NCBI GenBank assembly: GCA_019118275.1
Contig: DWZH01000024.1
Location: forward strand, 1 to 53,435
Origin: Candidatus Brachybacterium merdavium
GTDB taxonomy: Bacteria > Actinomycetota > Actinomycetes > Actinomycetales > Dermabacteraceae
DNA: 53,435 nt
Reading direction: 5' to 3'
Below, piece by piece: positions 1 through 53,435 of the stretch (position 1 is the stretch's first letter; each line of letters begins with the position of its first letter). Position numbers and translations under genes: made by a program. Below the pieces are notes generated by a model. That model did no database searches. It was not told where the DNA came from and was given only the letters and a program-made list of their open reading frames with translations.

Positions 1-101
1 TGATGGCCACAGCCGTGGTCACCTTCATCCCCGCCCTGCTGGTCTTCATCTTCCTGCAACGCTACTTCGTGCGCGGCGTGATGATGAGCGGCATCAAATA
101 A
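1..101 (+). CDS. Carbohydrate ABC transporter permease, C-terminal end (partial)
   Basis: The last 32 or so codons of a gene that begins before the window, read in the frame ending with TAA at 99-101. The peptide is a hydrophobic segment (FIPALLVFIFLQRYF) followed by VRGVMMSGIK and stop. This is the characteristic C-terminus of MalG-type permeases of the CUT1 sugar importers, which ends a final membrane helix with a short GxxxGxxK-like tail. It would act as the second membrane subunit of a sugar ABC importer whose other genes lie to the left of the window. Substrate cannot be inferred. The family call rests on this short tail only, so confidence is moderate to good. Confidence 0.75.
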   Translation, partial: MATAVVTFIPALLVFIFLQRYFVRGVMMSGIK

Positions 102-221
102 CCCCCACACCAGCAAGAGAACCCACACCCCACGCACCCTGCCCCGTGTCGGCATGAGATCGACCCACGCCCCCGTGATCCCGCCCCAGACCCCAACCCA
201 GATCCCGCCCCAGAGCGCTCC

Positions 222-273
222 ACCGTTGCGTTATCGGGGTTCTCAGCACTGAAAACCCCGATAACGCAACGGT
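222..273. repeat. 52-bp palindrome, family 1, copy 1
   Basis: Perfect 20-bp arms (ACCGTTGCGTTATCGGGGTT and its complement) enclose a 12-nt centre whose inner TCAG/CTGA can also pair. A nearly identical copy lies at 1731-1782, differing at one central base. The two copies bracket a DUF559 gene. There is no T-tract on either side, so it is not a canonical intrinsic terminator, although it lies between convergent genes and could stop transcription both ways. Nothing else is recognisable in the 381-nt gene-free stretch 102-482. Confidence 0.9.
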
Positions 274-482
274 CGAGCCCCCAAACGAGCCCCTCGAGCG
301 AGCCCTCGAGTGGGTGGGCTGGTAAGTGAGTGCGCTGGGCCCGCACTCACGCTCACGCGCCTATCTCTGAGCCATGGCGCGTGCGCTGGTACGCGCTGGT
401 TGCTCGGGACCGTGCTCGCGCTGGTTGCCCGGGGCCACGTCGTCCCACGGGAACATGCCCGCTGCGGAGTCCCACCGCAGGT

Positions 483-1448
483 TCAGGCAGCGGGACGCCA
501 GCCTCGTTCCACGAGAGCTTCTCGCACGATCCGGACCGCGGAAGCGCAATCGTTCCCGATGTCGGCCTTGTGCAGACGCACCTCGACGGACCCCGCGCTC
601 TTCACGGCGCGGGCGCGACGAATGTCTCGGGCCACCTGCTCGTCGTCGTTGTGCGTATCGCCCTCGTACTCGACGCAGAGCCCGTAGGCCGGCCATTGGA
701 AGTCCGGACAGTGATGCTCGACCCCAGCGGGCCCGACCAGCACCGTGTTGAGCTGGGGCTCGGGCAACCCCGCTGCAGCGAACGCCAACCGCAACCGCGT
801 CTCCATAGGAGAGTCCGCACCCACTCGGACGTCGGCCAGTGCGCGCCGCAGCGCGAGGGCATGCCGTCCCGTGCAGGCCGCGCTGAGCTGTGCGGGTGTG
901 CACCAGGGATTCGTCCTGTCCTCTGCCCAGGGGTAGGGCCTGCGGATGAGATGATCGCCTGCCGCGACGAGCTCCTGATGGGTCAGATGCGGGGCGAGAT
1001 CCCGCCATGTGCGGGCGCGGGTGGTGGCCCGGATGGCCGAGGTGTGCCCGGAGGGCCGCACTCGGTAGACCAATGTGGTCACCTCGCCGGGCGCCAGGGC
1101 GTAGTCGTGCCAGGTCAGGATCTTGTGCGGTCTGCCTCGGGCGGCGAGCGTCGCCAGGTGGATGGATGTCTTCGGGTCCCAGCTCTCCAACCGCCAGGGC
1201 ATGGGAATGCCGTGCAGGCGGGCAGCGGAGAGGCCGACCACCACCAGTTCCGGGTCGTCCCGGCACAGCGCCGCCGCGAGGTCCAGCTCCTTGAAATTCA
1301 CGTCTCGTCGTGCGTAGAGCCCGCGTCGGAGCCTCTGGAGGTCGCTGCGGTTCAAGCGGTCTCGGCTCAGGCCGGCAGTCATCGCCTCTGCGTGAGAGAA
1401 CACCGGCCAGGGAAGGGCCGGAGGCAGCGGGGCGGGGTAGCGGGCCAT
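483..1448 (-). CDS. AbiEi-like / DUF559 (Vsr-like nuclease fold) protein
   Basis: A 321-residue protein of the common actinobacterial family with an AbiEi-like N-terminal part and a C-terminal DUF559/very-short-patch-repair-like domain. The N-terminus has the helix-turn-helix-like stretch LSRDRLNRSDLQRLRRGLY. A LSAARLHGIP segment is typical of the family's middle part. The C-terminus has PDFQWPAYGLCVEYEGDTH followed by RDIRRARAV, which matches the D...ExxG..H pattern of the restriction-endonuclease-like fold. Start choice: the ATG at 1448 opens a protein of the usual length; an in-frame extension to 1676 is arginine/proline-rich repeat sequence and was rejected. The function of these proteins is not established: DNA nuclease, antitoxin-like regulator or part of a selfish element. 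No AbiEii toxin lies next to it. Both flanks carry the 52-bp palindrome. Confidence 0.8.
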   Translation of the reverse strand: MARYPAPLPPALPWPVFSHAEAMTAGLSRDRLNRSDLQRLRRGLYARRDVNFKELDLAAALCRDDPELVVVGLSAARLHGIPMPWRLESWDPKTSIHLATLAARGRPHKILTWHDYALAPGEVTTLVYRVRPSGHTSAIRATTRARTWRDLAPHLTHQELVAAGDHLIRRPYPWAEDRTNPWCTPAQLSAACTGRHALALRRALADVRVGADSPMETRLRLAFAAAGLPEPQLNTVLVGPAGVEHHCPDFQWPAYGLCVEYEGDTHNDDEQVARDIRRARAVKSAGSVEVRLHKADIGNDCASAVRIVREALVERGWRPAA

Positions 1449-1730
1449 GCGGTCAGGATCCCGGGCCCTGCGGGCCGGATTCGAAGTTATCCACATCGCG
1501 CGGGCGGTATGGCTTCGGGGAGGACGGGCGATGTGGCCTCGGGGAGCGGGGCGGTGTGGCTTCGAGAAGGGGGTGGCTTCGAGAAGGAAGCGGAGCGACG
1601 GCGCTCTCCGAGGAGGGAGCATCATGCCTTCGCCACCTGGTCGACATATGTGACATCTGGGTGCACGTTGGTGCACGCGGGCACGATGTCGTGATGCGCG
1701 CCCTCGATCGGGTCGTGATTCGCGCCGTCG
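1449..1730. other. Gene-free, low-complexity upstream region of DUF559 gene 1
   Basis: This 282-nt stretch lies between the DUF559 start and the second 52-bp palindrome. It holds degenerate G/A-rich direct repeats such as GTGGCTTCGAGAAGG, twice near 1555-1590, and no convincing open frame or -35/-10 pair. It may contain the promoter of the DUF559 gene but I cannot place one. Confidence 0.5.
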
Positions 1731-1782
1731 ACCGTTGCGTTATCGGGGTTCTCAGCGCTGAAAACCCCGATAACGCAACGGT
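1731..1782. repeat. 52-bp palindrome, family 1, copy 2
   Basis: Same 20-bp arms as the copy at 222-273, with a fully palindromic centre (TCAGCGCTGA). Here the flanking bases TCG/CGA extend the pairing by three more base pairs. It lies 282 bp upstream of the DUF559 start and 137 bp beyond the stop of the DUF6318-like gene, which is transcribed towards it. Confidence 0.9.
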
Positions 1783-1786
1783 CGAG

Positions 1787-1908
1787 CGGAAGGAGCAGGG
1801 GAGCGGGGGAGCTGGAGGAGCAGGGGAGCGGGGAAGCGAAGGAGCGGGGGAACGGGAATGTGAGGGAGCGGCGCGCCAGGGAAACGAGGGAGCAGGGAGA
1901 GTCGGGAG
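1787..1908. repeat. Purine-rich low-complexity tract
   Basis: About 120 nt in which the plus strand is almost entirely G and A, built from irregular repeats of GGAGCAGGGGAGCGGG-like units. It sits just beyond the 3' end of the minus-strand DUF6318-like gene, so its transcript there would be pyrimidine-rich, which could help Rho loading. No gene is seen in it. Confidence 0.6.
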
Positions 1909-1919
1909 GCCCGCTCTCG

Positions 1920-2852
1920 TCAGTTGCCTTGGGCCTCGTCGCCAGCATCGGCGCCCGCACCGCCACCAGCGCCACCAGCACCAGCGTTGCCCTCGTCGCC
2001 AGCACCAGCGCCAGCGTCGCCAGCGCCAGCACCAGCGTCCCCCTCGCCACCAGCGCCGTCACCCTCGCTCGCCTCGTCGAGCACCAGGTTCATGTCCGTG
2101 ACCCGCCAGCGCTCTCCGTCCCAGGTCATGGGGGCCTGCAGCTGCCCGGAGACCGCGTCCAGCTCATGAGGCAGAAGAGTGGGGTCATCGACCAGCATGC
2201 TTGCCGCTTGGGTGAAGTCCGCGTCGACAGTTCCTGTGGCAGGCGGCTCCCCCTCGCCCTCGAAGCTGGTCTCCTCGACCTCGAACTCCCCGTCGACCAG
2301 GTATCCGCCCTGCTCGTTCAGCACCTCGGCATTGTCGAGGAAGGACACGCACACCTGGCAGTCCGGGTCCACCGACTCCGACCACACGGAGGTGTCGCCC
2401 GTGGTCATCATGTACGTGTAGGACTCCAGCATGTAGGTCAGCGTCGCCTGCGCCCCCTCGGCGCTCTGCTCGGTCAGCGCAGCCGGTTCCTCGGGGCGGG
2501 AGATCTCGGGGCGCTGCGGCTGCACGGCGGGGTCGACCGTCGGGCGGTTGTCCTCGGGCTGCTCTTCGGCCGACGGATCCGGCTCCTCGGTCCGCGGCCC
2601 CATCAGCTGGTTGAGGCCGAGCGCGCCGATCGGGATCACCAGGACCAAGGCGATCACGATGATGATGAGGCGCTGTGCGGGTCGGTTCACCCGGACCACG
2701 GTAGACGACGCCCCGTCCCGCGGGCTGAGTGCCCCGCCCCGGCGGCTGGGTGCCCCGGCGGCTGGGTGCCCCGGCGGCTGAGTGCCCCGCCCCGGCGGCC
2801 GGCTGCCCCGCGCCCCGTCGCTGGGTGGAGGTAGGGCCGTGGTCGGGCGCAT
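1920..2852 (-). CDS. DUF6318-like membrane-anchored protein with proline-rich N-terminus
   Basis: A 310-residue protein. Residues about 1-55 are proline/glycine-rich, about 60-80 form one membrane helix (RLIIIVIALVLVIPIGALGL), and the remainder is an extracytoplasmic domain. That domain contains two cysteines (DPDCQVC) and phrases resembling actinobacterial DUF6318 lipoproteins (GDTSVWSESVDPDC, YLVDGEFEVEE). It ends in a Gly/Ala/Asp repeat tail. Function unknown. The ATG at 2852 has GGAG five bases upstream. However, the proline-rich part is encoded by 16-bp repeats that do not keep codon phase, so a GTG at 2699 just before the membrane helix is a serious alternative. Divergent from the ABC exporter genes. 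Confidence 0.7.
   Translation of the reverse strand: MRPTTALPPPSDGARGSRPPGRGTQPPGHPAAGAPSRRGGALSPRDGASSTVVRVNRPAQRLIIIVIALVLVIPIGALGLNQLMGPRTEEPDPSAEEQPEDNRPTVDPAVQPQRPEISRPEEPAALTEQSAEGAQATLTYMLESYTYMMTTGDTSVWSESVDPDCQVCVSFLDNAEVLNEQGGYLVDGEFEVEETSFEGEGEPPATGTVDADFTQAASMLVDDPTLLPHELDAVSGQLQAPMTWDGERWRVTDMNLVLDEASEGDGAGGEGDAGAGAGDAGAGAGDEGNAGAGGAGGGAGADAGDEAQGN
2741..2788. repeat. 16-bp tandem repeat, three copies
   Basis: Three head-to-tail copies of GGCGGCTGGGTGCCCC (the third with one change) at 2741, 2757 and 2773. The unit is not a multiple of three, so within the predicted gene each copy is read in a different frame. Confidence 0.85.
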
Positions 2853-2922
2853 CTCCGCTCCGGGCGGACGAACGCTCTCCGCTCTGGGCCGACGAACGCT
2901 CTCCGCTCTGGGCGGACGAAAG
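2851..2922. repeat. 24-bp tandem repeat overlapping a start codon
   Basis: Three 24-bp units at 2851-2874, 2875-2898 and 2899-2922, with core CTCTGGGCSGACGAACG. On the minus strand each supplies a GGAG, and the ATG of the DUF6318-like gene lies at the edge of the array. It occupies the space between two divergent genes, so it may be part of their shared control region. Confidence 0.85.
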
Positions 2923-3056
2923 TAGGTGTCGCTTCGTCCGCTCCCGGATCTAGACTTCCTGGCGGCGTACTGGTCGGCCCGTCGGCCCTCTGACTGGACC
3001 GCCAGCACCTGGGCGCGCAGACCTCTCGGGCAGTGCGCACACGACGAAGGAGCACT

Positions 3057-4793
3057 GTGACCCTGCTGCGACTGATACTGCGAGCGCTCAAGCCCTACCG
3101 GGCCTGGGTGGCACTGGTGATCCTGTTCCAGATCGCCGGCGTCCTGGCCGCGCTGTATCTGCCCACGATCAACGCCGACATCATCGACGACGGTGTCGCC
3201 CAGGCGGACATCCAGGTCATCTGGGACCTGGGCATGCTGATGCTGCTGGTGTCCCTCGGCAACATCATCGCCCTGGTGATCGCGAACTTCTTCTCCGCCC
3301 GCTCCGCGATGAAGTCCGGTCAGGACCTGCGTTCGAAGATCTTCGCCCAGGTCGCGACCTTCTCCCCGCGCGAGCTGAACGACATCGGCACGCCGTCTCT
3401 GATCACCCGCAACACCAATGACGTCCAGCAGGTCCAGATGCTGATCTTCTTCGGCCTGAACTTCCTGGTCCAAGCCCCGGTGACCGGCATCGGAGGCGTG
3501 GTCCTGGCGCTGCGGGTCGAGCCCGGCATGGCCTGGCTGATCGCGGTGATGGTGCCGGTGATGCTGTTGGCCGTCGGGACTCTGATCTTGAAGGCCGCCC
3601 CGCTGTTCCGCCAGATGCAGGGCAAGATCGACGACATCAACGGGGTGCTGCGCGAGCAGATCACCGGCATCCGGGTGCTGCGGGCCTTCGTGCGCGAGGA
3701 CCGCGAGCGCGAGCGCTACGGCACCGTCAACGACCAGCTCACCGACCTCAACCGCCGGATCGGGCTGCTGATGGCGCTGCTCAACCCGATCATCATGTTC
3801 ATCATCAACTTCTCGAGCGTGCTGGTGCTGTTCGTGGCGGCCCCTCGCATCGAGGACGGCGAGATGCAGGTCGGCTCGATCACCGCCTTCATCGCCTACC
3901 TGGTGCAGATCCTGATCGCGGTGATGATGGCGACCTTCATGACCATGATGATCCCGCGTGCGATGGTCTCCGCCGAGCGCATCACCGAGGTGCTCGAGAC
4001 CGAGACCAGCGTGGTCCAGCGCACCGATGGCATCCGTGAGCTCACCGGCCCCACCACCCTCGAGTTCGACGACGTCTCCTTCACCTATCCCGGCGCCGAG
4101 CGGCCCGTGCTGGAGAACATCTCCTTCTCCGCCCGTGCCGGGCAGACCGTCGCGATCATCGGCGGCACCGGCTCGGGCAAGACCACCCTGGTGAACCTGA
4201 TCCCGCGCCTGACCGACGCCTCCGAGGGGCGGGTGCTGCTGAACGGCGTCGATGTGCGCGACCTCGATGCGCAGGTGCTGTGGGACCGGATCGGCCTGGT
4301 CCCGCAGTGGCCCTACCTGTTCTCCGGGACCGTCGGCTCCAATCTGCGCTTCGGCCGGCCCGATGCCACCGAGCAGGAGCTGTGGCACGCCCTGACCGTC
4401 TCGCAGGGCCGGGACTTCGTGGCCTCGATGCCCGCCCAGCTGGACTCGGTGATCTCCCAGGGCGGCACCAATGTCTCCGGCGGGCAGCGGCAGCGACTGT
4501 GCATCGCGCGGGCCCTGGCCGCCCGGCCCTCGCTGTACCTGTTCGACGACTCCTTCAGCGCCCTGGACCTGACCACCGACGCCCGGCTGCGGGCGGCACT
4601 GGCCCCGGAGACCCGTGATGCGCTGATGGTGATCGTCGCCCAGCGTGTGACCACCATCACCGCCGCCGACCTGATCCTGGTGCTGGACCACGGCAGAGTC
4701 GTCGCCCAGGGAACCCACACCGAGCTGCTCGAGGGCTCGGAGACCTATCGCGAGATCGTCCGCTCCCAGGGCGTCGAAGAGGAGGTGGCCTGA
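3057..4793 (+). CDS. ABC exporter half-transporter, degenerate-site subunit
   Basis: A 578-residue permease/ATPase fusion of the multidrug/lipid exporter type. About residues 1-320 hold six membrane helices and the rest is the nucleotide-binding domain. The Walker A (GGTGSGKTT) and signature (VSGGQRQR) are intact. The Walker B region reads LYLFDDSFSALD, with Asp where the catalytic Glu should be, and the H-loop reads AQRVTTI with Gln instead of His. This is the hallmark of the non-catalytic subunit of heterodimeric exporters such as TM287/288 or TmrAB. The GTG at 3057 was chosen because AAGGAG lies five bases before it. Its stop overlaps the next start by one base (TGATG), so the two are translationally coupled. 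Substrate unknown. Confidence 0.93.
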   Translation: MTLLRLILRALKPYRAWVALVILFQIAGVLAALYLPTINADIIDDGVAQADIQVIWDLGMLMLLVSLGNIIALVIANFFSARSAMKSGQDLRSKIFAQVATFSPRELNDIGTPSLITRNTNDVQQVQMLIFFGLNFLVQAPVTGIGGVVLALRVEPGMAWLIAVMVPVMLLAVGTLILKAAPLFRQMQGKIDDINGVLREQITGIRVLRAFVREDRERERYGTVNDQLTDLNRRIGLLMALLNPIIMFIINFSSVLVLFVAAPRIEDGEMQVGSITAFIAYLVQILIAVMMATFMTMMIPRAMVSAERITEVLETETSVVQRTDGIRELTGPTTLEFDDVSFTYPGAERPVLENISFSARAGQTVAIIGGTGSGKTTLVNLIPRLTDASEGRVLLNGVDVRDLDAQVLWDRIGLVPQWPYLFSGTVGSNLRFGRPDATEQELWHALTVSQGRDFVASMPAQLDSVISQGGTNVSGGQRQRLCIARALAARPSLYLFDDSFSALDLTTDARLRAALAPETRDALMVIVAQRVTTITAADLILVLDHGRVVAQGTHTELLEGSETYREIVRSQGVEEEVA

Positions 4794-6898
4794 TGTCTTC
4801 CTCCCACGAGAAGCGAGAGAAGCAGCTGGAGCAGGAGAAGAACCAGCCCGCCCTGGCCGGTGACGAGGCGGACGCCGCCGCCAACATCGCCAGTGAGAAG
4901 GACGCCGAGCGCGGCCTGCGCCCCGGTCAGAGCGCCCAGAACTTCTGGCCCTCGACCAAGCGGCTGATCCGCGAGATCGGCCCGGAGCGCAAGTTCCTGG
5001 CGATCGCGATCCTGATCGGCACGGTCAGCGTCGCCCTGTCGGTCATCGGCCCCCGCATCCTGGGCCGCGCCACCGACATCATCTTCACCGGCCTGATCTC
5101 CCGGGACCTGTCGGAGGGCACCGACCCCGCCGACGTGATCGCCCAGCTGCGCGCCGAGGGGGAGGACCAGTTCGCCGACATGCTCTCCGGCATGGAGCTG
5201 ACCCCCGGCCAGGGCATCGACTTCACCGCCCTCCACCAGGTGCTGGCCCTGGCCATCGGGCTGTTCGTGGTCTCCGCGGTGCTGATGTGGCTGCAGGGTG
5301 TGGCCCTGAACCGCATCACCTACAAGATGGTGTTCCGGATGCGGCGCAACGTCGAGGAGAAGCTGCACCGCCTGCCGCTGGTCTACTTCGACCGGATGAA
5401 GCGCGGGGAGATCCTCTCCCGCGTCACCAACGACATCGACAACATCCAGAACACCATGATGAACACGGTCACCGGCCTGGTGAACTCGCTCTTGATGGTG
5501 CTGGGTGTGCTGGTGATGATGCTGTCCATCTCCTGGCAGCTGTCGCTGATCGCGCTCACCGTGATCCCGGTGGCGCTGGTGGTCACCACGGTGGTGGGCA
5601 AGCAGGCCCAGAAGCTGTTCGCCCAGCAGTGGGACGCCACCGGCGTGGTCAACTCCGAGGTCGAGGAGGCCTTCACCGGCCACAGCCTGGTGACCGTGTT
5701 CGGGCGGCGCGAGGAGATCGCCCAGCGCTTCGAGGAGCGCAACCAGGCCCTGTTCAAGGCGAGCTTCGGAGCCCAGTTCGTCTCCTCCCTGATCATGCCG
5801 CTGATGATGTTCGTGGGGAACCTCAGCTATGTGGCGATCGCCATCGTGGGCGGGCTGCGGATCATCTCCGGACAGCTGACCCTGGGGGAGGTGCAGGCCT
5901 TCATCCAGTACTCGCGCCAGTTCACCCAGCCCCTGTCGCAGGTCGCCTCGATGGCCACCATGCTGCAGTCGGGAGTGGCCAGCGCCGAGCGGGTCTTCGA
6001 GCTGCTGGACGCCGAGGAGCAGGAGACCGAGACCGAACAGGCCGGGGCCGCGAACAGGATCCGGGAGGGCCGCGTGGAGTTCGAGCACGTGCGCTTCTCC
6101 TACGCACCCGACCGGGAGCTGATCCGCGACCTGTCGCTCGTCGCCGACCCCGGGCACACGGTGGCGATCGTCGGCCCCACCGGCGCCGGCAAGACCACCC
6201 TGGTGAACCTGGTGATGCGCTTCTACGAGCTGGACGGCGGCCGCATCACCATCGACGGCATCGACATCCGCGACCTCACCCGCGACCAGCTGCGCTCGCG
6301 CACCGGCATGGTGCTGCAGGACACCTGGCTGTTCAAGGGCACGATCCGGGAGAACATCCGCTACGGCCGCCTGGACGCGACCGACGAGGAGGTCCTCGAA
6401 GCCGCCCGCGCCACCCACGTCGACGACTTCGTGCGCCAACTGCCCGAGGGCTACGACACCGTGGTCGACGACGACGGCACCTCCCTGTCAGCCGGGGAGA
6501 AGCAGCTGATGACCATCGCCCGTGCCTTCCTGGCCCGGCCCAGCCTGCTGATCCTGGACGAAGCCACCTCCAGCGTCGACACCCGCACCGAGGTGCTGGT
6601 CCAGAACGCCATGAACCGCCTGCGCGAGGGACGCACCTCCTTCGTGATCGCCCACCGCCTGTCCACCATCCGCGACGCCGACCTGATCCTGGTGATGGAG
6701 GCCGGCGACATCGTCGAGCAGGGCACCCATGACCAGCTGCTGGAGAGTGGCGGGGCCTACGCGCGCCTGTACCGCTCCCAGTTCGAGGGCGCCAGCATCG
6801 ACATCGACGCCGAGGAGGAGGCGCAGGCCGAGGAGGAGATCCCGGCCGACGAGGAGGTGCCCACCAGCACCGGCCCCATCCCGATGGGCAGGATGTGA
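4793..6898 (+). CDS. ABC exporter half-transporter, catalytic-site subunit
   Basis: A 701-residue partner of the preceding gene. It has a charged N-terminal tail of about 55 residues, six membrane helices (roughly 60-370), an ATPase domain and an acidic C-terminal tail. Walker A is GPTGAGKTT, Walker B LLILDEATSSVD has the catalytic Glu, and the H-loop is AHRLSTI. The signature is degenerate (LSAGEKQ for LSGGQ). Together with the intact signature of the upstream subunit this gives exactly one canonical ATP site per heterodimer. Expected to export a hydrophobic compound or lipid across the plasma membrane. The drug-versus-lipid question cannot be settled from sequence. Confidence 0.93.
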   Translation: MSSSHEKREKQLEQEKNQPALAGDEADAAANIASEKDAERGLRPGQSAQNFWPSTKRLIREIGPERKFLAIAILIGTVSVALSVIGPRILGRATDIIFTGLISRDLSEGTDPADVIAQLRAEGEDQFADMLSGMELTPGQGIDFTALHQVLALAIGLFVVSAVLMWLQGVALNRITYKMVFRMRRNVEEKLHRLPLVYFDRMKRGEILSRVTNDIDNIQNTMMNTVTGLVNSLLMVLGVLVMMLSISWQLSLIALTVIPVALVVTTVVGKQAQKLFAQQWDATGVVNSEVEEAFTGHSLVTVFGRREEIAQRFEERNQALFKASFGAQFVSSLIMPLMMFVGNLSYVAIAIVGGLRIISGQLTLGEVQAFIQYSRQFTQPLSQVASMATMLQSGVASAERVFELLDAEEQETETEQAGAANRIREGRVEFEHVRFSYAPDRELIRDLSLVADPGHTVAIVGPTGAGKTTLVNLVMRFYELDGGRITIDGIDIRDLTRDQLRSRTGMVLQDTWLFKGTIRENIRYGRLDATDEEVLEAARATHVDDFVRQLPEGYDTVVDDDGTSLSAGEKQLMTIARAFLARPSLLILDEATSSVDTRTEVLVQNAMNRLREGRTSFVIAHRLSTIRDADLILVMEAGDIVEQGTHDQLLESGGAYARLYRSQFEGASIDIDAEEEAQAEEEIPADEEVPTSTGPIPMGRM

Positions 6899-6901
6899 AG
6901 G

Positions 6902-7138
6902 ATGGACCACGACGTGCTCGTCGTCGGCCAGGTGGCACGGGATCTGGTCCTGGCACTCGAGGAGATGCCGCCGCCGCAGGGCAGCACCGTGGTCTCCCAG
7001 CGCCACGAGATGCTGGGAGGAAAGGGCACCAACCAGGCGGTGGGCCTGAGGCAGCTCGGCGGGCAGGTCGCGTTGCTGGGAGTGGTCGGCGCGGACCTGG
7101 TCGGCCAGCAGTTGCTGGCCGCCCCTCGGACCGGGTAG
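6902..7138 (+). pseudogene. Truncated ribokinase (PfkB family)
   Basis: The 78 codons give a clear N-terminus of a ribokinase-like sugar kinase: a first beta-strand VLVVGQVARDLV, the substrate loop GGKGTNQAVG, and LGVVGADLVGQQLL. It then ends abruptly in APRTG and stop. Ribokinases are about 300 residues, so the catalytic GAGD motif and ATP site are missing. The sequence after the stop does not continue the protein in any frame; it becomes the promoter of the next gene. This looks like a deletion remnant, three bases after the exporter operon, unlikely to be functional. Confidence 0.8.
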
Positions 7139-7182
7139 CGAACCTCTCACGCGCGAGCATGGACCCCACCCCGCCGCATGCA

Positions 7183-7188
7183 TAGCAT
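7183..7188 (+). promoter_or_regulatory. -10 element for a leaderless mRNA
   Basis: TAGCAT ends six bases before the GTG start at 7195. There is no Shine-Dalgarno sequence, which is the arrangement of leaderless actinobacterial transcripts. No clear -35 was seen. Confidence 0.5.
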
Positions 7189-7194
7189 TCAGGG

Positions 7195-8127
7195 GTGCTG
7201 AGTGAGTATCCGCGTCGTCGGGCGCTGCTGCGGGCCCTGCCCGCGGCTGCGCTGGGGCTGGCCGCCGCCCCCGCCCTGAGCGCCTGCACCCGGGCCTCGG
7301 AGCGCTTGGATGCCGAGTCGGAGGCGGTGCCCGAGGTGGACCTGTCCGGCATCGATGAGGTCCCGGAGATCGCGGAGCTGGTGCCGAACGAGATCCGCGA
7401 TCGCGGGCGGCTGGTCAACGGTGCGGCGCTGAACTATGCGCCCGGGGAGTTCGTCGGCTCCACCGGTGAGGCGGTCGGCTACGACATCGACGTCCTGGCT
7501 GCGATCGGTGCCGTGCTGGGGCTGGACACCCGCACCGAGGCGGCAGTGTTCGCGCAGATCATCCCGGCCGTCGGCTCCACCTACGACGTCGGGATCTCCA
7601 GCTTCACCGTCAACGAGGAGCGGCTCGAGGCGGTCACGATGATCTCCTACTTCCAGGCTGGCATCTCCTACGCCGTCAAAGCCGGCAACCCCTACGACAT
7701 CCATCCGGATGACCTGTGCGGCAAGCGCGTGGCCCTCCAGGTGGGCACATACCAGGAGGAGCTGTCGATCGAGCGCTCCCAGGAATGTCGGGACGCGGGC
7801 GAGGGCGCCTACGACCTGCTCGCCTATGCCTCGAACTCCGATGCGGCCACCAACGTCGCCGGCGGCAAGGGCGACATCCTGATGGCTGATTCCCCGGTGA
7901 CCGCCTACGCCATCACCCGCTCCCGCGGGACCCTCGAGGCGATCGGCGAGATCGAGGAATCGGCCCTGAACGGCATCGTCGTTGCCAAGGACCAGCCCGA
8001 GCTGGCCGAAGCGATCCGCGCCGCCGTGCAGCACCTCATCGATTCCGGCCACATGGAGCGCGTCCTCGCTGCATGGGGCAATGAAGCAGGCCTGATCCCG
8101 ACCGCGGAAGTGAACCCCCAGCCGTGA
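7195..8127 (+). CDS. Amino-acid ABC transporter substrate-binding lipoprotein
   Basis: A 310-residue family 3 solute-binding protein. The N-terminus has an arginine-rich, possibly Tat-type, signal (RRRALLRALPAAALGLAAAP) and a lipobox LSAC, so the mature protein is lipid-anchored outside the membrane. The body carries the SBP_bac_3 features: VGYDIDVLAAIGAVLGL near the front, YDVGISSFTVNEERLEAV, and LCGKRVALQVGTYQEE. It delivers a polar amino acid or related small molecule to the permease encoded next. The ligand is not deducible. GTG is the start, and the gene ends in a four-base GTGA overlap with the permease. Confidence 0.9.
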   Translation: MLSEYPRRRALLRALPAAALGLAAAPALSACTRASERLDAESEAVPEVDLSGIDEVPEIAELVPNEIRDRGRLVNGAALNYAPGEFVGSTGEAVGYDIDVLAAIGAVLGLDTRTEAAVFAQIIPAVGSTYDVGISSFTVNEERLEAVTMISYFQAGISYAVKAGNPYDIHPDDLCGKRVALQVGTYQEELSIERSQECRDAGEGAYDLLAYASNSDAATNVAGGKGDILMADSPVTAYAITRSRGTLEAIGEIEESALNGIVVAKDQPELAEAIRAAVQHLIDSGHMERVLAAWGNEAGLIPTAEVNPQP

Positions 8128-9176
8128 GCCCCACCGATCCCAACTCCCCGCACCCCGGAGCCACCGGCCCGTCGACCCCCTCCCCGCCCCCGGGAGCCAC
8201 CGGCCCGTCGGCCGCCTCCCCGGCGACGCCGAGCTCCTCGGCCGAGAACTTCACCCCCATCCGGGCCCGCAGCGCCCCGAAGCCCGGCACCTGGGTGGCC
8301 GCCGTCATCGTCGCGCTGCTGGTGCTGGCCCTGATCAACTTCCTGATCACCAACCCGGTGTTCGAGTGGGACACCGTCGCCACCTACATCCTGGACGTGA
8401 AGGTGGTCCAGGGCGTGGGGTGGACGCTGCTGCTGACGGTGCTGTCGATGGCGCTGGGCACCGCGGTGGCGCTGACCGCGGCCATCATGCGCCGCAGCGA
8501 CAACGCGGTGCTGCGCGGGGTGAGCTGGGCCTACATCTTCGTCTTCCGCGGGATCCCGGTGTACACCCAGTTGGTGTTCTGGGGCTTGTTCACCGTGATC
8601 GTCCCCAAGGTCGCCGTCGGCGTGCCTTTCGGTCCCGAGCTGCTCTCCTTCTCCACCCGGGACCTGCTCACCGCCTTCTGGGCCGCCGTGATCGGGCTGG
8701 GCCTGAACGAGGGCGCCTACCTCGCCGAGATCATCCGCTCCGGCCTGAACTCCGTGGACAAGGGGCAGACCGAGGCATCCAAGGCCCTGGGCATGAGCAA
8801 CGGGAAGATCCTGCGGCGCATCATCGTCCCGCAGGCCATGCGGGTGATCGTGCCGCCACTGGGAAACGAGACCATCGGCATGCTCAAGACCACCTCGCTG
8901 GTGCTCGCGGTGCCCTTCACCCTGGATCTGACCTTCGCCACCAACGGCATCGCCAACAAGCTGTTCACCCCCATCCCCCTGCTGATCGTGGCGGCGCTGT
9001 GGTACCTGGCGATCACCAGTGTGCTGATGGTGGGCCAGTATTACCTGGAGAGGCACTTCGGCCGCGGCTTCGATGACCGCACCCCCACCGGCCAGGGTCG
9101 ACGCGCCTCCCGCCAGGCCGCGGTCAACCGCGCCCGCACCACCCCGCACGACCCGCTCCCGGAGGTGGAGCTGTGA
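8124..9176 (+). CDS. Amino-acid ABC transporter permease (HisM type)
   Basis: A 350-residue membrane protein. About 50 proline-rich cytoplasmic residues precede the membrane helices. The EAA loop that contacts the ATPase is clear: [22 protein letters not shown]. The sequence [16 protein letters not shown] is typical of polar amino-acid permeases. Only one permease gene is present, so it probably forms a homodimer. It overlaps its neighbours on both sides, placing it in a three-gene operon with the binding protein and ATPase. Confidence 0.92.
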
Positions 9177-10057
9177 TGAGCCAGAACCCCGTCCCGCACC
9201 AGCCTGACGCCCCGACGGCCGGCGGCACCGGCTCGCCCCCCGCCCCGACGACCGACGGCACCGCCTCGGCCCCCGTCCCCGCGGCGGCCGAGGCGGTGAT
9301 CGAGATCGAGGGCCTGCACAAGACCTTCGGCGATCTCCACGTGCTCAAGGACTGCGCGCTGACCGTCCGCTCCGGCGAGGTGTGCGTGCTGGTCGGGCCC
9401 TCCGGCTCCGGCAAGTCGACCCTGCTGCGCTGCATCAACCAGCTCGAGGATCCCACCGCCGGGACGGTGCGCATCGACGGCGTCCTGCAGGGCTACGAAC
9501 CCGAGCCGCTGGCCGACGGCCGCTGGCAGCGTCTGGGCGCGAAGCAGATCGCCGCCCAGCGTGCCCGGATCGGGATGGTCTTCCAACGCTTCCACCTGTT
9601 TCCGCACCTGACCGCACTGGCCAACGTGATGGAGGCGCCGGTGCAGGTGCTCGGCAGGACCCGCGCGGAGGCCGAGCACGACGCCCGCGAACTGCTCGGC
9701 CGCGTGGGTCTGGCCGACCGCGCAGACCACTATCCCTCGGAGCTCTCCGGCGGCCAGCAGCAGCGGGTGGCCATCGCCCGTGCTCTGGCCATGGATCCGG
9801 AGCTGATGCTGTTCGACGAGCCCACCAGTGCCCTGGACCCGGAACTGGTCTCCGAAGTGCTCGCGGTGCTCAAGGACCTCGCCGCCGCCGGCATGACGAT
9901 GGTCGTGGTGACCCACGAGATGGGTTTCGCGCGCGAGGTCGCCGACCAGGTGGTGTTCATGGACGAGGGCCGCATCATCGAACGCGGCACCCCGGAGGAG
10001 GTCATCGACCATCCTCGCTCGAAGCGCCTGGCGGATTTCATCGACTCCGTGCTCTGA
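9176..10057 (+). CDS. Amino-acid ABC transporter ATP-binding protein
   Basis: A 293-residue ATPase of the GlnQ/HisP type. About 40 unstructured residues precede the domain. Walker A is GPSGSGKST, the Q-loop region is [18 protein letters not shown], the signature [14 protein letters not shown], Walker [15 protein letters not shown] and the H-loop [12 protein letters not shown]. All catalytic residues are present. ATG at 9176 overlaps the permease stop by one base. A GTG three bases earlier is equally compatible with the GGAGGTGGAG ribosome-binding site at 9161-9170. It energises the importer encoded upstream. Confidence 0.93.
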
Positions 10058-10100
10058 CCCCGCCCGGCCTGCCCAGCCCGCCCGTTGCGGCCCGCCTCAC

Positions 10101-10200
10101 CTGCCCTGCCCGCTGCGGCCCGCCACTGCCCACTCTCCGCCCCACCCGGCCTGCCCTGCCCGCTGAGGCCCGCGACTGCCCACTCTCCGCCCCACCCGGC
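10101..10200. repeat. 50-bp tandem duplication
   Basis: Two adjacent 50-bp copies, 10101-10150 and 10151-10200, differing at two positions. The unit is C-rich (begins CTGCCCTGCCCGCTG). It lies between the convergent ATPase and DUF559 genes, just before a 73-bp palindrome. No gene is seen in 10058-10327. Confidence 0.9.
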
Positions 10201-10205
10201 TCAGG

Positions 10206-10278
10206 ACGAACTTCTTGTCATTGGCATGACTTCGACCTCTCTACGCGGCTGCGGCCACGCAGGTGACAAGAAGTTCGT
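10206..10278. repeat. 73-bp palindrome, family 2, copy A
   Basis: Perfect 15-bp outer arms (ACGAACTTCTTGTCA and complement) with a partly complementary 43-nt interior. Copies of exactly the same length lie at 11391-11463 and 12500-12572. This copy lies 49 bp beyond the stop of DUF559 gene 2. No T-tract follows it on either strand. Confidence 0.9.
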
Positions 10279-10327
10279 TGTCCAGCATCCGCTGCCCAGG
10301 GCCCCTGCGCCCGGCACGGGCGTCGGC

Positions 10328-11302
10328 TCAGCCTGCGAGCCGTGGCGGAGCTGCTCCGGGGCGTTCGAGGAGACGGTCGACCTTGCGCCGCCCGAAGGCT
10401 CCGACCTCGTCGATGGCTTCCAGGATCGCGCGCTGGGTGTCCTCCCAGCGGATCCAGACCTGTTCATAGCTGAGGCGGAGGATCTGCAGGCCGTAGCGGA
10501 CGGTGCGCAGGTCACGGCGCCGGTCGCGGAGGAAGGCATCCTCCTGCTCATGATGCGCACGCCCGTCGATCTCGAGGAAGAGGCCGCCGACGTACACGTC
10601 GATGAACCCCACGCCCGCGAGATGGACCTGCTGCTCCACGTGGAAGCCGCGACGGCGCAGCCATCGCACCACCCGGGTCTCGGAGCCGGAATCGCTCGCG
10701 GTGGACAGCGCGCCGATCCGTGAGCGCGTCGCGATCGGCGCCCGCTCCAGCAGGGCTTCCACCTCCTGCACGGTCAGCAGCCGTCGCTCAAGAGCGGACT
10801 CCAGCAGAACCGCCGCATCCTCTCCGTCGAGACACTGCATGGCGTGCTCGAGGGCGAGAGGCAGGGACGCGACGGCATCGGGCTCCGTCCAGCTGCGGCT
10901 GCGCAAGGCATGCGGGCGCATCCCCGGCGGAGTGTCCACCGCGGTGTTGAAGCGATAGACGTGCAGGTCGCGCTCCTCCTCGTGGGCGGGGCGGTGAGGG
11001 ATCCACAGGCCGTGCATGCCGGTTGCGTCGAGGCAGGTGAGCCGGAACCCTGCGGCCAGTGCCCGCACTGCGGGGGCGGCGGCGTCGGGCCGGGCATACC
11101 AGCCGGGGGTGATCCGCTGCAGGGTTCCTTCGCGTACATGCCGGCGCAGACGAGCGTCCGTGAGGCCCGTCTGCAGCAGCTGGGCCCGGCTGCCGACGCC
11201 GAGGTCTCCTACACCGAGGCGGCGCGTGCCGCGGCGCTGCCGCAGCGGACGATGTGGGCGCGGGGCGCTGGCGGGGAGTACGAGCGTGCTGGCATGGTGC
11301 AT
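10328..11302 (-). CDS. AbiEi-like / DUF559 (Vsr-like nuclease fold) protein, second copy
   Basis: A 324-residue paralogue in family, not close in sequence, of the gene at 483-1448. It has an N-terminal DNA-binding-like region (LRRHVREGTLQRITPGWYARP), the family's middle motif LTCLDATGMHGLWIP, and a C-terminal nuclease-fold domain. In that domain GFIDVYVGGLFLEIDGRAHH is followed by RDRRRDLRTVRYGLQILRL, the classical D...E.DG..H pattern of DUF559. The ATG at 11302 gives a length matching the first copy. Upstream in-frame sequence runs into the palindrome and is not coding. Palindromes of family 2 bracket it at 49 bp (3') and 88 bp (5'). Catalytic residues look intact. Biological role unknown. 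Confidence 0.83.
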   Translation of the reverse strand: MHHASTLVLPASAPRPHRPLRQRRGTRRLGVGDLGVGSRAQLLQTGLTDARLRRHVREGTLQRITPGWYARPDAAAPAVRALAAGFRLTCLDATGMHGLWIPHRPAHEEERDLHVYRFNTAVDTPPGMRPHALRSRSWTEPDAVASLPLALEHAMQCLDGEDAAVLLESALERRLLTVQEVEALLERAPIATRSRIGALSTASDSGSETRVVRWLRRRGFHVEQQVHLAGVGFIDVYVGGLFLEIDGRAHHEQEDAFLRDRRRDLRTVRYGLQILRLSYEQVWIRWEDTQRAILEAIDEVGAFGRRKVDRLLERPGAAPPRLAG

Positions 11303-11390
11303 GCGACGTAGCCTGCAGTGACGTCGTCCCTGGCTCCAGCGGGTGGGCCCGGATGGGGATGGCTGCGGACTGGGGAGGAACGGTGACAGA

Positions 11391-11463
11391 ACGAACTTCT
11401 TGCCGGCCACGCGAACTCCACCCCTCCTGGGGCGTGAGGTCACGCGGACGACAAGAAGTTCGT
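11391..11463. repeat. 73-bp palindrome, family 2, copy B
   Basis: Arms ACGAACTTCTTGCCG / CGACAAGAAGTTCGT, with one mismatch. The interior can form its own GC stem (CCCC...GGGG). It lies between the start of DUF559 gene 2 and the stop of the lipoprotein gene. Its interior aligns with copy A best when inverted. Confidence 0.88.
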
Positions 11464-11524
11464 TGTGGTGCCCGGCTGGTGGCGCCGTGCCGAGAGCGCC
11501 CTGCAGCACCGCAGCGCCGGTGGC

Positions 11525-12334
11525 TCAGGCTGCCGGGACCTCGAACTCGCCGCGGAACTCCGGGACGGTGGTGTCCTCGCCGAGCACCTCGAGCTCAGGC
11601 CGCACATAGGCGCCTGCGAGCGTGTCGCCGGTGGTCTCGAGGTAGATCGGGATGTAGCCGGTGCCGCCGCCCTCGCGCCGCGGTGCGCCGTCGAAGTACT
11701 CGTAACCCGCGTCGACCAGCTCGTCGTCCGCGCTCGCGGCGTAATTGACCTCGGTGCCGCCGTCGTCGAGCACGAAGTTCCGCTCGCTGATGACGCCGCC
11801 GTAGGCGTCACCGGCCTCCACCTCGACCTCGAGATAGATCATCTCGCCGTCGGGATTATCACTGGCCATGTAGTACTCGCTGGGGTTGTTGCGCACCGCG
11901 GAGACGATGGTGATCACGTCGCCGGTCTCCTCGTCGGTGAACTCGGTGCCGATCTCGACGACGGTGCCCTCATCGGCCGCGGCGTCACCGTCCTCGTCCC
12001 CCGCCCCGTCTTCCTCGTCGGTGGCGTCCTCGTCGTCCTGCGCACCGTCTTCGCCGCTCGCCGCCTCGTCCGAGGCGTCGTCGTCGGAGCTGTCCTCGGT
12101 GCTCCTGTCGGCACCGTCCTCGTCGGAGCCCGTGTCCTCCTCGCCGGTGTCGGCGTCCTCGTCGGTGTCGGCGTCCTCGTCGGCCGCTCCGTCCTGCGGT
12201 GCGTCGTCGGCGGCCTCCGCGGCACCTGCCTCACGTTCCTCGGCCGGAGCGTCGTCGGTGCCGCCACAGGCGGTCAGGGCCAGCATGGTCGCGGCGGCCA
12301 GGGCGGCCCCGCGAGCGATGATCGTTCGGGACAT
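11525..12334 (-). CDS. Acidic lipoprotein with DUF4352-like C-terminal domain
   Basis: A 269-residue lipoprotein. The signal peptide MSRTIIARGAALAAATMLAL ends in the lipobox LTAC. Residues about 25-125 are a low-complexity Asp/Glu/Ala/Ser linker. The C-terminal part of about 140 residues resembles the DUF4352 immunoglobulin-like fold: IYLEVEVEAGDAYGGVISERNFVLDDGG, then a strand-rich stretch. AGGAGG lies ahead of the ATG. Such proteins sit on the outer face of the membrane and have no known enzymatic role. The gene is enclosed by palindrome copies B and C, which may be coincidence or may mean that it travelled with them. Confidence 0.8.
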   Translation of the reverse strand: MSRTIIARGAALAAATMLALTACGGTDDAPAEEREAGAAEAADDAPQDGAADEDADTDEDADTGEEDTGSDEDGADRSTEDSSDDDASDEAASGEDGAQDDEDATDEEDGAGDEDGDAAADEGTVVEIGTEFTDEETGDVITIVSAVRNNPSEYYMASDNPDGEMIYLEVEVEAGDAYGGVISERNFVLDDGGTEVNYAASADDELVDAGYEYFDGAPRREGGGTGYIPIYLETTGDTLAGAYVRPELEVLGEDTTVPEFRGEFEVPAA

Positions 12335-12499
12335 CAGGTCCTCCTCGTGTGTCGGTGACAGGACCGTAAGCCGACGTCCGAGGACTGCACCATGGGGAGG
12401 ACTCCCCGGACAGGACTCCCCGGACAGAAGTCCCCGGGCAGGAATCCCCAGACAGAAGTCCCCTGGCCTCGGTGTGCCGGGAGAGGCTTCCCAGAGATG

Positions 12500-12572
12500 A
12501 CGAACTTCTTGTCGCTGGCGTGGTCTTGACCTCTCAGGGGAGGTGAGGCAACGCGGCCGACAAGAAGTTCGT
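12500..12572. repeat. 73-bp palindrome, family 2, copy C
   Basis: Arms ACGAACTTCTTGTCG / CGACAAGAAGTTCGT, perfect over 15 bp. An inner ACCTC/GAGGT stem surrounds the centre. It lies in the 384-nt gene-free stretch between the lipoprotein start and the reductase stop. That stretch also holds the tandem repeat at 12586-12702 and nothing else recognisable. Confidence 0.9.
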
Positions 12573-12585
12573 TCCCGGTGCCGTC

Positions 12586-12702
12586 GGAGGAGAGCCCGGC
12601 GCCGGCGGAGGAGAGCCCCGCGGCGGCGGAGGAGAGCCCCGCGGCGGCGGAGGAGAGCCCGCCGGCGGAGGAGAGCCCGGCGGCGGAGGAGAGCCCGGCG
12701 CG
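12586..12702. repeat. 21/18-bp GC-rich tandem repeat, six copies
   Basis: GGAGGAGAGCCC recurs at 12586, 12607, 12628, 12649, 12667 and 12685, so the unit is 21 bp three times and then 18 bp. Because the units are multiples of three, several frames stay open across it. None has a credible gene context, and I regard it as non-coding. Confidence 0.85.
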
Positions 12703-12718
12703 GCGGCACCGCCAGGCC

Positions 12719-14983
12719 TCACCAGTCCAGGATCGACCAGCGCTTCTTCTTGGCCACGGCGTACAGGCCCAGGTCCGGGGAGATCGCATGGGGCGAGCCC
12801 ACCAGGTCCAGCCAGGCGGCGTCGGCGTGGGAGTCGCCGTAGCCGTGGGAGGCCTTCAGATCCGCCTCATGGGACGCGGCGTACTTGCGCAGCCAGTTGG
12901 CGCGCGCCTCGTCGACCAGCGGGGGAGTGGCGAGGTAGCCGGTCATCACACCGGACTCGTCGACATCCATGTGGGTGGCCATGACCTCGTCGAACAGGTC
13001 GGCCAGCGGCTCGATGAGCACGTCCAGCGCGCCGGAGACCAGCACCGTGCGGTGCCCGGCAGCTCGGTGGCGCTCGATCACCTCGAGGGCCTCGGGACGG
13101 ATGGAGGCGCGGATCTTCCGGCCCAGCTCACCGGACATCAGGGCCCGCAGGTCCTCCTCGCGGTAGCCCTTGTAGCGGCGGTTGACCAGACGGATCAGCT
13201 CGGAGCGGTCGCGCTGCTCGGCGCGGAGGTACCCGGGCAGGGCCGCCAGCAGGCCGCCGATCTCGGCCGGCCACGCGCGGCGCGGACGGGTCGCCCGGAC
13301 CACCGCGAAGTACTGCTGGACGATGTTGGTGGCGATCACCGTGCCGTCCAGGTCGAACACCGCCAGCGCCGCGGGATCGCTCTTCAGTGCCGGGGCGGGA
13401 CGCTCGGCCCGTTTGCGCTGCGCGGCGCGGCTGCGCGAGTAGGCCTTGGTCAGTTCGGTGACGGCGGGCAGATGCTGCTTCTGGAAGTAGTCCTGCCAGG
13501 CGATCTCGGTGACGTCGAAATCGTGATCGGTGAGGAACTGGGCCGGCAGCTCCTCGCGCAGAGCGCGGGTGTTGGCGTCGTCGAAGACCATCTCGGTCTT
13601 CGTGTACTGGCGGTACAGCTCGATGTACTTGCGCAGCGTCGTCAGGCCCGAGGTGGTCTTGTGCAGGCTCGTGGTCCAGGCGCGGGTGCGGCGGGTGGCC
13701 GGTAGGTACGCCACCACGTCCTGCCCCACCTGGGTGGCCAGCTCCTTGACCCGGAAGCGTTGCTCGACCAGCTCCACGGCCGGGAAGTTCCATTCGGGCA
13801 CGGTGATGTCGCGGCCCTTGTCGTCCTGCAAGGGGTAGGTGGTGAAGTACTCGCGCACCGCGGTGACCATCTCGTGGAAGGGCAGCGGGTTCGAGTTGCC
13901 GGAGACCACCTGGAAGTAGGCGTCGTCGCCGCGCCGGGAGACGTCCTGCGTGGCCAGGGCGACGATCACGTTGACCACGAAGTCGACCGGGATGATGTCC
14001 AGGATCGAGTCGGCCAGGCCCGGGAACTCCTGGAGCATGCCGCGGCCATAGGCCATGATCAGGGGGTCGGCGACCTTGTAGCCATCGATCCAGCCCGGGT
14101 AGGGGGTGCGCATCGCGGACTCGATGATCGAGGGGCGCACGAAGGAGACGCGGTGGCCGTTGTCGGCCCACAGGTCTTCGGCCACCCGCTCGGCCATCGC
14201 CTTGGTGAAGGTGTAGATGTCGGTCCAGCCCACGGACTGGGCGCGGGTGCGGCCGAAGTCGACCAGCCGCTCGTCGACCCAGGCGCGGCGGGCCTCTTCG
14301 GAGGCGGTGGCCACGGCCTTGGGGCCCATGCGGCCATCGCGCGAGCGCGCCGAGCGCATCTGGGAGCGCAGGGTCTCGGGCCGACGGGACTCGGCCTCGA
14401 CCCGTTGGCGGGCCTCCTGGGCCGCTTGGTACTCGGCCCGCCAGTCGACGTCGTGGACCAGCTTGCCCTCCTGGCGCAGCCCCTTGGAGATACCGCCGAC
14501 GTAGGCGGTGGACACGTGGATCACGTGCGGGTCCTGCCCGGAGTCCAGCAGCGCCTGGTACAGGTTGCGGGCGCCGCCGACGTTGGTGCGGAAGGCCTCG
14601 TCGATCGGCGGGTCGAAGGACACCGCCGAGGCGGAGTGGATCACCACGTCGTAGGGTTCGGTCAGCTCCGGGATGTCGGTCAGATCACCCTCGAGCACCC
14701 CGACGCGCTGATCGAAGACCGCCTTGGCGCCGTTCTCGCCCTCCAGCCCGATCTGCTCGACCCAGGAGGCGAACACGGGCTTGCGCAGCAGCTGCTCGAG
14801 GCGCTTGCGGCCGGTGACCGATCCCTTGGGGCGCACCAGTGCGGTCACGTGGGTGTCCTCGGTGGTCTCCAGCAGGGACCGCAGCACGGCCTGGCCCAGG
14901 AACCCTGTCACCCCGGTCAGGAGGATCCGTGTGCTGCCTCCCGCGGTGGTGGACGCGGTGGCGGAGGACGTGCTGTGCGACAT
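12719..14983 (-). CDS. Fatty acyl-CoA reductase-like SDR fused to a HAD-IB hydrolase
   Basis: A 754-residue two-domain protein. The N-terminal part (about 1-430) is an extended short-chain dehydrogenase with the NADPH-binding motif LLTGVTGFLGQAV and an active-site YTFTK near residue 257. It is similar in layout to fatty acyl-CoA reductases that make fatty alcohols. The C-terminal part, from about residue 540, is a HAD-IB phosphatase-like domain with FDLDGTV, VLVSGAL and GDSHAD in the expected order. AGAGGGA lies ahead of the ATG. It is divergent from the SDR-PlsC-AGPS operon, and that context suggests it supplies fatty alcohol for alkyl-DHAP synthesis. The substrate of the HAD domain is unknown. 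The reductase role is inferred from fold and neighbours. Confidence 0.85.
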   Translation of the reverse strand: MSHSTSSATASTTAGGSTRILLTGVTGFLGQAVLRSLLETTEDTHVTALVRPKGSVTGRKRLEQLLRKPVFASWVEQIGLEGENGAKAVFDQRVGVLEGDLTDIPELTEPYDVVIHSASAVSFDPPIDEAFRTNVGGARNLYQALLDSGQDPHVIHVSTAYVGGISKGLRQEGKLVHDVDWRAEYQAAQEARQRVEAESRRPETLRSQMRSARSRDGRMGPKAVATASEEARRAWVDERLVDFGRTRAQSVGWTDIYTFTKAMAERVAEDLWADNGHRVSFVRPSIIESAMRTPYPGWIDGYKVADPLIMAYGRGMLQEFPGLADSILDIIPVDFVVNVIVALATQDVSRRGDDAYFQVVSGNSNPLPFHEMVTAVREYFTTYPLQDDKGRDITVPEWNFPAVELVEQRFRVKELATQVGQDVVAYLPATRRTRAWTTSLHKTTSGLTTLRKYIELYRQYTKTEMVFDDANTRALREELPAQFLTDHDFDVTEIAWQDYFQKQHLPAVTELTKAYSRSRAAQRKRAERPAPALKSDPAALAVFDLDGTVIATNIVQQYFAVVRATRPRRAWPAEIGGLLAALPGYLRAEQRDRSELIRLVNRRYKGYREEDLRALMSGELGRKIRASIRPEALEVIERHRAAGHRTVLVSGALDVLIEPLADLFDEVMATHMDVDESGVMTGYLATPPLVDEARANWLRKYAASHEADLKASHGYGDSHADAAWLDLVGSPHAISPDLGLYAVAKKKRWSILDW

Positions 14984-15089
14984 GGATTCCCTCTATGGAC
15001 GGGGTACGGCGGGGAGGCGGAACCGGTGGATTTCTGCTGTGGCGGGCCCACCTCGGCGCGGGCGAATGCCGCGCTGATCAGGGCGGCGC

Positions 15090-15100
15090 TAGTGTATCGT
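15090..15100 (+). promoter_or_regulatory. Divergent -10 region, leaderless start of the SDR gene
   Basis: TATCGT at 15095-15100 ends seven bases before the ATG at 15108, and no ribosome-binding site is present, so the mRNA is probably leaderless. The sequence around it (CTAGTGTATCGTAG) is nearly symmetrical and gives TACACT or TACGAT on the other strand, which could serve the divergent reductase gene. Confidence 0.45.
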
Positions 15101-15107
15101 AGCCGCC

Positions 15108-15884
15108 ATGCATAAGGCCCTGATCACCGGTGGCACCGCAGGCATCGGGGCCGCCTTCGCCAGAGCTTTCGCTGGTCGTGGCGTCTCCCTCGTCCTGGTC
15201 GCCCGCAGCGCCGATCGTCTCGCCGAGACCGCTGAGCGCCTGCGCCGTGAGTACGGCGTGGAGGTCGAGACCATCGTCGCCGATCTCTCCGACCGGCAGG
15301 CCCAGCAGCTGGTCGCCGACCGGCTGGAGAGCGATACCGACCCGGTCGACGTGTTCGTCAACAACGCCGGCTTCTCGGTGAAGGCGAGCCTGCTCGAGGA
15401 GGACCTGTCCCAGCACGACCTCGGCTTCGAGGTGATGGTGCGGGCGGTCCTCAAGCTCGGCGGCGCCGCCGGGCGGGCGATGAGCCGCCGCGGCCGCGGC
15501 TGGATCATCAACGTCGGCTCCGTCTCCGCGCTGGTCACCCAGAACAACTACTCCGCCATCAAGGCATGGGTGGGCAACTACTCCGAGTCCCTGGGCGTGC
15601 AGCTGGCCCGCACCGGGGTGCAGGTCACCGCGCTCATGCCGGGCTGGGTGCGCACCGAGTTCCACTCCCGCGCCGGCATCAAGGGATCCTCCATCCCCGG
15701 GGTGCTGTGGCTGGATGCCGATCATCTGGTCGAGGAGTGCCTGCGCGATGTGGCCCGCGGCAAGCCGGTCAGCGTGCCCAGCAAACGCTGGAAGCTGATC
15801 GCCGCGGTCCTGCGCGCCACCCCGCGCGGCGTGGTCGCGCGTCTGAGCTCCGTCCTCAGCCGTCGTCGCAGCCGGGAGCGCTGA
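15108..15884 (+). CDS. Short-chain dehydrogenase/reductase, candidate acyl/alkyl-DHAP reductase
   Basis: A 258-residue classical SDR. The nucleotide-binding motif is TGGTAGIG (residues 8-15) and the second strand carries VARSADR, favouring NADPH. NNAG and the catalytic triad are in place: NVGSVSA supplies Ser, YSAIK supplies Tyr and Lys. The C-terminus (about 215-258) is basic and could be membrane-associated. As first gene of the operon with an acyltransferase and an alkyl-DHAP synthase, its natural role would be reducing the ketone of acyl- or alkyl-dihydroxyacetone phosphate. That is inference; SDR folds alone do not define substrate. The stop is separated from the next ATG by one base. 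Confidence 0.85.
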   Translation: MHKALITGGTAGIGAAFARAFAGRGVSLVLVARSADRLAETAERLRREYGVEVETIVADLSDRQAQQLVADRLESDTDPVDVFVNNAGFSVKASLLEEDLSQHDLGFEVMVRAVLKLGGAAGRAMSRRGRGWIINVGSVSALVTQNNYSAIKAWVGNYSESLGVQLARTGVQVTALMPGWVRTEFHSRAGIKGSSIPGVLWLDADHLVEECLRDVARGKPVSVPSKRWKLIAAVLRATPRGVVARLSSVLSRRRSRER

Positions 15885-15885
15885 G

Positions 15886-16728
15886 ATGACCCCGAGGAAC
15901 CCGCAGCCCCCGTCGGCCGGTGACCCGGAGGACCACGAGAGCACCGGCGACCGGCAGCGGCACGAGAGCTCCCCACGCCCGTCGCTGTCAGCCCGTTCCC
16001 GCGGGGAGGGCTGGGACGTCCCCGAGGGCGGGCTGGCCAAGTACCGCTCCCGCTGGCGCGCCGCCGCCCGCTTCGTCCTGCAGCGCGGGATCTTCCGCCT
16101 CGTGATGCACTCGGCCATCACCCCCAGCTCCGAGGTGCACCGGCGGGTGCGCAGCGTGCGCGGCCCCTACGTGCTGGTGGCCAATCACACCAGCCACATC
16201 GATGCCCCGCTGTTGGCGGAGTCCCTGCCGTGGAGCCAGGCCCGGTACCTGTCCACCGGGGTGGCCTACGACTACTGGTTCACCCACCGGCCCCGCCGCT
16301 GGCTGGTGCGCTCGCTGTTCAACGCCTTCCCCGTCGACCGCGACGGCTCCCGCAAGCACTCGGGCACCTCGCGCCGCCTGCTGCGCTCGGGTGTGCCGAT
16401 CCTGGTGTTCCCCGAGGGCGGGCGCCAGACCGACGGCCGGATGAAGGACTTCAAACCCGGTGGCGCGGCGCTGGCGATCGGCGTGGGCGTGCCGGTGATC
16501 CCGGCCGCGATCATCGGCGGCTACGAGGCGATGCCCAAGGGACGCAGCTGGCCCACACCCGGCCGGCCCGCGGTAGGCGTAGTGTTCGGCGAGCCGATGA
16601 TCGCCGAGGAGGGCGAATCCGCGGTCGACTTCTCCGCTCGCATCCGCGAGCGCGTGAAGACCCTGTACGACCAGCATTACGACGAGATCCTGGCCCCCGG
16701 CGGCCGGGACGAGGAGGAAGCCGAATGA
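15886..16728 (+). CDS. PlsC-family acyltransferase
   Basis: A 280-residue 1-acyl-glycerol-3-phosphate acyltransferase family member. Motif I is NHTSHIDAPLL (NHxxxxD, the catalytic pair), motif III is VFPEGGRQTDGRM, and motif IV-like VPVIPAAIIGG follows. About 45 hydrophilic residues precede the domain. It transfers an acyl chain to glycerol-phosphate-like acceptors at the membrane. In this operon it could make acyl-DHAP, the substrate of the next enzyme, or acylate the sn-2 position of the ether product. Its stop overlaps the next ATG (ATGA), so translation is coupled. Confidence 0.88.
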   Translation: MTPRNPQPPSAGDPEDHESTGDRQRHESSPRPSLSARSRGEGWDVPEGGLAKYRSRWRAAARFVLQRGIFRLVMHSAITPSSEVHRRVRSVRGPYVLVANHTSHIDAPLLAESLPWSQARYLSTGVAYDYWFTHRPRRWLVRSLFNAFPVDRDGSRKHSGTSRRLLRSGVPILVFPEGGRQTDGRMKDFKPGGAALAIGVGVPVIPAAIIGGYEAMPKGRSWPTPGRPAVGVVFGEPMIAEEGESAVDFSARIRERVKTLYDQHYDEILAPGGRDEEEAE

Positions 16729-18431
16729 GTGCATCGCTGAGCGCGACCGAGGTGAAGCGGCACAAGTGGTGGGGCTGGGGTCTGGACGACGTCACCTTCA
16801 ACTGGCGCAACAAGCCCGGCTTCCGACCGTTCGTGAAGGAGAAGATCGGTCTGGATCTGGCGACCATGCCCGATCCGCTGACCCCCGATCTCGCCGAGCA
16901 CGAGGTTCCCGCCTCGAAGCTGGGCGCCGAGCAGCGTGAGGCCTTCGCCCGCGTGGTCGGCGCCGAGAACGTGCTCGATGACGACGAGATGCGTGTGGTC
17001 CACTCCTTCGGCCGCTCCCTGCCGGACCTGTTCCGCGCACGCCACGGCGACTTCGCACGGATCGTCGATGCGGTGGTCTACCCCGGCAGTGAGGAGGAGA
17101 TCGCCGCGGTCCTGCGGATCGTGCTCGAGGCGGACCTGGTGCTGATCCCCTACGGCGGCGGATCCTGCATCTCGGGGTCGGTGACCCCGGACATCACCGA
17201 GCAGCGCCCGGTGGTGACCATGAACCTGGGCCGCATGCGCGAGGTCCTGCGGATCGACGACACCGCGGGCCTGGCGCACGTGCAGGCCGGCGTCTACGGA
17301 CCCGACCTCGAGGAGCAGCTGAACGCCCTGGGCTGGACCATGGGGCACTTCCCGGACTCCTTCACCTACTCCACCCTCGGCGGCTGGGCCGCCACCCGCT
17401 CCTCGGGCATGCAGTCCGACAAGTACGGTGACATCGAGCAGATCGTGCGCGGCCTGCGCATGGTCCACCCCGACGGCGTGGCCGCCACCAAGCCGATCCC
17501 CGGGCGCGACGCCGGACCCAGCGTGCACGAGATGATCCTGGGCAGCGAGGGCCGGCTGGGCATCATCTCCGAGTGCACCGTGCAGATCCACCGGATGGCC
17601 CCGGTGCGTCAGGTGATCGCCTACATGTTCCCCGACTGGGAGCACGGCATCCGCGGCATGCACGCGATCGCGCGCTCGGAGGTCAAGCCCACCTTCACCC
17701 GCCTGTCCGATGGGCCCGAGACCGCCTTCAGCCTGGCGCTGGTCAAGGAGCCGGAGTCGACCAAGTCCAAGGTGATGGCCAAGGTGCAGGACGGCTTGTT
17801 CGCCTATCTGCGTGCCCAGGGCTGGGACACCACCGAGGAGATGTGCATCTCCTACGTCTGCTTCGAGGGCACCAAGGCCAACGTCGAGCGGGAGAAGGCG
17901 ATCGTCAAGAAGATCGTCTCCCGCAACGGCGGCATCACACTGGGGGCCGGCCCCGGTGCGGTCTATGACCAGAAGAAGTTCGACACCCCCTACCTGCGCG
18001 ACTTCCTGATGAACTACCAGGTCTTCGGGGACGTCTGCGAGACCGGGGCGACCTGGTCGGACCTCAACGAGGTCCACGCCACGGTCTACGACGCCTTCTA
18101 CCAGGTGCGCCGGGACGCCGACGGGCCGGGCTTCATGTTCTGCCACATGTCGCACAGCTATCACGGCGGCGCCTGCCTGTACTTCACCTTCGCCTTCCCG
18201 TACTCGAGCGACGAGACGGCGTTGGATGAGTACTACGACGCGAAGAACGCCGTGCAGCAGGCCTTCGTCGATCTCGGCTCGGGCATCTCCCACCACCACG
18301 GGGTGGGCGTCGAGCACCGCCCCTGGATGGTCGAGGACATCGGGGAGGTCGGGGCGCGCATGGTGCGCGGACTGTTCGCCGACAACGACCCCGGCCGCAA
18401 CCTCAACCCCGGCAAGGTCCTCGAACCCTGA
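16725..18431 (+). CDS. Alkyldihydroxyacetonephosphate synthase-like FAD enzyme
   Basis: A 568-residue FAD-linked enzyme matching alkyl-DHAP synthase (AGPS) along its length. The N-terminus has KWWGWG, as in eukaryotic AGPS. The FAD loop is PYGGGSCISG at about residue 142. The AGPS-specific stretch TYSTLGGWAATRSSGMQSDK lies at about 214-233. The essential triple histidine, in SGISHHHGVG, is at residues 523-525. AGPS replaces the acyl chain of acyl-DHAP by a fatty alcohol, creating the ether bond. These features separate it from plain glycolate/lactate oxidases of the same superfamily, which lack the HHH and the STLGGW signature. GAGGAGG precedes the start. Confidence 0.92.
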   Translation: MSASLSATEVKRHKWWGWGLDDVTFNWRNKPGFRPFVKEKIGLDLATMPDPLTPDLAEHEVPASKLGAEQREAFARVVGAENVLDDDEMRVVHSFGRSLPDLFRARHGDFARIVDAVVYPGSEEEIAAVLRIVLEADLVLIPYGGGSCISGSVTPDITEQRPVVTMNLGRMREVLRIDDTAGLAHVQAGVYGPDLEEQLNALGWTMGHFPDSFTYSTLGGWAATRSSGMQSDKYGDIEQIVRGLRMVHPDGVAATKPIPGRDAGPSVHEMILGSEGRLGIISECTVQIHRMAPVRQVIAYMFPDWEHGIRGMHAIARSEVKPTFTRLSDGPETAFSLALVKEPESTKSKVMAKVQDGLFAYLRAQGWDTTEEMCISYVCFEGTKANVEREKAIVKKIVSRNGGITLGAGPGAVYDQKKFDTPYLRDFLMNYQVFGDVCETGATWSDLNEVHATVYDAFYQVRRDADGPGFMFCHMSHSYHGGACLYFTFAFPYSSDETALDEYYDAKNAVQQAFVDLGSGISHHHGVGVEHRPWMVEDIGEVGARMVRGLFADNDPGRNLNPGKVLEP

Positions 18432-18432
18432 G

Positions 18433-19164
18433 ATGCATGACGTGTGGGTGCTGCGGCACGGTGAGTCGACCGCGAACGCCGCTGGGCTGATCGTCTCGGT
18501 CCCCGGTCCGCGGGCGCTCACCGAGGTGGGACTGACCGCGCTCGGCCGCGAGCAGGCCCGCACGGCCGCCGAGAGGGCCGCCGAGCAGGGCCTGGGCGCG
18601 GGCACGCTCGTGCTCACCAGCGACTTCGCCCGTGCGCGGGAGACCGCCGAGGAGTTCACCAGCGTGCTCGGGGCCCAGCCGCCCCGCCTGGATCACAGGC
18701 TGCGGGAGCGCAGCTTCGGCATCTACGACGAGGGGCCGACCCGCGCCTACGAGAGCGTCTGGGCCGCCGACCGCGAGCGGGGCCCCTACGAGGGCGAGGT
18801 GGAGCCGGTCACTGCGGTGGCCCGGCGGGTGCTGGAGGTGCTGCGCGAGGCGGACGAGATCGCCCGCGACGCCCCCGTGGTGCTGGTCGCCCACGGCGAC
18901 GTCCTGCAGATCACCCTCGCGCTCAGTGCCGGCACGGACCCGCACGACCATCGCCAGGTGCCGCACCTGGGCAACGCCGAGCTGCGCCGGATCGGGCCGG
19001 GCCGCGATCTGCGCGGGACCGCCCGACACCGGGGCGCCGACGGGGCCGACACGTTCGCAGGGTCCGACGGAGCCGGCATTCGCGCAGGCGTCGATGGGAT
19101 CGCCGTCGGCGCAGCTGGCGAGGGGCTCCGCGCGAGCAGCCCAGAGCCGAGCGGCGGCGCATGA
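18433..19164 (+). CDS. Histidine phosphatase (phosphoglycerate mutase-like)
   Basis: A 243-residue protein with the catalytic LRHGEST at its start (residues 7-13), an arginine in LTSDFARARETAEEF, and a second histidine in VVLVAHGDVLQ. This is the branch-1 histidine phosphatase pattern. The last 45 residues are a Gly/Ala-rich tail of no known function. It begins two bases after the AGPS stop, so it belongs to the operon. A phosphatase acting on a phosphorylated lipid intermediate would fit, but the family is promiscuous and this is speculation. Confidence 0.85.
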   Translation: MHDVWVLRHGESTANAAGLIVSVPGPRALTEVGLTALGREQARTAAERAAEQGLGAGTLVLTSDFARARETAEEFTSVLGAQPPRLDHRLRERSFGIYDEGPTRAYESVWAADRERGPYEGEVEPVTAVARRVLEVLREADEIARDAPVVLVAHGDVLQITLALSAGTDPHDHRQVPHLGNAELRRIGPGRDLRGTARHRGADGADTFAGSDGAGIRAGVDGIAVGAAGEGLRASSPEPSGGA

Positions 19165-19547
19165 GGAGTCGCCCCGCCTCAGTGGTGTGCGTCGTGCGCG
19201 GCGGGGCGCAGGAAGCGCGCGCCCTGGTCGAGGAGTTCTTCACCTCCCGGGGCTGGACGCCGCGTGCGCAGGTCGACGGCACCATCGCCTACGAGCACGG
19301 CAGTCGCCGACGGACCATCCTGCTCGGCGCGCTCGCGGGCAGGAGGTTCTTCCTGACCGCGGTCACCGAGGTGCGGGAGGGGGATCATGCCACTGAGATC
19401 CACTACCGCTGGGGGCCCGGGGCCGGCCTGGCCCTGGGCGGGACCATCGGCCGCAGCCGCGCGGAGCGCGTGCACACCCAGCTTGCTGCGGAGCTGGAGG
19501 CGCAGCTCGAGCGCAGCGGCCACCTGCTGCAGGTCAGACGCCGCTGA
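19161..19547 (+). CDS. Small conserved-looking hypothetical protein
   Basis: 128 residues, overlapping the phosphatase stop by four bases (ATGA) and hence in the same transcript. I do not recognise a family. It has alternating strands and helices (SVVCVVRGGAQEARALVEEFF, RRTILLGALAGRRFFLTAVTEV), a Gly-rich patch GPGAGLALGGTIGRSRAER, and no membrane helix or signal. The length, codon use and coupled start support a real gene. A lipid-binding or accessory role would be guesswork. Confidence 0.65.
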   Translation: MRSRPASVVCVVRGGAQEARALVEEFFTSRGWTPRAQVDGTIAYEHGSRRRTILLGALAGRRFFLTAVTEVREGDHATEIHYRWGPGAGLALGGTIGRSRAERVHTQLAAELEAQLERSGHLLQVRRR

Positions 19548-19673
19548 GGAGCGCGCCCCCGGGCGGCCCGGCCAGCCGGCGTCCCGTCACGGACGCCCGG
19601 CACCAGAGCCCGGAACCGGCATCCGGGATCAGCCCCCGGTGCAGGCGCCCGGCATCAGTCCCCGGGGCAGGCC

Positions 19674-20771
19674 TCAGGCATTCAGGGCGGCCATCATGCC
19701 CGGCAGATCCTCGGCGAGGTTGTCGCGCCACAGGTCCCAGTTGTGGGTGGCGCCGTGGGCGATGTCGAAGTCGTGGTCGATGCCGGCCTCGCCGAGCGCC
19801 CCGGAGAAGCGCTCCAGGTTCGGATGGACCGCGTTCTCGATGATGTCGGCCCCGATCTGCTCGAGCTTGGCCTGCAACGTCGACCAGATGTCGGGATGGT
19901 CCTCGAGCCCGTCGAAGAAGTCGAACCAGGGCCCGTCCCCGGTGCGCAGGAACACCCGCTTGTCCCGGTAGGTGCCCACGTTGTCGATCGGGTTGTAGCC
20001 CTTGGCGATCTCGGGGTAGAGATCCGCGCCCCAGGTGGCGCCGGGCAGGTTGCTGGTGGGCCAGTACTTCACGGCGTCGAAGCCGGGGCAGGCCCAGATC
20101 GCGCCGGCGACCGCGGCGCCGTCCAGGGTGGCTGGGTTGCAGTCGGCCGGACCGGAGTAGGAGCTGATGGAACGGAAGTGGCCGTAGTAGCGCTGTCCGA
20201 GCGCGAGGGCGCCCCAGCCGCCCATCGACAGGCCGGCGATCGCCATACGGGAGCGGTCGGTGCGGAAGTTCGCGTGGACGAAGGGCAGCACCTGGTCCAT
20301 GATGAACGACTCCCAGGCGGCCTCTCGGCCCGGCAGCGGGAAATTCGCATTGGAGTAGAAGGAGCCGGCACCGCCATCGGGCATCACCACGATCACGTCG
20401 TGCTGCTCGGTCTGCTCGACCACGCCTCCCTCGTTGGTCCAGTCCTGGTAGAAGCCGCCGCGCCCGTGCAGCATCAGCAGCACCGGATAGGTGCGCTCGG
20501 GGTCCTCCTCGTAGCTGGGTGGGACGGTCACCCGGATCGAGGGATCGAAGGTGGTGACCATGCCCCCGGTGTCGACCCGGAAGTCGACCGAGCGGATGTC
20601 GGGGTGGATCCACTCGCCCACCCGGTGCAGGCCGGCCGCGTCCTGGAATCCGCCGAGCGCGGAGGCGGGTCCGGCTCCGATCGCGACCAGCGGGGCCGCG
20701 GCGGCGGCCCCGAGAAGCAGGGCGCGACGCGAGGGCGCGGGAGAGGGGGCGGCAGCGGTGACGCGGGACAT
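19674..20771 (-). CDS. Secreted alpha/beta-hydrolase esterase
   Basis: A 365-residue exported esterase of the esterase D / antigen 85-like group. The N-terminus carries a Tat-type signal (PSRRALLLGAAAAAP) ending near ASA. The nucleophile elbow is AGLSMGGWGAL, an oxyanion-side motif LLMLHGRGG precedes it, and the C-terminal ATHNWDLW supplies the His. GGAGGT lies before the ATG. Such enzymes cleave or transfer short acyl groups on sugars or lipids outside the cell. It is convergent with the ether-lipid cluster, and nothing links it to that pathway directly. Confidence 0.88.
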   Translation of the reverse strand: MSRVTAAAPSPAPSRRALLLGAAAAAPLVAIGAGPASALGGFQDAAGLHRVGEWIHPDIRSVDFRVDTGGMVTTFDPSIRVTVPPSYEEDPERTYPVLLMLHGRGGFYQDWTNEGGVVEQTEQHDVIVVMPDGGAGSFYSNANFPLPGREAAWESFIMDQVLPFVHANFRTDRSRMAIAGLSMGGWGALALGQRYYGHFRSISSYSGPADCNPATLDGAAVAGAIWACPGFDAVKYWPTSNLPGATWGADLYPEIAKGYNPIDNVGTYRDKRVFLRTGDGPWFDFFDGLEDHPDIWSTLQAKLEQIGADIIENAVHPNLERFSGALGEAGIDHDFDIAHGATHNWDLWRDNLAEDLPGMMAALNA

Positions 20772-20912
20772 GGGACCTCCGGCGGTGAGGGATCGACAGT
20801 GACCGACTGCACCATGACCCCTCGCTCCACGACGTCGCAAGATCCACAGGTCAGACGGCGAGTCTGCGGAACCGGCCGACCGGTGCTGGGGATCCGAAGG
20901 CGCGGCCGGGAC

Positions 20913-21030
20913 GGCCGGCCGACCGGCATCCGGGGCCCGCCCACTCCGCCGGCAGGGCCGGCCGACTGGCATCCGGGTCCCGCCCACTCCGCCGGCAGGG
21001 CCGGCCGACTGGTATCCGGGTCCCGCCGGC
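20913..21030. repeat. 43-bp tandem repeat, nearly three copies
   Basis: Units start at 20913, 20956 and 20999 with core GGCCGGCCGACTGGCATCCG, and the third unit is incomplete. They lie in the 583-nt gene-free stretch 20772-21354 between divergent genes. The rest of that stretch holds the inverted repeat at 21113-21138 and otherwise nothing I recognise. Confidence 0.88.
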
Positions 21031-21112
21031 TCCGCTTGGGAGGGCGAGCGGTTGTGGGAGCGGTGGTCCTGTGGTGCCGGTCCGCGGCCACTTCCGCCCC
21101 GGACCTGAAAAG

Positions 21113-21138
21113 AGGTTCCCTCGCCATTGAGGGAACCT
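21113..21138. promoter_or_regulatory. Perfect inverted repeat, operator or attenuator
   Basis: AGGTTCCCTC, six bases (GCCATT), then GAGGGAACCT: a perfect 10-bp stem. On the minus strand it is followed by CTTTTC. It lies just downstream of a possible minus-strand promoter for the esterase (GTGACA at 21174-21179, 18 bp, CACTAT at 21150-21155). It could be a repressor site or an RNA hairpin that ends or attenuates the esterase leader. Confidence 0.6.
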
Positions 21139-21354
21139 TGGACTCGACCATAGTGCAGATCACATGAGGTGTGTGTCACGCCGAGGTCACGGTTCTCGGA
21201 GCGGGGTCGACGGTCCTGCGCTGCCGCTTCCGGACTCTGCTCGCCCGAAGGCGCGCCGCGCCGCCTCCGGGTGAGGCCGGATCGCGCCTCTACGATTGGG
21301 GAACCGCCCTGACGGGAGAGCCCGCAGGTGATCAGCCAGGAGTGAAGGACTGTC

Positions 21355-22128
21355 ATGACATTGCGCATCGCCGTGTTCGGCGAGAACCGGCACGAGAAGG
21401 TCGACCCGAAGGTCCAGGAGGTCTACCCCGAGGGCATGCACACCGTGATCGCGGAGGCGCTGCGGAGCCATCTCGCGGCCGACGGGATCGACGCCGAGGT
21501 GCGTATCGCCCTGCTCGACGACATCGACCAGTCGCTGTCCGAGGAGGCGCTCGCCGAGACCGACGTGCTCACCTGGTGGGGCCACATGGCCCACGGTGAC
21601 GTCCCCGACGAGGTCAGCGAGCGCGTGGTGCGCCGTGTCCACGAGGGGATGGGGTTCATCCCGCTGCACTCGGCCCACTACGCCAAGCCCTTCAAGGCGC
21701 TCATGGGCACCACCTGCAACCTGCTGTGGCGCAACGACGGCGAGGAGGAGCGGGTGTGGACCGTCAACGGTTCCCACCCCATCGCGCGCGGCGTCCCGCA
21801 TCCGATCATCGTGCCCGAGCAGGAGATGTACGGCGAGATGTTCGACATCCCCGCCCCCGACGAGCTGGTGTTCATCTCCTCCTTCGCCGGGGGAGAGGTG
21901 TTCCGCTCCGGCGCCGTGTTCCGCCGCGGCAAGGGCAAGATCTTCTACTTCAGCCCCGGCGACCAGGAGTACCCCGTCTACCGCCGGCCGGACATCCAGC
22001 GGGTGCTGGCCAACGCCGTGACCTGGGCTCGCCCCGAGGACCGCCCGGCCGCCCCGGTGACCATCACCAACGCCCAGCGCGACTGGTTCCGTGCCGACGA
22101 CCCCGAGGGGACCACACGTGTCATCTGA
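21355..22128 (+). CDS. ThuA-domain protein (trehalose utilisation-like)
   Basis: A 257-residue protein with the class I glutamine amidotransferase-like fold of ThuA: RIAVFGENRHE at the start, DVLTWWGHMAHGDV, GFIPLHSAHYAKPF and RGKGKIFYFSPGDQEYPVY. ThuA proteins act in sugar catabolism, in some organisms in oxidising disaccharides together with a Gfo/Idh/MocA dehydrogenase, and exactly such a gene follows here. ATG at 21355 follows a purine-rich stretch with AAGGA. A -10-like TACGAT lies at 21291 but no good -35 accompanies it. Confidence 0.9.
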   Translation: MTLRIAVFGENRHEKVDPKVQEVYPEGMHTVIAEALRSHLAADGIDAEVRIALLDDIDQSLSEEALAETDVLTWWGHMAHGDVPDEVSERVVRRVHEGMGFIPLHSAHYAKPFKALMGTTCNLLWRNDGEEERVWTVNGSHPIARGVPHPIIVPEQEMYGEMFDIPAPDELVFISSFAGGEVFRSGAVFRRGKGKIFYFSPGDQEYPVYRRPDIQRVLANAVTWARPEDRPAAPVTITNAQRDWFRADDPEGTTRVI

Positions 22129-23356
22129 TCTCGCCACCGACCGCACCCCGGCCGGCGGGGCCACCACTGCCGACACCTCCGCCGCCCCGACCCCGGCCGC
22201 CCAGCGGACCGCTTTCCCGGCCCTGCCCGCGGACCGCCCCGCCCGGGTGGTCGTCGTCGGCGCCGGAGCGATGGGCTCGTGGTGGGCCCGGGAGATCGCC
22301 GCCAGCCCGGTCGCCGAGCTGGCCGGGGTCGCCGACCTCGTCGAGGGCGCCCCGCAGCGTGTGATCGAGCAGTCCGGCGTCCCGGACCCGGCGGCCGTGG
22401 GCGTGGGCACCGATGGGGTCGACCTCGCGCTCGAGGTGGAGGCGGACCTGATCGTCAACCCCACCGTCCCGCTCGCCCACCACCCGGTCACGATCAAGGC
22501 CCTGCAGGCCGGCGTCCCGGTGCTCGGAGAGAAGCCGGTCACCGAGACCCTGCCGGAGGCCCTCAGCCTGGTCGCCCACGCAGAGCTCACCGGGACCCCG
22601 TTCATGGTCTCCCAGTCCCGGCGGTTCTTCCGCCAGGTGCGCCAGCTGCGCAGCTTCGTCGCCGCCCACGGGCCGACGGTCCTGACCAGCGCCTTCTTCT
22701 CGCTGTTCACCGAGCTGGAGGGGTATCGGCGCACCCAGCTGCACCCGCTGCTGCGCGATATGGGCATCCATGCCTTCGACACCGCCCGCTACATCATGGA
22801 CGCCGACCCGGTCGCGGTGACCGCTCATGGGGCACGCCCCGAGTGGAGCGTGTACGCCCACGACGCCACGGTGACCGCGACCTTCGAGATGTCCGACGGG
22901 TCGCTGTTCGTCTACAACGGCACCTGGAACGCCCGCGGCCTGCCCACGTACTGGAACAGCGAATGGCGGATCGGGGCGCAGCTGGGCTCGGCGACCTGGG
23001 ACGGGACCGGTGCGCCGGTGCTCGGCACCGACGAGGAGGAGGAGACCGCCCGTCTGCAGGACGAGGTGGCCGCCGAGAGCGGCGAGGAGCCCGACCAGAT
23101 CGCGGCCTCCCTGATCGAGTTCGTCTCCGCGCTGCGCGAGGGCCGCACCCCGATGTGCGAGGTCCACGAGAACCTGCTCAGCTTCGCGATGGTCGAGGCG
23201 GCTGTCGCGTCCATCGACCACGGTGGCCGCATCGAGATCGACGAGCTGCTCGAACAGGCCCGGGTGGAGGCGATCGCCGCCGAGACCGACGAGCGGGCTC
23301 GCGAGCTCATGCATTCCTGGAGCTCGGTGCGTGAGGCGCTGCTGGCGGGGCAGTGA
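22118..23356 (+). CDS. Gfo/Idh/MocA family oxidoreductase
   Basis: A 412-residue NAD(P)-dependent sugar dehydrogenase. About 40 disordered residues precede the Rossmann motif VVVVGAGAMGSWW. The family's catalytic EKPVTETLPEA (Glu-Lys-Pro) is present, and RDMGIHAFDTARYI supplies the active-site His region. GTG at 22118 has GAGGGG seven bases upstream and overlaps the ThuA stop by 11 bases. Likely oxidises a sugar or inositol-like substrate in concert with ThuA. The exact substrate is unknown. Confidence 0.9.
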   Translation: MSSDLATDRTPAGGATTADTSAAPTPAAQRTAFPALPADRPARVVVVGAGAMGSWWAREIAASPVAELAGVADLVEGAPQRVIEQSGVPDPAAVGVGTDGVDLALEVEADLIVNPTVPLAHHPVTIKALQAGVPVLGEKPVTETLPEALSLVAHAELTGTPFMVSQSRRFFRQVRQLRSFVAAHGPTVLTSAFFSLFTELEGYRRTQLHPLLRDMGIHAFDTARYIMDADPVAVTAHGARPEWSVYAHDATVTATFEMSDGSLFVYNGTWNARGLPTYWNSEWRIGAQLGSATWDGTGAPVLGTDEEEETARLQDEVAAESGEEPDQIAASLIEFVSALREGRTPMCEVHENLLSFAMVEAAVASIDHGGRIEIDELLEQARVEAIAAETDERARELMHSWSSVREALLAGQ

Positions 23357-23524
23357 GACGCTGACTCACCGGCCCGCCAGGCGCTCCCGATGCCCGCGGG
23401 GGTTCCTGGCGGCCGACAGCACCCCGGTGGCCCAGGAGTCGCTTCACACCGGTCGTGGCGAGCTCGACGGCGACCATCACGACCGTCGCGAGCCGGGCGA
23501 TGAGATGCTGCGCGAAGAACTCGG

Positions 23525-24213
23525 TCATCGCGCTCTGCCCGGCGCCACTGCGCGCGCTCTCCTGAATCGCGCTGGCCAGGCCTCGGGAGGTCGAGTACAC
23601 CACCTCCAGGCAGCCCCGGGCGGATACATCAGGGTGTCGTCGGCCGAGGGGCCCAGCAGCTGGCACGCTGCGCTGAACGTCGGCAGCCCCTCGTCGACGG
23701 CATGGTCGACCCATCGCGATCGATGCTCACCATCCATCAGCCACCGCCCCAGCTCATAGGTGGTCCGCTCCACCGACGTCACCGGCATCCCCTCGATGAC
23801 GACAACGTCCTCGGGCACGAGCCGTGCGGTGTGAGCGGTCAGCTGCGAGAGACGCCGTCGGCGCGGGACCGTCATGTGGAGCTGCTCGGGAAGATCCGGT
23901 GCCCCATGCTGCTCGGCCGCCGCATGGTGGCTCAGCACTCCTGAGGCTTCGCCCAGGGGGCCGCGATCTGCTCGAGCCACCGTTGCGGATCCATACGTTG
24001 CAGCGCCGCCCGCATGTGACCGAACCGCAGATCCTCCAGGGCGGGGACGACGTACACCCCTCCACCGAGCGGCCTCAGCGCACGCCGTGTATTGGCCAGA
24101 CGCGCGATCGAGCTCGACGAGAGCCTCTCGGCCACGAGCTGCGGGCGCGTCACCAGGCCATGGTCGCGCGCGGCGAGGTCGAGGGCCGCGACGAAGTCGT
24201 TCAGGAGTGCCAT
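23525..24213 (-). pseudogene. Frameshifted AbiEi-like antitoxin-domain gene
   Basis: Starting at ATG 24213, the frame gives an AbiEi-type N-terminus (HGLVTRPQLVAERLSSSSIA, then LRPLGGGVYVVPALEDLR). It then hits a stop at 23932. The protein clearly continues in another minus-strand frame as GVLSHHAAAEQHGAPDLP, ELHMTV-like strands, VTSVERTTYELGRWL and HAVDEGLPT, typical of the middle of AbiEi-like proteins. A further disruption near 23630 destroys the C-terminus, and no DUF559 nuclease motif is visible. So this is a decayed relative of the two intact DUF559 genes in the window. No palindrome of either family flanks it. Confidence 0.75.
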
Positions 24214-24251
24214 ACCCTCCTCGTGCCCCGTTGTCCGCACGTGTGCAACGG

Positions 24252-24493
24252 ATGCGCCAGCTGGACCCGAACCTCGGGTGCGTGCGTTACGACATCGTCG
24301 ACCCGCGACGGACAGATCAGCCTCTGCCACAGCGGCCGCCTGCTCCACCTCGGCATCGGCCGAGCCCGCGCCCGCACCGAGATCATCTGTCTCGTCCACA
24401 ACGACCAGGACACCGTCATCGACACCGACCCCGGCGACGTCCTGACCGAGCACACCCTCGACCCCGCCTGCACCTACCGACGAAAAACGGGTG
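24252..24493 (+). pseudogene. IS481-family transposase C-terminal remnant
   Basis: Two overlapping frames together give CVRYDIVD, then a shift, then DGQISLCHSGRLLHLGIGRA, RARTEIICLVHNDQDTVIDT and LTEHTLDPACTYRRKTG. This matches the C-terminal domain found after the integrase core of actinobacterial IS481 transposases, which typically read LRHLGIGR...HARTxVxxLV...L..LTLDPTRDYQP. The DDE catalytic core is absent. It is a fossil end of an insertion sequence abutting the tRNA-Arg terminator. Confidence 0.7.
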
Positions 24494-24523
24494 AACCCCC
24501 TCAACTGGGGGGGGTCACCCGTT
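24482..24523 (-). terminator. Intrinsic terminator of tRNA-Arg
   Basis: On the minus strand AACGGGTGA, a G/C-run inner stem and loop, then TCACCCGTT and a run of five T. This strong hairpin plus T-tract lies 26 bp beyond the tRNA 3' end in the direction of its transcription. Confidence 0.88.
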
Positions 24524-24548
24524 CACGATGTCCTGAGACATCACACTG

Positions 24549-24621
24549 CGCGCCCGGAGGGATTCGAACCCCCAACCTTCTGATCCGTAGTCAGATGCTC
24601 TATCCGTTAAGCTACGGGCGC
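24549..24621 (-). tRNA. tRNA-Arg(ACG)
   Basis: The minus strand folds into a full cloverleaf: acceptor GCGCCCG/CGGGCGC, D-arm AGCTTAACGGATAGAGC, anticodon stem TCTGA/TCAGA with loop CTACGGA (anticodon ACG), T-arm with GGTTCGAATCC. ACG, read as ICG after deamination, decodes CGU, CGC and CGA. CCA is not fully encoded (the 3' end reads GCGCGCA). Confidence 0.95.
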
Positions 24622-24646
24622 CTGCCGGCTGTGGCCGACTTGCATA

Positions 24647-24676
24647 ACCCTAATGCCCCAGCGAGCTGGACGCCAA
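24647..24676 (-). promoter_or_regulatory. Candidate promoter of tRNA-Arg
   Basis: On the minus strand TTGGCG (24671-24676), 18 bp, TAGGGT (24647-24652). Transcription would begin around 24640, some 20 bp before the mature tRNA. Confidence 0.5.
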
Positions 24677-24807
24677 CCGAGCGTCCATGAAGCTGCTCAC
24701 ACCGGCCCTGCGCGCTGCCGGCCCTGCCCCACTGCTGATCCCGCGGCGCAGGGCAGGGGAGGTCTCCCCATCCCGTCATGGAGCCGCGCGCCGCCCGGGG
24801 CGGGCGG

Positions 24808-25791
24808 TCACCAGGCCGGGTTCGAGGGCGGCCGCTGGTCTCCCTCCGACCCTCCGGACTGCTCGGGCCAGCCCTGCTGCCCCTCCTGGCCCGGCTGCTG
24901 CGGAGCATGAGTCCAGCCCTGTTGACCACCCTGGCCCGGCTGATCGCCCTGGCCCGGCTGACCCGGCTGGGCCGGGGGAGAAGGCTGCGACCACTGGTGA
25001 TTCTGGGGCGCGGCAGGCGCGGAGGCCTGACCCCAGGGCTGACCGTAGGAGGGCTGGGGAGCCGACGCGCCGCCGGGACCTGCCTCGGCGGAACCCGCGA
25101 CGGCGGCACCGGCCGCGCCGGCCTTGTTCGTGCGGGACCGGTAGATCAGGAAACCGGCCACCGCCAGGGCCACCAGCAGGAAGAAGCCCCCGATCAGGAC
25201 GACGGCGACCACGATGATCAGCCACGGGAAACCGCCGGCCTCGGCACGGATGTCGATCCCCTGGGAGACCTCGCCGACGTCGGTGTAGGTGACGGTGTTG
25301 CCGTCGACCTCGCCGCCGGAGGACTCGATGATGCTGCCGGGGAAGGTGAAGCTCATCCGGAACTCGAAGTCCGAGACCCCGGCCACCTCCAGGTCCGACT
25401 CCGAGACAGGGGCGGCGTCGCCGCCCGACATCACCAGATGGAACTCCCCGTCCTCCTCGGTCAGCTGCATCTCGTCGCCGAAGTCGGAGCGCTCCACCAC
25501 CCCGCTGGCGCGGCACCCCCAGATGTCGTCCTCCTCGTACGGTTCGGAGGGCACCTCGCCGTACACCCCGTCGCCCGCGCTCTCACCATCGAGGTCGGCG
25601 CACAGCTCCTCGGCCGAGTCGAACTCGCCCTGGATCCAGGTGGTCTCGATCCCGATGTCGAGCTCGACCTGCATGGTGTCGACGTCCTGGATCTCGAAAT
25701 CGGCCGTGAAACGGCCGCATCCTGCGAGCAGGACGAGCAACGGCAGGGTCAGGACGGCCAGCAGCCGCCGGCGCCAAGTGGTGGTGAGCAT
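24808..25791 (-). CDS. LppM-like lipoprotein with C-terminal membrane helix
   Basis: A 327-residue protein. The signal peptide RRLLAVLTLPLLVLLAG ends in a lipobox (LAGC). The extracytoplasmic region of about 170 residues resembles the LppM/DUF3153 domain (GRFTADFEIQDVDTMQVELD, FEFRMSFTFPGSIIESSG). One strong membrane helix follows (WLIIVVAVVLIGGFFLLVALAV) and then a Gly/Gln/Pro-rich cytoplasmic tail of about 100 residues. In mycobacteria LppM affects envelope glycolipid handling and phagocytosis; its role here is unknown. The ATG at 25791 places the lipobox correctly; an ATG 30 bases upstream would not. Confidence 0.83.
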   Translation of the reverse strand: MLTTTWRRRLLAVLTLPLLVLLAGCGRFTADFEIQDVDTMQVELDIGIETTWIQGEFDSAEELCADLDGESAGDGVYGEVPSEPYEEDDIWGCRASGVVERSDFGDEMQLTEEDGEFHLVMSGGDAAPVSESDLEVAGVSDFEFRMSFTFPGSIIESSGGEVDGNTVTYTDVGEVSQGIDIRAEAGGFPWLIIVVAVVLIGGFFLLVALAVAGFLIYRSRTNKAGAAGAAVAGSAEAGPGGASAPQPSYGQPWGQASAPAAPQNHQWSQPSPPAQPGQPGQGDQPGQGGQQGWTHAPQQPGQEGQQGWPEQSGGSEGDQRPPSNPAW

Positions 25792-25871
25792 GAGGTCCCT
25801 TGTCGATGGATCGGATGGCATGTGTACGGCGCCGCGGACGGGCAGTGCTCCCGTCGTGCCGGACGCAGTGC

Positions 25872-26759
25872 TCAGCTTACGGGCGGCGCGCCGCTGCCGC
25901 CCTGGGGAGAAGTCCCCATCCGTTCCGGGGAGCTGTCCCCAGCGCCCTCGGAGCCGGGCGGCATCGGCCTGCCGAACACGGGGGCGGGCTGGGGGCGCTT
26001 GGGCAGGACCCCGTCCCCCGAGGAGGTCCGGCGCAGGCGGCGCACCACCCACGGCCCGAAGTGATGGCGCGCCCAGGCCAGATCCTGCTGGCGGGCCTCC
26101 CGCCAGGGCCGGACGCCGGGCTCGCCCGCATCGAAGGGCTCCAGCGTGTGCGGCACACCGAGGGTCTCCAGGACCTCCACGGCGATGGTCTGGTGTCCGG
26201 CGGGGGAGAAGTGCAGACGGTCCTCGGCCCACATCGACTCATGGGTCAGCGAGCGCATCGCCCACAGGTCCGCCACGGCGGTGTGATGGCGCCGGGCGAT
26301 GGCGCGGATGTTCTCGTTGTAGACCGCCACCCGGCCGCGGATCAGGTTGAACACCGGGGTGTTGCCCACGTCCGGGCCGGTCCACAGGATGATGGTGGCC
26401 CCGTTCGCCGCCAGCTGGCCCACGGCCTCGTCCATCGCCGAGGCGATCTCGTCGGGGTCCCCGCGGCGGATCACGTCGTTGCCTCCGGCGAACAGGGAGA
26501 TCAGGTCCGCGTCCAGCTCCAGGGCCGGTGCCAGCTGCTCGTCGAGGATCTGCTGGTAGAGGCGGCCGCGGATGGCGAGGTTGGCGTACTCGAATCCGGC
26601 GACGGACCGGCCCAGCTCCTCCGCGACCCGGTCGGCCCAGCCGCGATGGCCGCCGGGCACCTCCGGATCGGGATCGCCGATGCCCTCGGTGAAGGAGTCC
26701 CCGAGCGCCACGAAGCGGTGCCAGGGGTGGGGCGAAGAGGTGTCCGGCTGGTCGGTCAT
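25872..26759 (-). CDS. SGNH/GDSL-family hydrolase
   Basis: A 295-residue esterase-like enzyme with all four SGNH blocks: ALGDSFTEG (Ser), ANLAIRG (Gly), LFAGGNDVI (Asn) and DRLHFSPAGH (Asp/His). There is no signal peptide, so it is probably cytoplasmic. The C-terminal 60 residues are proline/glycine-rich. It lies ten bases after the crgA stop on the same strand and may be co-transcribed with it. Substrate unknown; members deacylate lipids, thioesters or polysaccharides. Confidence 0.9.
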   Translation of the reverse strand: MTDQPDTSSPHPWHRFVALGDSFTEGIGDPDPEVPGGHRGWADRVAEELGRSVAGFEYANLAIRGRLYQQILDEQLAPALELDADLISLFAGGNDVIRRGDPDEIASAMDEAVGQLAANGATIILWTGPDVGNTPVFNLIRGRVAVYNENIRAIARRHHTAVADLWAMRSLTHESMWAEDRLHFSPAGHQTIAVEVLETLGVPHTLEPFDAGEPGVRPWREARQQDLAWARHHFGPWVVRRLRRTSSGDGVLPKRPQPAPVFGRPMPPGSEGAGDSSPERMGTSPQGGSGAPPVS

Positions 26760-26769
26760 GGCGCCTGTC

Positions 26770-27579
26770 TCACTTCCAGAACATCAGCATCCCGCCGCCG
26801 ACCAGCATGGTCCCGAAGCCGACAGCCAGATTCCAGTCGTCGATCGGCAGCGGCAGCGTGCCGGCCGAGAGGTAGTACGTCACCAGGTATGCCAGGCCCA
26901 CGATCAGCAGGGTCAGGGCGGTGGGGACCAGCCAGCGGGGGTTCTGGGCGGGGACGGCGGCCCGGCGGCCGCTGCGAGCGGCCTCGGCGGCCGCAGTCTT
27001 CTTGGGCGAGCGGGGCCGGGCGGGGTCCTTCGCCTTCTCGGCGACCTCGTCCCGCGAGCTCTTCGCGGTCGCGGCACCGGCGCTCTTGCCGCCCGAGCTG
27101 CCCTGGGCGCTCTTGCTGTTCTGGGCGCGATGGGTGTTCTGATTGCCTGAGGCGCTCTTGCTGCCCGAGGTGCTCTTGCTGCCCGAGGTGCTCTCGGCGT
27201 TCTTGGTGTGCTTGGTGTTCTTGGCGCTCTTGCCTGCCGTGCCGCCCGTCCCGGCCTTGTCCCGGGAAGGGGCGACCGGGTCCTTCGCGGACTTCTTCGA
27301 GACCGGATCCTTGGTCCCCGCGGCGGTGCCGCTCTTCCCGCCGGATCCGCGGCCGCCGTCATCGTCCTCGGACGATGCCTGGGCATCCGCCCTGTCCGGC
27401 GCATCCGTCGCGTCGGGATCGCCGGTGGCGGCGTCTCCTTCGGGTTTCTGCGCGGAGTCCTGCCCGTCGGCCGCGGCGGCTTCGTCCGAGGTGAGCGCCT
27501 CGAGGTCCTCCGGCTCGGACGGCGTGGCGACGGGCCTCGCCTTCGCCCGGCCGGACGGCTTCCTCTTGCTCCTCGCCAT
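26770..27579 (-). CDS. crgA: Cell division protein CrgA with long N-terminal extension
   Basis: The last 75 residues are an unmistakable CrgA: NPRWLVPTALTLLIVGLAYL, a short linker (TYYLSAGTLPLPIDDWNLAV) and a second helix GFGTMLVGGGMLMFWK. CrgA is a two-helix membrane protein that helps recruit FtsI and the divisome in actinobacteria. It usually has about 85-95 residues; this one has 269. The extra 190 residues are Lys/Ser/Thr/Asp-rich and repetitive (STSGSKSTSGSKSASG), presumably disordered in the cytoplasm. The ATG at 27579 begins the basic MARSKRKPSGRAK typical of CrgA N-termini, so the insertion lies between a normal start and the membrane part. Adjacent to DUF881 and sortase genes, as in other actinobacteria. 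Confidence 0.92.
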   Translation of the reverse strand: MARSKRKPSGRAKARPVATPSEPEDLEALTSDEAAAADGQDSAQKPEGDAATGDPDATDAPDRADAQASSEDDDGGRGSGGKSGTAAGTKDPVSKKSAKDPVAPSRDKAGTGGTAGKSAKNTKHTKNAESTSGSKSTSGSKSASGNQNTHRAQNSKSAQGSSGGKSAGAATAKSSRDEVAEKAKDPARPRSPKKTAAAEAARSGRRAAVPAQNPRWLVPTALTLLIVGLAYLVTYYLSAGTLPLPIDDWNLAVGFGTMLVGGGMLMFWK

Positions 27580-27690
27580 AAGACGGTGCTCCCTCAACCA
27601 GACCCGGGATGCGACACCTGTCGCACCGGTCCGCTGTCACGGACCTTGGCCTAGGGTAATAGGCATGGGCGAAGGGCGCGAAGCGAGGGG

Positions 27691-28506
27691 ATGATGACCG
27701 GAAACACACCGTCTGACCCACCCTCCGATCCCTCGTCGGCCTCCACCGAGCCTTCGCCGGCCCCTTCCGAGCCCGTCGAGGGTGCCTCGGCTGCCGGCAC
27801 CGCTCGCAGGCTCTCCGGCCAGATCGGCCTCGGCGCGGTGATGGTGCTGTGCGGCGTGCTGCTGGCCACCACCGCCCGGATCTCCGGTGGCGAATCGATC
27901 CGCAGCGAGTCCGGTGACGTGGCCGATGTGCTGCGCGACCGCGACGGCGCCATCACCCAGCTCAGCCAGGGGGCCGCCGACAAGCGCAGCGAGATCGAGG
28001 AGTTGAGCGGGCAGAGGGCCGACACCGACACCGAGGAGCGCACCCGCACCGTCTCCGATGCCGTCGGCCTCAGCGCCGTGAGCGGGACGGCCGTGCGCGT
28101 GACCCTCACCGACGCCCCCAGCGGCGCGCTGGGCACCATGAGCGGGGTGGAGGCCGATGATCTGGTCGTCCATCAGCAGGACATGGAGGCCTACATCAAC
28201 GCGCTGTGGGCCGGCGGTGCCGAGGCGATGATGCTGCAGGACCAACGCGTGGTCAACGGCTCCTCGTTCCGGTGCGCCGGCAACACCCTGTTGCTGGAGG
28301 GGCGCGTGTACTCCCCGCCGTTCGTGATCACCGCGATCGGCGATCCCGAGGAGCTCACCGCCGCCCTGGACGCCGCCCCCGGCGTGCAGGTCTACCGCGA
28401 ATGGGTGGATCACGTGGGTCTGGGAGAGCGCACCGAGGTCCTCGACGACGTCACCGTCCCGGCCTTCGACGGCTCCCTCACCATCGACATCGCGAAGGCA
28501 GGATGA
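27691..28506 (+). CDS. DUF881 family membrane protein
   Basis: 271 residues: a disordered cytoplasmic N-terminus, one membrane helix (QIGLGAVMVLCGVLLATTAR) and an extracytoplasmic DUF881 domain with VTLTDAPSG, DLVVHQQDMEAYINALWAGGAEAM, LQDQRVV and AGNTLLLEGRVYSPPFVITAIG. The coiled-coil-like heptads around residues 75-110 (LRDRDGAITQLSQGAADKRS) fit the family. The same gene sits beside crgA and trpG/pabA in mycobacteria (Rv0012). Its function is not established. Two adjacent ATGs at 27691 and 27694 are possible starts. It ends in an ATGA overlap with the sortase gene. Confidence 0.9.
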   Translation: MMTGNTPSDPPSDPSSASTEPSPAPSEPVEGASAAGTARRLSGQIGLGAVMVLCGVLLATTARISGGESIRSESGDVADVLRDRDGAITQLSQGAADKRSEIEELSGQRADTDTEERTRTVSDAVGLSAVSGTAVRVTLTDAPSGALGTMSGVEADDLVVHQQDMEAYINALWAGGAEAMMLQDQRVVNGSSFRCAGNTLLLEGRVYSPPFVITAIGDPEELTAALDAAPGVQVYREWVDHVGLGERTEVLDDVTVPAFDGSLTIDIAKAG

Positions 28507-29459
28507 TGGCCCCCAGCCACCGCGCCGGCCGCAGGTCCGGCCTGCTGGGCGGCGCGCTCGGCGTCCTCGGCGAGCTGCTGCTGACCGCCGGCGTCCTGAT
28601 GCTCTTGTTCCTCATCTGGCAGCTGTGGTGGACCGATGTGCTGGCCGATCGCGAGCACTCCGACATCATCGCCGGCCTCGAGGACGAATGGGGCGACCTC
28701 GACGATGAGGAGATCGCTCCCCGTCAGGACGGGGACCCGCCGGTGCCGGACACCATCGGCGACACCATGGTGTGGGGCACCATGCACGTGCCCGAGTTCG
28801 ACCGCGACCGGTTCCCGCTGGCCGAGGGGGTCAGCCTCGAGGAGGTCCTCAACGTCAAGGGCGTGGGCCACTACCCCGAGACCGCTCTGCCCGGCCAGAT
28901 CGGCAACTTCTCCGTGGCCGGGCACCGCAACACCTACGGCCGAGCCTTCGAGGAGATCGCGAGCCTGGAGGAGGGGGATGCGATCGTGGTGGAGACGGCC
29001 GAGGCGTTCTACGTCTACGAGGTCACCGAGTCGCTGATCGTGATGCCCCAGGACGTCGAGGTGATCGCCCCGGCGCCCGGGCAGCCCGGCGTCGAAGCCA
29101 CCGAGCGGATGCTCACCCTGACCGCCTGCCACCCCATGTACTCGGCACGTGAGCGGTACATCGTCCACGCCGAGTTCGCCTACTGGACCGACCGGGCCGA
29201 CGGCATCCCCGACGCTCTGGCCACCGGCGCCGGCGCCGACGAGGCGGGAGCGAGTGCCGACGCGCAGGCCGGCCCGGCCGATGGGGACAGCGACACCGGC
29301 TGGATGGGTCTGCCGGGCTCGCTGTGGGGGGCCGTCGCTCTGGGGGTGCTGGTCCTGGCGGTGGTCCTGGTGCTGTCGCTACGGGTGGTCCCCGCCCTCA
29401 TCCGCTCCAGGCGGTCCCGGGCCGGCGGTGGCGCCCCGACGACGGGAGAGGAGCGCTGA
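28503..29459 (+). CDS. Class E sortase
   Basis: 318 residues with an N-terminal membrane helix (ELLLTAGVLMLLFLIWQLWW), the sortase domain and a second C-terminal helix (SLWGAVALGVLVLAVVLVLS). Catalytic residues are visible: His in NFSVAGHRNTYG, Cys in LTLTACHPMYSARERYIVHA and Arg in the same stretch. TLTAC with a following Pro is typical of sortase E, which in actinobacteria anchors proteins bearing LAXTG signals. No substrate with such a signal lies in this window. Coupled to DUF881 before it and to the small membrane gene after it. Confidence 0.93.
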   Translation: MMAPSHRAGRRSGLLGGALGVLGELLLTAGVLMLLFLIWQLWWTDVLADREHSDIIAGLEDEWGDLDDEEIAPRQDGDPPVPDTIGDTMVWGTMHVPEFDRDRFPLAEGVSLEEVLNVKGVGHYPETALPGQIGNFSVAGHRNTYGRAFEEIASLEEGDAIVVETAEAFYVYEVTESLIVMPQDVEVIAPAPGQPGVEATERMLTLTACHPMYSARERYIVHAEFAYWTDRADGIPDALATGAGADEAGASADAQAGPADGDSDTGWMGLPGSLWGAVALGVLVLAVVLVLSLRVVPALIRSRRSRAGGGAPTTGEER

Positions 29460-29656
29460 TGTACGCCTGGCTGTTCCGGCACCTGCCCGGCCCGCTGTGG
29501 ATGCGCATCGCGATCACCGTCGTGCTGCTCGCGGCGCTGATCGTGGCGCTGTTCGGGTGGGTGTTCCCCGCGATCGCGCCCTATATGCCCTTCAATGACG
29601 GTCTGGTCGGCGCCCTCGGCCCGGGAGCGCCGAACGGCCCGGTCGCACCGGCGTAG
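29459..29656 (+). CDS. Small single-helix membrane protein
   Basis: 65 residues starting with MYAWLFRHLPGPLWMRI, followed by one membrane helix (ITVVLLAALIVALFGWVFPAI) and a Gly/Pro-rich tail. Its ATG overlaps the sortase stop by one base (TGATG). Similar small proteins beginning M-Y-x-W-x-F-R-x-L-P-G-P accompany this locus in other actinobacteria. Role unknown, probably an accessory of the sortase or division locus. Confidence 0.8.
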   Translation: MYAWLFRHLPGPLWMRIAITVVLLAALIVALFGWVFPAIAPYMPFNDGLVGALGPGAPNGPVAPA

Positions 29657-29791
29657 CGCGGATCGACCGAACAGCCTGCTCGCCTCGCCGTTCGGGCTCC
29701 TGTGACGGGTGTGGGCCGCAGATTTCGCCCGCAGTCACATCGACATCGGGGCTGCCCGGGCCCTGCGGGGCTGGGCCGGGGCCGCGGCGGA

Positions 29792-30499
29792 TCAGGTGGG
29801 GGTGAGGAGCGGGGCCAGGCCTCGGGAGCGCTCGAGGGCGTCGATGCCGTCGCACAGCTGCAGGAAGTGCGCCAGCATCAGGTGCCCGCCCTCGGTGAGC
29901 ACCGATTCGGGATGGAACTGCACCCCGTGCAGCGGCAGCTCCCGGTGCGCCAGTCCCATCACCACGCCGCCCGTCGAGCGGGCGGTGACCTCCAGCTGCT
30001 CGCTCGGGATCGTCTCCGGCACCACGGTCAGCGAGTGGTACCGGGTGGCGGTCAGGGGGCTGGGAGCGCCGGCGAAGACGCTGGCTCCCGCGTGCTCGAC
30101 CACGCTGGTGCGACCGTGCATCAGCTCCGGGGCGTGCTCGACGCTCGCCCCGAAGTACTGGCCCAGTGCCTGGTGCCCCAGGCACACCCCGAGCATCGGC
30201 AGCCCGGAGTCGGCGCAGGCCCCGATCACCTCGAGGCAGCGTCCGGCCGTGGTGGGGTTGCCCGGTCCGGGGGAGACCAGCACCCCGTCGAAGCCGTCGA
30301 GATCCACGCTGCCGTCGGCACGCGAGGCGATCTCGTCGTTGCGCACCACGACCGTCTCCGCCCCCAGCTGCTGGAGGTAGCCCACGATCGTGTAGACGAA
30401 GCTGTCGTAGTTGTCGACCACCAGGACGCGGGCACCGATCCGACCGGCACTGCGCTGGTCGTCGCTGCGCTGGCCGGTGCCGGACTCAGCGGCGCTCAT
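29792..30499 (-). CDS. pabA: Aminodeoxychorismate/anthranilate synthase glutaminase subunit
   Basis: 235 residues, class I glutamine amidotransferase. VLVVDNYDSFVYTIVGYL at the start, nucleophile in GVCLGHQALGQYFG, and the HPES motif in GVQFHPESVLTEGG are intact. It releases ammonia from glutamine for a chorismate-using partner (PabB or TrpE) encoded elsewhere, serving folate or tryptophan synthesis. TrpG and PabA cannot be told apart from this chain alone. Position next to pknB is the conserved actinobacterial arrangement. ATG overlaps the pknB stop by one base, making it the last gene of the long minus-strand operon. Confidence 0.92.
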   Translation of the reverse strand: MSAAESGTGQRSDDQRSAGRIGARVLVVDNYDSFVYTIVGYLQQLGAETVVVRNDEIASRADGSVDLDGFDGVLVSPGPGNPTTAGRCLEVIGACADSGLPMLGVCLGHQALGQYFGASVEHAPELMHGRTSVVEHAGASVFAGAPSPLTATRYHSLTVVPETIPSEQLEVTARSTGGVVMGLAHRELPLHGVQFHPESVLTEGGHLMLAHFLQLCDGIDALERSRGLAPLLTPT

Positions 30500-32667
30500 C
30501 ACGGCTCCTCGTCATCGTCGGTCGGTTCCTCGTCGGTCGGCTCATCGGTGGGATCGTCCGTCGGCTCATCCGTGGGATCGTCCGTCGGCTCATCGGTGGG
30601 GTCATCGGTGGGATCGTCGGTGGGCTCGTCCGTGGGCTCGTCGGTCGGAGTCTCCGTGGGCGTCGGGGACGGCGTCTCCTCCGGGCCGGTGGAGACCACG
30701 ATGACGATCGTCGACCCGCGCTCGACCTCCTCGTTCGCCCCGGGCTCGGTGCGGATGACCTGGTCCTCCTCGACCGAGTCGGAGGCCTCGCGCTCCGTCT
30801 CGATCCCGAAGCCTTCCTCACCGAGGATGCGGCGGGCATCCTCCAGGGTGCGGCCGGTGACATTGGGAACCGTCACGGGCCCGGGCTCCACGGCGACCAC
30901 CAGGTCGACCGTCGACCCGTAGGGGGCGGTGCCGGAGTCGGCGTCCGGCGTCTGGGACAGCACGCTGCCCGGATTGGCGTCGGTATCCGGGCGCGTATCG
31001 ACGTTGACCACGAAATCACGACCCTCGAGGGTCTCGGTGGCCGCCTCCTCCTGGGTGCCGACGACATCCGGGAGCGGCACGTTGCCGGAGGCGAAGCGCA
31101 CCTCGACCTCGCTGCCGCGCGGGGCGCTGGCCCCGGGCTGCGGATCGGAGCGCGAGACGGTGTTCGCCTCCTGCGCGACGTCCTCGTCATCGCCCTCGAC
31201 CATGTCCAGGCCGACCTCCTCGAGCGCCTGCGCGGCCTCCTCGCGGGTCATGCCCTGCAGGTCGTCGGGGACGGTGACCGAGTCGGGACCGGAGGACAGG
31301 ACCACGCTGACGGTCGCACCGACCTCGACCTCCTCGCCCTCGGGCGGGTCGGTCGAGATGACGTGGTCGGCCTCGACCTCGGTCGAGTCCTCGTTGGTGA
31401 AGTCCGGCTCCAGCCCGGCCTCCTCGAGCGTGGCTCGGGCCTCGTCCTGGGAGAGGCTGACCACCCCGGGCATCTCGACCGTCTCCGGGCCGGTGTCGCG
31501 CGGGAACAGGAACCAGGCCAGCGCCGCCAGCACGCCCAGCACCGCGAGCACCACCAGGATGATCAGCCACCACGGGCGCTTGCGCTTCTGCTCCGGTTCG
31601 AGCTCACCGGGGGAGTGCGGGGACAGATCATCGGGCCCGCCCGCGCCGCTGTCGCGGGTCGCGGCGTATCCGCCGGCGGCCGCACCGCCGACGACCCCTG
31701 CGCCGGTGATGGCGGGGATCGCCTCGGTGGCGTCGTCGACGGGGCTGAGCACGGTGGTGGCCTCGGCATCGGAGCCCACGGGCACCGCGCCGTCGACCAG
31801 CTTGGGTTCGCGGCCGGTGACCACGGCGGAGATGTCCCGGGAGAAGGCGACGGCACTGGGGTAGCGCCGGTCGCGGTCCTTGGCCAGGCCCGTGAGGATC
31901 ACCGCGTCCATCGCAGGGGTGATCGCCGGGTTGTACGCGGAGGGGGCCAGGGGCTCCTCGCGCACGTGCTGGTAGGCGATCGAGACCGGGGTGTCACCGG
32001 TGAACGGCGGCCGCCCCGTCAGAAGCTCGTACATCACGCAGGCGGCGGAGTAGATGTCCGAGCGGGCATCGACCAGCTGACCGCGTGCCTGCTCGGGGGA
32101 GAGGTACTGGGCGGTGCCCATCACGGCCTGGGTGGCGGTCATGGCGCTGGCGGCGTCCGCGATCGCCCGGGCGATGCCGAAGTCCATCACCTTCACGTGG
32201 CCGGCGTCGTTGATCATCACGTTGCCGGGCTTGATGTCGCGGTGGACGATCCCGGCGCGATGGGAGTACTCGAGCGCGCTCAGCAGCGCTCCCATGATCT
32301 CGCCGGCCTGCCCGGCGTCCATCGGGTCCTCGGGGTCGATGAACTCGTGCAGCGTGTCGCCGCGCACGTACTCCATCACGATGTAGGGGATGGTCACATC
32401 CGCCCCGGTGATGGTGGTCTGGTGCTCCTCGCCGGTGTCGTAGACCGCGACGATCGAGGGATGGTTCAGGGCGGCGGCGCTCTGCGCCTCGCGCCGGAAC
32501 CGTTCCTGGAAGTCCGAGTCCCGGGCCAGATCGGAGCGCAGCACCTTCACGGCGACCGTCCGGTGCAGGCGGACGTCCTCCGCCAGGAACACCTCGGCCA
32601 TGCCGCCCTGCCCGAGCACTCTTCCCAGGGTGTAGCGGCCCCCCAGCACCACGTTCTCTTCGCTCAC
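30499..32667 (-). CDS. pknB: PASTA-domain Ser/Thr protein kinase PknB
   Basis: 722 residues. The kinase domain (about 10-275) has GQGGMAEVF, the catalytic HRDIKPGNV and DFGIARA, and the activation-loop MGTAQYLSPEQA. One membrane helix (PWWLIILVVLAVLGVLAALAWF) leads to four PASTA repeats outside the cell (beginning EMPGVVSLS, VPDDLQGMT, LPDVVGTQE, VPNVTGRTL). PASTA domains sense muropeptides or lipid II, and the kinase coordinates cell-wall synthesis and division. The protein ends in a (PTDEPTDDP)n tail of about 50 residues, longer than usual. GTG start, overlapping the pknA stop by four bases. Confidence 0.96.
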   Translation of the reverse strand: MSEENVVLGGRYTLGRVLGQGGMAEVFLAEDVRLHRTVAVKVLRSDLARDSDFQERFRREAQSAAALNHPSIVAVYDTGEEHQTTITGADVTIPYIVMEYVRGDTLHEFIDPEDPMDAGQAGEIMGALLSALEYSHRAGIVHRDIKPGNVMINDAGHVKVMDFGIARAIADAASAMTATQAVMGTAQYLSPEQARGQLVDARSDIYSAACVMYELLTGRPPFTGDTPVSIAYQHVREEPLAPSAYNPAITPAMDAVILTGLAKDRDRRYPSAVAFSRDISAVVTGREPKLVDGAVPVGSDAEATTVLSPVDDATEAIPAITGAGVVGGAAAGGYAATRDSGAGGPDDLSPHSPGELEPEQKRKRPWWLIILVVLAVLGVLAALAWFLFPRDTGPETVEMPGVVSLSQDEARATLEEAGLEPDFTNEDSTEVEADHVISTDPPEGEEVEVGATVSVVLSSGPDSVTVPDDLQGMTREEAAQALEEVGLDMVEGDDEDVAQEANTVSRSDPQPGASAPRGSEVEVRFASGNVPLPDVVGTQEEAATETLEGRDFVVNVDTRPDTDANPGSVLSQTPDADSGTAPYGSTVDLVVAVEPGPVTVPNVTGRTLEDARRILGEEGFGIETEREASDSVEEDQVIRTEPGANEEVERGSTIVIVVSTGPEETPSPTPTETPTDEPTDEPTDDPTDDPTDEPTDDPTDEPTDDPTDEPTDEEPTDDDEEP

Positions 32668-34328
32668 TCCACACCCGTCCTCGTGCCTCTGCCGGCATCG
32701 ACCGGTTCATTCATCGTACGTGCTGCATCCTCCAGCGCTGACTCGGCGTGACCGATGTCCACAGCCCCGACGTGCTCGGCCCCGGCCGTCCCGAAGGGCA
32801 GCAGCCCCATGCCTCCCGCCACCGCGGCCGCGATCACCGCGACCAGCAGGATCAGCAGGATCAGACCCGGCACCGACAGCGGGCCCACCCGTCGGCCGGT
32901 GGTGGAGGTTCCGCGTACCGTCCGCTCGGAGGGGGCGGTGTCGACCCGGTCCAGCGATCCCGGGGCGCGCCGCCCATCGACGGCCCCGCGCGGAGTCGGG
33001 CCGCTGGGGGCGCCCTCGGGGCGCCGGCGCGGGCGGGGCGGTGAGGTCGCCGATCGGGCTGGGCGCGACGAGTGCTCGGAGGGTGCAGGCGACGCCGACT
33101 GTGCGGACTGAGCGGACTGAGCGGACCGAGCCGACGGAGCGGACTGAGCCGACGGGCCCGACCGGGCCGAGCCGCTCACGGACGGCCGCGCGGGCGGCGA
33201 GGCGGCCGAGGCCGCCGATGTCGCCGAGGAGCCCGACAGGGCCGAGGAGCTGGACCGGTGGCGGATGCCCCGCCCGCGACCCCGGCCGGACAGCGGCAGC
33301 GGCATCGCCGCAGTGCGGGTGCCGGTCGGGGAGGGACCGGGGCGCGAGCGCTGATCGGTGTCCTCGGCCGATCCCGGGTCTGCGTCGGTCTCGGCGGAGC
33401 CGGCCGGGACCGAGGAGCCGGGCAGGGTGCGGTTCTCCCCGGTCCAGTCGTGGTCCTCGACCCGGCTGACGGGGATCGCGCCGGTGGTGAAGCGCGGCTC
33501 GACCCCCCGCTGGATGGCCTCCAGGATCCGCGCGACGGCCGAGGCCGATCGCGGGCGATTGGCGGGGGCCTTGGCCAGCGCCATCATCACCAGGCGGCGC
33601 AGATCGGCGCCGATGACCTCCGGCAGTTCCGGCGGCTGCTGCTTGACCTGTGCCATCGCGATCTCGACCTGGCTGGAGCCGGTGAAGGGGCGATGGCCCA
33701 CCAGCATCTCGTAGGCCACGATCCCCATGGAATAGATGTCCGACAGGGAGGTGGCCTGCTTGCCCATCGCCTGCTCGGGGGAGAGGTACTGGGCGGTGCC
33801 CATCACCAGCCCGGTCTTGGTCAGCCGGGTCTGGTCCTTGCTGCGCGCGATCCCGAAGTCGGTGATCTTGACCGACCAGTCGTTGTCCTCCTCGACCAGC
33901 ACGTTCTCCGGTTTCACATCGCGGTGGACGACGCCCTTGGAGTGGGCGGCATCCAGCGCGCGCGCCAGGTCGATGAGGATCTGGACGATCCGCTTCTCGG
34001 GCAGCCCGCCGGGGTTCTCCTCGATGATCTCCGACAGCGGACGGCCCGGGCACAGCTCCATCACGATGTAGGCGCGCCCGTCGATCTCGCCGTAGTCGTA
34101 CAGGGCGGCGATCGTGTCATGGGACAGCGCAGCGGTGTGGCGGGCCTCGGCGCGGAAGCGCTTGAGGAAACCCTCGTCGCCCGCGTACTCCTCGCGCAGC
34201 ACCTTGATGGCCACGTCGCGGTCGAGCTCACGGTCCAGGCCCTTCCAGACCTGCCCCATCCCTCCGGTGGCGATCAGCGAGGTCAGCTCGTAGCGTCCCT
34301 CGATCACCACTCCTGGCCTGGTCTTCAC
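32664..34328 (-). CDS. pknA: Ser/Thr protein kinase PknA-like
   Basis: 554 residues. The kinase domain (about 10-280) has IATGGMGQVW, HRDVKPENV, DFGIARS and LVMGTAQYLSPEQA. A Ser/Ala/Pro-rich juxtamembrane linker of roughly 200 residues follows, with SAQSAPSARSAQSAQS-type repeats. Then one membrane helix (VPGLILLILLVAVIAAAVAGG) and a short external tail without PASTA domains, as in mycobacterial PknA. GTG at 34328 overlaps the pbpA stop (GTGA). It acts with PknB on division and wall-growth proteins. Confidence 0.94.
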   Translation of the reverse strand: MKTRPGVVIEGRYELTSLIATGGMGQVWKGLDRELDRDVAIKVLREEYAGDEGFLKRFRAEARHTAALSHDTIAALYDYGEIDGRAYIVMELCPGRPLSEIIEENPGGLPEKRIVQILIDLARALDAAHSKGVVHRDVKPENVLVEEDNDWSVKITDFGIARSKDQTRLTKTGLVMGTAQYLSPEQAMGKQATSLSDIYSMGIVAYEMLVGHRPFTGSSQVEIAMAQVKQQPPELPEVIGADLRRLVMMALAKAPANRPRSASAVARILEAIQRGVEPRFTTGAIPVSRVEDHDWTGENRTLPGSSVPAGSAETDADPGSAEDTDQRSRPGPSPTGTRTAAMPLPLSGRGRGRGIRHRSSSSALSGSSATSAASAASPPARPSVSGSARSGPSAQSAPSARSAQSAQSAQSASPAPSEHSSRPARSATSPPRPRRRPEGAPSGPTPRGAVDGRRAPGSLDRVDTAPSERTVRGTSTTGRRVGPLSVPGLILLILLVAVIAAAVAGGMGLLPFGTAGAEHVGAVDIGHAESALEDAARTMNEPVDAGRGTRTGVE

Positions 34329-35770
34329 GGCTGGATCACCGCCTCCGTCACGTTCTTGGCGATCGGAGCGGCCGTGCGGGAGCCGTACCCGCCTTCCTCG
34401 ACCACCACTGCCACCGCGATCTTCTTGTCGTCCGTCTGTGCGTAGCCCACGTACCACGAGTGCGCCGCCCGGTCCTCGCCCCACTGAGCGGTGCCGGTCT
34501 TGCCGCCGACCTCGACGCCGGGCACCGCCGCCGCCGTGCCGGTGCCGTCCTCGACCACTCCGACCATCATCTGACGCATCTGGGAGGCGTTCGAGGCGGT
34601 CAGCGGCTGCCCCAGCTCCTTCGGCGTCAGCTCCGCGATGGGGGAGAGGTCGTTGGTGCGCACCGACTGCACCAGCTGCGGCTCCATCACCACGCCGTCG
34701 TGGGCGAAGGCACCGGCCACCATCGCCATCTGCAGGGGCGACACGCGGGTCTCGTACTGGCCGATCGAAGTGGTCGCCACCTGTGCGTCGTCCATATCGG
34801 TGCCCAGCGAGGAGGGGGTCACCGACAGCGGGATCTCCAGCCGCTGCTCGAAGCCGAAGCCCTCGGCGGTCTCGCGCAGCTGCTCCTCGCCGAGGTCGAC
34901 CCCGAGCATCGCGAAGGAGGTGTTGCACGACTGGCGCAGCGCCTCGGCGAGCGTGGACTCGTCATCGGGCCCGCAGGGCTCCTGGCCGCCGCCGGCCCGG
35001 TTGTTCATCTGCGCCGAGGAGTTCGGCAGGTCGTACACCCCGGGTCCGGGGATCACCGACTCGGCGGTGTACTCGCCGGATTCGAGGGCCGCAGAGGCCA
35101 CCAGCAGCTTGAAGGCCGAACCGGGCGGGTACAGGTCCCCGCCGATGGCGCGGTTGGTCAGGGGCCGTTCGGGATCCTCGTTCAGCTCCGACCATGCGTC
35201 CTGCACCGCCGCGGTGTCGTGGGAGGCCAGACGGTTGGGGTCGTAGCTGGGCGAGGAGACCATCGCCAGCACCGCGCCGGTCTCCGGATCCAGTGCCACC
35301 ACCGAGCCGCGGCGCCCGTCCAGCGCGTCCCAGGCCGCCTGCTGGGCCGCGGAGTCCAGGGTCAGCTCGACCGTCGCGCCGGTGCCCGAGCGGCCGGACA
35401 GGATGTCGGAGATGCGCTGGTAGAACAGGGCATCGGCCTCCCCGGAGAGGGTGTCGTTCAGCGAGCGCTCGATCCCGGAGAAGCCGTAGACCACTGAGTA
35501 GTAGCCGGTGACCGGGGCGTAGATCGATCCCGGGTCGTAGGTGCGCAGGTACCCGTAGGTGTCATCGGACTCCACGGAGGTGGCGATCGGCGATCCGTCC
35601 ACCACGATCGGCCCGCGATGGCGGCCGAACTCGTTGTAGATCGTGCGCGCGTTGCGCCCGTCGGTGTTCAGCCGCTCCTGGGCGACCACCTGGAAATAGG
35701 TGGTGGAGGTGAACAGCAGCACGAACAGCACGCTGACCACGAGCCACACATGACGCAGCGGCTTGTTCAT
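34325..35770 (-). CDS. pbpA: Penicillin-binding protein PbpA (class B transpeptidase)
   Basis: 481 residues with an N-terminal membrane anchor (VWLVVSVLFVLLFTSTTYF), a short dimerisation region and a transpeptidase domain. The active-site motifs are YPPGSAFKLL (SxxK, nucleophile Ser), QSCNTSF (SxN) and GGKTGTAQ (KTG). It cross-links peptidoglycan in partnership with the FtsW/RodA-family glycosyltransferase encoded just upstream. Overlapping ATGA and GTGA junctions on both sides indicate one transcript. Confidence 0.96.
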   Translation of the reverse strand: MNKPLRHVWLVVSVLFVLLFTSTTYFQVVAQERLNTDGRNARTIYNEFGRHRGPIVVDGSPIATSVESDDTYGYLRTYDPGSIYAPVTGYYSVVYGFSGIERSLNDTLSGEADALFYQRISDILSGRSGTGATVELTLDSAAQQAAWDALDGRRGSVVALDPETGAVLAMVSSPSYDPNRLASHDTAAVQDAWSELNEDPERPLTNRAIGGDLYPPGSAFKLLVASAALESGEYTAESVIPGPGVYDLPNSSAQMNNRAGGGQEPCGPDDESTLAEALRQSCNTSFAMLGVDLGEEQLRETAEGFGFEQRLEIPLSVTPSSLGTDMDDAQVATTSIGQYETRVSPLQMAMVAGAFAHDGVVMEPQLVQSVRTNDLSPIAELTPKELGQPLTASNASQMRQMMVGVVEDGTGTAAAVPGVEVGGKTGTAQWGEDRAAHSWYVGYAQTDDKKIAVAVVVEEGGYGSRTAAPIAKNVTEAVIQP

Positions 35771-37161
35771 GAGCTCACCCCCGTGGCGACCGGGGAGGGA
35801 CCGGAGGAGGCGGCGCCCCCGGGCACCTGCCGGGCGGCCGGCCGGCGCGCGGCGTCCGACAGCCGCACCAGGATCGCGGCGATGATCCAGTTGCAGATCA
35901 GCGAGCTGCCTCCGGCGGCCAGGAACGGCAGGGTCAGACCGGTCAGGGGGATCACGCGGGTGAGGCCACCGACCACCACGAACACCTGCAGGGCGATCAC
36001 GAAGCCCAGGCCCCCGGCCAGCAGGGTGCCGAAGCCGTCGGAGATGCCCACCGCGGCGCGCACCGCCCGCTGCACCAGCAACAGGTACAGCAGCAGCACG
36101 GCGAAGGCACCCACCAGTCCCAGCTCCTCGGCCAGCGAGGCGTAGATGAAGTCCGATTCGGCGTGGGGGACCACATTCGGGCGGCCCTCACCCAGGCCGG
36201 CACCGGTGATGCCGCCGTTGGCCAGGCCGAACAGCCCGGCGTTGATCTGGCCGCAGGTGCTGAAGTTCGCGTTCGACATCGGATCCAGCCAGCAGGTCAG
36301 ACGGGTGCGCACATGCGACATCTGGGTGGCGGCGAACACCGCGGGCGGCAGGAACATGACCGCGCCGATGACCAGCCACGACAGCCGGTCGGTGGCCACG
36401 TACAGCATCACCACGAACAGGCCGAAGAACATCAGGGAGGTGCCCAGATCGGTCTGGAACACCAGCACCGCCATCGCGAAGGCCCAGGCCACCAGGATCG
36501 GGCCGAAGTCCGACCAGCGCGGCAGGTGGATGCCCAGCACCTTGGGCCCGGCCAGGGCCAGGGTGTCGCGGCGGGAGACCAGGTAGCCGGCGAAGAAGAC
36601 CGCGAAGGCGATCTTCGCCAGCTCGGCGGGCTGGAAGCTGTTGCCGCCGATGGAGATCCAGATCCGGGAGCCGTTGCGCTCATCGCCCAGTCCCGGCATC
36701 AGTGGCAGCAGCAGCAGGACCGCGCCGGTGACGGCGAAGATCCAGGTGTAGCGTCGCAGCCAGCGATGGTCGCGCAGCAGCATCAGCACGGCGATGCACA
36801 GCGCCACCCCCAGCAGCGACCACAGCATCTGCCGGTCGGCCACCGCCGTACCGCGCGAGGTGTACAGGGTGTTGGCCGAGTCCACGCTCGCGATCACCGC
36901 GATGCCCAGCAGGTTCAGCAGCACCACGATCGGCAGGATCACCGGATCCGCGTAGGGGGCCCGCCACATCACCGCGACCTGCAGTGCGATCACGCTGACC
37001 GTCGCGGCGATGGCCATCGTGGTCAGGTTCGCGGGCAGCTCCTCGAACCGCCCCAGCCCTACCAGGGCGTAGGCGGTCAGCCCGATCACCACGGCGAAGA
37101 CCAGCAGCACGAACTGGGTGAGCCGGCGGGGGCGGGCGGTGTAGGAGACGATCGTGGCCAC
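35767..37161 (-). CDS. rodA: FtsW/RodA/SpoVE family peptidoglycan glycosyltransferase
   Basis: 464 residues with about ten membrane helices. SEDS-family landmarks are seen: GSRIWISIGGNSFQPAELAKIAF, FQTDLGTSLMFFGLF and a C-terminal region GLTRVIPLTGLTLPFLAAGGSS. It polymerises lipid II glycan strands and pairs with the class B PBP encoded next. The order pstP-rodA-pbpA-pknA-pknB is the conserved actinobacterial one. Confidence 0.95.
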   Translation of the reverse strand: MATIVSYTARPRRLTQFVLLVFAVVIGLTAYALVGLGRFEELPANLTTMAIAATVSVIALQVAVMWRAPYADPVILPIVVLLNLLGIAVIASVDSANTLYTSRGTAVADRQMLWSLLGVALCIAVLMLLRDHRWLRRYTWIFAVTGAVLLLLPLMPGLGDERNGSRIWISIGGNSFQPAELAKIAFAVFFAGYLVSRRDTLALAGPKVLGIHLPRWSDFGPILVAWAFAMAVLVFQTDLGTSLMFFGLFVVMLYVATDRLSWLVIGAVMFLPPAVFAATQMSHVRTRLTCWLDPMSNANFSTCGQINAGLFGLANGGITGAGLGEGRPNVVPHAESDFIYASLAEELGLVGAFAVLLLYLLLVQRAVRAAVGISDGFGTLLAGGLGFVIALQVFVVVGGLTRVIPLTGLTLPFLAAGGSSLICNWIIAAILVRLSDAARRPAARQVPGGAASSGPSPVATGVSS

Positions 37162-38555
37162 TACGACTCCTCGCCCTCATCGGGGGGAGTGGCGGTGCGC
37201 TCGGTGCGCTCGGGCAGCCCGCTCCTGCCGCCCGGCCCCTCCCCGGGGGCCGACGGGTCGGTGGCGTCCTCACGCGGGCTGGCGGTGTCCTCGGCGGGAG
37301 AGCTGGGCTCCTCCGTGAGGGCCGGATCGGGCGGGTTGTTGGCCCGGGCAGCGTCCTCGAGCCGCTGGATGATCTGCTCGGCGGCCTCCCGGTCGCGCGC
37401 GGAGAGGGTGCCCTCGACCTGTTGACGGGTGATCTCGGGCAGGTCCTCGACCTCGATGTCGGTGACATCGAGGGGGGTGGACAGCGGGATCGGCCCCAGG
37501 TCCTGGGACAGTCCCTGGTAGAGCACCACGTGGGTGCCGTCGGAGCCGACATAGAACTGTCGCTGCGACCAGGCGTACCCGGCCCACAGCACGCCGCCCA
37601 GCAGCGCCACCAGCAGCAACAGCGCCACCAGCGCCGGCCAGGGGCTGCGCCGCGGGGGTTCCTCCTCGGTGAAGTCCTCGTCCTCGTAGGGGGCCTCGGG
37701 CTCCTCCCGCGTCAGCGCGGCGGCCTTGGCGGCCGGCCCGGAGGCGGCGGTCGGGGCGTGGCGGTTGCGGGCCGCGGAGCCGACGATCTGCGGTGTGGTC
37801 GAGGGTGCCTCGGCGCCGCGCGGCAGCTCGTCCAGATCGACCACGTCGGCGACGATGCAGGTGATGTTGTCGGGGCCGCCGCCCTTCAGCGCCAGCTGGA
37901 TCAGCTCCTCGGCGCACTGGCCCGGGTCCTCGAAGCCCTTCAGGGTGGCGTCGATGGTGTCCAGCGAGACCAGGCCCGACAGCCCGTCCGAGCACAGCAT
38001 CCAGCGGTCCCCGGCGTGGGCCGAGCGCAGGGAGAGGTCCAGCTCTGGATCGGCGTCGACATCGCCCAGCACCCGCATCAGCACCGAGCGCTGGGGATGG
38101 CGCTCGGCCTCCTCCTCGGTCAGGCGGCCCTCGTCCAGCAGGCGCTGGACGAAGGTGTGGTCCTTGGTGATCTGGACGGTCTCCTCAGTGCGCAGCAGGT
38201 AGGCGCGGGAGTCTCCGATATGGGCCAGGGCGAACTTGCCCTCGGCGCGCAGCAGCGCGGTGATGGTGGTGCCCAGACCGGCCAGCTGCGGCTCGTCGCG
38301 GGCGCGGCGCAGGATCTCCTGATTGGCCTCGAGCACGGTCTCCTCGAGGGAGGCGACGATGTCGGAGGCCGGGGTGTCGGAGTCCAGACCGGACAGGTGC
38401 CCGATCGCCACCGAGGAGGCGACGTCGCCGCCGGCGTGCCCGCCCATCCCGTCGGCCACCACCAGCAGGTGGCCGCCGGCGTAGCCGGAGTCCTGGTTGT
38501 TGGACCGCACGAGGCCGACGTCGGAACGGGCGGCATACCGCAGTGCGAAGCTCAT
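37161..38555 (-). CDS. pstP: PP2C-family Ser/Thr phosphatase PstP
   Basis: 464 residues. The N-terminal PP2C domain (about 1-235) has SDVGLVRSNNQDS, VVADGMGGHAGGDVAS, HIGDSRAYLLR, LCSDGLSGLV and GGGPDNITCIV, which hold the metal-binding aspartates. A membrane helix (WPALVALLLLVALLGGVLWAGYA) separates it from a 130-residue external part ending in an acidic Pro/Ser/Thr-rich tail. It reverses phosphorylation by PknA/PknB. The ATG at 38555 overlaps the fhaB stop (ATGA). Confidence 0.95.
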   Translation of the reverse strand: MSFALRYAARSDVGLVRSNNQDSGYAGGHLLVVADGMGGHAGGDVASSVAIGHLSGLDSDTPASDIVASLEETVLEANQEILRRARDEPQLAGLGTTITALLRAEGKFALAHIGDSRAYLLRTEETVQITKDHTFVQRLLDEGRLTEEEAERHPQRSVLMRVLGDVDADPELDLSLRSAHAGDRWMLCSDGLSGLVSLDTIDATLKGFEDPGQCAEELIQLALKGGGPDNITCIVADVVDLDELPRGAEAPSTTPQIVGSAARNRHAPTAASGPAAKAAALTREEPEAPYEDEDFTEEEPPRRSPWPALVALLLLVALLGGVLWAGYAWSQRQFYVGSDGTHVVLYQGLSQDLGPIPLSTPLDVTDIEVEDLPEITRQQVEGTLSARDREAAEQIIQRLEDAARANNPPDPALTEEPSSPAEDTASPREDATDPSAPGEGPGGRSGLPERTERTATPPDEGEES

Positions 38556-39061
38556 CGCGGACCTCGTCTCAGCTCGATCTCGGTGCGCCCGATCCGCACC
38601 TGGGCGCCGGGCCGGAAGGGCACCGAGCCCTCGATGTGCCGGCCGGAGACCAGGGTGCCGTTGGTCGAGCCCAGGTCCTCCACCAGCCACTCGTCCTCAC
38701 GGCGGAAGATGCGCGCGTGACGGTTGGAGGCGTAGTCGTCGTCGAGGACGAGGGTGCACTCCGGGGCCCGTCCGATCAGGATCGGGGTCGAGCCCAGGGT
38801 CAGTGAGGTGCCGCGCAGAGGACCGGCGGTGACCACCAGCGAGGTCGTGGTCACCGCCGGGTCGGTGCGCAGGGAGGACGGATCGGGCGCCGGGCCGCTG
38901 CCCGCGCTGGGGCGCTGCTCACGGCGGGGGTCCTTGCTCGAGCGGTTGACCACGGTGGTGCCGAACAGGTCGTTGCGCAGCACCAGCACCACGGCGATCA
39001 CGAAGATCCACAGTGCCAGCACGAAGCCCAGACGCAGGGCGACCAGGGTCAGTTCGCTCAT
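38552..39061 (-). CDS. fhaB: FHA-domain protein FhaB (FipA-like)
   Basis: 169 residues: an N-terminal membrane helix (TLVALRLGFVLALWIFVIAVVLVL), a linker, and a C-terminal FHA domain with LIGRAPECTLVLDDDYASNRHARI and DLGSTNGTLVSG. FHA domains bind phosphothreonine, here expected on PknA/PknB or their substrates. A threonine-containing linker segment TDPAVTTTSLVV resembles the phospho-acceptor regions of these proteins. Confidence 0.94.
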   Translation of the reverse strand: MSELTLVALRLGFVLALWIFVIAVVLVLRNDLFGTTVVNRSSKDPRREQRPSAGSGPAPDPSSLRTDPAVTTTSLVVTAGPLRGTSLTLGSTPILIGRAPECTLVLDDDYASNRHARIFRREDEWLVEDLGSTNGTLVSGRHIEGSVPFRPGAQVRIGRTEIELRRGPR

Positions 39062-39068
39062 CGGACGC

Positions 39069-39791
39069 TCACCAGCTGACCGGGCCGGCGGCCGGCAGCA
39101 GGATGGTGAGCCGGGTGCGGCCTATCTTGACCAGGGAGCGGTCCTGGAGCCTCACCGGCGTGGTGATCCGCTGTCCGTCGACGTAGGTGCCGTTGGTCGA
39201 CCCCAGGTCGGTGGCGACCAGCGCGCCGGACCCCTCGGCCCCGTCCGTGCGCAGCTCGAGGTGGTGGCGGGAGACCCCGGTGTCCTCGAGGATGATGTCG
39301 GCGTCGCCGCCGCGGCCGATCACGGTCACCGGACCGGTCAGCAGGTACTGCTGCCCGTCGATCTCGACGATCGGGTGGCCGCCCGAGCCGGACTGCGCCG
39401 CGCCGGTGGCCGGGGCCACCGAGCCGCGCTCGGTGCGGGACTCGGTCTCGAAGCGGCCGGCACGCACCTCGTCGTCGCGCTCGAGGGTCACGCTGACCCC
39501 GCCGACGAACATGTAGCGCTGCTTCTCGGCGTGCTCCATCAGCACCCGCTCGAGCTCCTCGACGAGGGTGTCCTGCCAGGAGGCGAAGCGGTCGTAGTCC
39601 TGCGCGTGGAGGTAGACGCTGAAGACATTGGGCGCGAGCGTGCGGGTGCGGTCCAGCACCTGGATCTGGTCGTCGCACTCGCGCTTGAGGCCCTGTGCGA
39701 GGTCCAGAGGTTTCAACTGTCCGCGGCCGGGCGAGAACATGCTCGTCACGCCGCGGTCGAGTCCGCGCTCGATCCGATCCAAGATCCCCAC
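39069..39791 (-). CDS. fhaA: DUF3662/FHA-domain protein FhaA
   Basis: 240 residues. The N-terminal FhaA-type domain (MGILDRIERGLDRGVTSMFSPG, LQKP-like region, then NVFSVYLHAQDYDRFASW) is joined by a short linker to an FHA domain (VIGRGGDADIILEDTGVSRHHLELR, DLGSTNGTYVDG). In mycobacteria the linker is several hundred residues long, whereas here it is about 30. FhaA links PknB signalling to MurJ and lipid II handling. GTG start with AAGGA upstream. First gene of the eight-gene minus-strand operon. Confidence 0.93.
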   Translation of the reverse strand: MGILDRIERGLDRGVTSMFSPGRGQLKPLDLAQGLKRECDDQIQVLDRTRTLAPNVFSVYLHAQDYDRFASWQDTLVEELERVLMEHAEKQRYMFVGGVSVTLERDDEVRAGRFETESRTERGSVAPATGAAQSGSGGHPIVEIDGQQYLLTGPVTVIGRGGDADIILEDTGVSRHHLELRTDGAEGSGALVATDLGSTNGTYVDGQRITTPVRLQDRSLVKIGRTRLTILLPAAGPVSW

Positions 39792-39853
39792 GGTGGTCCT
39801 TCGCTGTCGTGCCGTTGCCGGCCCCGTCGGGCGACGAGGCTGTTGCCCTCTTG

Positions 39854-39876
39854 ATCGTAGCGCGTGACCAGGTCAC
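39854..39876 (-). promoter_or_regulatory. Candidate promoter of the fhaA operon with palindrome
   Basis: On the minus strand TACGAT (39854-39859) is a good -10. Directly upstream, where the -35 should lie, is the perfect palindrome GTGACC-T-GGTCAC (39864-39876), and no -35 consensus is seen. This suggests a protein-binding site controlling the operon. The remaining stretch up to 40173 contains CCCACCG three times (40058-40117) but no gene I can support. Confidence 0.5.
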
Positions 39877-40161
39877 CGAACGTGTGGTGAGGCGGTGAGG
39901 CGGCGAGGAATTCGTGCAGGAGCGGTGAAGGGAGCCCAGCTCGCCGTCGTTCCGGCCTCGCCTCCCGGCGTCGTGTCCCGGCGCCGTCTCCCAGCGTCCT
40001 CTGGCCGTCGTCCGCGGCGGCGTCTCGTCGTCGTCCGCGCCGGTTGTCTCGCTGTTGTCCCACCGTGGTTTGGAACATCCTCCCACCGCGGTCCGCAGCA
40101 ATCGTCCCACCGCCTGCTGCAGCGGGCAATGATGCCCCGGATCGGGACCGGGGAACTGTGC

Positions 40162-40167
40162 GATATT
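40162..40167 (+). promoter_or_regulatory. Possible -10 of a leaderless serine-hydrolase mRNA
   Basis: GATATT preceded by TGTGC (extended -10-like) ends six bases before a GTG at 40174, and no Shine-Dalgarno sequence is visible. Confidence 0.4.
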
Positions 40168-40173
40168 GGCCTG

Positions 40174-41082
40174 GTGGAGTCTCATCAGCGCCTGCACCAG
40201 CCTGCCGATCCGTCCTCGGGCACCGATCGAGCCGCCACCGGGGCGGCCTCGCCGATCCCCGTGGACGTCGATTTCGAGTACGCCCTGGGCGTCTCTGATC
40301 CCCAGCAGACCCTGCACACCCAGGGCGACGATGCGCGTCTGTGGGATCTGGCCAGCGTCTCCAAGCCGATCGCCGCCCTCGGCGTCCTGATCGCGGTCGA
40401 GCGCGGACTGGTGGACCTCGACGAGGCGGTGGACGTCCCGCCGTCGGTGACCACCCCGGTGCCGGAGGGTGCCACGGTGCGTCACCTGCTGGCTCACACC
40501 GCCGGCTACGCCTTCGACGGGCAGGAGCTGCTGGCCGGCCCGGGGGAGCGGCGCATCTACTCCAACACCGGCTTCGAGGTGCTGGCGGCGCACGTCGAGG
40601 AGGCCACCGGCTACGACTTCCCGGACTGGATGGAGCAGACCGTGGTCCAGGAGCTGGAGCTGCGGGACCTGGAGGTCAGCGGCTCCCCGGCGGCCGGATA
40701 CCGCGGCAGCATCCGCGACCTGCTGGTGGTGGGACGCGAGCTGCTGGCCCCCACCCTGATCTCCGAGGAGCTGTGGCGAGCGGCCACCACCGTCCAGTTC
40801 GCGGGACTGGCCGGGATCCTGCCCGGCTACGGCCGCCAGGAGCCCAACGACTGGGGACTGGGCTACGAGATCCGCGGCGAGAAGCACCCTCACTGGACCG
40901 GTGCCGATTCCTCTCCGCAGACCTTCGGGCACTTCGGCCAGTCCGGCTCCTTCCTGTGGGTGGACCCGCAGGCGCGGCTGACCGCGGCCTTCCTGGGCTC
41001 CGCGCCCTTCGGCAAGACCCACATCCGGATCTGGCCCGGCGTGACCGAGGAGATCCTGACCCGCTTCGGCGGGAGGTCATGA
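40174..41082 (+). CDS. Beta-lactamase-fold serine hydrolase, copy 1
   Basis: About 302 residues of the class C beta-lactamase/DD-peptidase-like family. ASVSKPIAALG contains the SxxK nucleophile, IYSNTGFEVLA the YxN motif, and FGHFGQSGSFLWVDP corresponds to the third (HxG-like) motif region. No signal peptide, so probably cytoplasmic, which is unusual for penicillin-recognising relatives and more like esterases of this fold. Start uncertain: GTG 40174 fits a leaderless transcript, and an ATG at 40132 is the alternative. Followed by a related gene. Confidence 0.8.
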   Translation: MESHQRLHQPADPSSGTDRAATGAASPIPVDVDFEYALGVSDPQQTLHTQGDDARLWDLASVSKPIAALGVLIAVERGLVDLDEAVDVPPSVTTPVPEGATVRHLLAHTAGYAFDGQELLAGPGERRIYSNTGFEVLAAHVEEATGYDFPDWMEQTVVQELELRDLEVSGSPAAGYRGSIRDLLVVGRELLAPTLISEELWRAATTVQFAGLAGILPGYGRQEPNDWGLGYEIRGEKHPHWTGADSSPQTFGHFGQSGSFLWVDPQARLTAAFLGSAPFGKTHIRIWPGVTEEILTRFGGRS

Positions 41083-41200
41083 CCCCACCGCGCCGGGCGA
41101 GACGCACCGCGGCGCGGCCGACGGGTGCGAGCCGGCCGGGTCCGGGCCGGCCCGCGGGTGCGAGCCGGGCGAGTGCGAGCGGGGCCGCGGGGATCGCGCG

Positions 41201-42013
41201 ATGAGCGCCCTGGATCTGCTGGACGAGTTCGGCTTCGAAGCTGCCGCCATCGTGATCGGCCCCGAGGGGGTGCGGGCACGGCGCGGAGATCTCCACCTGC
41301 CGCGGCCCTGGCGCTCGGTGACCAAGACCGTGACCGGCTACGCGATGGCCATCGCCCTCCAGGAAGACCGCGTGGCGCTCGATGACGAGGCGGGCCCGCC
41401 CGGCGCGACGCTGCGGCACCTGCTGACCCACGCCTCCGGCCTCTTCTACGAGTCCGCCCGGACCCTGCAGGCCCCGGGGCTGCGGCGCCACTACTCCAAC
41501 TACGGCATCGACGAGGCCGCCCGCCACTTCGAGCGCGCCACCGGGCGAGACTTCGCCGGCTGGGTCCGGGAGAGGGTCATCGACCCGCTGGGGATGACCG
41601 GGACCGAGTGGTCCGGTTCCCCCTCGGTGGGGGCCGTCGGCCCGATCGCGGACCTGGCGCTGCTGGCCGCCGAGACACTGCGCCCGACCCTGCTGGAGAC
41701 CAGGTGGCACCGCGAGGCCACCACTGCCCAGCTGCCCGAACTGGTGGGCATCATGCCTGGCTTCGGGAAGCAGGACCCCAACCCCTTCGGACTGGGGTTC
41801 GAGGTGCGGGGCGCGAAGTCTCCGCACTGGACGGGCGCTGCCAACAGCGAGAGCACCTTCGGGCACTTCGGGATGCGCGGGACCGCCTACTGGGTCGACC
41901 CGATCGCCGATCTCGCCCTGGTGATGGGCACGTCCCACGACTTCTGCGAGGCGCACCGCGAGGTCATGCCGCGCTTGGGCGACGCCGTCCTGCAGGAGCT
42001 CGCACGCCCCTGA
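41201..42013 (+). CDS. Beta-lactamase-fold serine hydrolase, copy 2
   Basis: 270 residues, a diverged tandem paralogue of the preceding gene, sharing the GIMPGFGKQDPNPFGLGFEV block, ESTFGHFGMRGTAYWVDP and overall order. SVTKTVT provides SxxK and HYSNYGIDE the YxN motif. It is short for the family and lacks the N-terminal strand region and any signal peptide. The 118-nt gap before it consists of GC-rich degenerate repeats (GCGAGCCGG-like). Substrate unknown. Confidence 0.82.
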   Translation: MSALDLLDEFGFEAAAIVIGPEGVRARRGDLHLPRPWRSVTKTVTGYAMAIALQEDRVALDDEAGPPGATLRHLLTHASGLFYESARTLQAPGLRRHYSNYGIDEAARHFERATGRDFAGWVRERVIDPLGMTGTEWSGSPSVGAVGPIADLALLAAETLRPTLLETRWHREATTAQLPELVGIMPGFGKQDPNPFGLGFEVRGAKSPHWTGAANSESTFGHFGMRGTAYWVDPIADLALVMGTSHDFCEAHREVMPRLGDAVLQELARP

Positions 42014-42118
42014 GTCCGGCTGTGCCCTGCCTCCGCTGCCCCTGCCCCGCATCTCCGGCTCCGCCCCTGACCCGGGCCTCCAGCTCCACCCTTGCCGCCG
42101 CCCTCCGGGCCCGGCGAG

Positions 42119-42147
42119 GTGACGCGGGACACCTGTGTGGTTAGGCT
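42119..42147 (+). promoter_or_regulatory. Candidate promoter of the alpha-mannosidase gene
   Basis: GTGACG (42119-42124), 17 bp, TAGGCT (42142-42147). It is about 100 bp ahead of the ATG at 42254, inside a 240-nt intergenic region otherwise C-rich and featureless. Confidence 0.45.
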
Positions 42148-42253
42148 CGACTCAACGGGCGCCCAGGCCCCGCCTGCAGCGCCAAGGACAGAATCGTCGG
42201 CCGCGACCGACCCAGCGCCCGGCGCCGAGCGCGCCGCGAGGAGCATTTCATTC

Positions 42254-45200
42254 ATGTTCGACGACAGGGAGACCACCGAAGCGCGGATCCGCCGCTTCAT
42301 CCAGCACGACCTGATCCCGCACATCCACCAGCAGACCGCCCCGGTGCGCCTGCGAGCCCTGCGCCTGCCCGGTGAACCGATCCCGCCGCGCGAGGCGATC
42401 GCCCAGCTGCGCGACCAGGGGGAGCCGATCGAGCTCGGCGCCCCGCTGGGAAGAGCCTGGTCGACCATCTGGCTGCACGTGAGCGGCACCGTCCCCGCTC
42501 AGTGGGCTGACGACGAGACCTCCGCGCCCGAGCTGCTCGTCGACCTCGACTTCACCGGTCAGCCCGGCTTCCAGGCCGAAGCGCTGGTGTTCACCCCCGA
42601 CGGGGTGCCGGTCAAGGCGATCAACCCCCACAACCGCCACCTGCCGGTGCAGGCCGGGCAGCAGCTGGACCTCTACCTCGAATGCGCCGCGAACCCGAAC
42701 GTCACGAACGGATGGAGCTTCCGGCCCACCCCGCTGGGCGACCCGGACACCCTGCCCGAGCAGGAGCTGTACACGATCACGGCGCTGCACCTGGCGCGAC
42801 GCGATGTGCAGATCTGGGAGCTCGCCCAGGATGTCCGGGCGCTCGCCGGGCTGATGGGCGAGCTGCCCGCCACCTCCCAGCGCCGCCACGAGATCCTGCG
42901 TGCCCTGGAGAGCGCGTGCGACCTCGCCGATCCCGATGACCTGCCCGGCACCGCCGCTGCCGCCCGTGGGGCGCTGCGCCCCGCGCTCGAGCGCCCGGCC
43001 GCCTCCTCGGCGCTGACGGCGCTGGCCACCGGGCACGCCCACATCGACTCGGCCTGGCTGTGGCCGGTGCGTGAGACCGTCCGCAAGGTCGCCCGCACCT
43101 TCTCCAACGTCTGCTCTCTGCTGGAGAGCGATCCGGAGCTGATCTTCTCGGCCTCCTCCGCGCAGCAGTACCGCTGGATCAAGGACCACTACCCCGAGCT
43201 GTTCGATCGGATCCGTGAGCACGTCGCCGCGGGGCGCTTCGTGCCCGTCGGCGGGATGTGGGTCGAGTCCGACACCAACCTGCCCGGCTCGGAGGCGATG
43301 GCCCGCCAGTTCATCGCCGGCAAGAGGTTCTTCCTGGACAACTTCGGGGTCGAGACCCGCGAGACCTGGCTGCCGGACTCCTTCGGCTACTCCGCCGCGC
43401 TGCCGCAGATCACGGCACTGGCCGGCCACGAGTTCTTCCTGACCCAGAAGGTCTCCTGGAATCAGACCAACACCTTCCCCCACCACACCTTCCGCTGGGA
43501 GGGCATCGACGGCACCAGCGTCTTCACCCACTTCCCGCCGGCCGATACCTACAACGGGTCGCTGTCCGGGCCCGAGCTCGCCTACTTCGAGCGCAACTTC
43601 AAGGAGAAGGGCCGCTCGTCGATCGGGATCGACCTGTTCGGCTGGGGCGACGGCGGCGGCGGACCCACCCGCGAGATGATGGCCGCCGGGCGCCGCGCCG
43701 CCGATCTGGAGGGTTCGCCCCGGGTCGAGTTCGGCACCGCCGAGGAGTTCTTCGAACGGGCCCGGGCCGAGTATCCGGATGCCCCGGTGTGGAACGGTGA
43801 GCTGTACCTGGAGCTGCACCGCGGCACCTACTCCGCGCAGCTGGGCACCAAGCAGGGCAATCGACGCAGCGAGCACCTGCTGCACGAGGCCGAGTTCCTC
43901 GCCGCCCTGGCCGCGATCCGGGTCGGCGCGGCCTACCTGCACGAGGAGCTCGAGCAGCTGTGGGAGAAGACCCTGCTGGGCCAGTTCCACGACATCCTGC
44001 CCGGGTCCTCGATCGCCTGGGTGCACCGTGAGGCCGAGCGCGACCACGCGGACATCGCCGAGCGTGCCGGAGCGATCATCGACGGGGCCCTGGCCGCGCT
44101 GAGCGGCACGACGACGGCCGCCGACGGGCCGGGAGCCGACGAGCCGGGGACCGACTGGCCCGGGACGGGCGGGCCGGGGACCGACGGGCCGGGAGCCGAC
44201 TGGCCCGGGACGGGCGGGCCGGGGACCGACGGGCCGGCACCTGATCCGGACGCCGCCCACGGAGGCCCCGCCGCCGGCGCTCCAGCCGCCGACGGCCCTG
44301 CGACCGGCATGCCTGCCGCCGAGGGCCCTGCCAGCAGTGCCCCCGTCGTCGAAGATTCCGCCGCCGACGACCCTGCCGACCCATCCCCGCAGATCCTGGT
44401 GAACACCGCACCGGTCACCCGCCGGGGCGTGCCCGCCTACTCCGCCGCTCCGGCCCGTACCGGGCAGGAGGCCGTGGTGGTGATCCGCGCGGGCACGCGC
44501 ACCCGGATCGAGAACGAGGCGCTGCACGCCGTGCTCGACGAGACCGGGGCGCTCATCTCCCTCACCGACCGCGTCAGCGGCCGGGAGGTCATCGCCCCCG
44601 GCGAGAGCGGCGCCCTGCTGCAGCTGCACCGCGATACCCCCAACGCCTGGGACGCCTGGGACATCGACGAGTTCTACCGCCACGTGGTGCGGGACCTGGA
44701 CGCCCCCACCGCTGTCGATGTCAGCGAGGCCGGGGGAGGGGTGCGGGTGTCCTTCACCTACTCCACCTCCCTCGAGGCAGGTGCGCCGACCGACGGGGTC
44801 ACCGGAGCCGGATCCCGGATCGTGAAGACCTTCGAGCTGCGCCCCGGCGATGAATCCCTGCAGATCACCCTCGACATCGACTGGCGCGAGCACAAGAAGG
44901 CCCTCAAGCTGGCCTTCCCCCTGGACCTGCGCGCCGCATACCTGAGCAGCGAGATCCAGTTCGGCCACATCGATCGGCCGATCCCGGTCAACACCAGCTG
45001 GGACCATGCGCGCTTCGAGACCTGCGCGCATCGCTGGGTGCACGTGGCCGAGGGGGACCACGGGGTGGCGCTGGCCAATGACTCCACCTACGGCCACGAC
45101 GTGCTGCGCACCGTCCGGGAGGACGACGGCGGCACCACCACCACGGCCCGCCTGACCCTGCTGCGAGCACCTGAGTACCCCGACCCGGGGGCCGACCGCG

Positions 45201-45625
45201 GGAGCTACCGGCTCCGCGTGGCGGTGCGGCCCGCCGCCGGCGTGCGCGAGGCGATCGAGGAGGGCTATCGGCTCAATCTGCCCGAGCGCAGCGTCCCGGC
45301 CGCCGCGGCCGAGCAGATCGCCGGCCCGCTGCTCTCCGTCGACGCACCCTCGGTGCGGGTGGAGACGATCAAGCTCGCCGAGGACCGCTCCGGGGACCTG
45401 GTGGCGCGGATGTACGAGTCCGAAGGCACCCGCGCGCAGGCGACGGTCAGCCTGGACCCGGCCTTGGCCGGGGGAGAGGTCACCGTGGTCGACCTGCTCG
45501 AGCGGCCCTTCGGTCCGGGCGCGCCGGCCTTCCGTTCCGCCGTGGAGCGCGACGAGGACGGCGGCGCGCGGCTCTTCTTCCGGCCGTTCGAGATCAAGAC
45601 GTTGCGCATCTCACAGGCGCGCTGA
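42254..45625 (+). CDS. GH38 alpha-mannosidase
   Basis: 1123 residues. The GH38 active-site features are clear: GHAHIDSAWLWP with zinc ligands His261/His263-Asp265, nucleophile Asp375 in TWLPDSFGYSAALPQI, and QFHDILPGSSIAWVH. The C-terminal beta-domain contains NEALHAVLDETGALISL and ends in RPFEIKTLRI. There is no signal peptide, so it acts inside the cell on mannosides taken up or turned over. A low-complexity insert of about 100 residues (about 615-714), rich in GPGTDGPGADWP, separates catalytic and C-terminal parts and is absent from typical relatives. Start ATG chosen with GAGGAG ten bases upstream. Confidence 0.95.
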   Translation: MFDDRETTEARIRRFIQHDLIPHIHQQTAPVRLRALRLPGEPIPPREAIAQLRDQGEPIELGAPLGRAWSTIWLHVSGTVPAQWADDETSAPELLVDLDFTGQPGFQAEALVFTPDGVPVKAINPHNRHLPVQAGQQLDLYLECAANPNVTNGWSFRPTPLGDPDTLPEQELYTITALHLARRDVQIWELAQDVRALAGLMGELPATSQRRHEILRALESACDLADPDDLPGTAAAARGALRPALERPAASSALTALATGHAHIDSAWLWPVRETVRKVARTFSNVCSLLESDPELIFSASSAQQYRWIKDHYPELFDRIREHVAAGRFVPVGGMWVESDTNLPGSEAMARQFIAGKRFFLDNFGVETRETWLPDSFGYSAALPQITALAGHEFFLTQKVSWNQTNTFPHHTFRWEGIDGTSVFTHFPPADTYNGSLSGPELAYFERNFKEKGRSSIGIDLFGWGDGGGGPTREMMAAGRRAADLEGSPRVEFGTAEEFFERARAEYPDAPVWNGELYLELHRGTYSAQLGTKQGNRRSEHLLHEAEFLAALAAIRVGAAYLHEELEQLWEKTLLGQFHDILPGSSIAWVHREAERDHADIAERAGAIIDGALAALSGTTTAADGPGADEPGTDWPGTGGPGTDGPGADWPGTGGPGTDGPAPDPDAAHGGPAAGAPAADGPATGMPAAEGPASSAPVVEDSAADDPADPSPQILVNTAPVTRRGVPAYSAAPARTGQEAVVVIRAGTRTRIENEALHAVLDETGALISLTDRVSGREVIAPGESGALLQLHRDTPNAWDAWDIDEFYRHVVRDLDAPTAVDVSEAGGGVRVSFTYSTSLEAGAPTDGVTGAGSRIVKTFELRPGDESLQITLDIDWREHKKALKLAFPLDLRAAYLSSEIQFGHIDRPIPVNTSWDHARFETCAHRWVHVAEGDHGVALANDSTYGHDVLRTVREDDGGTTTTARLTLLRAPEYPDPGADRGSYRLRVAVRPAAGVREAIEEGYRLNLPERSVPAAAAEQIAGPLLSVDAPSVRVETIKLAEDRSGDLVARMYESEGTRAQATVSLDPALAGGEVTVVDLLERPFGPGAPAFRSAVERDEDGGARLFFRPFEIKTLRISQAR
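44120..44245. repeat. In-frame GC-rich repeats in the mannosidase linker
   Basis: Degenerate repeats built from CCGACGGGCCGGGAGC-like and GACTGGCCCGGGACGGGC units. They encode GADEPGTDWPGTGGPGTDG twice over and keep the reading frame. They form part of the flexible linker of the enzyme. Confidence 0.75.
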
Positions 45626-45727
45626 AGGCTGCGCAGGCCGCTACGGGGCCGGATCTGGAACGATCAGGGGCATCGCGGTCCCGAGCCAGCCGGCCCTGAC
45701 CGCCCGATCACCTGGAGCAGCAGAGCC

Positions 45728-46180
45728 ATGACCTCCTCGCCGACCAGCGACACCGATCCCGCCGGCCCGGAGGCGACGGCGCCGCCCAAGGCCCCGATGG
45801 CGCCGATCGGACGCCTGTTCGCCGCGGTCGCCTTCCTCGAGGCGTTCACCTGGGTCGGTCTGCTGGTGGGCATGTTCCTGAAGTACGTCACCGGCACCAC
45901 CGAAGCCGGGGTGTGGCTGTTCGGCCGGCTGCACGGCGGGACGTTCATGGTCTACGTGGGCGTGACCATCGTCGCCGCGATCTCCTTGCGCTGGCGATGG
46001 TGGGTGACCCTGATCGCGCTGCTCGCAGCGGTCCCGCCGCTCGTCACGGTCCCGATGGAGATCTGGCTGCGCCGGACTCGGCGCCTGACGCGCCGCTCGC
46101 GCGTGCTCGCCGCCGAGGCCACGGAGCTCGGGCCCGCCCAGGCGCCGCGGCGGGCCCATGCGCCGGACCGGGCAGACTAG
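45728..46180 (+). CDS. DUF3817 integral membrane protein
   Basis: 150 residues with three membrane helices: LFAAVAFLEAFTWVGLLVGMFLKY, the block RLHGGTFMVYVGVTIVAAI and WWVTLIALLAAVPPLVTVP. The E-A-x-T/S-...-G-x-x-H-G pattern is typical of DUF3817. Function unknown. The last 40 residues are basic and cytoplasmic. A GGAGC stretch precedes the ATG. Confidence 0.85.
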   Translation: MTSSPTSDTDPAGPEATAPPKAPMAPIGRLFAAVAFLEAFTWVGLLVGMFLKYVTGTTEAGVWLFGRLHGGTFMVYVGVTIVAAISLRWRWWVTLIALLAAVPPLVTVPMEIWLRRTRRLTRRSRVLAAEATELGPAQAPRRAHAPDRAD

Positions 46181-46232
46181 TCGGGCTGGTCGGGAACGAC
46201 TGACTGCCCGGGCCGGGCCGACTGGCGGGGGC

Positions 46233-46284
46233 GACTGGCCGGGCCGACTGGCCGGGCCGACTGGCCGGGCCGACTGGCCGGGCC
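46233..46284. repeat. 13-bp tandem repeat, four copies
   Basis: GACTGGCCGGGCC repeated at 46233, 46246, 46259 and 46272 without change. It lies between convergent genes, in a 170-nt intergenic region with no hairpin plus T-tract. Confidence 0.92.
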
Positions 46285-46350
46285 GGCCCGGAGGCATCGC
46301 GGCGCCGCCCCCGGTCGTGCGGAGACGCGAGCCGGCCTCCGCAATGGGCA

Positions 46351-47310
46351 TCAGCCCTTGATCGCTCCGGTCAGCACGCCCTTGGTGAAGTACTTCTGAA
46401 CGAAGGGGTACACGCACAGGATCGGCACCGTGGCCAGAACGATCACAGCGTTCTGCACCGTCGCCGAGGGGGGCGGCGGCTTATCGGGATTGGTGACCTG
46501 GGCGAGGTCGGAGTTCTGCACCACGTACTGGTTCAGCACCACCTGGATGGGCCACTTCTCGGTGTCATGGATATAGATCATCGCGTTGAAGAAGACGTTC
46601 CAGTACCCCACGGCGTAGAACAGTGCGATCACCGCGATGACCGCTTTCGACAGCGGCAGCACCATCTGCAGGAACACGCGCAGCTCGGAGGCACCGTCGA
46701 TCCGCGCCGACTCCAGCAGCTCCTGGGGCAGGCCCATGAAGAACGCCCGCATCACCACCATGTTGAACGGGGAGATAAGCACCGGCAGGATCAGGGCCCA
46801 GTAGGAGTTCAGCAGGCCCAACTCCCGCATCAGGATGAAGTTCGGGATCAGGCCGGCGCCGAACAGCATGGTCAGCAGCACCATGACCAGGATGCCCTTG
46901 CCGCCGGGGATGTGGCGGCTGCGCACCAGACCGTAGGCCAGCATCGCCGTGAACAGAGTGGACAGGAGGGTGCCCACCACAGTGATCCCGGCCGAGACCA
47001 GCAACGCCCGGGTGATCACCCCGCCGCTGAGGATCGAGGTGTAGGCGTCGACGGAGAACGCGGTCGGGAACAGTTGGCCCGATGACACCGACTCCGGGTC
47101 GGCGAAGCTCATCGCCACGACGTAGATGAACGGGTACAGCATCACGATGGCGATCGCCCCGATCAGCAGCGCCTTCAGCGCCTGCACCGGGCCCGACGGG
47201 GCCTCCTGCCAGATCGGCCGTCCCGGCGTTCTATGGCTGGTGCGCTTGGTGACGGTCTTCGTGGCGACCGTGGTTCCGGCCGTGTCCTCCGATGTGGTCA
47301 TGGTGGACAT
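46351..47310 (-). CDS. Carbohydrate ABC transporter permease (LplC/MalG type)
   Basis: 319 residues, six membrane helices, with the EAA loop ELLESARIDGASELRVFLQMVLPLSKAV. The ending QKYFTKGVLTGAIKG is typical of LplC-type permeases that serve oligosaccharides or rhamnogalacturonan fragments. Last gene of the three-gene importer operon. Its ATG overlaps the stop of the other permease by one base. Confidence 0.93.
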   Translation of the reverse strand: MSTMTTSEDTAGTTVATKTVTKRTSHRTPGRPIWQEAPSGPVQALKALLIGAIAIVMLYPFIYVVAMSFADPESVSSGQLFPTAFSVDAYTSILSGGVITRALLVSAGITVVGTLLSTLFTAMLAYGLVRSRHIPGGKGILVMVLLTMLFGAGLIPNFILMRELGLLNSYWALILPVLISPFNMVVMRAFFMGLPQELLESARIDGASELRVFLQMVLPLSKAVIAVIALFYAVGYWNVFFNAMIYIHDTEKWPIQVVLNQYVVQNSDLAQVTNPDKPPPPSATVQNAVIVLATVPILCVYPFVQKYFTKGVLTGAIKG

Positions 47311-48293
47311 CAGATGACCCCCTCTCCGCCGAGCTTCTTGGCGACCTTGTTCGCGGTGATGATCAAGATTGTGGCGATGACGCCTTTGACCAGGCCCGCG
47401 GCTGCGGCCACGCCCCAGTCGCCGCCGGCGATGCCGCGGAAGTAGACGAAGGTGTCCAGGACCTGTGCGGCGTCCGCGCCGACGGCGGGCTGCTGCAGCA
47501 GGAGCTGCTCGAAGCCGACGGTCAGCGCGGTGCCGACGTTCAGGATCAGCAGCATCGAGATGACGGGCATCATGCCGGGCAAGGTGATGTGGCGGATGCG
47601 CTGCCAGCTGTTGGCACCATCGGTGGCTGCCGACTCATAACGTTCGAGCGGAATGGTCGAGATCGCAGCGAAGAAGATGATCGTGCCCCAGCCGACGTCT
47701 TTCCAGATCACCTGGCTGGTGACCAAGATCTTGAACGTCTCGGGATTGGCCATGATGTTCAGGCCCTCGACCCCGACCCGCGACATCAGCTCCGAGACCA
47801 GCCCGGCACCGTCGAAGATCTTCTGCCAGATCGACACGACCACCACCCAGGAGATGAAGTGGGGCAGGTAGACGATGGTCTGGATGGTCCGCTTGAGCCG
47901 GTCGGAGACCAGTGAGTTCAGGAACAGCGCCAGCAGGATGGGGGCGGGGAAGGCGAAGAACACCTGCAGGAACGCAATCACCAGGGTGTTGTACAGGGCG
48001 CGCAGCACCTCGGGATCGGTGACGATCCGTAGGAAGTTCTCCAGACCCACGAACTCGGATCCGGTGATTCCCAGGAACGGGGAGAAGTCCTGGAAGGCGA
48101 CCACGTTGCCGAGTAGGGGCACGTAGTGGAACAGCACGAAGTACAGAAGGCCCGGCAGGATGAAGAAGTACGCCCAGCGCTCCTTCTTCAAGGCGCGCTT
48201 CAGACGGCCGGAGCGCGTGTCGGAGGGAGCGGGGTCGGTTTGCACAGGAGCCTGCGACGTCGCAGGGCGGGGACGAGTCGTGGTAGTGGTCAT
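47310..48293 (-). CDS. Carbohydrate ABC transporter permease (LplB type)
   Basis: 327 residues, six membrane helices, with a disordered Thr/Pro-rich start. The sequence WAYFFILPGLLYFVLFHYVPLLGNVVAFQDF is the classic LplB N-terminal block, and the EAA loop reads YESAATDGANSWQRIRHITLPGM. ATG at 48293 has AGGAC just upstream, four bases after the binding-protein stop. It forms the pore with the downstream permease. Confidence 0.93.
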   Translation of the reverse strand: MTTTTTRPRPATSQAPVQTDPAPSDTRSGRLKRALKKERWAYFFILPGLLYFVLFHYVPLLGNVVAFQDFSPFLGITGSEFVGLENFLRIVTDPEVLRALYNTLVIAFLQVFFAFPAPILLALFLNSLVSDRLKRTIQTIVYLPHFISWVVVVSIWQKIFDGAGLVSELMSRVGVEGLNIMANPETFKILVTSQVIWKDVGWGTIIFFAAISTIPLERYESAATDGANSWQRIRHITLPGMMPVISMLLILNVGTALTVGFEQLLLQQPAVGADAAQVLDTFVYFRGIAGGDWGVAAAAGLVKGVIATILIITANKVAKKLGGEGVI

Positions 48294-48297
48294 GTCC

Positions 48298-49995
48298 TCA
48301 GCTCGCTTCGTCCAGCATGGCCTCGAAGTCCTCCAGCACCAGCTGGCCTCCGGCGTCGAGCCATTCCTGCTGGAACGTGTCGACGTCGGAGACCGGTCTG
48401 CGCCCGGAGACGACGGCGTTGAAGAAGTCCCGGTGGATCTCGGTGAGTTTGGCGTTCTGCCGTGCGTATTCACCCGAGATCAGGGTGTCGACGGCGGACA
48501 GCTCCCCGGACTCGGTGCTCTGCTCGTACGTGGTCATGATGTTCTCCAGCAGGTCCTCGTTGATCAGGGGGAGCTGGTTGACCTGGTTCTTCTGGAGGCC
48601 TAACCAGGTCACGCTCCCCTCATCGGTCGCGCCGGAGAGCTGGGTGATGTTTCCGTCCTCGTCGAACTCGAACTGTCGGCCCTCTACTCCCTGCTCGAGG
48701 AACAGCGCTTCCCGGCTCCCGAAGGGGGAGCGGTAGAAGTCGCAGATCCGCAACAGCTCGCGCACCCGTGCAGGATCGTCGCCGCGGTCGGCCGGGATGC
48801 AGACGCGTCCGCCGTAGCCCTTGTCGATCTGGTGGCGTCCCACGCCACCGTTGACCGAGGGCATCGCGAAATGGATGAACTCGGCATCGGGCACGACGCG
48901 CCGGCAGACGTTGATGCGTCCCTGGTCGGGGATCCAGTAGAACCCGGCGAAGGAGGCCTCGTAGTTCAGCTGCTGGCCCTGCTGGAAGAGCTCGGGGTCG
49001 ACCTGGCCCAGCGAGTCGGGATGGAAGAACCCTCCCGCCCACAGTTCGCGCATGTAGGCCAGGTGGTCCTCGTACTGGGGCAGGAGGTACTTGTGGGTGA
49101 CCCTGCCGTCGACGAGCTGGAACTCCTGGCCGAGGTCGTGCAAGGGCTCGAAGGTGGTGGGTTCCAGCGCGCCGTGGCCCCATACCCGCCGGCCCCCGAC
49201 CTCACCGAGCTTGGCGAGCTCGAGCCACAGGTCCTTGAGATCCTCGCCGTTGTCGGGGACCTCATCGGTGCCGACCTCTTTCATGGCGTCCAAGCGGAGC
49301 ACGACCAGGTTGTTCCGAGCCGGGGCGGGCATCGGGACGCCGATGAGGTTGCCGTCGTAGGCGGAATCAATCCACGCCTGCTCCTCGGTCGTGGCCAAGT
49401 TCGGGTATTCCAGCACCTGATCGCCCGCGAGATACTCGTTGAGCGGGAGGAAGGCACCATCGGTGATCGCACGGACCGCGTTGGGGTCGCTGTCCTGGAT
49501 GTAGACGAAGTCGGGGAGCTCACCGGAGGCCAGGAGCGTGGCCAGACGGTCACCGAAGGACGCGTCCGGTGCCATCCGGGCATCCAGACGATCCACCCCG
49601 AGCCGGTCCTCGAGCTCCTGCCACACCACGTTGCGATCCCGGCCCGGAACAGGCGGGCCCCACAGGATCTGGAAGCTCGAGGCGGTGCCGCCGTCGGCCG
49701 GTGGTTGCGGCACGGCGGAGACGTAGTCGTCGGGATGCGGAGATCCCAGGTAGATGGGGGCGACCCGTTCGACGTCGCTGGTGATCATCCCATCCACCAG
49801 TGGCGGGTCGACCGTGGTCGGGGTGATCAGATCCCGGGCGGGTGGGGGCTCGGCCCTGTTCGCGCAGGCGCCGAGCGTGCCGGCACCGGCCACGCCCAGA
49901 CCGGCCAGCCCGGCCCAGCGGAGGGCATCGCGTCGACTCGGGGCAGGCGATGTGCGGGTCGAATCGCGCGCGGGCAACGGTGCACCACGTGTCAT
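48298..49995 (-). CDS. Extracellular sugar-binding lipoprotein (LplA/LipO type)
   Basis: 565 residues. A Tat-type signal (PSRRDALRWAGLAGLGVAGAG) ends in the lipobox LGAC. The length and features (LPDFVYIQDSDPNAVRAI, NNLVVLRLDAMKEVGTDEVPDN, YEASFAGFYWIPDQG) match the large family 1 binding proteins that go with LplBC permeases. It captures an oligosaccharide outside the membrane. No ATPase gene is present; CUT1 systems of this kind normally share an MsiK-like ATPase encoded elsewhere. Confidence 0.92.
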   Translation of the reverse strand: MTRGAPLPARDSTRTSPAPSRRDALRWAGLAGLGVAGAGTLGACANRAEPPPARDLITPTTVDPPLVDGMITSDVERVAPIYLGSPHPDDYVSAVPQPPADGGTASSFQILWGPPVPGRDRNVVWQELEDRLGVDRLDARMAPDASFGDRLATLLASGELPDFVYIQDSDPNAVRAITDGAFLPLNEYLAGDQVLEYPNLATTEEQAWIDSAYDGNLIGVPMPAPARNNLVVLRLDAMKEVGTDEVPDNGEDLKDLWLELAKLGEVGGRRVWGHGALEPTTFEPLHDLGQEFQLVDGRVTHKYLLPQYEDHLAYMRELWAGGFFHPDSLGQVDPELFQQGQQLNYEASFAGFYWIPDQGRINVCRRVVPDAEFIHFAMPSVNGGVGRHQIDKGYGGRVCIPADRGDDPARVRELLRICDFYRSPFGSREALFLEQGVEGRQFEFDEDGNITQLSGATDEGSVTWLGLQKNQVNQLPLINEDLLENIMTTYEQSTESGELSAVDTLISGEYARQNAKLTEIHRDFFNAVVSGRRPVSDVDTFQQEWLDAGGQLVLEDFEAMLDEAS

Positions 49996-50040
49996 GTGAA
50001 CCTCTATGTTCTCGTCGTGGAGGGCTGGAAACCTTCACGC

Positions 50041-50060
50041 TTGGAGCGTAACTGCTCGAA
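50041..50060. promoter_or_regulatory. Candidate operator of the sugar importer operon
   Basis: TTGGAGC, six bases, GCTCGAA: an inverted repeat with one mismatch in a 7-bp arm. It lies right at the expected transcription start of the importer promoter, where a repressor such as the neighbouring ROK protein would block initiation. Confidence 0.55.
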
Positions 50061-50066
50061 AGTCAA

Positions 50067-50096
50067 ACACTAAATCCCTCAAGCGCCGCTTTGCAA
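50067..50096 (-). promoter_or_regulatory. Candidate promoter of the sugar importer operon
   Basis: On the minus strand TTGCAA (50091-50096), 18 bp, TAGTGT (50067-50072). The area is AT-richer than its surroundings. The start of transcription would fall near 50060, giving a leader of about 65 nt. The rest of the 263-nt gap up to 50258 shows nothing else. Confidence 0.5.
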
Positions 50097-50258
50097 GACA
50101 TGTGGTCGGACCGCAGGCCGGGCCTGGGTCCCTCTTCGGGATCGAGCCGAGGCACATGGTGAGGTGTGGACGGTCGGAGCCTGCGCGGGGTGCGGCGGTG
50201 GCGCTGGTGCCGGCGGCGCGGGGCGGCTCGGTTGTGCGGCTGCGCGACTGCTCCGCGC

Positions 50259-51593
50259 TCAGGCGCGGGGGTCGGGGGCTGGGAGTCCGAGCGCCCGATG
50301 CAGCGCGGAGGCGACGACGTCCTCGTCGTTGAGCAGGCTCGTGTGGGCAGCGCTGATGATGGGCACCGGGTCGTCGCCGACCCTGGAGAGCAGCAGCTCG
50401 AGGTGCCGCGCGGTCAGCGGGAGAACCTGCTGCATGAGCCGCTGCCGGATCGCGTTCAGCAGGGGCTCCCCGAGGACGGACAGCTCGCCTCCGATGGCGA
50501 CCACGTCCGGGCCCAGCAGGTTGCACACCGTGGCCAGCGCCTCTCCGACAGCGTCGCCGGCCTTGGACAGTTCGCGTCGGCAGGTGCTGTTCCCCTCGGC
50601 CGCAGCCCGGGCGAGCTCCGGCAGCTCCGCGGTAGGGCCCAGCACCGTCCTCACCCGGTCGATCACCTTTCCCGCCCCTGCGTACAGCCACAGGCAGCCG
50701 CGGCGTCCGCAGCCGCAGAGCGGGCCGGCCGCATCGATACTGACATGGCCGAGCTCCCCGGAGGCACCATGGACGCCGGTGACGATCTGTCCATTGAACA
50801 CCTGGCCCATGCCGATGCCCCAGGACAGCTCGAGACGCAGCAGGCTCCCCTCCTGCCGGCCGAGCACCAGCGATTCCGCCAGGGTCAGCAGGCGAGCGGT
50901 GTTCTCGAAGGACAGCCCGGCTCGCGGCACCCATGCGGCCAGCTCCCGATGAGGCTGAGTCCCCTTCCAGGGACCGGCGACCTCGGCATCGAGGATCTCT
51001 CCGGTGAGCCGGTCGACCTGGGAGTTCACGGCCGCGTGGAGGTGGACGACGGCGTCAGCAGACAGGTCGAGCTGCCCGAGCTGCTCATGGAACTGGGCGT
51101 GGGCGACCTCCAGCCAGTCGGCGGCCCGGGGGAGGGAGGGGCGCTCGCGGACGTCGTGAGCCAGGACCCGGCCATCCAGAGCCGTGATGGCCACGATGCT
51201 CGCGGTCGCCTGGAACGTGACGTGGGCGAACACGCCCCGCCGGTGGCTGATCCCGAGCTTCTGCTTCAGCCGGGTCCGCCCCGTCGGCCCCGCCGGGCCG
51301 GGCACCCCACCGCCTCCGGAGGTGCCTTCCCCGGCCGGCCGGCTGCTCCTGTCGGGCCTGCCGCTCGCTGCTCTGTCGCTGGTTGCCGGTCCGTCGTGTG
51401 TGGCCGGCCCGCTGCCGTCCACGCCGTCCACGCCGTCCACCAGGATGCCCTCCTGCAGCAGCTGCTGGACGATCGTGGTGGTGGTCCCGCGAGATATCGA
51501 CAGTGCCCGGGCCAGCTCCGCGCGATGCCGGGGCCCGTTCAGCAGCAGGTGTGCGACCAGCCGCGCTCTGCTGGTGCCGGGTTTGACCATCAC
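50259..51593 (-). CDS. ROK-family transcriptional regulator
   Basis: 444 residues. An N-terminal winged helix (ARLVAHLLLNGPRHRAELARAL, then SISRGTTTTIVQQLLQEGIL) is joined by a Gly/Pro/Asp-rich linker to a ROK domain with GVHGASGELGHVSID and the zinc motif CGCGRRGCL. The zinc motif is followed by Trp where Glu is usual, which may alter sugar binding. Likely a repressor of the importer operon encoded downstream, released by the imported sugar. The start is GTG 51593 (TAGCCT ends seven bases earlier, suggesting a leaderless mRNA) or the ATG at 51590. Confidence 0.9.
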   Translation of the reverse strand: MMVKPGTSRARLVAHLLLNGPRHRAELARALSISRGTTTTIVQQLLQEGILVDGVDGVDGSGPATHDGPATSDRAASGRPDRSSRPAGEGTSGGGGVPGPAGPTGRTRLKQKLGISHRRGVFAHVTFQATASIVAITALDGRVLAHDVRERPSLPRAADWLEVAHAQFHEQLGQLDLSADAVVHLHAAVNSQVDRLTGEILDAEVAGPWKGTQPHRELAAWVPRAGLSFENTARLLTLAESLVLGRQEGSLLRLELSWGIGMGQVFNGQIVTGVHGASGELGHVSIDAAGPLCGCGRRGCLWLYAGAGKVIDRVRTVLGPTAELPELARAAAEGNSTCRRELSKAGDAVGEALATVCNLLGPDVVAIGGELSVLGEPLLNAIRQRLMQQVLPLTARHLELLLSRVGDDPVPIISAAHTSLLNDEDVVASALHRALGLPAPDPRA

Positions 51594-51624
51594 CCGAGGA
51601 AGGCTATCGGACCTCGCACTGCCC

Positions 51625-52647
51625 TCAGGCGTTGTGCACCAGCGGCCCGGCCGGTTCGCGCCATCCCGCGAGGACCTCGAGCATCCGCACCATCCGCACC
51701 GTCTCGGACACGTCGTGGACCCGCAGGATCCGCGCCCCCTTGTTCAGCACCCAGGCTGCGGCGGCCAGGGACCCCTCCAGCCGGTCCTGCTTGGACAATC
51801 CCAGGGACTCACCGATCACGTCCTTGCGGGACAGCGCGCCCAGCACCGGCAGGCCGAGCGAGGTGTACTCCTCCCATTCGCGCATCATCGCCAGGGTCTG
51901 GACGCTGGACTTGTTCAGGTCCGGCCCCGGGTCCAGGACGATCCGGTCGCGGGCGACACCGGCCTCCACGGCCTGCTCGAGGCGGGAGGCCAGGTAGTCG
52001 CGCACCTCCTCGACGACGTCGTCGTACTGGGGGCGGAGATACTGGCGGCGCGGCTCGGCCAGTGAGTGGGTGAGCACGATCGAGGCGCCGCCTGCGGCGA
52101 CCGTCGGGGCCATCTCGGGGTCCGACAGGCCGGTGGTGTCGTTGATGAGGTCGACGCCGACCTCGATGGCGGCCTGGGCGACGGCCGCGTGGAAGGTGTC
52201 CACCGACAGCAGTACGTCGCCGGGCAGCTGCTCGCGCAGGGCGCGGATCACCGGGATCACCCGGTCGATCTCCTCGGCCACGGGCAGCGGCTCACCCGGG
52301 GCGAACTTCACGCCTCCCACGTCGATGATGTCGGCCCCGTCGGCCGCGGCCTCCCGGCCGGCCAGGACCGCCGCGTCCAGATCCCAGGTGCGGCCCTCGT
52401 CGAAGAAGGAGTCGCGGGTGCGGTTGACGATCGCCATCACCAGCACTCGCCGGGCGGTGTCCGGTAGCGGGCGGGGCGCCAGCGAGGGCTGCGGGTTCGC
52501 CTGCGGTGAGGGGTTCGGGCTCGCCTGCGGTGAGTCCTCGGGCCCGGCCCCGGGGGAAAACCGTGGAGCGGCCTCAGGTGAGACCGATACGGTGGAGTCC
52601 GCCACGGGGAGCCGGGCCGTGGGCCCGTCGTCGTGCGCCTGGTCCAT
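51625..52647 (-). CDS. Dihydropteroate synthase-family protein, FolP2-like
   Basis: 340 residues. About 60 Pro/Ser-rich residues precede a TIM-barrel of the pterin-binding family. The segment VMAIVNRTRDSFFDEGRTWD has Arg where true DHPS has Pro (NxTPDSF). DVGGVKFAPGEPL, SVDTFHAAVAQAAIEVG, LINDTTGL and LDPGPDLNKSSVQTL follow. The DVGGVK form, replacing the DVGGESTRPG of real DHPS, is that of mycobacterial FolP2, which lacks demonstrable DHPS activity. Probably not the folate enzyme. It is divergent from sqd1, with overlapping promoters. AAGGA precedes the ATG. Confidence 0.85.
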   Translation of the reverse strand: MDQAHDDGPTARLPVADSTVSVSPEAAPRFSPGAGPEDSPQASPNPSPQANPQPSLAPRPLPDTARRVLVMAIVNRTRDSFFDEGRTWDLDAAVLAGREAAADGADIIDVGGVKFAPGEPLPVAEEIDRVIPVIRALREQLPGDVLLSVDTFHAAVAQAAIEVGVDLINDTTGLSDPEMAPTVAAGGASIVLTHSLAEPRRQYLRPQYDDVVEEVRDYLASRLEQAVEAGVARDRIVLDPGPDLNKSSVQTLAMMREWEEYTSLGLPVLGALSRKDVIGESLGLSKQDRLEGSLAAAAWVLNKGARILRVHDVSETVRMVRMLEVLAGWREPAGPLVHNA

Positions 52648-52686
52648 CGCCTGTTCCTTCGCTCTCCATAGGGGGGTCGATCATCT

Positions 52687-52709
52687 TTGAGACGCCCCCG
52701 ACCTGGACT

Positions 52710-52714
<5 letters not shown>
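52687..52714 (+). promoter_or_regulatory. Candidate promoter of sqd1
   Basis: TTGAGA (52687-52692), 16 bp, TACGTT (52709-52714). The expected leader is about 77 nt. Confidence 0.55.

Positions 52715-53435
<721 letters not shown>

What the first reader, a model, noticed from the sequence alone, without database searches (positions are those of the whole stretch)
12719..19547. Compact cluster equivalent to the peroxisomal ether-lipid pathway
In 6.8 kb there are: a fatty acyl-CoA reductase-like enzyme (fatty alcohol), a PlsC acyltransferase (acyl-DHAP step), an AGPS homologue with the HHH motif (ether bond formation) and an SDR that could reduce the keto group. Two phosphatase-like activities (HAD domain and histidine phosphatase) are also present. 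These match FAR1, GNPAT, AGPS and the acyl/alkyl-DHAP reductase of animals one for one. Ether glycerolipids in aerobic actinobacteria are poorly documented, and a dedicated coupled operon argues that the product is real.
Basis: partly seen in the sequence, partly recalled or inferred. Interest (0 to 1): 0.75.

Follow-up and report, generated by a model that had tools for sequence, protein, structure and literature searches.

The report
Ether-lipid gene cluster in Brachybacterium
A Brachybacterium-like bacterium carries side by side the kinds of enzymes that animals use in peroxisomes to make ether lipids, and a pair of desaturase-like genes that travels with them may be what turns such lipids into plasmalogens.

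Summary
A FAR-HAD fusion (12719-14983, -) lies divergent from SDR, PlsC and AGPS (15108-18431, +). AGPS is the firmest assignment: its best solved matches are Dictyostelium and guinea-pig AGPS (1.6e-99, 1.6e-79) and the residues R419, R515, Y578 and HHH are kept. SDR-PlsC-AGPS stands in this order in 73 of 79 related loci; FAR-HAD lies divergently upstream in 55, and 16 of 18 genomes searched from loci without it carry one elsewhere. This is most likely a dedicated alkyl-ether lipid pathway (0.85). The GNPAT and reductase roles are family-level inferences; the histidine phosphatase is a local neighbour. New: a soluble diiron protein with acyl-ACP-desaturase fold, paired with a degenerate paralogue, lies within 1 kb of FAR-HAD in 29 of 79 loci; the own genome has the pair elsewhere. 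In 196 genomes it occurs in 19 of the 20 with FAR-HAD class I; in genome G047 the pair and all four pathway genes form one co-directional run. Aerobic Subtercola and Kineococcus give dimethyl acetals, a mark of plasmalogens, and a Subtercola MAG encodes this protein. It is a candidate plasmanyl desaturase other than CarF/PEDS1. No lipid or enzyme test was possible.

The parts
12719..14983 (-). FAR-HAD fusion, 754 aa: fatty acyl-CoA reductase (TGxxGxxG at 23, YxxxK at 257) plus HAD-IB phosphatase domain (DxDxT at 544, GDxxxD at 716)
   Evidence: Pfam and NCBIfam; PDB 7eoz fatty acyl-CoA reductase 4.7e-42; in 58 rows TGxxGxxG kept in 57 (one gap), YxxxK and the HAD nucleophile in 58, but HAD D546 is E in 24
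15108..15884 (+). SDR, 258 aa; candidate alkyl/acyl-DHAP reductase
   Evidence: PF00106; Ser138, Tyr148, Lys152 in 77 of 77 rows; best NCBIfam model is mycolate reductase, 159 bits, under its cut-off of 380
15886..16728 (+). PlsC-family acyltransferase, 280 aa; acyl-DHAP or sn-2 acylation
   Evidence: PF01553; H101 and D106 of HX4D in 79 of 79 rows, FPEG in 77; PDB 5kym 1-acyl-G3P acyltransferase 1.9e-15; four other PF01553 matches in the own genome
16725..18431 (+). AGPS (alkyl-DHAP synthase), 568 aa, overlaps PlsC by 4 bp
   Evidence: PDB 2uuu 1.6e-99, 4bby 1.6e-79; R326, R425, Y486, H523-H525 = guinea-pig R419, R515, Y578, H615-617; on the eukaryotic side of the unrooted AGPS tree
18434..19164 (+). 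histidine phosphatase, 243 aa; neighbour in Brachybacterium, not in the widely conserved set
   Evidence: PF00300; 18 of 79 loci by similarity or motif
19161..19547 (+). small gene, 128 aa, unknown; ATGA overlap with the gene before it
   Evidence: read; 15 of 79 loci; no Pfam match

Best explanation
The cluster makes alkyl-ether glycerolipids by the AGPS (DHAP) route. FAR reduces an acyl-CoA (or acyl-ACP) to a fatty alcohol; an acyl-DHAP is formed, most simply by the cluster's PlsC; AGPS swaps the acyl group for the alcohol and gives alkyl-DHAP; the SDR reduces the keto group to 1-alkyl-glycerol-3-phosphate, which then enters ordinary phospholipid synthesis. The fused HAD domain is probably a lipid-phosphate phosphatase that steers part of the product to neutral or glycolipid forms. 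Shown by computation: the genes, their catalytic residues, their order and its conservation, and AGPS kinship. Inferred: every substrate and product, and the roles of PlsC, SDR and HAD.
For: AGPS: best PDB matches are the two solved AGPS enzymes, far ahead of the next family at 2.2e-19. R419 is kept in 83 of 83 class I rows and R515, Y578, H615-617 in 82 of 83, the other row a gap. An unrooted tree puts class I and guinea-pig and Dictyostelium AGPS on one side of a 99/92 split, 17 other actinobacterial homologues on the other. SDR>PlsC>AGPS in order in 73 of 79 loci; FAR-HAD divergent upstream in all 55 that have it. In G047 FAR-HAD, SDR, PlsC and AGPS follow each other on one strand. FAR-HAD elsewhere in 16 of 18 genomes of FAR-less loci. 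Same genus: AGPS 36 of 36, FAR-HAD 36 of 36. In 196 genomes of the class AGPS class I is in 25, FAR-HAD class I in 20, both in 18. The own genome has one AGPS (a second hit is weak, 4.9e-7) and four other PF01553 matches, so the cluster's PlsC is an extra one. The DUF2229 domain, recalled as part of the anaerobic plasmalogen synthase, is in 0 of 25 AGPS class I genomes, with controls ringing in 4 of 14.
Against: I found no lipid data for this strain or genus. 2 of 18 FAR-less genomes show no FAR-HAD. 7 of 25 AGPS class I genomes lack class I FAR-HAD; 5 of those 7 hold a class II one, G212 and G238 none at 1e-50. G131 and G196 have FAR-HAD class I without an AGPS match at 1e-50. FAR-HAD class II occurs without AGPS class I in 24 of 29 genomes, so the fusion has other uses. 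The AGPS residues do not tell class I from class II: the 17 class II rows keep them too, but for one H616Q. Both eukaryotic rows have long branches (2.75, 1.57) and the tree has no outgroup, so their place is unsure. In M. xanthus loss of the AGPS homologue reduced ether lipids only a little (PMC9131029, passages). PMC11868695 (passages) warns, of ElbD in Pontiella, that a homologue need not mean the lipid is made. Related genomes are not independent.
Confidence: 0.85

Rival explanations
1. The cluster's PlsC is the sn-2 acyltransferase that acylates 1-alkyl-glycerol-3-phosphate, and acyl-DHAP comes from another acyltransferase. The pathway is the same, but the match to GNPAT is wrong.
For: Its only solved relative at E<=1 is a 1-acyl-G3P acyltransferase (5kym, 1.9e-15) and its NCBIfam hits are phospholipid or 1-acyl-G3P acyltransferase models, all below cut-off. 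The genome has four other PF01553 matches.
Against: AGPS needs acyl-DHAP and the gene is fixed between SDR and AGPS. In M. xanthus the AGPS operon also holds a GNPAT-like domain (PMC9131029, passages).
Confidence: 0.4
2. The diiron pair that travels with FAR-HAD is an ordinary acyl-chain desaturase (acyl-ACP or acyl-CoA) with no role in vinyl-ether formation.
Against: It lies within 1 kb of FAR-HAD in 29 of 79 loci and in one run with the pathway genes in G047. Subtercola is reported to give dimethyl acetals and a Subtercola MAG encodes the protein.
Confidence: 0.4
3. The AGPS-like enzyme acts on another substrate and FAR serves wax esters or hydrocarbons; no ether lipid is made.
Against: Active-site residues of AGPS are kept, class I is on the eukaryotic side of the tree, and acyltransferase and SDR are fixed neighbours.
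Confidence: 0.1

Closest known systems
Peroxisomal ether-lipid pathway of animals (FAR1, GNPAT, AGPS, acyl/alkyl-DHAP reductase)
   Same: FAR, AGPS with the key residues, an acyltransferase and an SDR
   Different: clustered in one place in a bacterium; FAR is fused to HAD; acyltransferase is of the PlsC type; no CarF/PEDS1 hit (search not validated by its control)
Myxococcus xanthus MXAN_1676-1674 operon (PMC9131029, passages)
   [quoted passage not shown] aerobic
   Different: there FAR is fused to the acyltransferase and loss of AGPS had a minor effect because ElbD dominates; here FAR is fused to HAD and divergent. Sequences not compared here
elb operon of myxobacteria (ElbA-E)
   Same: brings together FAR-like, acyltransferase and HAD-family functions (PMC9131029, passages)
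   Different: ElbD is one multidomain protein with ACS and ACP domains; the passages name no AGPS in this operon
Anaerobic plasmalogen synthase (pls operon)
   Same: also gives bacterial plasmalogens
   Different: different chemistry (recalled); DUF2229, recalled as part of PlsA, is in 0 of 25 AGPS class I genomes
Soluble acyl-ACP desaturases (castor, ivy, M. tuberculosis DesA2), for the diiron protein outside the window
   Different: 12-18% identity; a 261-aa form with a degenerate paralogue; linked to FAR-HAD

Membership tests
AGPS (alkyl-DHAP synthase) | FAD_binding_4 plus FAD-oxidase_C domains | tested here: met
   2.6e-32 and 3e-30
AGPS (alkyl-DHAP synthase) | R419, R515, Y578 and H615-617 (residue roles recalled; numbering counted from the PDB alignment) | tested here: met
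   window R326, R425, Y486, H523-525; class II homologues keep them too
AGPS (alkyl-DHAP synthase) | closer to known AGPS than to glycolate oxidase, D-lactate or D-2-hydroxyglutarate dehydrogenase | tested here: met
   1.6e-99 against 2.2e-19 or weaker; on the eukaryotic side of an unrooted tree, 99/92, with long branches
AGPS (alkyl-DHAP synthase) | forms alkyl-DHAP from acyl-DHAP and fatty alcohol | not testable with these tools
   needs an enzyme assay
FAR1-like alcohol-forming acyl-CoA reductase | NAD_binding_4 with GxxGxxG and YxxxK | tested here: met
   PF07993 3.3e-45; motifs in 57 and 58 of 58 rows; PDB 7eoz 4.7e-42
FAR1-like alcohol-forming acyl-CoA reductase | FAR C-terminal (Sterile) domain | tested here: inconclusive
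   PF03015 3.8e-8 but 33.8 bits, under its cut-off of 35.4
GNPAT (DHAP acyltransferase) | HX4D acyltransferase acting on DHAP | tested here: inconclusive
   HX4D kept, but relatives named are 1-acyl-G3P or phospholipid acyltransferases
Acyl/alkyl-DHAP reductase | SDR acting on alkyl-DHAP | tested here: inconclusive
   Ser, Tyr and Lys in 77 of 77 rows; substrate unknown; best model mycolate reductase, under cut-off
CarF/PEDS1 plasmanyl desaturase | Lipid_desat (PF10520) domain (link recalled) | tested here: inconclusive
   0 of 25 AGPS class I genomes, but the control rang in 0 of 14 genomes
PlsA anaerobic plasmalogen synthase | DUF2229 domain (recalled as part of PlsA) | tested here: not met
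   0 of 25, the own genome included; controls ring in 4 of 14
Soluble acyl-ACP desaturase superfamily (diiron protein, G000:C136:4683-5465) | ferritin-like fold with E, ExxH, E, ExxH diiron ligands | tested here: met
Soluble acyl-ACP desaturase superfamily (diiron protein, G000:C136:4683-5465) | Pfam FA_desaturase_2 over its cut-off | tested here: inconclusive
   over the cut-off in 1 of 3 main proteins tried, 0 of 3 paralogues; the own copy was not scanned

The most novel reading that the evidence does not exclude
The soluble diiron protein with acyl-ACP-desaturase fold and its degenerate paralogue are a second, unrelated solution to the last step of aerobic plasmalogen synthesis: a plasmanyl 1'-desaturase unlike the membrane-bound CarF/PEDS1. 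With FAR-HAD, SDR, PlsC and AGPS they would form a complete aerobic plasmalogen pathway in Actinobacteria and explain the dimethyl acetals of Subtercola and other aerobic genera.
Probability: 0.45. Interest if true: 0.82.

Novelty: new variant of a known kind. Interest (0 to 1): 0.62.

Why it matters
Aerobic bacterial ether-lipid synthesis is worked out only in part, mainly in myxobacteria. A compact cluster in culturable Gram-positive genera gives a tractable system for AGPS and FAR chemistry. Dimethyl acetals are reported for aerobic actinobacteria, and the passages that I read assign no genes to them; this cluster plus the diiron pair names genes to test. It also predicts that some '14:0 2-OH' peaks in taxonomic descriptions are misread vinyl-ether products.

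Tried and rejected
One operon in the window: rejected, FAR-HAD is divergent here and in the 55 loci of the 79 that have it; but in G047 all genes are co-directional. Histidine phosphatase as a core member: rejected, 18 of 79 loci, although one also follows AGPS in G047. 'Clusters without a reductase refute the pathway': rejected, 16 of 18 such genomes have a FAR-HAD elsewhere. A strict AGPS-diiron link: rejected, the diiron protein follows FAR-HAD class I more closely (19 of 20) than AGPS class I (17 of 25) and is absent at 1e-20 from 17 of 18 genomes with FAR-less loci. CarF: searched, control uninformative. Hydrocarbon synthesis from FAR plus diiron protein: kept only as part of a weak rival. 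Literature searches listed no paper that I recognised as describing this cluster or the diiron protein; they cover openly licensed papers only, listings show the first 4 to 20 titles, and I read passages of five papers, so this is weak evidence of absence. The second structure model allowed was not run.

Limits. One search listed the best 120 of 6154 homologues, the best 120 of 1411 and 1440. Class thresholds (AGPS E<=1e-179, FAR-HAD E<=1e-230, diiron protein E<=1e-89) were set by eye at gaps and the carriers were typed into; one search scored at most 7 and at most 5 first-look candidates a genome. Gene calls come from a simple length and GC3 script; presence counts use tblastn. The 'SMALL' column is void (wrong frame), as are the scans of 19387-19971; replace them. 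The tree used 43 chosen rows of 102. In one search, 17 of 18 class II stretches gave a row (L120 gave none) and 82 of 83 class I loci did. On checking I raised the novel case from 0.40 to 0.45 because (paralogue beside the diiron gene's locus in 29 of 29; one run in G047).
Full report
What is there. The window lies in a 3.66-Mb genome (G000:C118) whose nearest named relatives are Brachybacterium. The region holds a FAR-HAD fusion on the minus strand (12719-14983) and, divergently and 124 bp away, SDR (15108-15884), PlsC (15886-16728), AGPS (16725-18431), a histidine phosphatase (18434-19164) and a small gene (19161-19547). SDR and PlsC are 1 bp apart, PlsC and AGPS overlap by 4 bp, AGPS and the phosphatase are 2 bp apart, so the plus-strand genes are probably co-transcribed. 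This corrects two points of the finding: reductase and HAD phosphatase are one protein, and in the window it is not in the same transcription unit as AGPS.

AGPS. Against all solved structures the best matches are Dictyostelium AGPS (2uuu, 1.6e-99) and guinea-pig AGPS (4bby, 1.6e-79); the next family is at 2.2e-19. In an alignment of 83 class I rows (the window and 82 loci), R419 is kept in 83 and R515, Y578, H615, H616 and H617 in 82, the other row being a gap (guinea-pig numbering; roles recalled). R419 and Y578 are the positions at which chains 4bc7 and 4bca differ from 4bby. In an unrooted tree of 43 rows, class I and the two eukaryotic enzymes are on one side of a 99/92 split and 17 more distant actinobacterial homologues (class II) on the other. 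The eukaryotic rows have long branches and there is no outgroup, so this is support, not proof. Class II keeps the same residues but for one H616Q, so the residues alone do not single out this cluster, and AGPS-like enzymes are more widespread. PMC11868695 (passages) already reports Agps homologues in actinobacterial MAGs.

The other enzymes. Of 58 FAR-HAD rows 57 keep TGxxGxxG and 58 keep YxxxK and the HAD nucleophile, but the second HAD aspartate is glutamate in 24; SDR keeps Ser, Tyr and Lys in 77 of 77; PlsC keeps HX4D in 79 of 79. The closest solved relative of FAR is a fatty acyl-CoA reductase (7eoz, 4.7e-42), of PlsC a 1-acyl-G3P acyltransferase (5kym, 1.9e-15). The genome has four further PF01553 matches, so PlsC here is an extra copy. 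Whether it acylates DHAP or the sn-2 position cannot be told from sequence.

Conservation. One scan of named genomes gave 79 loci: Brachybacterium, Brevibacterium, Dermabacter, Helcobacillus, Kocuria, Streptomyces, Plantibacter, Herbiconiux, Frondihabitans, Phytoactinopolyspora, Propionibacteriaceae and others. SDR>PlsC>AGPS is in this order in 73 of 79. Of the six exceptions L034, L055 and L065 begin within 160 bp of AGPS, L068 holds 1.6 kb upstream, L062 has PlsC downstream, and L080 has PlsC but no SDR match. FAR-HAD is found in 55 and is divergent upstream of SDR in all 55. Of the 24 loci without it, 18 were followed into their genomes: 16 have a FAR-HAD elsewhere (51-53% identical in G254 and G264, 37-42% in the other 14, two of these only in fragments), 2 have none. 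Within the genus, AGPS is in 36 of 36 and FAR-HAD in 36 of 36 genomes. Across 196 genomes of the class, AGPS class I is in 25, FAR-HAD class I in 20, both in 18. Fisher p is 7e-18 by genome and 5e-7 by genus (6 shared of 8 and 7 among 82), but relatives are not independent: the FAR-HAD class I carriers fall in three families (f1, f19, f36).

Its distribution. In the 196 genomes it is in 21, and in 19 of the 20 with FAR-HAD class I; the exceptions are G073 (FAR-HAD without it) and G055 and G154 (it without FAR-HAD class I). It is in 17 of 25 AGPS class I genomes. Within f19, G200 and G235 have all three, G055 and G154 only the diiron protein, and G144, G174, G183, G218, G226 and G244 none of the three. 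31 of 36 same-genus genomes have it. It is absent at E<=1e-20 from 17 of 18 genomes with FAR-less loci. So it is an accessory to FAR-HAD class I and not part of the core.

Link to chemistry. Vinyl ethers give dimethyl acetals (DMA) on acid methanolysis. PMC5945732 (abstract and passages) lists DMA for four Subtercola species: i-16:0 DMA 6.9-17.0%, a-15:0 DMA 3.2-11.0%. PMC7472656 (passages) found by GC-MS that a peak called 14:0 2-OH by the MIDI system in Kineococcus rubinsiae is anteiso-15:0 DMA, calls Subtercola aerobic, and says DMA indicates plasmalogens. A Subtercola MAG protein is 76% identical to the Herbiconiux diiron protein (P0306). Frondihabitans is said to lack DMA but to have 14:0 2-OH as a major acid (PMC5945732, passages), and both Frondihabitans loci (L060, L074) hold FAR-HAD, SDR, PlsC, AGPS and the diiron gene. 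My inference is that this peak is misread DMA; as reported it stands against the idea. I could not check that Subtercola, Agreia or Kineococcus hold the full cluster. The genus Brachybacterium itself is described as facultatively anaerobic or aerobic (abstract of PMC6288415 in the listing). The anaerobic route is unlikely: DUF2229 is in 0 of 25. CarF was sought but the control failed.

Mechanism and judgement. Ether-lipid cluster: 0.85. The diiron pair as plasmanyl desaturase: 0.45. Against it: G131 and G196 have it with FAR-HAD and a PlsC relative but no AGPS match, and a chain desaturase would have the same fold. Compared with what is known, the pathway logic is that of animals and of the M. 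xanthus MXAN_1676 operon (PMC9131029, passages); the FAR-HAD fusion, the layout and the soluble diiron partner are different. Hence a new variant of a known kind. What no computation here can give is the product.

Noticed in passing
L095:6985-14929, L096:145-7355 (G131, G196): A genus (g72) has FAR-HAD class I and a PlsC relative around a lactate-racemase-like gene (Lar_N, 3.8e-39 and 3.1e-40) and a NAD_synthase-family gene that looks like LarE by eye, without AGPS: an odd neighbourhood of lipid and nickel-cofactor genes.
   Followed up: partly
G000:C136:3629-5468 (L089): Two adjacent ferritin-like genes, one with all diiron ligands and one degenerate; the same pairing is in 29 of 29 cluster loci with the main protein.
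   Followed up: yes
L050-L053, L060, L066, L074, L102: A diacylglycerol-kinase-like gene (PF00781 in L102) lies near AGPS in 7 of 79 loci and in L102; a TetR-type regulator (by eye) in 13 of 79.
   Followed up: partly
29 of 196 genomes: A second FAR-HAD class (42-46% identical), without AGPS class I in 24 of 29 genomes, suggests another use of the fusion.
   Followed up: no
window 12719-14983, codon 546: The HAD position after the nucleophile motif's first Asp is Asp in 34 and Glu in 24 of 58 homologues.
   Followed up: no
window 21355-23356: A ThuA-family gene followed by a Gfo/Idh/MocA oxidoreductase, probably sugar metabolism; unrelated.
   Followed up: no
window 24548-24621: tRNA-Arg (acg) on the minus strand.
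   Followed up: no
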